Positions 1-40,749 of a stretch of 40,749 nt of DNA are shown in pieces. The first letter of the stretch is position 1, and every line of letters starts with the position of its first letter. The stretch comes from Acetobacteraceae bacterium (GTDB lineage Bacteria > Pseudomonadota > Alphaproteobacteria > Acetobacterales > Acetobacteraceae). A program made the translations under genes and the position numbers. The notes below the pieces were generated by a model. It was not told where the DNA came from and did not search any database. It saw nothing but the letters and a program-made list of their open reading frames with translations. The stretch lies in assembly GCA_025452005.1 (NCBI GenBank), contig JANWJK010000122.1:1-40749 (forward strand), written 5' to 3'.

Positions 1-2
1 CG

Positions 3-914
3 AAGACCGCAAAGCTGACGCTGAAGACGATCGCCGAACCATCCACGCGCGTGGCGGCGCTGCGCACCGGCGCGGCCGACATCATCGACAGCGTACCGGT
101 GGCGCTGGTCGGGCAACTGAAGCAGGATCCGAGCGTCGCGATCATCAACGTGCCAGGCCTGCGGCCGATCGGCTTCGTGATCAACCTGACGCGACCCAAG
201 CTGGCCGACCTGCGCGTGCGCCAGGCGCTGAACCTCGCAGTGCCGGTCGATGTCATCGCGTCCAAGGTGTTCTTCGGTTTCGCGCGCGCACCGGACTCGC
301 CGCTGGCGTTCAACACCGAGGGCTACGCGCCGGTGGCGAAGCTGGTGCACGATCCCGCGCAGGCGAAGGCACTGTTGGCGGCGGCTGGGTTTGGTCCCGA
401 CAAGCCGCTGGAGCTGGCGATGTTCGTCTCACAGGGGCTGTTCCCTTCCGACGTGTCGGTCGGCGAGGTGGTGGCGAACGCCCTGACGCAGGTCGGCGTG
501 AAGGTGGAGATCACCAAGATAGAGGCCGGTTCCTACTGGGATGCGATGCGGCAGGATCGCGCGAACATCAAGTGGGATATCGGCATGTTCGGCTTCAATC
601 CGGCGAATGCGTCGGGGCTGTACCATCTGGCGTCGCTGTTCAAATCGAACAAGGACGACGCGGCGCGGCCGGACGTGTGGAACATGGGGCGCTATCGCAA
701 TCCCGAAGTGGATCGGCTGCTGGATGCCGCAGGCAGCGAGGCCGACCGCAGGCAGGCCGCCGCCGATCTGGCCAAGGCACAGACGCTGATCTGGAACGAC
801 GCGCCGTATATCTGGCTGCAGATCAACGAGAATGTCACGGCGCTGCGCAGGCAGGTGGCGGGCGTCGAGGTGTGGCCGATCCTGTTCACCAACGTGCGGC
901 ACGCGACGGCTTGA
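3..914 (+). CDS. ABC transporter substrate-binding protein, family 5 (5'-truncated by window edge)
   Basis: C-terminal 303 residues of an extracytoplasmic solute-binding protein of the dipeptide/oligopeptide (DppA/OppA, SBP_bac_5) type. The frame is open to the first base of the window, so the GTG at 51 is only an internal codon and the true start lies upstream. Family signs are the LADLRVRQALNLAV segment (the usual 'D.RVRQA...A.D' signature), the late AKAQTLIWNDAPYIWL segment and the GRYRNPEVDRLLDAA stretch. The stop (912-914) overlaps the next gene by four bases, so this is the first visible gene of a translationally coupled importer operon. The transported substrate cannot be read from the sequence; a peptide or small organic acid derivative is typical. 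The binding-lobe N-terminus and signal peptide are outside the window. Confidence 0.9.
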   Translation, partial: KTAKLTLKTIAEPSTRVAALRTGAADIIDSVPVALVGQLKQDPSVAIINVPGLRPIGFVINLTRPKLADLRVRQALNLAVPVDVIASKVFFGFARAPDSPLAFNTEGYAPVAKLVHDPAQAKALLAAAGFGPDKPLELAMFVSQGLFPSDVSVGEVVANALTQVGVKVEITKIEAGSYWDAMRQDRANIKWDIGMFGFNPANASGLYHLASLFKSNKDDAARPDVWNMGRYRNPEVDRLLDAAGSEADRRQAAADLAKAQTLIWNDAPYIWLQINENVTALRRQVAGVEVWPILFTNVRHATA

Positions 915-1825
915 TCGGACTGATTCTCTGGCGCCTTGCACTGGTCCCGCTGACGGTGCTCGGCGTGGTGACGATCCTGTTCGTCATCTTCAAATCCGTC
1001 CCCGGCGACGAAGCCACCATGATCGCCGGCGCCACCGCCACGCAGGCCGAGATCGACAACCTGCGGCATCAGCTCGGTCTCGACCGTCCGCTGCCGGTGC
1101 AATACGCCGACCACATCGTGCGTTTGCTGCACGGCGATCTTGGCTATTCCGCCACGTTCCGGGCGAACCCTCTGCCGCGAATCCTGGAGCGCGTGCCGGC
1201 AACGCTACTGTTGACCGCGGCGGCGATCGCACTGACCGTGGCAGCGGGCATCCCGGCGGGTATTCTAGCCGCGGCGTTCCAGCATCGCTGGCCCGATGTC
1301 ACGGTATCGGCTGGCGTCGTTGCGTTGCTGGCGGTGCCGAACTTCTGGCTCGGCATGATGCTGATCGCGCTGTTCTCGGTGCAGCTTCACTGGCTGCCGA
1401 GCCTCGGTCTGACCGGTCCGGCGTCGCTGGTGATGCCGGCGATTGCGCTGGCCGCGCGGCTGATCGCGCTGGTTGGGCGCCTGATGCGCGGCATCGTCAT
1501 CGAGGAACAGCGCAAGGACTATGTGCGCACCGCCTACGCCAAGGGCCTGGCGCGAAAGCGCGTGCTGTACCGTCATGTGCTGCGTAATGCACTGATCCCG
1601 ATCGTCACTGTCATCGGGCTGCAGACCGGCTATCTGCTGGGCGGTTCCGTTGTCGTGGAGCGGCTGTTCGCCTGGCCGGGCATCGGCGACCTGTTGCTGA
1701 CGGCAGTGGGCTTGCGCGACTACACGCTGGTGCAGGGCATCACGGTGCTGTTCGTCATCGGCTTCCTGCTGATCAACCTGCTGGTGGAGGTGCTGTACCG
1801 GCTGATAAATCCGAGGCTGCGGTGA
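911..1825 (+). CDS. ABC transporter permease, DppB type
   Basis: Inner-membrane permease of a peptide/nickel-type importer, 304 aa if translation starts at the TTG at 911, whose TTGA overlaps the stop of the binding-protein gene. The frame is open further upstream, but that part lies wholly inside the previous gene and does not look like a permease. The N-terminus (residues about 4-25, LILWRLALVPLTVLGVVT) is the characteristic first helix of DppB proteins. It is followed by the GDLGYS motif near residue 75 and by several hydrophobic spans. The EAA loop that contacts the ATPase is seen in the YVRTAYAKGLARKRVLYRHVLRNAL region, about residues 200-225. No ATP-binding subunit is visible downstream, so it must lie upstream or elsewhere. 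Confidence 0.9.
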   Translation: MIGLILWRLALVPLTVLGVVTILFVIFKSVPGDEATMIAGATATQAEIDNLRHQLGLDRPLPVQYADHIVRLLHGDLGYSATFRANPLPRILERVPATLLLTAAAIALTVAAGIPAGILAAAFQHRWPDVTVSAGVVALLAVPNFWLGMMLIALFSVQLHWLPSLGLTGPASLVMPAIALAARLIALVGRLMRGIVIEEQRKDYVRTAYAKGLARKRVLYRHVLRNALIPIVTVIGLQTGYLLGGSVVVERLFAWPGIGDLLLTAVGLRDYTLVQGITVLFVIGFLLINLLVEVLYRLINPRLR

Positions 1826-1832
1826 TCCCATT

Positions 1833-1860
1833 GTCATTGCGAACGGAGCGAAGCAATCCC
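1833..1860. repeat. Dispersed intergenic repeat (GTCATTGCGA...GAAGCAATCC type)
   Basis: The 52-bp gap between the two permease genes contains GTCATTGCGA, then GGAGCGAAGCAATCC. ATTGC and GCAAT at its ends are inverted, so it can fold into a hairpin. This motif resembles a short dispersed repeat seen in many alphaproteobacterial genomes. Here it sits inside an operon and is the only feature separating otherwise tightly packed permease genes. Confidence 0.6.
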
Positions 1861-1877
1861 CACCGTATCGGTGGTCG

Positions 1878-2681
1878 ATGAACGCCCCATTGTTCCTTTC
1901 AGCCGGTGCCACGCTGTTGCTCGCTTTCCTGTTGCTTGCACTCTTCGGTCACGCGATCGCACCGTACGACCCGGCCGCGCAGGACCTGCTCGCCATGTTC
2001 GATCCGCCGTCAGCGGATCATTGGCTCGGCACCGACGAGATCGGCCGCGACATGCTGTCTCGCGTCATCGTCGGCACGCGCATCACGCTGGCGATCGCCT
2101 GTGCCTCGGTGCTGTTCGCCGGCACTGCCGGGGTTGCGCTCGGCCTGATCGCCGGCCACTTCGGCGGCGCCACCGATCGCATCATCACCGTCGCCACCGA
2201 TCTGCTGATGACAGTCCCCAGCCTGGTGCTCACCATCGCGATGGTCGCAGCGATCGGCGCCAATGCCGTCGGCCTGGTAACCGCGATCACCGTCAGCTTC
2301 ATTCCCTCGCTTGCCCGCCTGGTGCGCGCGCGCGTATTGGAACTGCGCGAACTCGACTATGTCGAGGCCGCGCGGGCCGTCGGCATGCGTCATCCGCGCA
2401 TCCTGCTGCGCCACATCCTGCCGAACGCCGTGTCGGTCATCGTGATCGAACTCAGCCTGATGGCCGGCCAGGCCGTCCTGGTCGGCACCGCACTTGGCTT
2501 TCTCGGCCTCGGCGTGCAGCCACCGGCGCCGGAGTGGGGCGCGATGCTGGGTGCCAGCCGGCAGTACCTGGAAGTGGCACCGCATGTCGCGATAATTCCC
2601 GGCCTGGCCGTCAGCCTGCTGGTGCTGGCATTCAACCTGTTCGGTGACGGCCTGCGTGACCGGCTCGATCCGACGCAGTAA
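1878..2681 (+). CDS. ABC transporter permease, DppC type
   Basis: Second inner-membrane permease of the importer, 267 aa, about the size of DppC proteins that lack a long N-terminal tail. The N-terminal helix (about residues 6-26) is followed by APYDP and the family hallmark HWLGTDEIGRDMLSR near residues 47-62. The EAA loop appears as LDYVEAARAVGMRHPRILLRHILPNA. The C-terminus (NLFGDGLRDRLDP) is diagnostic of DppC/OppC. The ATG at 1878 follows the hairpin repeat. It presumably forms the heterodimeric channel with the upstream permease. Confidence 0.92.
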   Translation: MNAPLFLSAGATLLLAFLLLALFGHAIAPYDPAAQDLLAMFDPPSADHWLGTDEIGRDMLSRVIVGTRITLAIACASVLFAGTAGVALGLIAGHFGGATDRIITVATDLLMTVPSLVLTIAMVAAIGANAVGLVTAITVSFIPSLARLVRARVLELRELDYVEAARAVGMRHPRILLRHILPNAVSVIVIELSLMAGQAVLVGTALGFLGLGVQPPAPEWGAMLGASRQYLEVAPHVAIIPGLAVSLLVLAFNLFGDGLRDRLDPTQ

Positions 2682-2692
2682 GGAGATTGCTC

Positions 2693-3790
2693 GTGGATTT
2701 CGGCATCATCGATTGTCACGCCCACATCTTTCCGCCGCTCGCCGGCGCGTGCGGATTCGCCGATGTCGCGGAGCATCTGCTGCACCAGCAGCGCGCGATG
2801 CACGAACACGGCAATCAGCCATATCGCCGCCAACGCGACGATGCCATCGTCACCGAACGCGCGTTATGGTCGGCGACCGACTCTTCGGTGGCGGGACGGC
2901 GCGAGACCGGCTTCCGCGTCGGTCGCTGCGGTCGCTTCGAATGGGAGGCCGATGGCGAGGCGCAGTACGTGCAGTTCCTCCCGCCGTACATGGCAGATAT
3001 GTCGGCGCCGGCCGAGGTGATAGCGCGGCAGATGGACTACGCGGGCATCGCAATGGCGGTGCTGCAGAACGATCATATCTATGGCGATCTGGCCGAGGAC
3101 TTCGCCGCCGCGAGCGCGCGGTATCCCGGCCGGTTCATCGGTCTGGCACAGCTACAGGAGGCATGGGCGTTCCGCGACGACCAGCTTGCGCGACTGGCCG
3201 ACCAGGTCGAGCGGCTCGGCATGGCGGGGCTTTATTTCACCTACAGCGGGCTGTTTCGCAACGGCTATGCCATGCGGCCGAGCGATCCGGCGTACGATTC
3301 GCTATGGCGAGAGGTCGCGCGGCTGGATCTGCCGGTGTTCTGGGTGCATCGCGACAGGTCGCCGATCGGCAGCTACGAGGAGGAACTGGCCGATCTCGCG
3401 CGCATCCTTGAGCGGCATCCCACGGTCAGGAGCGTGCTGGTGCACGGCCTCCCGACCTCACGCTACGCCGATACCGACGACCGGTTGATGTTGCCGCCGG
3501 TGGTCGAACGATTGCTGACCGAGATGCCGGTGTCGGCGGAGCTGCTGTATCCGATCTCCTGGGGTGGCCGCTTCGAGTATCCGTATGACAGGGCGATCGG
3601 GCATTTCCGCCAGCTCGTGGATCGGTTCGGTACCGCGCGCTTCGTCTGGGGCTCCGACATGCCGAACGTGGAGCGCTACTGCACCTATCGGCAAACTTTC
3701 ACCTATGTGTGGAACCACGCCGATTTCCTGACCGATGCGGACAGGCGCGCGATCTTCCGCGACAATACGCTGGCGCTGTTCCGCCGCTGA
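2693..3790 (+). CDS. Amidohydrolase-2 family metal-dependent hydrolase
   Basis: A 365-residue TIM-barrel hydrolase of the Amidohydrolase_2 (ACMSD/resorcylate decarboxylase-like) group. The metal-binding HxH lies at residues 9-11 (IDCHAHIF). A mid-protein His is in WVHRD and another in LVHGL. The terminal metal/acid Asp is in FVWGSDMPN. These are the usual zinc-site positions, so hydrolysis or decarboxylation of a small cyclic or aromatic substrate is likely. The GTG at 2693 is preferred because AAGGAG (2680-2685) sits seven bases upstream; an in-frame TTG at 2687 is too close to it. It follows the DppC gene by 11 bases, so it is probably co-transcribed and may process what the importer brings in. 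The substrate is unknown. Confidence 0.85.
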   Translation: MDFGIIDCHAHIFPPLAGACGFADVAEHLLHQQRAMHEHGNQPYRRQRDDAIVTERALWSATDSSVAGRRETGFRVGRCGRFEWEADGEAQYVQFLPPYMADMSAPAEVIARQMDYAGIAMAVLQNDHIYGDLAEDFAAASARYPGRFIGLAQLQEAWAFRDDQLARLADQVERLGMAGLYFTYSGLFRNGYAMRPSDPAYDSLWREVARLDLPVFWVHRDRSPIGSYEEELADLARILERHPTVRSVLVHGLPTSRYADTDDRLMLPPVVERLLTEMPVSAELLYPISWGGRFEYPYDRAIGHFRQLVDRFGTARFVWGSDMPNVERYCTYRQTFTYVWNHADFLTDADRRAIFRDNTLALFRR

Positions 3791-3799
3791 CTGCGTCAG
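3787..3799. terminator. Short palindrome between convergent genes
   Basis: CTGAC-TGC-GTCAG is a perfect 5-bp stem with a 3-base loop that covers the stop codons of the amidohydrolase gene (plus) and the TPR gene (minus). It could be a weak bidirectional terminator. The stem is short and no T-run follows, so chance is possible. Confidence 0.25.
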
Positions 3800-5463
3800 A
3801 ATGCCGATGCCGTCAGCGTCACGTCGGCATCCTTCCAGGCCTTGTCGAACCGCTGTCGCACCGCGACCGCATCGGCGTCCTTGTGCTGCGCGCTCAGCGC
3901 CTGCGCGAGGCCGTAGAGCGCCCAGCCATTCTCCGGATGCCGGCGCAGGTCCTCGCGGTACACGGCTTCCGCATCCTGCGCCTTGCCGTCACGCAGCAAT
4001 GCCGCGCCGAGCAGGTGGCGCACAGGAAAGAACCAGTCGGAGGGTTCGTCGTATGCGAGGCCATCCTCTTTCGCTGCCGCCTCGGTGAGCAACGCGATGG
4101 CCGCGCCGTTCTGCCCGCGTGCCTGCGCTATTCGCGCCTTGGCGACCAGCACTGCCACTGCGAGCACGTCGGGGGCGTTGTTCAGCCCTGCGCTGTCATC
4201 GGCCTTCGCCGCCGCCGCGAGCTTTTCCAACTCGACCAGTTCGGCCTGGGCATCATCAGCGCGGCCCTTCGCCGCCAATGCGCTCGCCCGCGCATAGCGA
4301 TGTCCCGCGGCCAACCCGGGCAGCCTGGCGTCAGGCGCGGTCTCGGCGAGCAGCTCGTCCCACATGCCGAAGCGCACCATGGCCGTGTACAGTTCCGCAA
4401 CGTACCAGTCGGCGCCCGGCATTGCCGCAAGCATCTCATCCGATATGACGCCACGCGACTTGCGAGCTGCGTCCAGCGTGTCTGCCTTACGGCCCTGCAT
4501 TGCGGTGGAGAACGCCAGGAACTGATAGTTGTGCGCCGTATACATCACGTAATAGTCGGGTGGCTTGGTCTTCGAGAAATAGCCGAGGTCAGCATCGGCA
4601 CCCTTGCGGTTCGCCGCGGCTGCGTCCGCATACCGGCCGACGCGCTGCATGATGTGCGCCGGCATGTGCTCGAGATGACCGGCCGCGGGCATCATGCCAG
4701 GCAGTCGCTCCGCTGCGGCGACCGCCCTCTCGGGATGCGGCGAGGCCTCGATCGCGTGGATGTAGTAGTGGTTGGCGCCGGGGTGCTGCGGGTCCTTGGC
4801 GAGAACGCCTTCCAGCAGCGCAACGATCGCCTCGGTGCCGGCGGTCGGCGTACCGTCCAATGCCCAGAGCTTCCAGGCATTGATGTTCATCAGCGCCTCG
4901 GCCGTCAGCGTCTGCACGTCGCTGTCATCTGGGAAATTGCGAGCAGCAGACTGCATCGCCTGCGCATAGGCGGCCAGAACGGGGCCTTCGTTCAACGGAT
5001 CGAGCGGCCTGGCGTCGGGATAGCGTGCCGCCAGCGCGCCGATCAGCGCCTGTTCCACCGGCGTGGCGTGCGACGCGTTGGCCTTTGCCTGCTGCAACGC
5101 CTCCCAGGCGACCTTGGCGCGGGGCTCCGCCATCATCGGTAGGTTGTAGTTGGGACCCACGGTCAGAGCGACACCCCAGAAGCACATCGCGCAGCCGGGA
5201 TCGAGTTGCGCGGCTTTGGCGAACGAGCGGGAAGACTCGTCATGGTTGAACGCCCAGAGCAAGCGCATGCCTTGATCGAAGTAGTTCTGCGCTTCCTTGG
5301 ACGACGTCGTGACGGTGCGATGGAAGCCGCCGAGCCCGTCGAACAACTGCGCGCCGTCCGCCCACTCGGCCATTGTGCCGGGCGGCATTTGCCCATAGGC
5401 GGGGAATGCCATGCAGCTCAGCACCGCAAGCGCGCTGCCGCCAAACAGTTGTGTCCAGTTCAT
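3796..5463 (-). CDS. Exported tetratricopeptide-repeat protein
   Basis: A 555-residue protein beginning MNWTQLFGGSALAVLSC with a signal peptide whose likely cleavage lies after AYGQ (about residue 25). An in-frame start 14 codons upstream exists, but the ATG at 5463 has a strong AGGGAGGGG ribosome site. The mature part is helical with TPR-like units such as AQNYFDQGMRLLWAFNHDESSRSFAKAAQLDP and, near the C-terminus, AEAVYREDLRRHPENGWALYGLAQAL. The HAIEASPHPERA and HLEHMPAHI stretches are conserved in a group of exported TPR proteins of unknown role. It diverges from hyuA across a 77-bp gap and converges on the amidohydrolase gene. A scaffold or envelope role is inference. Confidence 0.8.
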   Translation of the reverse strand: MNWTQLFGGSALAVLSCMAFPAYGQMPPGTMAEWADGAQLFDGLGGFHRTVTTSSKEAQNYFDQGMRLLWAFNHDESSRSFAKAAQLDPGCAMCFWGVALTVGPNYNLPMMAEPRAKVAWEALQQAKANASHATPVEQALIGALAARYPDARPLDPLNEGPVLAAYAQAMQSAARNFPDDSDVQTLTAEALMNINAWKLWALDGTPTAGTEAIVALLEGVLAKDPQHPGANHYYIHAIEASPHPERAVAAAERLPGMMPAAGHLEHMPAHIMQRVGRYADAAAANRKGADADLGYFSKTKPPDYYVMYTAHNYQFLAFSTAMQGRKADTLDAARKSRGVISDEMLAAMPGADWYVAELYTAMVRFGMWDELLAETAPDARLPGLAAGHRYARASALAAKGRADDAQAELVELEKLAAAAKADDSAGLNNAPDVLAVAVLVAKARIAQARGQNGAAIALLTEAAAKEDGLAYDEPSDWFFPVRHLLGAALLRDGKAQDAEAVYREDLRRHPENGWALYGLAQALSAQHKDADAVAVRQRFDKAWKDADVTLTASAF

Positions 5464-5540
5464 CGGCCCCCTCCCTTGGCTTCCATCGGCGTGACAACCG
5501 AGCATAGCATGCTTCGCTCACGCGGAGGCGCAAGGAACCT

Positions 5541-7601
5541 ATGGCGGCAAGCTGCAATCTCGGAACCGATGTCGGCGGCACGTTCACCGACCTCGCCTGG
5601 TGCACGCCATCTGGCGAACTGCACTGCTTCAAGGTTCCCAGCACGCCGTCGCGGCCGGGGCAGAGCATCCTGGAGGGTGTCGATGAACTGTTCGGCGCGC
5701 TCACGCCCGACGTCGCGACCTGGCGGAACGTGCACCATACGCACAGCAGCACGGTCGCGACCAACGCGCTGATCGAGCGACGCGGCGCGCGCATCGGCCT
5801 GATCACCACCGCCGGCTTCCGCGACGTGTTCGAATTGCAGCGCCTGGCGATCCCGCATCCGATGCGGTTCGACTCCCGACGTCCGGAACCGCTGGTGCCG
5901 CGCGCGCTGGTGCGCGAGGTGCGCGGGCGCATCGGGCCGGATGGCGGCGAACTCGAACCGCTCGATGAGGCGGATGTCGTCGAGGCTGCGCGCGCCTTGC
6001 AGGATGCTGGCGTGGATATCGCCGTCGTCGGCCTGATCCACTCCTATCGCAATCCAGCGCACGAACAGCAGGCGCGCGACATCGTTGCGCGGCACGGGCT
6101 GCGACTGCGGCTGGAGCTTTCCAGCGAGATCTGGCCGCAGGCGCGCGAGTACGAGCGCAGCGTGCTGACCGCGCTGAATGCCTCGATCCGGCCGATCGTC
6201 GAGGCGTATCTCGACCGCCTGACCGCGGGGCTGGCGGAGCGCGGTCTCGCTCTGCCGCCGCGCGTCGCGCGCTCGAATGGCGGTGCGGAACTCGCGACCA
6301 CGCTGCGCGGACGACCGGTCGTCGCCCTGCTGTCGGGGCCCGCGGCCGGTGTCGCAGGCGCGGCGGCAACGGCGGAGGATGCCGATTGGACCGCGGCCGA
6401 TCTGATGACGCTCGATGTCGGTGGCACCAGCGCCGATATCGGCGTGATCCGCGCCGGCCGCCCGGTGCTGAGTTCCGAAGAGCAGGTCGGCGACTTTCCG
6501 GTCCTGGTGCCGACCATTGCGGTCTCCAGCATCGGTGCCGGCGGCGGGTCGATCATCTGGCTCGATCCGACCGGGTCGCTGAAGGTGGGTCCGCGCAGCG
6601 TCGGCGCCGATCCGGGGCCGGCGTGCTACGGCACCGGTTCGCTGATCCCCGCATTGACCGATGCGTTCCTGGTGGCGGGATTGCTGGAACCCGGCCAGCG
6701 CCTCGGCGGCAAGCTCGCGTTGCGGATGGCGCCGGCGCGCGCCGCGCTGGATGCACTGGCGCGCCAGATCGGCATCGGCGTGGAGGAAGTCGCCGACGGT
6801 GCGATCCGTGTTGCGACCGCACTGATGGCAGCGGAGGCCTCGCGCGTGCTGGCCCGTCGCGGCGTCGATGCGCCGAGCTTTCGCATGGTGGCATTCGGCG
6901 GCGCGGGACCGTTGATGGCGGCACTGCTGGCCGACGAGATCGGTATCGACGCGATCCTGATCCCGCCGGTGCCGGGCGCTCTCTCGGCACTTGGTGCGGC
7001 ACGTGCCGACATCGAAGGCGACCTCGTGCAGCCGGTGTATCGCCGCCTGCACGACCTTTCGGCCGATGCGCTGGCACAGCGCTTCCGCGCGCTGGCCGAG
7101 CAGGCGCAAGGCTGGGCGGCGGAGCAGACCGCGCAACTGCCGGTGCGCGCGGTGCGCGTCGAGTACGCCGCCGATATGCGCTATGAAGGACAGGGCTACG
7201 ACGTGACCGTTGCATTCGAAACCACCTGGCTGGAGCGCGGCGATGCCGATGCCATTGCCGCGGCCTTCCATGCCGCGCATCGCGGCGTTTACGGCCATGC
7301 CAACGAGCAGGCGGAGGTGTGGCTGAAGGAATTGCGCGCGCACATCGTCGGCGAGATGCCGAAGGCACGTGTGTCGGCCGCGCCGGATGACGCCGCGGTG
7401 CGGGATGCGACGACGCGGCCGGTCCGCCTGTTCGGCCGATCGTTCGATGCGCGCGTGGTGGGCCGTGCCTCGCTCGCTGACGGTCGCGCATTGGCGGGAC
7501 CCGCCATCGTCAACCAGATGGATACCACGACCCTGATCCCACCCGGCTGGAGCGCGCGCATCGTGCGATCGGGCGCACTTGTCCTGGAGCGCACGCCATG
7601 A
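5541..7601 (+). CDS. Hydantoinase/oxoprolinase family protein, subunit A (HyuA type)
   Basis: A 686-residue ASKHA-fold ATPase subunit. The N-terminal GTDVGGTFTD (residues 8-17) is the phosphate-1 loop of the Hydant_A_N domain. Hydantoinase_A covers roughly residues 195-480, with LLSGPAAGV and MTLDVGGTSADIG as the second nucleotide-binding element. A C-terminal accessory domain follows. The start at 5541 has AAGGAA nine bases upstream. It overlaps hyuB by ATGA, as expected for the two subunits of one enzyme. Relatives are 5-oxoprolinase, N-methylhydantoinase, and acetone and acetophenone carboxylases. The sequence alone does not separate these, so only ATP-dependent opening or carboxylation of a small substrate can be stated. 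Confidence 0.9.
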   Translation: MAASCNLGTDVGGTFTDLAWCTPSGELHCFKVPSTPSRPGQSILEGVDELFGALTPDVATWRNVHHTHSSTVATNALIERRGARIGLITTAGFRDVFELQRLAIPHPMRFDSRRPEPLVPRALVREVRGRIGPDGGELEPLDEADVVEAARALQDAGVDIAVVGLIHSYRNPAHEQQARDIVARHGLRLRLELSSEIWPQAREYERSVLTALNASIRPIVEAYLDRLTAGLAERGLALPPRVARSNGGAELATTLRGRPVVALLSGPAAGVAGAAATAEDADWTAADLMTLDVGGTSADIGVIRAGRPVLSSEEQVGDFPVLVPTIAVSSIGAGGGSIIWLDPTGSLKVGPRSVGADPGPACYGTGSLIPALTDAFLVAGLLEPGQRLGGKLALRMAPARAALDALARQIGIGVEEVADGAIRVATALMAAEASRVLARRGVDAPSFRMVAFGGAGPLMAALLADEIGIDAILIPPVPGALSALGAARADIEGDLVQPVYRRLHDLSADALAQRFRALAEQAQGWAAEQTAQLPVRAVRVEYAADMRYEGQGYDVTVAFETTWLERGDADAIAAAFHAAHRGVYGHANEQAEVWLKELRAHIVGEMPKARVSAAPDDAAVRDATTRPVRLFGRSFDARVVGRASLADGRALAGPAIVNQMDTTTLIPPGWSARIVRSGALVLERTP

Positions 7602-9562
7602 CCGACGCCGTCACCACCGAGGTATTCGCCAACCTGTTCAAGGCGATCGTCGACGAGATGGCATGGGTGGTGCTGCGCTCCTCGCACACCACGTTCGTCA
7701 AGGAGACGCAGGACTTCGCCGTCGCACTGGTGACCGAGGCGGGCGAGACGTTCGCCTCGCCCTATGGCAGCGGCGCGACCACGATGATCGGCATGCCGAT
7801 GCACGCCGGCACGCGTGCATTCGCTGAGTGGGAACCGGGCGACGTGCTGGTCACCAACGACCCATACAGCTCGGGCGGCATGGTGATGCATCTGAACGAT
7901 CTCTACGTATTCCGCCCGGTCTTCGCCGACGGCCAACTGCTGTGCTTCGCCTGGGCGTTCATCCATTGCACCGATGTCGGCGGCTACGCGCCGGGCAGCA
8001 TCGACATGCAGAACGGCGAGGTATTCCAGGAAGGCCTCCGCCTGCGTCCGGTGAAGCTGTTCCGCGGCGGCGCGATCAACCAGGAGGTCTGGGATATCTT
8101 CGCCGACAACTGCCGCATTCCGGCGTTGAACTGGGGCGACCTGACGGCGTGCCTCGCCGCACTCGCCAAGGCCGAGCAGCGCATGCAGCGTCTGGCGCAG
8201 CGCTACGGCATCGCCGCGGTGCGCGGCGCGATCACCGCCACGATCGATCGCACCGAGCGCATCGCGCGCGACGTGCTGCGGCGTATCCCGGCAGGCGAGT
8301 ACCGTTTCGTCGACTACTTCGAGGACGACTACATCAGCGACCTGCCGGTGCGGCTCGCGCTGAAGCTGACCGCGCGCGGCGACGGCACGGTGGAGCTGGA
8401 TTTCTCCGGCTCCGACCCGCAGGTGCGCGCGGCGCTGAACCTGCCGACGGGGTCGATGCGGCATCATCCCTTCCTGTCGTTCGGACTGACCAGCTTCGTG
8501 GTGACGCAGTCCGAGGCGATCCACATCAACGCCGGGATCATCCGCTGCATCGACCTGGTGCTGCCTGAGGCGTCGGTGGTGAATTCGCGGTTCCCGGCGT
8601 CCTGCGGCATGCGCATCACCACCGCGATGCGCATCCACGACATGGTGCTGGGCGTGCTGGCACAGGCGCTGCCCGGCACGGTTCCCGCCGGCGGCGGCAA
8701 TACACTTGTCATCACTTACATATCGACGTCGGAACTTGGCACGCAGGGCCGCGTGGTGGTCGCCAATCCGGTGCCCGCGGGGTCGGGCGGCGGGCCGGAT
8801 CGCGACGGCATTTCCGGCACCGACTTCTCGGTGGCGTTCCTGCGCAATGTGCCGGTGGAGGTGCTGGAGTCTGAGGCGCCCGTGCTGGTGCGACGGTTCG
8901 GCCTGTTGCCGGACTCCGAGGGACCTGGACGCTACCGCGGCGGCTTCGGGCTGCAATACGAACTCGAGATCCGCCATCCGAGCGCGGTGGTGGTGATGCG
9001 TGGCAAGGACCGGCATCGCTTCAGTTCCTGGGGTGTGGCGGGCGGCCGCGCCGGCGCGGTGAACGGCAATGACAGCCTGGTGCCGGGGATGCCGAAACGC
9101 GACATCGGCAAGCGCACGGTGTACCGGCCGGAGCTGCACGAAGTGATCCGCCTGTGGAGCGGTGGTGGCGGCGGCTACGGCGACCCGTTCACGCGCGATC
9201 CTGCGGCGGTGGCGCGCGATGTCGCGGCGGGGCTGGTGTCACGCGAGCGGGCGAGGGCGGTCTACGGCGTCGCCCTGGACGGCGACGACGCGGACATGGC
9301 CGCGACGGAGCAATTGCGCAACGGCCAGCGGGCAGCAGGCGATTTCGATTTCGGCGAGGCGCGCAGCGAATGGGAGCGCGCGCATGGCGCGGCGGCCGAA
9401 CGCATTGCGGCGTGGCTGCCATCGCTGCCCGTCGGGGTGCGGCGATATGCGCAGGCGCATGCCTACCAGCGGCTACGTGCGAACGGTCCCGGCCCTTATC
9501 AGGTCAACGAGATCACCGCGGCGCTTGAGGCGATCGGCAGTGAGCTGAAGGGTCGCGAATGA
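7598..9562 (+). CDS. Hydantoinase/oxoprolinase family protein, subunit B (HyuB type)
   Basis: A 654-residue Hydantoinase_B subunit starting inside the stop of hyuA. The N-terminus is typical: TEVFANLFKAIVDEMAWVVLRSSHT (from residue 5). It is followed by KETQDFAVAL, the GDVLVTNDPYSSGGMVMHLNDL segment and the GRYRGGFGLQYELEI segment. It should form a complex with HyuA and supply the hydrolytic or carboxylating half. The length is usual for small bacterial members; the C-terminal 60-70 residues after the glycine-rich GGGGGYGDPF motif are less conserved. Its TGA (9560-9562) directly abuts the reverse-strand stop of the next gene, making TGATCA with no spacer between the convergent genes. Confidence 0.9.
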   Translation: MTDAVTTEVFANLFKAIVDEMAWVVLRSSHTTFVKETQDFAVALVTEAGETFASPYGSGATTMIGMPMHAGTRAFAEWEPGDVLVTNDPYSSGGMVMHLNDLYVFRPVFADGQLLCFAWAFIHCTDVGGYAPGSIDMQNGEVFQEGLRLRPVKLFRGGAINQEVWDIFADNCRIPALNWGDLTACLAALAKAEQRMQRLAQRYGIAAVRGAITATIDRTERIARDVLRRIPAGEYRFVDYFEDDYISDLPVRLALKLTARGDGTVELDFSGSDPQVRAALNLPTGSMRHHPFLSFGLTSFVVTQSEAIHINAGIIRCIDLVLPEASVVNSRFPASCGMRITTAMRIHDMVLGVLAQALPGTVPAGGGNTLVITYISTSELGTQGRVVVANPVPAGSGGGPDRDGISGTDFSVAFLRNVPVEVLESEAPVLVRRFGLLPDSEGPGRYRGGFGLQYELEIRHPSAVVVMRGKDRHRFSSWGVAGGRAGAVNGNDSLVPGMPKRDIGKRTVYRPELHEVIRLWSGGGGGYGDPFTRDPAAVARDVAAGLVSRERARAVYGVALDGDDADMAATEQLRNGQRAAGDFDFGEARSEWERAHGAAAERIAAWLPSLPVGVRRYAQAHAYQRLRANGPGPYQVNEITAALEAIGSELKGRE

Positions 9563-10540
9563 TCAGGTCTCGAGGAACTCGGCGAAATACTCCTCTGCGC
9601 TGATCCGCCGTCCCACGATCCCTGCCATATGGGCCTGCTCCGCGAACACCTCGATCGTCTCGCGGTTCCGCTCGAACCCGTCGGCATGGAAGTCGGCGCC
9701 CATCAGCGCCTCAACCTCCTCCAGCTCCGCGTCAAGCCACGGCGACACGTAGGGGAACGAACGCTGCGCCTTGGCGAAGGTGTCGGTGCTGCGCATGAAC
9801 GCATCGCTCAGTGCGCGCGCGATCCACTTGTTCTGCTGCCAGGCCTCGCGCCGCAACACGATCAGATGCTGTGGCGGGAACATGCGCGTGGCGCGGAAAT
9901 ACTGGCGCTCGATGGCACGGATGTCAGGGAACAGCCGGACGATCGGCCCGTCCACCGGATGATATCGCCGCGGCCGCGGCGGGCTGTAGATCGCGTCCAG
10001 CTCGCCGCCGATCAGCATCTCCGACAGCGCGCGCCCCTCCGGCGCGGCGCGCACGCCAGCGGGCAACGTATACACATGGTTGGTGATGTTCGGCTCGTCC
10101 ACCGCGCCGATGCACCACTGCAATCCTTCGGGCGGCACCTCGATGAAGCGCAGGAAGTGCCGGTACCAGATCGAGCCGCTGGCCACCCAATCATACATCC
10201 CGACGCGCCTGCCGCGCAGATCGCCGGACGACCTCACCGGACCATCCTTGCGGACATAGAGATCGCGCCCGGTGAAGTTGCGCAGCGGAAAAACCGGCAG
10301 CGCCACCAGGCTGCGATCGCCCTTGTCTATCCGCCGCAGATGGCCGGCCATCGAGGACTCCCCGCCGTGCACGGTCGGATCGCTCGCGGCGCGACGCAAC
10401 ATTTCAGCGCGCGCCGGCCACGACCCTTCGCGGCCGAGCACCATGGTCAGGTCGATGCCGTCCGGCTTCACCGCGCCAACCGCCAGCGGCATCACGCGCG
10501 CGTAGTCGGCGCAGGTCAGACGGATCGGCAGATCGGCCAT
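9563..10540 (-). CDS. 4,5-dihydroxyphthalate decarboxylase-like / periplasmic-binding-fold protein
   Basis: A 325-residue protein with no signal peptide. It resembles the group annotated as 4,5-dihydroxyphthalate decarboxylase (Pht5-like), which has the fold of ABC solute-binding proteins. Segments seen include the opening LTCADYARVMPLAVGAVKPDG, ALPVFPLRNFTGRDLYVRKD, LRGRRVGMYDWVASGSIWYR and LIGGELDAIYSPPRP. The ATG at 10540 is chosen because GAGGA lies just upstream; a longer reading frame would run into the preceding gene. It follows the FHA-phosphatase gene by 10 bases, so the two are probably co-transcribed. Whether it is a decarboxylase or a ligand-binding protein cannot be decided from sequence. 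Confidence 0.75.
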   Translation of the reverse strand: MADLPIRLTCADYARVMPLAVGAVKPDGIDLTMVLGREGSWPARAEMLRRAASDPTVHGGESSMAGHLRRIDKGDRSLVALPVFPLRNFTGRDLYVRKDGPVRSSGDLRGRRVGMYDWVASGSIWYRHFLRFIEVPPEGLQWCIGAVDEPNITNHVYTLPAGVRAAPEGRALSEMLIGGELDAIYSPPRPRRYHPVDGPIVRLFPDIRAIERQYFRATRMFPPQHLIVLRREAWQQNKWIARALSDAFMRSTDTFAKAQRSFPYVSPWLDAELEEVEALMGADFHADGFERNRETIEVFAEQAHMAGIVGRRISAEEYFAEFLET

Positions 10541-10550
10541 GTCGGTGTCC

Positions 10551-11675
10551 TCAAACGAAACGGATCGCCAGCGCGGAGAAATCATCTTCCAGCGGTCCCG
10601 GCCGCGCCGTCATGCGCACCGTGTCATACAGGCGGCGCGGTCCGTTGGGTCCTGTCATCGTCGGCAGCAGCGACGGCATCTGCGATAGGCCCCACTCGCG
10701 GCCTTCGTTGTCGGTGAACTCGAATACGCCGTCGCTGAACAGGAACAGCGAGCTGCCAGGCGCCACCTGCGCGCGCGCAGCGGCGACATCGCGGTCCGCT
10801 CCGATACCGATCGACGGATTGCGTGTGCCCAGCGGCACCGCCTGGGTCGTCCCGGTGGCAACCAGATAGGCCGGATGGTGGCCGGCCGTGGCGTAGGCCA
10901 CCACACGCTCGGTCACATCGTAGACGCCGTACCACATGGTGAAGAACAGGTTGTTGTGCCGCTCCATTGGGAACATGCGATTCAGGCCGCGGATCACCGC
11001 GCCGGGATCGCGGAAATCCACCTCCGGGAGCATGCGCTGGCGCAGCACATTGGCCACCGTCACCGCGAACAGCGCCGCTCCCGCCCCATGACCGGCCACG
11101 TCCAGCATGTAGGCGGCGAAGCAGCGGGAATCGAGCATCTGATAGCCGAACGCATCGCCGCCGAGCCGCGTGCACGGCTGATAAAACCACTCGGCCTGCA
11201 CCGGTCCCGTCGTGATGGGCGGCGGCAGCACCGACAGCACGTAATCGCTCGCTTCGCCAAGCTCGCGCTCCAGCGCCTCCCATCCCGCCAGCTCCTGCTG
11301 GCTGCGGCGATGGTAGCTCAGCGCATGTGCGCCGATGGTGATGAGCGCGCCGTCCTGCAGCACGATCGGAGCGGTGACCCGCTCGCTGTTGATGAACGTG
11401 CCGTTGGTCGAGCCGAGGTCGGTGAGCAAGATGCTGTCGCCTTGCTGCTCCAGCCGGCAGTGCCGCCGCGACACGGTGCTGCCTGCCAGAACCACCTCGG
11501 CCGGCGCGCTGCGTCCGACGATCAGCGGCAACAGGTGCAGCGGCACATGCCGCGACGCCGCATTCTCCACATGGATCAGCAACAGATGCGCTGATGTTTC
11601 GACCGGCAGTCGCTGCCCCAGGGACGCGCGAAAGCTGATCGTCCGTTCAGTGAAATCCTCGTCCGCCTCGGGCAC
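10551..11675 (-). CDS. FHA domain + PP2C/SpoIIE-type serine phosphatase
   Basis: A 374-residue soluble signalling protein. Residues about 30-120 form an FHA phosphothreonine-binding domain with GRS (54-56), STVSRRH (66-72) and GSTNGTFIN (88-96). A short helical linker (about 125-150) leads into a SpoIIE/RsbU-type PP2C domain. Its metal-binding acids are LGGDAFGY (171-178), LDVAGHGAGAAL (191-202), LFSDGVFEF and the terminal DDFSALAIR. It starts with GTG at 11675, with GGAG five bases upstream. No anti-sigma or STAS partner is adjacent; the next gene encodes a solute-binding-fold protein. It probably dephosphorylates a protein recruited by the FHA domain, but the target is not visible. Confidence 0.9.
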   Translation of the reverse strand: MPEADEDFTERTISFRASLGQRLPVETSAHLLLIHVENAASRHVPLHLLPLIVGRSAPAEVVLAGSTVSRRHCRLEQQGDSILLTDLGSTNGTFINSERVTAPIVLQDGALITIGAHALSYHRRSQQELAGWEALERELGEASDYVLSVLPPPITTGPVQAEWFYQPCTRLGGDAFGYQMLDSRCFAAYMLDVAGHGAGAALFAVTVANVLRQRMLPEVDFRDPGAVIRGLNRMFPMERHNNLFFTMWYGVYDVTERVVAYATAGHHPAYLVATGTTQAVPLGTRNPSIGIGADRDVAAARAQVAPGSSLFLFSDGVFEFTDNEGREWGLSQMPSLLPTMTGPNGPRRLYDTVRMTARPGPLEDDFSALAIRFV

Positions 11676-11744
11676 CGCAGCTCCGTCCAGACAAGCGCAT
11701 CGGCGTCAGTCTGGACGGTTGCGGTGGCGCCGGCAAGCGTTCGG

Positions 11745-12257
11745 CTACTGCGTGGACGCCATCGCTGCCGGAATCGCCGCCTGGATCATCTGCATGGTCT
11801 GCGCCCGGTCGCCGGCCGCCAGTGCCCTAAGCGCCTGCGATACCTGGGTCACCGCGGGATTGTCGCTCGGGTTGTTGGTCTGGCCCATCGGCACCGAGCG
11901 GTCGAGTAGCCGCGTCTGCGCCATCTCCAGCGACTGCTGCGCCTCGCCGGTACGGTTCGCCTGCAACGCAGTCTGCGCCGCGCGCAGGAAGTCCGCCGCG
12001 CTGGCGTTCCGGTCGAGCGGCGGGCTCGGCAGGTTCGGCGCGATCACCGAGCGGGTGTCCGCCGCGTCGATGTTGCTGGCACGCGTGCCCATAGGCAGCG
12101 ACATACCGGTGCCTATATTGTTGCCGGGACGCGCGCCGGTCGCCGGGTTGGCGCCGGGTGGCACACCCTGTGGCGTGACCGGAACGCCGGTCTGGGCAAG
12201 CACAGGCGCGCCGGCCAGGCCGGCCAGGATTGTGAAAGACAGCGCGAGGGAACGCAT
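11745..12257 (-). CDS. Exported hypothetical protein
   Basis: A 170-residue protein of no recognised family. It begins MRSLALSFTILAGLAGAPVLAQ, a clear signal peptide. A Pro/Gly/Thr-rich low-complexity stretch follows (about residues 25-60), then a helical Ala/Gln-rich C-terminal half (FLRAAQTALQANRTGEAQQSLEMAQTRLL and a final QMIQAAIPAAM). The ATG at 12257 is preferred over upstream in-frame starts because AAGGAGA precedes it. It lies between lpxXL and the FHA-phosphatase gene on the same strand. The helical half looks TPR-like in spacing, but only one or two units could fit. Function unknown. Confidence 0.75.
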   Translation of the reverse strand: MRSLALSFTILAGLAGAPVLAQTGVPVTPQGVPPGANPATGARPGNNIGTGMSLPMGTRASNIDAADTRSVIAPNLPSPPLDRNASAADFLRAAQTALQANRTGEAQQSLEMAQTRLLDRSVPMGQTNNPSDNPAVTQVSQALRALAAGDRAQTMQMIQAAIPAAMASTQ

Positions 12258-12354
12258 CGGGACTCTCCTTCCCATTTGTGACTGGCGCTCTACGAGCGCA
12301 GCATGCCGCAATTGTGGCGGGGAGGCGCACCTTGCCATGACATACCGGTGAGCA

Positions 12355-13278
12355 TCACCGCCAGCGGCGGTGAAACCACAGCCACTGGTCCGGGTTGTCC
12401 CGCACCCAGCGCTCTATCACGGATGTGATCATCTGCGTGGAACTCTGCACGTCGATGCGGCCGCTGGCATCGCGCGGCAGGTCGAATGGGCCTTCCGCGG
12501 CAATGCGGAAGCGATGGCCGGGCAGGCGGATCACGCGCACCCCGACCACCGGACATTCGAACTGGCGTGCGAGACGGGCGATCGACGGGTTGGCCTTGCA
12601 GCGACGGCCGAAGAACGTGACATCGACGCCGCGGGAGAAGTGCTGATCGACCAGCATGCCAAGGTGCTCGCCGCGACCAAGCGCCGCGGCCATCTCCAGC
12701 GGGGCCTGTGCGCGGCTGCGGATCAGGTGGCCCATCAGCGGCGCGCGGATGCGGGTGATCTCGCGGGCGATCGCCTTGTTATTGGGCATGCGGTAGAGCA
12801 CGGCCGAGGGCATGCCGTGCGCCGCGGCCATCACTGCGGGGAGTTCCCAGTTGCCGAGATGCGCGGCGAAGCACAGCGCCGGCTTGCCGTCGTCGTGCAT
12901 GTCTCGGAAGAGCTGGGAATCATCGGTGACGATGCGGCCGGCGTTGGGGTTGGCCACGTCGTAGTCCCACAGGCTGCCGAGATGCACGTACTCGCCGGCG
13001 ACGCGACCCAGGTTCTCCCAGGCGCCGCGCAGGGTCGCGGCGATCCAGTCGGCGTCCTTGTCGGGAAACGCCGCGCGCAGGTTGGCGCGACCGATGCGAT
13101 GCGCGGGCAGCAGCGGACCCAGCCGCCGCGCCGTCGCGCCGCACCTGTCGGAGGCACGGTCGGGGTCGGTGCGGCGGAGGGACGCGAGCGAGTGCTTCAC
13201 CAGGCGGCCGAGCAGCCGGTCGGCGTAGATCGGGAGGTGGCGGAACACGACCGTCACCCCGGGAGAGTGGGCAAGCAC
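12355..13278 (-). CDS. lpxXL: Lipid A acyltransferase, LpxXL/HtrB family
   Basis: Member of the LpxL/HtrB/MsbB membrane-bound acyltransferases, about 307 aa. The catalytic HX4E motif is seen in AAHLGNWELP. Other family landmarks are NLRAAFPD, LGRVAGEYVHL, LVDQHFSRGVDVTFFGR and a C-terminal QWLWFHRRWR. As the last gene of the acpXL operon it corresponds in position to rhizobial LpxXL, which moves the very long (omega-1)-hydroxy acyl chain from AcpXL to lipid A. The start is uncertain. The frame is open to a GTG at 13329, but that extension is encoded by a repeat. The GTG at 13278 has GGAGGG just upstream and is my choice; a GTG at 13257 is another candidate. Confidence 0.85.
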   Translation of the reverse strand: MLAHSPGVTVVFRHLPIYADRLLGRLVKHSLASLRRTDPDRASDRCGATARRLGPLLPAHRIGRANLRAAFPDKDADWIAATLRGAWENLGRVAGEYVHLGSLWDYDVANPNAGRIVTDDSQLFRDMHDDGKPALCFAAHLGNWELPAVMAAAHGMPSAVLYRMPNNKAIAREITRIRAPLMGHLIRSRAQAPLEMAAALGRGEHLGMLVDQHFSRGVDVTFFGRRCKANPSIARLARQFECPVVGVRVIRLPGHRFRIAAEGPFDLPRDASGRIDVQSSTQMITSVIERWVRDNPDQWLWFHRRWR

Positions 13279-13282
13279 ACAG

Positions 13283-13324
13283 CCCTCCCTCTCCCGCGCA
13301 GCGGGGGAAGGTCGGGGAGGGGGT
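13283..13324. repeat. GC-rich dispersed hairpin repeat (CTCTCCCGC...GCGGGGGAAGG type)
   Basis: A pyrimidine-rich arm CCCTCCCTCTCCCGC, a loop GCAG and a purine-rich arm GCGGGGGAAGG form a hairpin. This kind of element is scattered through many proteobacterial genomes. Read on the minus strand it stays open in the lpxXL frame and would give a spurious APPPRPSPAAREREG N-terminus. It separates adh from lpxXL, whose operon is otherwise packed with 0-10 bp gaps. Confidence 0.6.
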
Positions 13325-13335
13325 GCCACAGCCGC

Positions 13336-14367
13336 TCAGATCTCGACAAGGATCTTCCCGAACACGTCGCGGCTTTCCAGCCGCGCGAGACCGGCACGGA
13401 ACTCCTCAAGCGGATACACCGTGTCGATCACCGGCCGCACGCCGGATGCGATGCGCTCCAGCGCGCGCCGAAGTGCGCTCAGCGGCGAGCCGAACGACCC
13501 GACGATGCGGTACTGCTGCTGGAACAACTGCATCAGGTTGATGTTGCCGGCCGGCCCCGATGTCGCGCCGCAGGTGACCAGCCGGCCGCCGCGCCTGAGC
13601 GACAGCAGCGAGCCGCTCCAGGTGTCGGCGCCGACATGCTCGAACACCACGTCGACGCCGCGGCGGGCGGTGAGCCTGCGCACCACGCCCTCGAAACGGT
13701 CGGTGCGGTAGTTGATCACGTGGTCGGCGCCGAGTTCCGCTGCCTTCGCCGCCTTGTCCGCGCTGCCCACGGTGGTGATGACGGTGCAGCCGAGTGCCTT
13801 CGCCACACGGATGGCGATGCTGCCGATGCCGGAGCCGCCGGCGTGCACCAGGATGGTCTCGCCGGGTTCCAGTCGTGCGTTGTCGAACAGCATGTGCTCG
13901 ACCGTGGCATAGGCCACCGCGACGCAGGCGGCATCGCGCAGCGTGACACCGTCTGGCAGCTTCGCGGTGAGCCGTGCCGGATGGTTGGTGAGTTCCTGCG
14001 CGAAGCCATCGACGTGGAAGCCGCGCACGCCGGCGACGTTCTCGCACAGGTTCTCGCTGCCGCGCGCGCAGAAGCGGCAGGTGCCGCAGACCAGCGCGGC
14101 ATACGGCACCACGCGATCGCCTTGCGCCAGCGCGGTGACGCCATCGCCGACCGCGACGACCTCGCACGCCGCTTCGGCGCCGACACTTAGCGGGAACTGG
14201 CGTTTGGCGAACGCCATGCCGCGGAAGCCCCACACGTCGATGTGGTTCACCCCGACATAGCGCACGCGAAGCTGCACTTCGCCGGGTGCCGGCGACGGCG
14301 GCGCATCGCGTTGCACCAGCGCTATCTCCCGGTCGGCGAGCAGTTGCAGCGCGCGGATCGTGGTCAT
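13336..14367 (-). CDS. Zinc-binding alcohol dehydrogenase family protein of the VLCFA operon (AdhXL-like)
   Basis: A 343-residue medium-chain dehydrogenase/reductase. The N-terminal GroES-like domain keeps the structural zinc cysteines (VCGTCRFCARGSENLC, about residues 93-108). The usual catalytic-zinc 'GHE' is replaced by GAE (SVGAEAACE). A Rossmann motif follows (HAGGSGIGSIAIRVAKALG, about 160-180). The loss of GHE suggests an NADPH reductase (quinone or enoyl reductase-like) rather than an alcohol dehydrogenase. It sits where rhizobial clusters carry adh2XL, between the ketosynthases and lpxXL, so enoyl-ACP reduction during very-long-chain elongation is a reasonable inference. ATG at 14367 chosen; a GTG at 14382, next to the upstream stop, is possible. 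Confidence 0.85.
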   Translation of the reverse strand: MTTIRALQLLADREIALVQRDAPPSPAPGEVQLRVRYVGVNHIDVWGFRGMAFAKRQFPLSVGAEAACEVVAVGDGVTALAQGDRVVPYAALVCGTCRFCARGSENLCENVAGVRGFHVDGFAQELTNHPARLTAKLPDGVTLRDAACVAVAYATVEHMLFDNARLEPGETILVHAGGSGIGSIAIRVAKALGCTVITTVGSADKAAKAAELGADHVINYRTDRFEGVVRRLTARRGVDVVFEHVGADTWSGSLLSLRRGGRLVTCGATSGPAGNINLMQLFQQQYRIVGSFGSPLSALRRALERIASGVRPVIDTVYPLEEFRAGLARLESRDVFGKILVEI

Positions 14368-14382
14368 GCCGCGTTGTGCCAC

Positions 14383-15093
14383 TCAGCCGCGCTGGATGCC
14401 AAGCGACGCGGTCAACCCGCCATCGATCGGGATATAGGCGCCGTTGATGTACCCCGCCGCGGGCGAGACAAGGAATGCGACAACCGCGGCGATCTCCTCC
14501 GGTTGGGCGAAGCGGCCGGCGGGGATGCGTGCCTCTATGCCGGCACGGTACGCGGCATAGGGCGCCATCATCTCAGTATCGACGAAGCCGGGTGCCACAT
14601 AGTTCACCGTGACGCCGCGCCTGGCGCTCTCGATCGCCAGCGTGCGCACATAGGACAGCAGCGCGGCCTTGCTCGCCGCGTACGAGGCGTTGCCCTGGCT
14701 CGCGTGCAGTCCCATCACCGAGCCGATCACCACGATGCGGCCCGACCGCGCGCGCAGCATCGGCCGCACCACGGCACGCGCGATGCGCGCGAACGCCCAG
14801 TAGTTCACCTGCATCGTCTGCTCGGCTGCGTCCTGGTCCATCACGGTGGCGAGCGTGTCGTAGGTCGTGCCGCTGACATGCACCAAGGCATCCCAGGCCG
14901 GCGCGTCCTCCTGTTCCCGCGCGAAGGCATCGACCGCATCGCGATCGGCGAGGTCGAGCCGGCGGGACGTGGCGGCCGCGTCGGCGAACGGGGTGCGGTA
15001 GGTGTAGGTTACGTCCACGCCCTGCAGAGCCAGCGTCTGTACCACCGCGGCGCCGATGCCGCGCCGGCCTCCGATCACCAGGGCACGGCGCAT
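14383..15093 (-). CDS. SDR family oxidoreductase, probable 3-oxoacyl-ACP reductase (FabG-like)
   Basis: A 236-residue short-chain dehydrogenase. The cofactor loop is IGGRRGIG (residues 7-14), followed by an LDLAD acidic motif (46-50) and catalytic Ser125 (VIGSVMG), Tyr138 and Lys142 (YAASK). The C-terminal GAYIPIDGG is typical of FabG enzymes. It is embedded between adh and fabF1 with one- to two-base gaps, so it is clearly part of the operon. Its expected role is reduction of the 3-oxoacyl-AcpXL made by the ketosynthase pair. The best known rhizobial acpXL clusters, as I recall them, run from fabF1 straight to adh, so this dedicated reductase is a notable addition. Confidence 0.88.
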   Translation of the reverse strand: MRRALVIGGRRGIGAAVVQTLALQGVDVTYTYRTPFADAAATSRRLDLADRDAVDAFAREQEDAPAWDALVHVSGTTYDTLATVMDQDAAEQTMQVNYWAFARIARAVVRPMLRARSGRIVVIGSVMGLHASQGNASYAASKAALLSYVRTLAIESARRGVTVNYVAPGFVDTEMMAPYAAYRAGIEARIPAGRFAQPEEIAAVVAFLVSPAAGYINGAYIPIDGGLTASLGIQRG

Positions 15094-15094
15094 C

Positions 15095-16372
15095 TCACGG
15101 CAGCCCCATCACCAGACTCACGTTCTGTCCGCCGAAGCCGAACGAGTTGGAGATCGCATGCGCCACCTGCGCATCGCGCGCGACGTTGGGCACGCAATCG
15201 ACCGGTAGCGCTGGATCCGGTGTCTCGTAGTTGATGGTCGGCGGCAGCCTGCCATGACGCATCGTCAGCAGCGTGAAGATCGCCTCAACCGTGCCCGCCG
15301 CGGTCAGCGTGTGGCCGATCATCGACTTGTTGGACGAGATCGGGATGGATCCCGCGCGCTCGCCGAACACGGCGGATACGCCGACCCACTCCATCTTGTC
15401 GTTCTCCGGCGTGCCGGTGCCGTGCGCGTTGATGTAGCCGATCGCATCCGCGCTCAGCCCCGCATCGTCCAGCGCGTGCTGCATGCAGGCGACGATCGGC
15501 TTGCCGTCCGGCGAGGAGCGCGTGCGATGGAACCCATCCGCCATCTCGCCGCAGCCTTCCACCACGCCCAGGATCGTCGCCCCACGCGAAAGGGCGTGTG
15601 CCAGGCTCTCCAGCACCAGGGCACCAGCGCCTTCCGCCATCACGAAGCCGTCGCGGTCCTTGCTGAACGGGCGTGCGGCCGCCTGCGGCGGGTCGTTGCG
15701 GCTGGACAGCGCGGACAGCAGCGAGAAGCGGATCAGGCTCTCCGGGTTCACCGATGCGTCGGTGCCGATCACCAGGGCCGCTTCCGCCTCGCCGCGGCGG
15801 ATCGCCTCGACCCCGAGTTGGATCGCGGTGGCACCTGAGGCGCAGGCGGTGGAGGTCGCGACCGGCGATCCCTTGGTGCCGAACCGTACGGCCAGATTCT
15901 CGGCCACCGAGCCGAACAGGAAGCGCTCATAGTGGCGCGCGAACTTCCCGGTCGCGGCGGCGCGCAGCAGGTCGTCGTAACTGACAGTCTCGTTGGCGCC
16001 GGATGCAGCGGCGAGCGCCAGGCGCTGCGGCCACTCCATCTCCACCGGCGGCAGAGCCAGGAACATCGGTCCCGGAAACTCGCCCGGCGTACCGATGGCG
16101 GCTTCGGCGATCGCCTCGTCAATCACAAGTCCGGCGATGCGCTCGGACAGGGCGGGCGCCGACTGCTCGTCCACCGGCACGAAATCCACCGTGCCGGCGA
16201 TGTTGGTGCGCAGTCCGCCGATCGGGAACCGCGAGATGCGATGGATGCCCGAGTGGCCGGCGGTCAGCTCACGCCAGTTGTCCTGTTTGCCGGCGCCAAG
16301 CGACGTCAGCACGCCGGTGCCGGTCACCACGACGACCGGCCTTCCACGACTGTCTAGACCACCCTGCGCCAT
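15095..16372 (-). CDS. fabF1XL: Beta-ketoacyl-ACP synthase, catalytic (FabF1-XL type)
   Basis: A 425-residue ketosynthase II with the complete catalytic triad: Cys177 in STACASG, His317 in NAHGTGTPEND and His354 in SNKSMIGHTLTAAG. The terminal SNSFGFGGQNVSL is the conserved glycine-rich end. It starts 9 bases after the stop of fabF2 and ends one base before the SDR. The pair of ketosynthases next to acpXL is the hallmark of the lipid A very-long-chain fatty acid pathway, where they extend an acyl-AcpXL to about 26-30 carbons. This is the only catalytically competent one of the two here. Confidence 0.92.
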   Translation of the reverse strand: MAQGGLDSRGRPVVVVTGTGVLTSLGAGKQDNWRELTAGHSGIHRISRFPIGGLRTNIAGTVDFVPVDEQSAPALSERIAGLVIDEAIAEAAIGTPGEFPGPMFLALPPVEMEWPQRLALAAASGANETVSYDDLLRAAATGKFARHYERFLFGSVAENLAVRFGTKGSPVATSTACASGATAIQLGVEAIRRGEAEAALVIGTDASVNPESLIRFSLLSALSSRNDPPQAAARPFSKDRDGFVMAEGAGALVLESLAHALSRGATILGVVEGCGEMADGFHRTRSSPDGKPIVACMQHALDDAGLSADAIGYINAHGTGTPENDKMEWVGVSAVFGERAGSIPISSNKSMIGHTLTAAGTVEAIFTLLTMRHGRLPPTINYETPDPALPVDCVPNVARDAQVAHAISNSFGFGGQNVSLVMGLP

Positions 16373-16381
16373 TCCCGCCTC

Positions 16382-17572
16382 CTACGCCGCTTCGACCACG
16401 GCCAGGGCTTCGCCGCGCCAATGGCCCCACGACGTGACCAGGACATGGCGCAATTCGTCGGTCATTGGCTCCTCGTCCGGCTCGAGCGGGGCAAACAGGC
16501 GCCGCTGCGACAACGAGATCGCCGCCAACGCCAGGTTGGCCGGGAACGATGGCTCCAGCGAGTGGCCGATTGCGCTGGCCGTTGCGCGCATCGGCATGCC
16601 GAGATCGCGCAGGAAGGCGGCTTCTTCCCTGGTTGGCTCCGGCGCGCCCGAAGCTCCCGAGATGATCGCCGCGAAAGGCGGCTCGAGATGATGGCGCATC
16701 GTCATGAGCTGGTGCGTGGCGTTGGTCAGCGCCTCGCCGGGGCGCCGGCGGCAGCGGTCGGTGGCGACGGCGGCGATATGCGCCAAAGCCGTGGCGCCGC
16801 GGGCGACGGCGTGCTCGCGGCTCTCGATCACCAGGAAGCAGCCGACCGAACCAAGCACCAGGCCGCCGCCCTGCTCCAGTCGCGACCAGACGCCCACGAA
16901 CGGCCGTTTCCACAGCAGCCCGCCCATTTCGTAGTGCAGCAGCACATCCGGCCGCTGCGCATTATAGGAGCCGCCGACCAGGAACATTTCGCCCTGGCCG
17001 GCCGCGATGCGGGCGCAGGCGATGCGGACGGCGTCGGTGCCGGACGTCTCCTCGCCCATGAAGGTGCGCGACGAGCCGACCACGCCGTGCACGATCGAGA
17101 TGTTGCCCGCCAGCAGGTTCGAGAGCTGCGCCAGGAACAGTGTCGGCCGCAGATCGGACAGCAGGTGCTCGTTGAGGAACGTGCCCGGGTCGGCCGCATT
17201 GGGCAGCGCCGAAAGGATCACCGCATCCGCCGCGTAGTCGCGCTCGCCGCCGCCGGCAGCGACGATCATATCCATGCGCGACAGCAGCTCGGCGTTGCCC
17301 TTCACCCCGGCGGAGTCGAGTGCCAGTCCCGCGGCGTAGGTGCCGATGCGCTGCCACGCCTCCATCTGCCGCTGATCGCCGCGCTTGGGGATCTGCCGGT
17401 CCAGTTGCAGCGCGGTCATCGGATGCACCGGCCAGGGCGCGAAGGTCGTCGTATCGACCACCGGCTGGAAGCCGCCATCGCGGTTCAGCGCGGCCCAGTG
17501 GGCCTTGGTCCCCTCGCCGAGGCAGGAGACCAGGCCGATGCCGGTGATCATCGCGTCGCGGGCACTAGCCAT
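16382..17572 (-). CDS. fabF2XL: Beta-ketoacyl-ACP synthase-like, non-catalytic partner (FabF2-XL type)
   Basis: A 396-residue thiolase-fold protein that aligns with ketosynthases, but the nucleophile is lost. In the block VVGSSRTFMGEETSGTDAV the Cys position is Glu175. At the HGTGT position the sequence is SGASGAPEP (the His is Gly306). The second His is kept (AIGHSLEP, His337). This resembles the chain-length-factor (KS-beta) subunits of type II polyketide synthases, so a heterodimer with FabF1 that sets chain length is likely (inference). It overlaps fabZ by eight bases (17565-17572), a sign of translational coupling. Confidence 0.88.
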   Translation of the reverse strand: MASARDAMITGIGLVSCLGEGTKAHWAALNRDGGFQPVVDTTTFAPWPVHPMTALQLDRQIPKRGDQRQMEAWQRIGTYAAGLALDSAGVKGNAELLSRMDMIVAAGGGERDYAADAVILSALPNAADPGTFLNEHLLSDLRPTLFLAQLSNLLAGNISIVHGVVGSSRTFMGEETSGTDAVRIACARIAAGQGEMFLVGGSYNAQRPDVLLHYEMGGLLWKRPFVGVWSRLEQGGGLVLGSVGCFLVIESREHAVARGATALAHIAAVATDRCRRRPGEALTNATHQLMTMRHHLEPPFAAIISGASGAPEPTREEAAFLRDLGMPMRATASAIGHSLEPSFPANLALAAISLSQRRLFAPLEPDEEPMTDELRHVLVTSWGHWRGEALAVVEAA

Positions 17573-18035
17573 GCAGGAACGCCTCCGGCACGGCGACGCG
17601 CCGCGCGGTCTCCAGCATCTGAGCGCGCAACGTGTCGTTGGGGAAGGGGACCACGCGATAGGTGATCTCGGCGTCCGCCACCTTCTTGCCGTCGGAACTG
17701 ATGCTGCCCGCCACCACCGCGTAGCCCGAGCCGTCGTGCAGCAGGCGCGCCTCGGCCTGCAATGTCTGGCCGGGGACGACGAAGGCGCGCAGCTTCGCTT
17801 CCTTCACCTGGACCAGGAACGGCATGCGCGCGAAACGCAACACCGCCAGCACCAGCCAGCCGCCGGTCTGCGCGATGGTTTCGATCATCAGCACGCCGGG
17901 CAGCAGGGGGTGGCCGGGGAAGTGGCCTTCGAACACCGGGCTCGCATCGGGCACGGAGCAGTCGGCGCGAACGGTCCGCGCCTCCGGATCGAGCGCGGCG
18001 ATCCGGTCCACCATCTGGAAGTATTCCAGCCGCAT
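17565..18035 (-). CDS. fabZXL: 3-hydroxyacyl-ACP dehydratase, FabZ-XL type
   Basis: A 156-residue hot-dog-fold dehydratase. The signature EGHFPGHPLLPGVLMIETIAQ carries the catalytic His38 and Glu52. It should dehydrate 3-hydroxyacyl-AcpXL in each elongation round. It lies 6 bases after acpXL and overlaps fabF2. The C-terminus (about residues 125-156) is a little longer than housekeeping FabZ. The start at 18035 is the only ATG next to the acpXL stop. Confidence 0.9.
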   Translation of the reverse strand: MRLEYFQMVDRIAALDPEARTVRADCSVPDASPVFEGHFPGHPLLPGVLMIETIAQTGGWLVLAVLRFARMPFLVQVKEAKLRAFVVPGQTLQAEARLLHDGSGYAVVAGSISSDGKKVADAEITYRVVPFPNDTLRAQMLETARRVAVPEAFLHG

Positions 18036-18041
18036 GCCGGC

Positions 18042-18323
18042 TCAGGCGGCCTTGGCGGCGACCAGCCTGTCGATGTTGGCGCACAGGTTGCCGAGGACGA
18101 AGTATTCGTCGGTCGACACCTTTCCCTCGTTCACGTCCTGCGTCCATTGCTCAAGCGGCATCTTGATGCCGAACGCCTTGTCGATGGCGAACGCCACGTC
18201 GAGGAAGTCCAGGCTGTCGATGCCGAGATCGTTGATGGCGTGGCTGTCTGCGGTGATCTTCTCGCGCGGGATATCGCAGGTTTCAGCGATGATTCCAGCG
18301 ACGGTTTCGAAGGTCGACGACAT
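18042..18323 (-). CDS. acpXL: Acyl carrier protein AcpXL
   Basis: A 93-residue acyl carrier protein. The phosphopantetheine site is Ser37 in the [18 protein letters not shown] segment. The C-terminal half ([37 protein letters not shown]) is specific to AcpXL of rhizobia, which carries the 27-hydroxyoctacosanoate-type chain, and is absent from housekeeping ACP. It is the first gene of the seven-gene operon running to lpxXL. GGGG just upstream of the ATG is a modest ribosome site. This is the most diagnostic gene of the cluster. Confidence 0.95.
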
Positions 18324-18391
18324 CGATCAGCCCCTGCAGACGCGGCCGGGCACTAACACCGCGGCCGGGGTGCCGCAAGTGCGGGCGTCCG

Positions 18392-18407
18392 GCGGCGATT
18401 TCGCCGC
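18392..18407 (-). terminator. Hairpin just after the YXWXXW gene
   Basis: GCGGCGA-TT-TCGCCGC forms a perfect 7-bp GC-rich stem that begins at the stop codon of the minus-strand lipoprotein gene and lies 70 bp before acpXL. No T-run follows. It may end or attenuate transcription from ispDF and the lipoprotein gene into acpXL. Confidence 0.35.
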
Positions 18408-18691
18408 TACATCCAGTGTCCCGGCTGCCAGACCCAACCTGCGCCGGTACTCTGCCAGAAGGGTGCCATCCAGTTCCCGGGGCGGCCGCCCAGATCGACA
18501 TATTGGCCCGGAGCCCAGACAAAGCTGCTGCCCGTCCAGTCCCAGTGCCCCGGTTGCCAGGTCAGCGGCACCGGGCTGACCGGCGGCCTGGGGATCGTCT
18601 CGGCCATCGGCGGCGGCACCGGCGCGGGCGGTCCCTGGGCGGCGACGCAGCCTCCGACCAGCAGCAGGATGGCGACGGCACAGAGTTTCAT
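18407..18691 (-). CDS. Small lipoprotein with YXWXXW-type repeats
   Basis: A 94-residue secreted protein. The signal MKLCAVAILLLVGGC with lipobox-like VGGC suggests lipidation at Cys15. A Pro-rich linker (about 20-43) follows. Then come two or three aromatic units, WQPGHWDWTGSSFVWAPGQY, GRPGNWMAPFW and GWVWQPGHWM, of the YXWXXW/YXWGXW repeat type found in envelope proteins of many Gram-negatives. GGAGGAG stands seven bases before the ATG. It lies 14 bases after ispDF on the same strand, so it is probably co-transcribed. Biochemical role unknown. Confidence 0.8.
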   Translation of the reverse strand: MKLCAVAILLLVGGCVAAQGPPAPVPPPMAETIPRPPVSPVPLTWQPGHWDWTGSSFVWAPGQYVDLGGRPGNWMAPFWQSTGAGWVWQPGHWM

Positions 18692-18705
18692 CGGACGGCT
18701 CCTCC

Positions 18706-19836
18706 TCAACCAGGCAGCAGCACGGTGGCGACGGCCTGGGCGGCGATCCCCTCGCCGCGGCCGGTGAAGCCGAGCCTCTCGGTGGTGGTCGCCTTCACCG
18801 AGATACATGACGCGGCGACGCCGAGGATGTCCGCCAGCCGCGCCGACATGGCACCTGCATGCGGGGCGATCTTCGGCCGCTCGCAGATCAGCGTCACGTC
18901 GGCATTGGCCAGCCTGCCGCCCCGGGCGGCGATCCGTGCGGCGGCATGGGCAAGGAAGCGGGCGCTGTCGGCATCCTTCCAGGCAGCCTCCGAGGGCGGG
19001 AAGTGCCGGCCGATATCTCCTTCGGCCAGCGCGCCATAGATCGCATCGCACAGTGCATGGATACCGACATCGGCGTCGGAATGGCCGGCAAGGCCTTTGT
19101 CGTGCGGCACTGCGACGCCGCACAGCATCAGCGGCCGGCCGGCCGCGAGCACATGGACGTCGAAGCCGGTGCCGACACGCGGCACCAGGAAGCCGGTCAT
19201 GGCGCGCTCCAGCCGGTGCAGATCCTCGGCATAGGTCAGCTTGATGTTGTCCTCCGACCCGGCGACGACCGCCACGCTCTCGCCCACCGCCTCGAGCAGC
19301 GATGCATCGTCGGTGGCGCCGGAAATGTCGCGGCGATGCGCGGCGAGCAGCACGTCGTAGCGAAACGCCTGGGGGGTCTGGGCGCGGTGCAGGCCATCGC
19401 GCGGCACCGTGGCGGCGATCAGGCCGTTGGTCACCAGCTTCAGGGTGTCGGCGACCGGCACCGCGGGGATAGCGCCCGCAGCGTCCGCCAGTGCCGCGAG
19501 CAGGGCAGGGATGGTCCTGGCGGGGATCAGCGGCCGCGCCGCGTCGTGCACGAGCACGATCTCGGGCGATGCAGGCTCCAGCGCCTCCAGCCCGGCGCGC
19601 ACGCTGTCCTGGCGCGTGGCGCCTCCCGCGACCGGCGGCAGGTGGGACAGGCCGCTCAGCGCCGCCTCGATCGCGGGCGGGTCGCCGACCGGTTGCAGCA
19701 ACGTCACATGCGCGGCCAGCGCCTCGGCAGCGTGGCGGATCACCGGCTTGCCGGCGAGCGACAGGAATTGCTTGGGCGTCTCAGCGCCGAACCGGCTGCC
19801 GGATCCGGCCGCCACCAGGACCGCTGCCACCTCCAT
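18706..19836 (-). CDS. ispDF: Bifunctional IspD/IspF (MEP pathway)
   Basis: A 376-residue fusion of 2-C-methyl-D-erythritol 4-phosphate cytidylyltransferase (residues about 1-220) and 2-C-methyl-D-erythritol 2,4-cyclodiphosphate synthase (about 221-376). IspD is shown by [29 protein letters not shown] and the [11 protein letters not shown] block. IspF is shown by [11 protein letters not shown] (metal-binding Asp and His), [26 protein letters not shown] and the end [18 protein letters not shown]. The fusion is common in alphaproteobacteria. The reading frame stays open far upstream, antisense to dusB, but the IspD N-terminus fixes the ATG at 19836. It is divergent from dusB. Confidence 0.95.
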
Positions 19837-19927
19837 GGCAGAACCGTTACCGGCCAGCCGGTCGGCGTCAACAGTTGCATGGCCGCAGCGAACATCCGCA
19901 TTGCATCTCGGCAGGCGTGTCGGTAAT

Positions 19928-19961
19928 TTGCCCAAATGATGGGCAAGTGTCATTGCGACAC
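19928..19961. promoter_or_regulatory. Tandem dyads at the dusB start
   Basis: TTGCCCA-AATGA-TGGGCAA (19928-19946) is a perfect 7-bp inverted repeat. It is closely followed by TGTC-ATTGC-GACA (19949-19961). Both lie in the ispDF/dusB divergent region and cover the two candidate ATG codons of dusB (19936 and 19939). They may form an operator or a leader-RNA hairpin, or show that dusB starts further downstream. Confidence 0.4.
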
Positions 19962-21018
19962 CACACACACGACCGACAAGCTGCCACCGATCGATCTCGG
20001 CGGTGGCGTGCGAATCGACACCCCCGTCATCCTGGCACCGATGTCCGGTGTCACTGATCTGCCGTTCCGCCGTCTTGCCAAGCAGCTTGGCGCCGGCATG
20101 GTGGTGTCCGAGATGATCGCCTCGTGGGCGATGGTCCGCGAGAACCAGAAGACGCTGGCGATGGCCACGATGGACGGGGCCGGCGGCGTCAGTGCCCTGC
20201 AACTCGCCGGCTGCGAGCCCGCGGCAATGGCCGAGGCTGCGCGGCTGGCGGTGGATCGTGGCGCCGACCTGATCGACATCAACTTCGGCTGCCCGGTGAA
20301 GAAGGTGGCGCTCGGCCAGCAAGCCGGTTCGGCGTTGATGCGCGACGAGGCGGCGGCGGCTGCGATCCTGCAGGCCACGGTCAGCGCGGTTCGCGTGCCG
20401 GTGACGCTGAAGATGCGCATGGGCTGGGACCATGGCAGCCTCAACGCCCCGCGGCTTGCCCGCATCGCGCAGGACTGCGGCATCCGCATGGTCACCGTGC
20501 ATGGCCGCACCCGCCAGCAGTTCTATACCGGCTCCGCCGACTGGGACTTCATCGGCCGGGTGAAGAACGCGGTGGACCTCCCTGTGATCGCCAACGGGGA
20601 TATCGTGACCGAGGAAGATGCCGCCGAGGCGCTGCGTCGCTCCGGCGCGGATGGGCTGATGATCGGCCGTGGCTGCTACGGACGGCCGTGGTTCATCGCC
20701 CAGGTGGTGCACTTCCTGCGCACCGGTGAGCATTTGCCGGAACCGCCGCTGGTCCAGCAGAAAGCCGTGGTAACAACTCACTATCGGTCTATCCTCGATC
20801 ATTTCGGCGAGCACGCCGGCGTGCGGCTCGCGCGCAAGCATGTATCCTGGTACTCGCGCGGCCTGCCCGGTTCGGCGGAGTTCCGCGCGGCGATGAACCG
20901 GTTGGCGGAGGCCGGTGCGGTCCTCCGGCTGGTCGACAGCTTCTACGACCGCCTGATCGCCCATGGCGTCACCCGTGGCTCGTCGCGGCGCGACGAGATG
21001 CTGGCGGAGGCGGCGTGA
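19936..21018 (+). CDS. dusB: tRNA-dihydrouridine synthase DusB (NifR3)
   Basis: A FMN-dependent tRNA-dihydrouridine synthase, up to 360 aa. Landmarks are [18 protein letters not shown] (32-49), catalytic Cys119 in [25 protein letters not shown] and IANGDI followed by [16 protein letters not shown]. Placement directly before ntrB is the classic nifR3-ntrB-ntrC arrangement of alphaproteobacteria. The first 20 residues ([15 protein letters not shown]) are unusual and lie over a palindrome. A start further downstream, for example the GTG in DLGGGVRID, cannot be excluded. The stop overlaps ntrB as GTGA. Confidence 0.95.
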
Positions 21019-22154
21019 TCAACCCTGTTACCCGTGCCGCGCTGGCGCTGCGCGAACGTCGCCGCGCGCCCGACATGGCGCAGATCATGAGTGCCCTGCC
21101 GGTGCCGGTGGTGCTGCTCGATACCGACAACCGCTTCCGTTTCGTCAACCACGCGGCCGAGCAGTTCCTGGGCATCTCTGCCTCCGGCCTGTCGCAGCTT
21201 CGCCTGCGCGACCTGGTTCCCGAGGACAACCCGCTGTTCCTGCTGGTCGAGCAGGTCCGCAAGAGCGACGCCTCCGTTTCGGACCACGATCTGTCGGTCG
21301 ACAGCCCGCGGCTGAACAAGCAGGGCATGGCCGTGCAGGGTTCGCCGCTGCCGGAGGAGCCTGGTGCGGTGGTGCTGGTGCTGCAGGATGCCTCCGCGGC
21401 CCGGGCGCTCGACCGCCAGCTCGCGTTCCGGGGGGCGGCGCGCAGCGTGACCGGCATGGCGGCGATCCTGGCGCACGAGGTGAAGAATCCGTTGTCCGGC
21501 ATTCGTGGTGCGGCACAACTGCTGGAAACCAGCGTCGATCCGCGGGATCGTGAACTGACGGTGCTGATCCGCGACGAGGCCGACCGCATCCGCGCCCTGG
21601 TGGACCGGATGGAGGTCTTCGGCGAGAAGCCGATCATGCGCACGGCGGTCAACATCCACCGCGTGCTGGAGCACGTGCGCAAGCTGGCGCAGTCTGGCTT
21701 TGCGCCGCATGTGCGGTTCCAGGAGATCTACGACCCGTCGCTGCCGCCGGTCTGGGGCAACCGCGACCAACTCGTGCAGGTGATCCTTAACCTGGTGAAG
21801 AACGCCGCCGAGGCGGCCACACAGGAAGAACAGCCCAATCCCGAGATCATCCTCACCACCGGCTTCCAGCACGGCATGCGGCTGGCGGTTCCCGGCAGCC
21901 GGGCGCGGCTGGATGTGCCGCTGCTGGTCGCCGTGCGTGACAACGGTCCGGGCATCCCCGACGACATCCGTCCGCATCTGTTCGAGCCGTTCGTGACCTC
22001 CAAACCGTCCGGCAGCGGACTTGGACTGGCGCTGGTGGCCAAGATCATCGGTGATCACGGGGGGTTGATCGAGGTGGACAGCCGACCTGGCCGGACCGAG
22101 TTCCGCCTCCATCTGCCCGTGCTGACCGACGAAGAGGCCGATTTCGGCGCCTGA
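21015..22154 (+). CDS. ntrB: Nitrogen regulation sensor histidine kinase NtrB
   Basis: A 379-residue soluble histidine kinase/phosphatase that senses nitrogen status through PII and controls NtrC. A PAS domain spans about residues 22-130 ([26 protein letters not shown]). The phospho-acceptor is His154 in [20 protein letters not shown]. The ATPase domain has [10 protein letters not shown] (N box), [11 protein letters not shown] (G1) and [12 protein letters not shown] (G2). It starts with GTG within the dusB stop. No membrane segment is present. Confidence 0.95.
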
Positions 22155-22174
22155 GGCATGGCGAAGGACGATCG

Positions 22175-23622
<1,448 letters not shown>

Positions 23623-23626
<4 letters not shown>

Positions 23627-25869
23627 ATGTCGCGCCGCCGCCAGGGTCGCTGAGGCCCGAACCGTCGTCCGAGCCGGTGCCCGTGACCGAGGTGTCGCGG
23701 GCGCGTTCGGTGCTGGCCAGGATCGCCAACATCCTGCTCGGCAAGGCGGTGACGCTGGTACTGGCGGCGCTGGCGTTCCTGGTCGGACTTGCGACGTTCG
23801 TCTTCCTGGCACGGGGCACGCCATTTGGCCTGCAGCCGGGCGTCAGCGTCGGTCTGCTGCTGGCCAACCTCTCGGCGGTATTGCTGCTGGTCGCCGTCCT
23901 GGCCGGGCGCCTCACCCGCGTGTGGGTGGAGCGCCGCCGCGGTTCCGCCGGCTCGCGGCTGCATGTCAGGCTGGTGCTGCTGTTCGGCGGCGTGGCGGTG
24001 GCGCCCGCCATCCTGGTGGCGTGCTTCGCCGTCGCGTTCTTCCATTTCGGCATCCAGGCCTGGTTCAACGATCCGGTCCGCCAGGCGGTGACCGAGTCGC
24101 TGCAGGTCTCGCGCGGCTACCTGGACGAACACCGCGACAATATCCGCTCGGTGGCGCTGGAAATGGCCAACGACCTGACGCGCGCCGGCCAGTTCCTGAC
24201 CGCCGATCCATCGGTGTTCGTCGAGGTGCTGGGCACGCAGACGACGCTGCGCGGCCTCACCGAGGCGGTGATCTACGATCCGCTGACCCGGCAGGTGCTC
24301 GCCGCGGCCGGACTGTTCGCCGGCATGGGGATCGAGTTGCCGGCCCAGGACGTCACGTCGCGGGTGCTGGGCGGCGACGTCGTCGTGCTGGCCGCCGGCG
24401 ACGGGACGCGCGTTCAGGCCGTGGTGCGGCTCGATTCGACGCCGCCGCTGATGCTGATGATCGGCCGGCCGGTGGATCCGTCGATCCTCGATCATATGAC
24501 GCGGACCGAACAGGCGGTCTCCGAATACCAGCGCCTCGACAAGGATCGCTCCTGGCTGCAGCTCGCCTTCGCCTGGATCTTTGCCATCGTGGCGCTGCTG
24601 GTGCTGCTCGCGGCGGTGGCGATCGGTTTGGTGCTGGCCAACCAGATCGCCCGTCCGATCGGGCGGCTGATCCTTGCCGCCGAACGCGTCCGCGGCGGCG
24701 ATCTCGCGGTGCGGGTCGCGGAGGCACCAACCGGCGATGAACTCGCCGGCCTGTCGCGCGCATTCAACCGGATGACCGGCCAGCTCGCCGCCCAGCGCGG
24801 TGAGCTGATGGATGCCTATAGCCAGATCGACGAGCGCCGGCGGTTCACCGAGACGGTGCTGTCGGGTGTGTCTGCCGGCGTCATCGGCCTCGATGCATCG
24901 GGCCGCATCGAGCTGCCGAACCGCGCGGCGGACGAACTGGTCGGCATCGACCTGCTGGCGGCGATCGGCCGCGAACTGGCCGACGTGGTGCCGGAATTCG
25001 CCGACCTGCTGCACGAGGCGGCGGCGTCGCCGGAACGCGCGCGCACGGCCGAGATCCAGCTCGGGCCGCCGACCCGGCGGCGCACGCTGCTGGTGCGCAT
25101 CGGCGCCGATCTGTCGGGCGGGCGCACCGATGGCTTCGTGGTGACGTTCGACGACATCACCGAATTGCAGTCGGCCCAGCGCAAGGCCGCATGGGCCGAT
25201 GTCGCGCGCCGCATCGCGCACGAGATCAAGAACCCGCTGACGCCGATCCAGCTTGCCGCGGAACGGCTGAAGCGGCGGTTCGCGCGCGAGATCACCTCGG
25301 ATCCCGACACATTCGCCGAATGTGCCGACACGATCATCCGCCATGTCGGCGACATCGGCCGCATGGTCGACGAGTTCTCCGCGTTCGCGCGCATGCCGCA
25401 GCCAGTCATCAAACCCGAGGATATCGGGCGCATCGCGCGCGAGGCACTGGTGCTGCAACGGACCGCCCGTCCGCAGATCACCTGGCGGAGCGAGATTCCC
25501 GATCAGGGACCGATGGCGCCATGCGACCGCAGGCTGCTGAGCCAGGCACTCACCAACCTGCTGCACAACGCAGCCGATGCGGTGGCGATGCGCGATGCCG
25601 CGAGTACGATCGCCCTGCGGGTGGAGCCGGGCGAGCACGACGTTCGCATCATCGTGACCGACGATGGGGTCGGTCTACCGCAGGAAGATCGTGCGCGGCT
25701 GACGGAACCCTATGTAACACACAAGCCGAAGGGGACTGGGCTGGGCCTCGCCATCGTCAAGAAGATCATGGAGGACCACGGCGGGAGATTGACGCTGGAC
25801 GACAGGCCCGATGGTCCCGGCACGGTCGCCGAGCTGGTACTGCCCGTGAAGGTGGCGGATGGCGTATGA
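23623..25869 (+). CDS. ntrY: Membrane sensor histidine kinase NtrY
   Basis: A 748-residue transmembrane kinase. Hydrophobic helices lie near residues 35-60, 68-90 and 110-140, with a fourth near 315-340. The periplasmic loop between them is about 180 residues. HAMP (about 340-395: [20 protein letters not shown]), then PAS (about 405-510), then HisKA with His at about 533 ([21 protein letters not shown]). The ATPase domain ends [23 protein letters not shown] start overlaps the ntrC stop and the end overlaps ntrX by 11 bases, so the four regulators are coupled. Confidence 0.95.
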
Positions 25870-27256
25870 CATCCTGATCGTCGATGACGAACCCGATATC
25901 AGGCTGCTGATCGACGGCATCCTGCGCGACGAGGGCTACGAGACGCGCGGCGCTGGCGACGCCGATGCGGCGATCGCCGCGTTCCGCATGCGGCGGCCCT
26001 CGCTGGCGATCCTGGACGTCTGGCTGCAAGGCTCGCGCATGGACGGGCTGGCACTGCTCGAAGCGTTCCACAGCGAGGAGCCGCAGGTGCCGGTGGCGAT
26101 GATCTCGGGCCACGGCAACATCGAGATGGCGGTGCAGGCGATCCAGCAAGGCGCCTACGACTTCATCGAGAAGCCGTTCAAGTCGGATCGCCTGCTGCTG
26201 GTGGTGCGTCGCGCGCTGGAGGCTGCGGCTCTGGCGCGCGAGAACGCCGAACTGCGCCTGCGCGCTGGGCCGGAGACCGTGCTGACCGGCGACAGCGGAG
26301 CGATCGGCGGCCTGCGTGCCGGCGTCGAGCGCGTGGCGCCGACCGGTTCGCGTGTGCTGATCCAGGGGCCGGCCGGCAGCGGCAAGGAAGTGGTGGCGCG
26401 CATGGTGCACGCCCGCTCGCGGCGCGCCGATGGACCGTTCGTGGTGCTGAATTGTGCCACGCTGGCGCCGGGCCGGTTCGAGGAAGAGCTGTTCGGACTG
26501 GAGGCCGGCGCCGATCCGATCACGCAGCCGCGCCGCGCCGGCGTGCTGGAGCGAGCGCATGGCGGGACGCTGCTGCTCGACGAGGTGTCGGACATGCCGC
26601 TGGAGACGCAGGGCAAGATTGTTCGCGCGCTGCAGGATTCGACATTTGAGCGGCTGGGCGGATCGGCGCGGGTGAAGGTCGATGTGCGCGTTCTGTCCAC
26701 CACCAACAAGGACCTGCAGAACGAGATCGCCGCGGGGCGGTTCCGCGAGGACCTGTATTACCGGTTGGCGGTGGTGCCGCTGAAGGTGCCGGCGCTGAGG
26801 GAGCGCCGCGAGGATGTACCGCCGCTGGCGCAACTGTGCATCGCGCGCTCTGCGGAGAACGCGGGGATGCAGCCGCGCGAGCTGTCAGCCGATACTCTGG
26901 CGGCGCTGCAGGCGTACGACTGGCCGGGCAATGTACGGCAGTTGCGCAACCTGATGGACTGGCTGCTGATTATGGCACCCGGCGGCGCGGTGGATCCGAT
27001 CCGCGCCGAGATGCTGCCGCCGGAGATCGGCGCCAACGCGCCGGCGCTGCTGAACATCGACCCGACCGCGGACATCATGGGCCTGCCGCTGCGCGAGGCG
27101 CGCGATCTGTTCGAGACGCAGTACCTCCAGGCGCAGTTGCTGCGGTTCGGCGGCAACATCAGCCGCACCGCGCAGTTCGTCGGAATGGAGCGGAGCGCGT
27201 TGCACCGCAAGCTGAAGCAGTTGGGGGTGAATTCGGACGAGAAGGTGGGCGGGTAG
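25859..27256 (+). CDS. ntrX: Response regulator NtrX
   Basis: A 465-residue NtrC-family regulator, partner of NtrY. Receiver with IVDDEPD (7-13), Asp53 in ILDVWLQG and the [14 protein letters not shown] block. The AAA+ domain has Walker A GPAGSGKE (about 170-177) and Walker [12 protein letters not shown]. The GAFTGA loop expected between them is missing: the sequence reads [18 protein letters not shown]. The C-terminal HTH is [24 protein letters not shown]. The lost loop implies control of sigma-70 rather than sigma-54 promoters, as reported for some alphaproteobacterial NtrX/NtrC proteins. Confidence 0.93.
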
Positions 27257-27291
27257 CGGTGCCACCGTCTTGCCGGGAAATGGAGGTTGCG

Positions 27292-28092
27292 ATGGACGCC
27301 TTGCCGGAACGGGGATACTCGCTGGGTCGTGCGGAACGGCAGCGCATCCGCTCGGGCGGGTTCACCGGCCCGACATCGGGCCTTGCACCGGGCAACGTCC
27401 AGGCGAACCTGGTGATCCTGCCGAAGGCGCTGGCCAACGATTTCCTGCGGTTCGCCCAGGCGAACCCGAAGCCGTGTCCCGTGCTGGCCGTGTCCGAGCC
27501 CGGCGATCCGAGCTTCCCGAGCCTGGCACGTGAACTCGACATCCGTACCGACCTGCCGCGCTACCGTGTCTGGCGGCATGGCGAACTGGTCGAGGAACCG
27601 ACCGACGTCAACCATGTCTGGCGCGACGATCTGGTGAGCTTCGCCATCGGCTGCTCGTTCTCGTTCGAGGAGGCGCTGATCGAGGACGGCATCGAGGTCC
27701 GCCACATCGCCTGCGGCCGCAACGTGCCGATGTACCGCACCTCGATCCCGTGTACGCCGGCCGGCGTTTTCCATGGGCCGCTGGTGGTGTCGATGCGGCC
27801 GTTGAAGCCGGCGGACGCGATCCGCGCGGTGCAGATCACCTCGCGGTTCCCCTCGGTGCACGGTGCGCCGGTGCATCTCGGCATGCCGGAACAGATCGGC
27901 ATCAAGGACATCGCGCGGCCGGACTATGGCGACGCGGTGCCGGTCGGGGCGGATGAACTACCGGTGTTCTGGGCCTGCGGCGTGACGCCGCAGGCGGCGA
28001 TTGCGGCGGTGAAGCCGGAGTTCTGCATCACCCACGCGCCAGGTGCCATGCTGATCACCGACCTGCGCAACACGAAGCTGGCGGCGCTGTAG
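27292..28092 (+). CDS. DUF1445 'putative hydro-lyase' (D-glutamate cyclase N-terminal-like)
   Basis: A 266-residue member of the DUF1445/YcsI family, usually annotated 'putative hydro-lyase'. Hallmarks are [27 protein letters not shown] near the N-terminus, FCQ-like [28 protein letters not shown] and [15 protein letters not shown], plus late [11 protein letters not shown] and [13 protein letters not shown]. The ATG at 27292 has GGAGG five bases upstream; another in-frame ATG lies at 27280. In mammals this domain is fused to DUF4392 in D-glutamate cyclase (DGLUCY). Here the DUF4392 gene follows after 25 bp, so the two products probably act together on D-glutamate/5-oxo-D-proline (inference). 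Confidence 0.85.
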
Positions 28093-28101
28093 GTTTGCAA
28101 C

Positions 28102-28129
28102 CCACGGATGAACACGGATGGACACGGAT
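28102..28129. repeat. Phased CACGGAT repeat, single arm
   Basis: Three copies of CACGGAT occur at 10-bp steps (CACGGATGAA, CACGGATGGA, CACGGATCGC) between the DUF1445 stop and the DUF4392 gene. The motif has the same spacing as the arms of the inverted-repeat elements at 32.7 and 38.7 kb, but no inverted partner is visible here. The last copy supplies the ATG (28118) read as the start of the next gene. Confidence 0.65.
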
Positions 28130-29023
28130 CGCGCTGCGGCGGTTGGACGCATTGAAGCGCTGATCCACGAGGAGGTGGGGCGCAACATATCGGGGCTGTT
28201 TACTGCCGCCAAAGGCGGGCTCTGGCAGGCCGCAAGCGCATTGGCAGCCGCCGTACGCCCCTCGGTCGGCATCGTCACGGGATTCTATGTGCCACTTGGG
28301 ACGCCGCCGGCGGCGGAAACCGACGGGCCTGTCGGCGCCGCCATGCTTGCGGGCGCGTTGACCCAGGTTGGCGTCCCCTGCCGCGTGGTGACGGACGAGC
28401 CGTGTCGCGCCACCTGTGCCGCGGCGTTACGTGGCATGGATGTGCCGTTGGATGTCGTGCCGTTGGGGGGCGCTGTCGATGACGCGGTCGCGCTATGGCG
28501 GCGCAGCGGGGTCACCCATGCGCTGTCCATCGAGCGCTGCGGGATCAGTGCCGATGGCGCGCCTCGCAACATGCGCGGCGAGGACATCAGCGCCTTCACC
28601 ACGCCGCTCGACGGGCTGTTCCTGGCCGGGCCATGGCAGCGCATCGCCATCGGCGACGGCGGCAACGAGATCGGCATGGGGTCGCTGCCCGCATCGCTGA
28701 TCGGCGCGCACGTCGCGCATGGCGAGGCAATCGCCTGCGCCACGCCGGCCGACCACCTGATCGTGGCCGGTGTATCCAATTGGGGCGCCTATGCGCTGGT
28801 CGGGGCGCTCGCGGTGATCCGTGACGACTGGCGCGATTCGCTGATGGAATGGCTGGACGCGACTCGCGACGGCGCGATCCTTGAGGCGATGGTGAATGAC
28901 GGCCCCGCGGTGGACGGCGTGACGCGGCAGCGCGGTCTGACGGTGGACGGCATGCCGGCCGCGGTGCACCACGCCAAGCTGCAAGCGATCCGTACGATTG
29001 TGGAGGCGTATGCCGCCCGGTGA
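28118..29023 (+). CDS. DUF4392 protein (D-glutamate cyclase C-terminal-like)
   Basis: A protein of up to 301 residues related to the C-terminal DUF4392 half of D-glutamate cyclase, which interconverts D-glutamate and 5-oxo-D-proline. Seen in order: RIEALIHEEVGRNISGL (11-27), VGIVTGFYVPLGTPPAAETDGPVGAA (nucleotide- or substrate-loop-like), SIERCG...NMRGEDIS, and IAIGDGGNEIGMGSLP, the most conserved block of the family. The first four residues (MDTD) are encoded by the phased repeat, so the native start may be slightly downstream. The stop overlaps the murL-murD2 start region, suggesting coupling. Confidence 0.85.
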   Translation: MDTDRAAAVGRIEALIHEEVGRNISGLFTAAKGGLWQAASALAAAVRPSVGIVTGFYVPLGTPPAAETDGPVGAAMLAGALTQVGVPCRVVTDEPCRATCAAALRGMDVPLDVVPLGGAVDDAVALWRRSGVTHALSIERCGISADGAPRNMRGEDISAFTTPLDGLFLAGPWQRIAIGDGGNEIGMGSLPASLIGAHVAHGEAIACATPADHLIVAGVSNWGAYALVGALAVIRDDWRDSLMEWLDATRDGAILEAMVNDGPAVDGVTRQRGLTVDGMPAAVHHAKLQAIRTIVEAYAAR

Positions 29024-31520
29024 CTTCATCTGCGAGCGCTATCGCTATGACCCGGAAACCGGTGCGCTTGCGCTGCACTACAGCTTCGATGACGGCCCAC
29101 GCTTCGAAGAGCGCATCGTGTTCCCGGTCCGGGCACTGTCGCGGCGTGACAGCGAGGCACTCGACAGGGTGTTCCGGCTGCTGCTGCTGGCGTGCGGGGT
29201 CAGCTACTACAAGGCGTTCGCGCCTGGACGCGTGCGCTGCACGGCGTTTCCGCTGGATCACGCGACCGCCGCATTCTTCACCGACTTCTACGTGAAGGGT
29301 CTCGGCGAGTTCGCGTGGCGCAACGGCATCGATCTCGCGTCCCTGCTGCGCATCGTCGCCGAAGACGTCGAACCGCCGGCCGCGGTGCCGCTCGAACTGC
29401 CGCGGCTCACCTGCGTGCCGGTCGGCGGCGGCAAGGACTCCATCGTGACGATCGAGTGCCTGAAGCAGGCGGGCGAACCGCTGGTGCTGTTCTCGCTGGG
29501 CAACGCGGCGCCGATCGACGCGACGATCGCGCAGGCCGTGCTGCCGGCAATCCACGTGACGCGCAAGCTGGATCCGGCACTGTTCGCGCTGAACGAGGCG
29601 GGCGCGCTGAATGGGCACGTGCCGATCACCGGCATCCTCAGCATGATCGTGCTCGCCTGCGCGATCATCCTTGGCTTCGATGCGATCGCCATGTCGAACG
29701 AGCATTCCGCCAGCGCGCCCAACGTCGACGGCGTGAACCACCAGTACAGCAAGTCGTTCGAGTTCGAGCAGGCGTTCAGCCGGTTGCTGGAGCGGCATGT
29801 GGTGACCGGCGTGCGGTATTTCTCCTTGCTGCGGCCGCTGTCGGAGGTTGCCATAGCGCGCCGCTTCGCGCGCCATGCGGCGTATTTCCCGGTGTTCCGC
29901 AGTTGCAACACCGCATTCCGCCAGTCGGCCGAGCGCCGCGGCACCAACTGGTGCTGCGACTGCCCGAAATGTCGCTTCGTGTTCCTGGCGCTGGCACCGT
30001 TCGTGGACAGGCAGCGCCTGGTCGCGACGTTCGGCCGCGATATGCTGGACGAGGCGGCGCAGATCGACGGATTTGCCGAGCTGTGCGGACTGCGATCGCA
30101 CAAGCCGTTCGAGTGCGTGGGCGAGATCGAGGAGAGCGCCACCGTGATGGCGCATCTCGCCGGCATGCCGGCCTGGCGCGACGATGTGGTGGTGCGTGCG
30201 CTGTCGCCACGGCTGCACGGCGACCTTGCCGCGTTGTTCGCGCCGCGGGGGCCGCATCTGTTCCCGAGCGATACCTGGCGATGCTCGATGCGTGTGGATG
30301 AGCTGCGCGGCCGGCGCGTGGCGATCTGGGGATTCGCGCGTGAGGGCCGGGCGGCACTGCGCTTCCTGCGTGAGCGCGATCCGGGCCTGGCGGTCACCGT
30401 GCTGGATGATGCGGATGCACCCGGCGTCGATGTGCCGCTGATCAGCGGACGCGCCAGGATCGCAGCGGCCATCGACGGTTTCGACGTGGTGGTGAAGTCG
30501 CCGGGCATCAGCCTCTACGATCCGCTGGTGGTACAGGCGCAGGGGATCGGCGTGCGGTTCACCTCGCTGCTCAATCTGTGGTTCGCCGACGCCCCAACAT
30601 GCCGGACGATCTGCGTCACGGGTACCAAGGGCAAGAGCACGACCACGGCGCTGATCGCACATCTCCTGCGCGGTGTCCGCTGGACCGCGATGGCAGGAGG
30701 CAACATCGGCGTGCCGGTCACGGAACTGCCGCGTGACGGACTGGACGCCGCGGTGATCGAGGTGTCGAGCTACCAGGCGGCGGATTTCTCCGGGCTGTGC
30801 GACATTGCCGTGCTGACCTCGCTGCACCAGGAGCATCTCGACTGGCATGGCAGCGTGGAGGCATATCGGCGCGATAAGCTCAATCTGCTGCGGCATGCGC
30901 GGCTCGCCATCGCCCATGCCGACGCACGAGCCGGCATCGATGCGCACGACGACGTGGTGTACTTCGATCCGTGTTCGGCGTCCGCTGTGGCCAATCGCTA
31001 TCTTGCGCGCCCGCACAACCTGTCCAACCTGGGCGCGGCGCTCGCGGTGACCACATCGCTTGGCGTTGATCCGGCCGAGGCGCTGCTTGCGGCCGAGACG
31101 TTCCAGCCACTGCCGCATCGCCAGCAGGAGATCGGCGAGGTGGATGGTGTGCAGTACGTCGATGACAGCATCTCGACCACGCCGGAGGCGACGATCGCGG
31201 CACTCGACGTATATCGCGATCGCGCTGTGACGGTGATCATCGGCGGCCACGATCGCGGCATCGACTACCTCGGGCTGGTTGCGCGCCTGAAGTGCGAACC
31301 GCGGCCCGGCGTCGTTCTCCTCGATGCCAGCGGCAGACGGATCCGCGACCTGCTCGGCGCCGGGATACTGGCGGACACGATGGGCGACGCGGTGACGCAG
31401 GCGCGGGAGATGACGCCGCGTGGTGGCGTCATTCTGTTGTCGCCGGCAGCGCCGAGTTACGGCCGCTACCGCAGCTTCATCGAGCGCGGCGAAGATTTCG
31501 CCCGGTGCGCCGGGCTGTAG
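29010..31520 (+). CDS. MurL-MurD2 fusion: UDP-MurNAc-L-Ala-L-Glu epimerase + L-glutamate ligase
   Basis: One uninterrupted frame of 836 residues. Residues 1 to about 425 are MurL-like: a PP-loop-type PVGGGKDSIVT (138-147), AMSNEHSASAPN, and a Cys cluster NWCCDCPKCRFVF (about 313-325). Residues about 427-836 are MurD2: a Rossmann start RRVAIWGFAREGRAAL, the Mur-ligase P-loop VTGTKGKSTTT (about 536-546), EVSSYQ, HLDWHGSVEAYRRDK, DDSISTTPEAT and a final LSPAAPSYGRYRSFIERG. MurD2 adds L-Glu to UDP-MurNAc-L-Ala and MurL then inverts it to D-Glu, bypassing glutamate racemase (shown in Xanthomonas). An internal ATG at 30288 could also give free MurD2, but it has no clear ribosome site. It overlaps the DUF4392 gene. 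Confidence 0.9.
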   Translation: MPPGDFICERYRYDPETGALALHYSFDDGPRFEERIVFPVRALSRRDSEALDRVFRLLLLACGVSYYKAFAPGRVRCTAFPLDHATAAFFTDFYVKGLGEFAWRNGIDLASLLRIVAEDVEPPAAVPLELPRLTCVPVGGGKDSIVTIECLKQAGEPLVLFSLGNAAPIDATIAQAVLPAIHVTRKLDPALFALNEAGALNGHVPITGILSMIVLACAIILGFDAIAMSNEHSASAPNVDGVNHQYSKSFEFEQAFSRLLERHVVTGVRYFSLLRPLSEVAIARRFARHAAYFPVFRSCNTAFRQSAERRGTNWCCDCPKCRFVFLALAPFVDRQRLVATFGRDMLDEAAQIDGFAELCGLRSHKPFECVGEIEESATVMAHLAGMPAWRDDVVVRALSPRLHGDLAALFAPRGPHLFPSDTWRCSMRVDELRGRRVAIWGFAREGRAALRFLRERDPGLAVTVLDDADAPGVDVPLISGRARIAAAIDGFDVVVKSPGISLYDPLVVQAQGIGVRFTSLLNLWFADAPTCRTICVTGTKGKSTTTALIAHLLRGVRWTAMAGGNIGVPVTELPRDGLDAAVIEVSSYQAADFSGLCDIAVLTSLHQEHLDWHGSVEAYRRDKLNLLRHARLAIAHADARAGIDAHDDVVYFDPCSASAVANRYLARPHNLSNLGAALAVTTSLGVDPAEALLAAETFQPLPHRQQEIGEVDGVQYVDDSISTTPEATIAALDVYRDRAVTVIIGGHDRGIDYLGLVARLKCEPRPGVVLLDASGRRIRDLLGAGILADTMGDAVTQAREMTPRGGVILLSPAAPSYGRYRSFIERGEDFARCAGL

Positions 31521-31526
31521 GACGGA

Positions 31527-32693
31527 TCAGAACAGCCGCTTCGTCGCGATACGGGCGCCTTCCGCCATCGCCGCCAGCTTGGCCCACACCACATCGTCGG
31601 CGACGCGGCCGCGCCCGGCGGAGGTGTCGAAGCCGCAATCGGTGCCGGCGAGCACGCGCCGCGGCTCGCCGACCGCGCGGGCCACCAGCTCGATGCGGTC
31701 GGCCACCACCTCAGGATGCTCGACGAAGTTGGTCAGCGGATCGATCACGCCGGCCACGATCACCTGATCATCGTCGAGCGGCAGGTCCTTCAGGCAGCGA
31801 TATTCATGCGCGTGGCGTGGATTGGCGAACGGCAGCACGAAGCCGCCGACCTTCGCCGCACGGATCGCCGGCAGCACCTCCGGCAGCGCGACATCGCAGT
31901 CGTGCGGCCCTTCGTAGTTGCCCCAGCAGGCGTGCAATCGCACCCGATCGCGCGGCACGTTGACCAGCGCATCGTTGATCGTCGCCACCACACGCTCCAC
32001 GAAGTCGACGAACTCGCCGAGCGGCCGGTCCTGGTAGGAGATATGCCGTTCCATCGCGAGATCAGGCGCATCGATCTGCAGCACGAAACCATGTCCGACG
32101 ATGGCCTCGTATTCCACCTGTAGGGCGCGGCCGAGGGCGGCGAGATAGGCGTCCTCGGTGTCGTACCACGCGTTGCGCATCGCCGCGGCGATGATGCCCG
32201 GCGAGGGCGCGGTGATGAACGCCTCGGCGAAGCCGCCTTTCGCGGCATCGAGCGCAGTACGGAAATCGGCGCATTCGCCCTCGACCGCGGCACGATCCAG
32301 GTAGCGCACCTCGCCGACGGCCTCGGGCACGCCGCCCAGGTTGCTGATCGACTCATTCACCGCATCGTGCGCCGTCTTCCATGCCATGTAGGCGGGATAG
32401 TGGGTCGCGTCGGCGAACACGCGGCGCGTCCAGCCACCGCCGAAGCCGCTCATGCGGTGTCGCACGTAGAGGAAGAAGGCCTCGCGCTGCTGCTCGCCGT
32501 TGTTCGGAACGTCGATGCCGGCGGCGCCTTGCTTGGCCACCACCTCGTGCACCGCTGCCTTACCGGTGCGGTCGAGTTCCGCCGCGTCGATCGACTCGCC
32601 GCGAGAGCGGCGGACGTACAGCGAGGTCAGTGCTGGAGGGCGGGGCAGGCTGCCGGTGTGGGTGGTAAGGATGCGGTTCTCACTGCGCAGCAT
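31527..32693 (-). CDS. MetE-like cobalamin-independent methyltransferase family protein
   Basis: A 388-residue protein like the C-terminal catalytic barrel of methionine synthase II (MetE), without the N-terminal half. Zinc-ligand positions are retained: His and Cys in RLHACWGNYEG (about residue 255) and Cys353 in GTDCGF. Other family segments are TTHTGSLPRP at the N-terminus and GIDVPNNGEQQREAF. Such stand-alone proteins form a family of uncertain methyl donor, often named 5-methyltetrahydropteroyltriglutamate-homocysteine methyltransferase. It converges on murL-murD2 with 6 bp between stops. An inverted-repeat element lies 16 bp upstream of its start, inside its promoter region. Confidence 0.85.
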   Translation of the reverse strand: MLRSENRILTTHTGSLPRPPALTSLYVRRSRGESIDAAELDRTGKAAVHEVVAKQGAAGIDVPNNGEQQREAFFLYVRHRMSGFGGGWTRRVFADATHYPAYMAWKTAHDAVNESISNLGGVPEAVGEVRYLDRAAVEGECADFRTALDAAKGGFAEAFITAPSPGIIAAAMRNAWYDTEDAYLAALGRALQVEYEAIVGHGFVLQIDAPDLAMERHISYQDRPLGEFVDFVERVVATINDALVNVPRDRVRLHACWGNYEGPHDCDVALPEVLPAIRAAKVGGFVLPFANPRHAHEYRCLKDLPLDDDQVIVAGVIDPLTNFVEHPEVVADRIELVARAVGEPRRVLAGTDCGFDTSAGRGRVADDVVWAKLAAMAEGARIATKRLF

Positions 32694-32709
32694 CGGGGCT
32701 CTCCAAAGA

Positions 32710-32892
32710 AAGCAAGCAAGTCATACACAGAGTTCCACAGAGTGCACACAGAGTTTCACTGAGAAGGCAAATGGCGCTTCGCGCGACGCCTCGACGCCTG
32801 TTGCGAGACTCCCGGCGCACAGCGCCGATAAAATCCTTCTCGGTGAAACTCTGTGTGCACTCTGTGGAACTCTGTGTATGACTTGCTTGCTT
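32710..32892. repeat. Inverted-repeat element with 58-bp arms and phased CACAGAG subrepeats
   Basis: The left arm (32710-32767) and right arm (32835-32892) are reverse complements over 58 bp with one mismatch. Each arm begins AAGCAAGCAAGTCATA and holds three CACAGAG copies at 10-11-bp steps. The 67-bp middle is GC-rich and itself has a short dyad (TGGCGCT ... AGCGCCG). It carries no transposase. It fills the 280-bp gap between the divergent-looking starts and stops of the MetE-like and desulfhydrase genes. Short reading frames through it are artefacts. Confidence 0.85.
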
Positions 32893-32973
32893 AACCCACC
32901 ATGAACCCGACCGGCCAATGCTGTCGCACGCATGGGCCCCGTCGACGCCAACAGCCTCACTCACCGAAACGTT

Positions 32974-33999
32974 CTATCCCTGAAGGACGGCATTCGCCGC
33001 CGCGTCCTCTAACACGCGAGTGTAGCCGAACAGGCCGACCGCGCCGCCGGTGTGCAGGAACACCACGGTCTCGCTCTTGCCGATCTCCCCCTTGCGGATC
33101 AGGTCGATCAGCCCGGCCATTGCCTTGCCGGAATACACCGGATCGAGCAGCACACCCTCGAGCCGCGCCAGCATCAGGACCGCCTCGGTCATGCCGGGTG
33201 TCGGGTGGCCGTAACCAGGCCCGACATAGTCGCAGTTCGCCACCACCGCCGAACGCGCTATCCCGCCAGGTGTCCCGACATAGTCGGCGGTGGCTTCCGC
33301 CAGGCGGTGCACGTTGGCTTCCTGCCGGTCCTTGGGCAGCCGAACGCCGATGCCGAGTACTGGGACACCGGCGTTGCTGCCCTCCAGCCCGACCACCAGC
33401 CCCGCCTGCGTGCCCGCGCTGCCGGTGGCGGTCACCACGCGGTCGATGCGCAGGCCCATCTCATCGGCCTGCTGCATCAGTTCCTGGGCACACGACACGT
33501 AGCCCAATGCACCCACCCGGTTCGATCCGCCGCCCGGGATGACATAGGGCTTCTCGCCGGCAGCCCGCAGCGCCTCGCCCTTCGCATCCGCCTCGGCGTT
33601 CATGTCCGTCCCGCCGGGACGGTATTCGATCGCCGTGTCGAACAGCCGGTCGAGCAGCACGTTGCCGCTGTTCAGGTAGTCGCGGTCGTTGGTGTCGATC
33701 CGGTGCTCCAGGAGAGCGGTGCATTTCATACCGAACCGCTTTGCCACCGCGGCGGTCTGGCGCACGTGGTTGGACTGCACCGCCCCTTGGGTCACCAGGT
33801 GCGTCGCGCCCTGCGCCTGGGCCTCGCCGACCAGCCATTCCAGCTTGCGCACCTTGTTGCCGCCGGTCGCCACCACGGTGCAGTCGTCGCGCTTGATCCA
33901 GATCTCCGGGCCACCGAGATGGCGGCTCAGGTTGGTCAACCGCTCGAGCGGGGTGGGGGTAGGGAACAGGCGGACACGGGGAAACCGGGCGAGGTGCAT
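32974..33999 (-). CDS. dcyD: D-cysteine desulfhydrase family PLP enzyme
   Basis: A 341-residue fold-II PLP enzyme of the D-cysteine desulfhydrase/ACC deaminase group. The PLP Lys is K49 in [32 protein letters not shown] and the [15 protein letters not shown] phosphate-binding segment are family blocks, and the end has [17 protein letters not shown] precedes the ATG at 33999; the frame is open far upstream, but that part overlaps msrP antisense. Relatives include L-cysteate sulfo-lyase (CuyA), which would also fit, so the symbol is provisional. It is divergent from msrP, another sulfur-related gene. Confidence 0.85.
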
Positions 34000-34146
34000 G
34001 AATTCTCCTGCCAAAGGCGCGGACCGGCTGTAATGTTCCCCATCCTGCCGCGTCGGACAATGCAGCGGAGGGCACTGTGTCGCACAATGGTGACAAACGG
34101 CGCGGCCGCTCCCAGATCTGGCGTTCCTTTGGCTATGGAGAGACTG

Positions 34147-35070
34147 ATGCACATTCTGCGCCGTCGCGGTTGGGAAGTGTCCGAGCGCCTGGTAACCCTC
34201 GAAGCGTTGGTGCTGAGCCGCCGCGCCGCCCTGGCCGGCGCCGGCTCTGTGGCGCTGGCGGCTCCCGCGCTGGCGCAGGCGGCCGCCGCGCCCGAGCGCA
34301 ACCCGAAATATGTCGCCGGCCGCGAGATCACGCCGGAGAAGTACGCGACCACCTACAACAATTATTACGAGTTCAGCGAAGGCAAGAACCTCTGGGAGGC
34401 GGCGCAGGTGATCAAGCCGCGCCCATGGACGATCAGCCTGGAGGGACAGCTCAAGGAGCCGCGCACCATCGCGATCGACGACCTGTTGAAGCAGGTCCAG
34501 GTCGAGGAGCGCGTCTACCGCCACCGCTGTGTCGAGGCCTGGGCGATGACGGTGCCCTGGACCGGCTTCCCGCTCAGCCAGCTCCTGAAGATCGCCGAAC
34601 CGCTGGGATCGGCGAAATACATCGTGTTCGAGACGGCGCAGGACCCGAAGATGCCGGGACTCCAGTCGCCGTTCTATCCCTGGCCCTATATCGAGGGTCT
34701 GACCCTGGACGAGGCGGCGAATGACCTCGCGTTCATCTCGACCGGGATGTACGGCAAGTCCCTGCCAGCGCAGGACGGCGGGCCGGTCCGGCTGACGGTG
34801 CCGTGGAAATACGGCTTCAAGTCGGCCAAGGCCCTGGCGAAGATCAGCTTTACCGAGAAGCGGCCGGTGAACTTCTGGCAGGCAATCCAGCCTTCGGAAT
34901 ATGGCTTCTGGGCCAATGTGAACCCGGACGTGTCGCATCCTCGCTGGAGCCAGGCGCGGGAGCGGCTACTGGGCAGCAACGAGATGGTGCCGACGCAGAT
35001 CTACAACGGCTATGGCGAATTCGTCGCGTCGCTTTACAGCGACCGGAAAAATGAGAAACTGTTCATGTGA
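34147..35070 (+). CDS. msrP: Protein-methionine-sulfoxide reductase catalytic subunit MsrP (YedY)
   Basis: A 307-residue periplasmic molybdopterin enzyme that repairs oxidised methionines. A Tat signal is present with SRRAALAG (Arg25-Arg26) and cleavage near AQA (about 45). The Mo-coordinating Cys is C128 in [11 protein letters not shown]. Other family blocks are [23 protein letters not shown] and [12 protein letters not shown]. The ATG at 34147 is preferred over 34135 because GGAG (34137-34140) lies six bases before it. It overlaps the next gene by four bases. The usual membrane heme partner MsrQ is not adjacent. Confidence 0.95.
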
Positions 35071-35375
35071 TCATGCAACGCACCCTCGCCGTGCTGGCCG
35101 CCATGCTGTTGGTCGGAGCCGTTGCCCTGGCGATGCTCGGGCCGCCCGAGGTGCCGCTTGGCCAGGTGCTGTTCATGGTGGACCACGACCTGATGAACGC
35201 CGTGCATGGCTTCATCGGCACCCACCTGGCGGCGTGGCTGTGGGACTATCTGATCGCGCCCTTGATGCTGAGGCCCGCGTGGCTGGTGCCGGCGGCGCTG
35301 GGGTTGATCTGCGGCGGTACGTCGCTGTCGCTGTCCACACGCAAGCCTGCGCACCGCTCGCATCGCCGGAGCTGA
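35067..35375 (+). CDS. Small membrane protein coupled to msrP
   Basis: A 102-residue (or 100-residue, from the ATG at 35073) protein of unrecognised family. Two hydrophobic helices stand at about 6-26 and 68-88, with a middle segment containing His39, His47 and His53 (MVDHDLMNAVHGFIGTHLAAW). It starts with GTG inside the msrP stop codon region, so translation is coupled. It is far shorter than MsrQ (about 200 aa, six helices). A role in MsrP anchoring or electron delivery is inference from position only. Confidence 0.7.
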   Translation: MIMQRTLAVLAAMLLVGAVALAMLGPPEVPLGQVLFMVDHDLMNAVHGFIGTHLAAWLWDYLIAPLMLRPAWLVPAALGLICGGTSLSLSTRKPAHRSHRRS

Positions 35376-35400
35376 CGGCCGGTAGCCGCCGGCCGGTCAG
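35372..35400. terminator. Bidirectional hairpin over two convergent stop codons
   Basis: CTGACGGCCGG and CCGGCCGGTCAG are inverted around a 6-base loop, with one bulged base. The stem includes the TGA of the small membrane gene (plus strand) and the stop of the acyl-CoA ligase (minus strand). It is probably a shared transcription terminator, though there is no T-run. Confidence 0.5.
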
Positions 35401-36953
35401 TTCACGCGGCGCTCCTTGCCCTGCCAGAACGGCAGCCGCAGCTCGCGCTTGAGGATCTTTCCCGCCCCCGACATCGGCATCGGCGTCTCGCGCACGTCGA
35501 CGCTGCGCGGACACTTGTAGCCGGCGATCCGCTGGTGACAGAACGCGATGAGCGCTTCGGCATCCACCGTCGCCCCCGGCCGCGGCATGACGACGGCATG
35601 GACCTCCTCGCCCCAACGTTCGCTGGGAATGCCGATCACCGCGCACTGCGCGACCGCGGGGAACTGCGCCACCACGTTCTCGACCTCGGCGGAATACACG
35701 TTCTCGCCGCCGGTCACGATCATGTCCTTGATGCGATCGACGACATAGACGAACCCGTCCGCATCCATCGCACCGCCGTCGCCGGTATGCATCCAGCCAT
35801 CGATCACCGCCCTCGCGGTCTCCTCGGGCCGCTCCCAGTAGCCCATCATCACCACGTCCCCGCTGACACAGATTTCGCCAACCGTGCCCGGCGGGACAGG
35901 GGTGTCGTTGGCGTCCACGATGCGAACCTGCACGCCGAACGTGGCACGCCCGCCCGAGCGGTGGCGACCCAGCTTGCGGCCTTCGCCGACCTGCTCGCGG
36001 TGGTGCAGCACCGTGGCGATCGGCGACAACTCGGTCATGCCGTAGGCCTGCACGAACTGCGTCCGCGGCAACGCGGCCACCGCGCGATCGAGCAGCGCCT
36101 CGCTCATCGGCGAGGCGCCGAACACGATGCGCCGCAGCGACGACAGGTCATACGCGCCGATCGCCGGATGATCGACCAGCATCTGGATCATCGTCGGCAC
36201 CAGCAGGATCTCGTTCACCCGATGGCGCTCGATCGCCTGCATCACCCCCTCGGGATTGAAGGCGCGGATCACCACGTTGGTCCCGCCGCTCAACATCAGC
36301 GAATACATTGCTGCGCCGTTGGCGAGGTGGAACATCGGCGCGGCATGCAGGTAGATCGAATCCAATGGGAACAGCCCTTCGGCCAGCACGTTGAACTCAT
36401 CGGCCATCAGGTTGCCGTGGCTGAGCATCACGCCCTTGGAGCGACCGGTGGTGCCGCCGGTATAGAAGATGCCGGCGAGATCGTGCGTCCCCCGCATCGC
36501 GTCAGGCACTGGCGCGGCCGCGGCCAGCAGCTCTTCATAGCTCGCGACACCCTCGGGCGTCGCGCCGTCGTCGGCATGGATCGGTCGCAGCGTCCCGATG
36601 CGCCGCGCGATGACCATACCCGGTTCGGCGAAGGCGTCGTCCACCACCAGCACCGACGGGCGGCAGTCGCGCAGCGAGTCCTCGATCTCCGCCGGGCTCC
36701 AGCGGATGTTCACCGGCACGATGACCGCACCGGCCCAGGCGACGGCGAGATAGAGTTCCAGGTAACGGTCCTGGTTCAGCATCAGCACGGCAACCCGGTC
36801 GCCGGCGCCGACACCCAGTGACCGCAGCGCGCCGGCGAAGCGGGCGACCCGCTCGCCGACCTCCGCCCACGTTCGCTGTCGGTCGCCGCATATCATGGCG
36901 ACCCCGCCGGCGTTGACCTGCAGCGCACGGCGCAGTCCGTGCGTCACGTTCAT
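35397..36953 (-). CDS. Acyl-CoA synthetase / AMP-dependent ligase
   Basis: A 518-residue ANL-superfamily ligase that activates a carboxylic acid as its adenylate and transfers it to CoA. Motifs: FYTGGTTGRSKGVMLSHGN (A3 loop, about 165-185), QAYGMTELSP, DGWMHTGDGG, VDRIKDMIVTGGENVY (hinge) and the catalytic Lys in SGAGKILKREL. The ATG at 36953 has a strong AGGAGGGAG site; the open frame beyond it is antisense to the next gene. The acid substrate is not predictable; medium- or long-chain fatty acids are typical of this subgroup. It is divergent from the unrecognised gene at 37080. Confidence 0.9.
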   Translation of the reverse strand: MNVTHGLRRALQVNAGGVAMICGDRQRTWAEVGERVARFAGALRSLGVGAGDRVAVLMLNQDRYLELYLAVAWAGAVIVPVNIRWSPAEIEDSLRDCRPSVLVVDDAFAEPGMVIARRIGTLRPIHADDGATPEGVASYEELLAAAAPVPDAMRGTHDLAGIFYTGGTTGRSKGVMLSHGNLMADEFNVLAEGLFPLDSIYLHAAPMFHLANGAAMYSLMLSGGTNVVIRAFNPEGVMQAIERHRVNEILLVPTMIQMLVDHPAIGAYDLSSLRRIVFGASPMSEALLDRAVAALPRTQFVQAYGMTELSPIATVLHHREQVGEGRKLGRHRSGGRATFGVQVRIVDANDTPVPPGTVGEICVSGDVVMMGYWERPEETARAVIDGWMHTGDGGAMDADGFVYVVDRIKDMIVTGGENVYSAEVENVVAQFPAVAQCAVIGIPSERWGEEVHAVVMPRPGATVDAEALIAFCHQRIAGYKCPRSVDVRETPMPMSGAGKILKRELRLPFWQGKERRVN

Positions 36954-37079
36954 TGCTCCCTCCTGCCGTTCCGTTGCGTCGGACTCTGCATCAATTCCGC
37001 GGCCCTGCGCCAGAAAAAGCGGGTCGGGGAGGGCATCGCCCAGTGCGCCGATCGGTGCCGAAGTGCTATGGTTACGCGC

Positions 37080-37898
37080 ATGAGCGTCGTCCTGGAGCCG
37101 TATCGCTGGTCCGCGCAGGTCGAGGACGATATCTATCGTGATGTCGTCACCCGCTTCGCGCCGCATTTGCCGCTGCAACGGGTGGCGCCGGCGCGCCCCG
37201 CCGCGACGCCGGCCGAGATCGAGGGCATCTGCGACAACTGGATCTGGACTGCAGGGCATGATTCGCTGATCGTGCAGGCGGCGTCGAAGGCGCTCGACAG
37301 GCTGTTTCCCGATCTGGACCAGCAGTATTTCCTGGCGCGCCAGATCGGCGACGACGGGTTCCATGCGGAGTTCGTGCGTGACTACGTGAAGCACCGGCGC
37401 GGCTACGATCCGGTCCGGCAGATCAACGACATCGTGCGGCTCCATTGGCAGGCCCTGGACGATCTGCCGTATCGCGACATCCACAGCTTCTTCGCGTGGG
37501 AACTGCACTACGAGCTGCACATCCTGTCGCGGCTGCACACCGAGCGTCGCACCGGGCAGATCGGCGATCCGGCGATCAAGCAGTTTGCCGAGGAGCGGGT
37601 AGGGCCGGATGAGGAGGTGCATCGGCTGCGCATCCTCGACTGGTGGATCGGGCACTATGGCGCGCTCGGGCGAGCGGAACGGCAGGCGACCGCGCAGCGG
37701 GTGATCTCGCTGGATGACGAGATCCAGCGGCGGCTGAACCCGTATCTGAATTCGCGGTATCAGCGATCGGCGGTGAATTTTGGAGCGGACATCCGGGGGA
37801 AGGATGCGGTCTACGACAACTTCCGGCGGGAGGTGCTGGCGCGGCTGCTGACGACGACGCCAGAGGGCGTTGGGAGGCTGACCGGTCTGGGTGAGTGA
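37080..37898 (+). CDS. Unrecognised helical protein, possible ferritin-like diiron protein
   Basis: A 272-residue protein that I cannot assign. It is rich in Glu/His/Arg helices. HAEFVRDYVKHRRGYD, FFAWELHYELHILSRLH and VGPDEEVHRLRILDWWIGHYG contain ExxH-like pairs suggestive of a ferritin-like diiron or PaaA/PaaC-like fold; this is inference. There is no signal peptide or membrane span. ATG at 37080 or 37068 (adding MVTR); neither has a clear ribosome site. It is divergent from the acyl-CoA ligase across about 126 bp, so the two may be co-regulated, which would suit an oxygenase or desaturase-like acting on an acyl-CoA. Confidence 0.6.
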   Translation: MSVVLEPYRWSAQVEDDIYRDVVTRFAPHLPLQRVAPARPAATPAEIEGICDNWIWTAGHDSLIVQAASKALDRLFPDLDQQYFLARQIGDDGFHAEFVRDYVKHRRGYDPVRQINDIVRLHWQALDDLPYRDIHSFFAWELHYELHILSRLHTERRTGQIGDPAIKQFAEERVGPDEEVHRLRILDWWIGHYGALGRAERQATAQRVISLDDEIQRRLNPYLNSRYQRSAVNFGADIRGKDAVYDNFRREVLARLLTTTPEGVGRLTGLGE

Positions 37899-37966
37899 CG
37901 TGGTGCTGCCCTCGTGGGCTGCCGCCACATTCCCTCGGGTCCTTCGTCGACAACACTGCGACGTGG

Positions 37967-38539
37967 TCAGGATGGGCCGGCGCGGGCGGCTGGGAATAGC
38001 GATAACGCTGCCGGCGGTGTGGGGGAGGGGGCGGCGGTCGGGCCTGGGGAGTGAAATGCGCGTACCCGCTCGATCGTGTCATTGAACAGGGTGGCGAGAC
38101 TGCCGCCGTAGCTGATGATTTCGATCATCGCTTCCCGCCACAGCGGATGGGACGGCACGATGCCGAGGTCGCGGCAGATGTCGGCGATGACGGCACCGAT
38201 CGGCCGACGGCGCACCTCGGCGGCGATCTGCTCCGGCGTGAGCGGGTGTTCAAGACAAAGGACGGCCGGATCGGCGTGCGGCGCGGCCGGTCGGGCGGGG
38301 CGCGGCTTGCGCGGGGACGCCGCGCGGCAGGGCCTGGCTTCGGCGTCGAGACGGGCGGCGTTGCGGATCAGCCTTGCTTCGAGCGCGTGAGCGCGGTGCA
38401 GCCCTTGCGTGATGCGCGCCAGGATCAACGCGATGGCGCTGGTGCCGAAGCCGCTGATGGGGATGGCGGGGACCGTGGCGGTGCCACGCTGCCGCAGCGT
38501 GTCGGCGAGTTCCTTGCCGTAATCGATGAGCCTGCGCAC
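37967..38539 (-). CDS. Hypothetical protein of a lineage-typical family
   Basis: About 190 residues. The N-terminal part RRLIDYGKELADTLRQRG and the central block EQIAAEVRRRPIGAVIADICRDLGI resemble a hypothetical protein I recall as common in Acetobacteraceae genomes, often in accessory regions. A low-complexity Ala/Pro/Arg linker lies between them. The frame is open up to 38734, but that extension runs into the inverted-repeat element at 38690-38817. The GTG at 38539 just before RRLIDYG is my best start, without a convincing ribosome site. Function unknown. Confidence 0.55.
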   Translation of the reverse strand: MRRLIDYGKELADTLRQRGTATVPAIPISGFGTSAIALILARITQGLHRAHALEARLIRNAARLDAEARPCRAASPRKPRPARPAAPHADPAVLCLEHPLTPEQIAAEVRRRPIGAVIADICRDLGIVPSHPLWREAMIEIISYGGSLATLFNDTIERVRAFHSPGPTAAPSPTPPAALSLFPAARAGPS

Positions 38540-38689
38540 GAGGGCGAGGAGGCGCGGCGCGGCTGTCCTGGTCCGCGCCGGCGTCTGCCCACCAGGGCGA
38601 AGCTGCCGTCCCAGGTGGCGTAGCTTATACCAGCGCGCCGAGAAGACTGCGGTATTCAACGGTCCCCGGGGCGAGGCATTCGGTGGGTG

Positions 38690-38817
38690 GCAAGAAAGTG
38701 GAAACACAGATGCACGCTGATAACGCAGATGCACGCGGATCGGGCCCGGGCGGCTGCGGGATCACGCCGAGGCTCATCTGCGTGCATCCGCGTGAATCTG
38801 CGTTTCCACTTTCTTGC
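38690..38817. repeat. Inverted-repeat element with about 42-bp arms and phased CGCAGATGCA subrepeats
   Basis: The left arm (38690-38731) and right arm (38775-38817) both read GCAAGAAAGTGGAAAC inwards, then CRCAGAT units at about 10-bp steps. The arms pair with a few mismatches and one 1-base indel. The 43-bp middle is GC-rich (CGGGCCCGGG). The design matches the element at 32710-32892: inverted arms, phased CACRGAK-like motif, no coding capacity. It lies exactly at the 3' end of the DpnI remnant, and the last helix of that protein runs into it. Confidence 0.8.
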
Positions 38818-39481
38818 GCCGCTGGTATTCTCTGACTTATCTTGGCTCTGATATGACGACTACCGGGATATGCTGCACGAAGTTCATCTTCAAAGGCGTA
38901 AACCTCCTCCAGCGAAAACCAACTCTTGCCGATGCGCTCGATGCAGCGCATGGCCTGGATAAGCCAGCTCTTTGCATTCGGTTCTTGCTGCTTCCGAAGG
39001 AAGAGAGTTCGCTTCCACTTGTCGAGAAGTTGGCTTTGGGTTCAATCACTCCGTTTCGTATCAGGGTCATTTTTCCCGCTTGCGGAATTGCTTCCAGCAA
39101 AATACGCCAGCCTACCCAGCCCGCTTGCTTCGCTGTCGGCGGCAACGGCTTCCTCTCTTCGATGATCGTCGTGGTAAAGAAGTGCTTCGGTACAATGAGC
39201 AGGTCGGTTATGGTCAGACTCCTGAAGTCGTAGTTCAGGAGAAAAAGATTGGGGATCGTGTTCCCGCTGAGGCGTCGGATCATCGCTGGATACGCTCCGT
39301 CCATCCCCTTGGCACCGAGGTGCTTCCTCTGGCTCTTCAGCTGATAATCTTCGTGGCAAACACCACAGAAGAAGTCAGCAGACGGATTATTATTGCTATA
39401 TTGTAGGTTTTTCGTATTCCCGCAATTCTGGCAGTAGACCCGACTACCTACCAAGTGTTTGCTCAGTATCTTGACGCCCAT
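38818..39481 (-). pseudogene. DpnI-like methyl-directed restriction endonuclease, broken
   Basis: Homologous to DpnI (cleaves GATC with methylated adenine). The N-terminal zinc ribbon and nuclease core are present: YCQNCGN, ADFFCGVC, DYQLKSQ (PD-(D/E)xK-like), DGAYPAMIRRL, NLFLLNYDF, VPKHFF, ERKPLPPTAKQAGWVG. After IRNGVIEPKA the frame is lost near 39032. In the neighbouring frame the homology continues as QLLDKWKRTLFLRKQQEPNAKSW, MRCIERIGK and VYAFEDELRAAYPGSRHIRAKISQ, so one base seems missing in a GCC(C) run. The winged-helix end is replaced by the inverted-repeat element. About 20 N-terminal residues are also missing at 39481. The GC content is visibly lower than in the surroundings. Confidence 0.85.
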
Positions 39482-39671
39482 AGACCCAGTCCGCCTGCGG
39501 CAGCCGGACGATGCGTTCCGCGACCAGGCGGTCGTTGGTCCAGCCGGCCAGCTCCATTACCGCTGCGAGGTCGGCCGCGGTGGCCACCGTATCGAACAGC
39601 CCGACCAGCGGAAACCGCGACGGGATCAGCCGAAACGTCGGATGCGGCGACGGGCCGTAGACCTCCGTCAC
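39444..39671 (-). pseudogene. RES-domain toxin gene, 3'-truncated
   Basis: A 75-residue remnant starting with GTG inside the antitoxin stop (GTGA), the usual coupling of Xre-RES/MbcTA modules. The first 60-odd residues are RES-like: FRLIPSRFPLVGLFDTVATAADLAAVMELAGWTNDRL and RLPQADWVYGR. Then homology stops, and the frame ends nine codons later in the DpnI remnant. The catalytic Tyr and Glu and most of the NAD-cleaving domain are gone, so it should be inactive. Confidence 0.75.
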
Positions 39672-40198
39672 GACACCACGATGTCGACGTCGGCGCAGGG
39701 CGCGAAGCCAGCGTCCAATTCGTTCGGCTCCATGTAAACCCCGCCGCGGGCGGCATCGAGGAACCGCCGCACCGTCAGCAACCCGTCCTGCATGCCGCAA
39801 GTGACGAACGCCAACGGCGGCGCGCCACCAAACACCGTCGCGCGATGCGGCGTGCGCAGCCATTCGACTCCGTCGCGCTCGCGCGGGAACAGGATGCCGA
39901 GCGCCTGGTGGGTGCCCAGCACGGCCGAGATGCGCAGCAACACGTCAACCCCGAGCGTGATGTCGCCGTGTTCGCGCACCGTCTTGACCCAGGCGTGGTA
40001 GGTGGACCGCGACGGCAGCCCGAGTACCAGCCGTCGTTGCTCCTCCGTCAGCCCCCACAGATCGGCGATGGCGAGGAAGCTGCGCAGGCCCGGCCCGCTG
40101 AGGCGCCGCCGGTTGGCAGGTTCGAAACGTGTCGCGTCCAGCCGATCGGGGCCCTTGGGTTTGGCGTACTCATCCAGCTGGCCGCGCGGTGCGGCCAT
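39668..40198 (-). CDS. MbcA/ParS/Xre-family antitoxin
   Basis: A 176-residue antitoxin of the Xre-RES (MbcTA) type. The N-terminal helical Xre-like region (about 45-95, LTEEQRRLVLGLPSRSTYHAWVK, LLRISAVLGTHQALGILFP) is followed by the toxin-binding C-terminal domain (WLRTPHRATVFGGAPPLAFV, GLLTVRRFLDAARGG). The ATG at 40198 has AGGAG seven bases upstream; codons further upstream are out of context. It looks intact, though its toxin partner is truncated. It may still repress its own promoter. Confidence 0.85.
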   Translation of the reverse strand: MAAPRGQLDEYAKPKGPDRLDATRFEPANRRRLSGPGLRSFLAIADLWGLTEEQRRLVLGLPSRSTYHAWVKTVREHGDITLGVDVLLRISAVLGTHQALGILFPRERDGVEWLRTPHRATVFGGAPPLAFVTCGMQDGLLTVRRFLDAARGGVYMEPNELDAGFAPCADVDIVVS

Positions 40199-40219
40199 GG
40201 CGGGTCTCCTGTGTCCCGA

Positions 40220-40247
40220 TCTGTACATTGTTCGGAATAGGACGCAA
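40220..40247 (-). promoter_or_regulatory. Possible antitoxin promoter
   Basis: On the minus strand TTGCGT and TACAGA are separated by 16 bp, 22 bp before the antitoxin ATG. The spacer includes TTCCGAA, a small dyad that could be an operator. The AT-richness here stands out against the flanks. Both boxes are weak matches. Confidence 0.3.
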
Positions 40248-40311
40248 ATCAATCCCGACCAGCGGTCATCGCCGGCCGACGCTTATCCGAAAGCGCTCGG
40301 ACCAATGCGAT

Positions 40312-40749
40312 TCAGATGTGAATCACCTTCCCCCAAGCATCCAGCACCGCCTCATGCATCGTCTCCGACACCGTTGGATGCGGGAACACTGCCTCGATCA
40401 GCTCCGCCTCGGTGCTCTCCAGTGTCCGCGCGATCGCGAAGCCCTGGATCATCTCCGTCACCTCCGCCCCTACCATGTGCGCGCCCAGCAGTTCGCCGGT
40501 CTTCGCGTCGAACACCGTCTTCACCATGCCCTCCGGCTCGCCCATCGCAATCGCCTTGCCGTTGCCGATGAACGGGAAGTGCCCCACTTTCACTTCGTGG
40601 CCCAGTTCCTTCGCGCGCGCCTCGGTCAGCCCCACCGAGGCCACCTGCGGCCGGCAATAGGTGCACCCCGGCACGTTGGTCGCATCAAGCGGATGCACGT
40701 CGTTCAGCCCGGCGATCTTCTCGACGCACAGCACGCCCTCATGACTCGC
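40312..40749 (-). CDS. lpd: Dihydrolipoamide dehydrogenase, C-terminal part (cut by window edge)
   Basis: The last 145 residues of an E3-type flavoprotein of 2-oxoacid dehydrogenase complexes. The frame is open to the end of the window, so the GTG at 40734 is internal. The dimerisation domain is clear: GCTYCRPQVASVGLTEARAKELG, LGAHMVGAEVTEMI and the active-site His-Glu motif FPHPTVSETMHEAVLDA. The NAD- and FAD-binding domains lie outside. Confidence 0.93.
   Translation of the reverse strand, partial: ASHEGVLCVEKIAGLNDVHPLDATNVPGCTYCRPQVASVGLTEARAKELGHEVKVGHFPFIGNGKAIAMGEPEGMVKTVFDAKTGELLGAHMVGAEVTEMIQGFAIARTLESTEAELIEAVFPHPTVSETMHEAVLDAWGKVIHI

Follow-up and report, generated by a model that had tools for sequence, protein, structure and literature searches.

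In Xanthomonas oryzae, an alternative route to the D-glutamate of peptidoglycan is provided by MurL (XOO_1319) and MurD2 (XOO_1320) (PMC8788868, PMC5808125). The stereospecificity of MurD2 has been assigned to a residue pair, Glu197 and Arg358 in X. oryzae, which stands at the positions of Asp182 and Lys348 in Escherichia coli MurD and chooses L-Glu (PMC8788868).

The window analyzed here, a 40,749-nucleotide stretch of DNA from a bacterium of the Acetobacteraceae, carries homologs of both genes on its plus strand in one stop-free frame of 836 codons (29010-31517), or 840 codons if counted from an upstream TTG at 28998. The first-pass annotation had described MurL and MurD2 here without a stop at their junction, and the open frame was confirmed and the enzyme identities were supported. 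The MurL profile NF041275 matched residues 10-423 with 443 bits, covering almost the complete length of the model; this is below the curated cut-off of 700, which belongs to a Xanthomonadales-specific model on which three homologs from outside the Xanthomonadales also scored just 421-490 bits (the congener described below, L011 and L013). The MurD profile TIGR01087 matched residues 436-833 with 274.8 bits (cut-off 212), and the ligase contains the Glu/Arg pair of MurD2. The GGGKDS motif at residues 139-144 of MurL was invariant in an alignment of seven sequences. It resembles the PP-loop of ATP pyrophosphatases, which would fit the formation of AMP.

The genus was represented by two genomes, that of the window (G000, in which the window holds the only copy of the junction) and that of a congener (G001). 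The congener has the same arrangement of genes, with neighbors encoding NtrX and the D-Glu_cyclase and GLUCM-like proteins, and its MurL and MurD2 are 78% and 73% identical to those of the window, but there the two enzymes are encoded by two separate ORFs. The MurL frame of the window follows the congener from 29010 through the residues GPH at 30257 (this portion alone matched NF041275 at residues 10-404, again with 443 bits). Similarity then passes to the +1 frame, in which VPERYLAMLDACG followed by a TGA stop is encoded at 30260-30301, the end of an ORF that spans 29192-30301; the corresponding end of the congener MurL is VPQRYLAMLDACS-stop. When the end of the +1 frame, SVPERYLAMLDACG-stop, was compared with the end of the congener protein, APHQVPQRYLAMLDACS-stop, 11 of 13 residues from the V onward were identical, and the codons of the old frame ahead of the overlap differed from those of the congener mostly by silent third-position changes (gtt/gtg, ccc/ccg, tac/tat), with one Glu/Gln replacement. 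This identity and these mostly silent differences mean that selection was still acting on the old murL frame very recently.

The nucleotide alignment with the congener contained a one-base gap at the junction interval (30258-30268). The base lost is ambiguous within approximately 30257-30268, so the position is an interval rather than a single base, and a gain of two bases would give an equal frame. The old murL stop lies at 30299-30301 and overlaps by 14 nt the ATG at 30288, from which murD2 extends to 31520 (278.8 bits to TIGR01087 for this gene alone). An overlap of the same length was found in the congener, whose MurD2 begins MHVAELRGQRIAIWG in a frame different from that of its murL, once the shift in the window is allowed for, and also in L011, L013, G056 and other loci. 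The internal ATG noted in the first reading is present; it is homologous to the position at which murD2 begins in all relatives and is the native start of the gene. These comparisons indicate that the join between MurL and MurD2 was almost certainly made by a frameshift. In this lineage the locus would be an ordinary murL-murD2 pair with a 14-nt overlap between different frames; a net loss of one base (or gain of two) at approximately 30257-30268, 13 codons ahead of the murL stop, would divert the MurL frame into that of murD2 and create an artificial ORF of 836 codons.

To determine how often the two genes are fused, the contigs were scanned, 60 close genomes were searched, and profile searches were made of 385 genomes from the class and 398 from the phylum. 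The resulting 38 rows represented 35 distinct loci besides the window (L045/L055 and L087/L091 were duplicates, and L056 was the window itself), which came from the same genus, class and phylum as well as from Marinicella. In none of the 35 were murL and murD2 fused. All were separate, out-of-frame and mostly overlapping ORFs; in-frame continuity was seen in no relative, and a frameshift accounts for the junction in the window. The murD2 frame was +1 relative to murL in 31 loci, with overlaps of 14-56 nt, and the other frame in the remaining four; returning one base to the window would restore the +1 relation. Most relatives in the class and phylum have kept a C-terminal H-x-[VI]-P motif in MurL, and likewise the out-of-frame overlap. 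One genome, G551, had an 840-aa open frame that resembled a second fusion, but the extra length lay upstream of murL, and its murD2 overlapped murL by 14 nt in a frame of its own. In the congener the murD2 frame stays open over the 155 nt that precede the murL stop, and in 20 of the 35 loci over at least 60 nt, so the absence of stops around a junction of this kind is unremarkable. Those 20 loci are one indel from joining and none has joined, which suggests that a lasting MurL-MurD2 fusion is disfavored.

The best explanation is that this is an ordinary murL-murD2 pair with a one-base slip rather than an evolved fusion. The slip itself is, with a probability of roughly 0.7, an error of assembly, sequencing or consensus calling in a metagenome-assembled genome that is fragmented (G000 has 368 contigs and is 74% complete), a grading that reflects judgement rather than computation. 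By the same kind of judgement, the main alternative, unlikely although worth entertaining, is that a real and recent frameshift in the sampled strain made a true MurL-MurD2 fusion that is functional, tolerated or near-neutral and is unseen in the relatives examined. Such a mutation would have cost MurL its final 13 residues and added a short linker, LFPSDTWRCS, leading into a full-length MurD2. The frame has no stop and neither enzyme is otherwise truncated, as a real mutation would have it, and a shift at the 3' end of murL is placed where it would harm least, which counts against an artefact. In addition, no further frameshift was found when approximately 38 other orthologous genes of G000 (39 ORFs compared, about 40 kb) were compared with the congener by a tblastn flag that is insensitive to shifts at extreme gene ends, where coverage was judged by eye; a possible second shift upstream of a D-cysteine desulfhydrase-like gene was left uncounted, as it preceded the probable start of that gene. 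This assembly is therefore not grossly error-prone, which counts for a real mutation without deciding between mutation and artefact. Against a real mutation stand the lack of decay in the old frame relative to the congener, the retention in most relatives of both the overlap between frames and the H-x-[VI]-P motif, and the absence of fusion from the other loci, including the 20 that are a single indel away.

An evolved fusion is very improbable. In its favor, the two domains catalyze consecutive steps (PMC8788868), and Mur enzymes are fused to one another elsewhere, as in the MurB/MurC protein of Verrucomicrobium (PMC4803751). However, it is absent from every relative, the congener included, and with the old murL tail and stop intact in the neighboring frame selection has had no time to mold a linker. 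This reading was accordingly rejected, and the proposal that a single polypeptide channels the intermediate from ligase to epimerase is not supported, as a net shift of -1 (or +2) interrupts the reading frame of MurL. Least credible of all is that the present sequence yields two products, the fusion plus MurD2 from the ATG at 30288, for although that codon is the native start, no clear Shine-Dalgarno sequence precedes it (by eye), and in relatives the overlap suggests that translation of murD2 is coupled to the termination of murL, a link that the fused frame would presumably abolish.

Directly upstream of murL are two genes of D-glutamate cyclase families (27280-29023), in an order identical to that of the congener. 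The first (27280-28092, plus strand) encodes a putative hydro-lyase or D-glutamate cyclase family protein (PF07286, 228.6 bits; NF003969, 428 bits), and the second (28118-29023, plus strand) a D-glutamate cyclase-like protein of the GLUCM-like_C/DUF4392 type (PF14336, 228 bits over 13-292), with a stop that overlaps the murL ATG by 14 nt. A GLUCM-like ORF, identified by eye, is also located ahead of murL in G466 (locus L072), from another family of the phylum. In L011, from an alphaproteobacterial metagenome-assembled genome, a D-Glu metabolism gene again adjoins murL: the preceding gene (3012-3983) encodes the N-acetyl-D-Glu racemase DgcA (NF042940, 457 bits; cut-off 400), and the gene after murD2 belongs to the FtsW/RodA family. 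For the two cyclase-family genes, one guess is that cells whose D-Glu is made only on the UDP-linked precursor can break down the free form without harm. A MurL homolog approximately 33% identical was also found in a Saccharibacteria metagenome-assembled genome (L014, 3989-5341), with no match to murD2 within the 5.5-kb stretch around it.

The first-pass annotation had also suggested a check for murI and a standard murD in the genome. G000 is itself incomplete; in the congener, which is 99% complete, neither a glutamate racemase (TIGR00067) nor a D-amino-acid transaminase (TIGR01121) scored above cut-off, and the single MurD-family match above cut-off was the murD2 beside murL. The dcw cluster of the congener lacks a canonical murD, with mraY followed directly by ftsW. 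A canonical murD candidate in G000 (C59, 89 bits) proved to be murC, which lies in a fragment of the dcw cluster together with murG, murB, ddl, ftsQ, ftsA and ftsZ, as named from ORF order and sequences, and a glutamate racemase match (C61, 35 bits) proved to be a weaker Asp/Glu racemase-family protein. Such a gene occurs in both G000 and G001 (L007, L047) and may provide a minor additional source of D-Glu. On sequence grounds, the enzyme identities and a predicted racemase-independent route to D-Glu are supported. No other family member that was sampled gave a match to MurL, so the MurL/MurD2 route is sporadic within the family.

An evolved channeling enzyme is an attractive but mistaken reading, and what remains once it is removed is a further case of this route, in a genus whose other sampled family members gave no MurL match. 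When a single metagenome assembly shows an apparent fusion of two operon genes that overlap, the old stop should be sought in the neighboring frame and the fusions counted in relatives.

The pair in the window resembles that of X. oryzae in having homologous enzymes, adjacent genes, the Glu and Arg residues of stereospecificity and no detected MurI. It differs in that the window reads through MurL into MurD2 by a frameshift, and in that its MurL falls short of the NF041275 cut-off. The ligase is placed with MurD2 by its position beside murL, as in the 35 other loci, and by its residue pair. In comparison with the canonical MurD of E. coli, the match to the Mur ligase family extends over the whole ligase part (30288-31517), but Asp182 and Lys348 are replaced by Glu182 and Arg323 of the window ligase, with which they align, as in MurD2.
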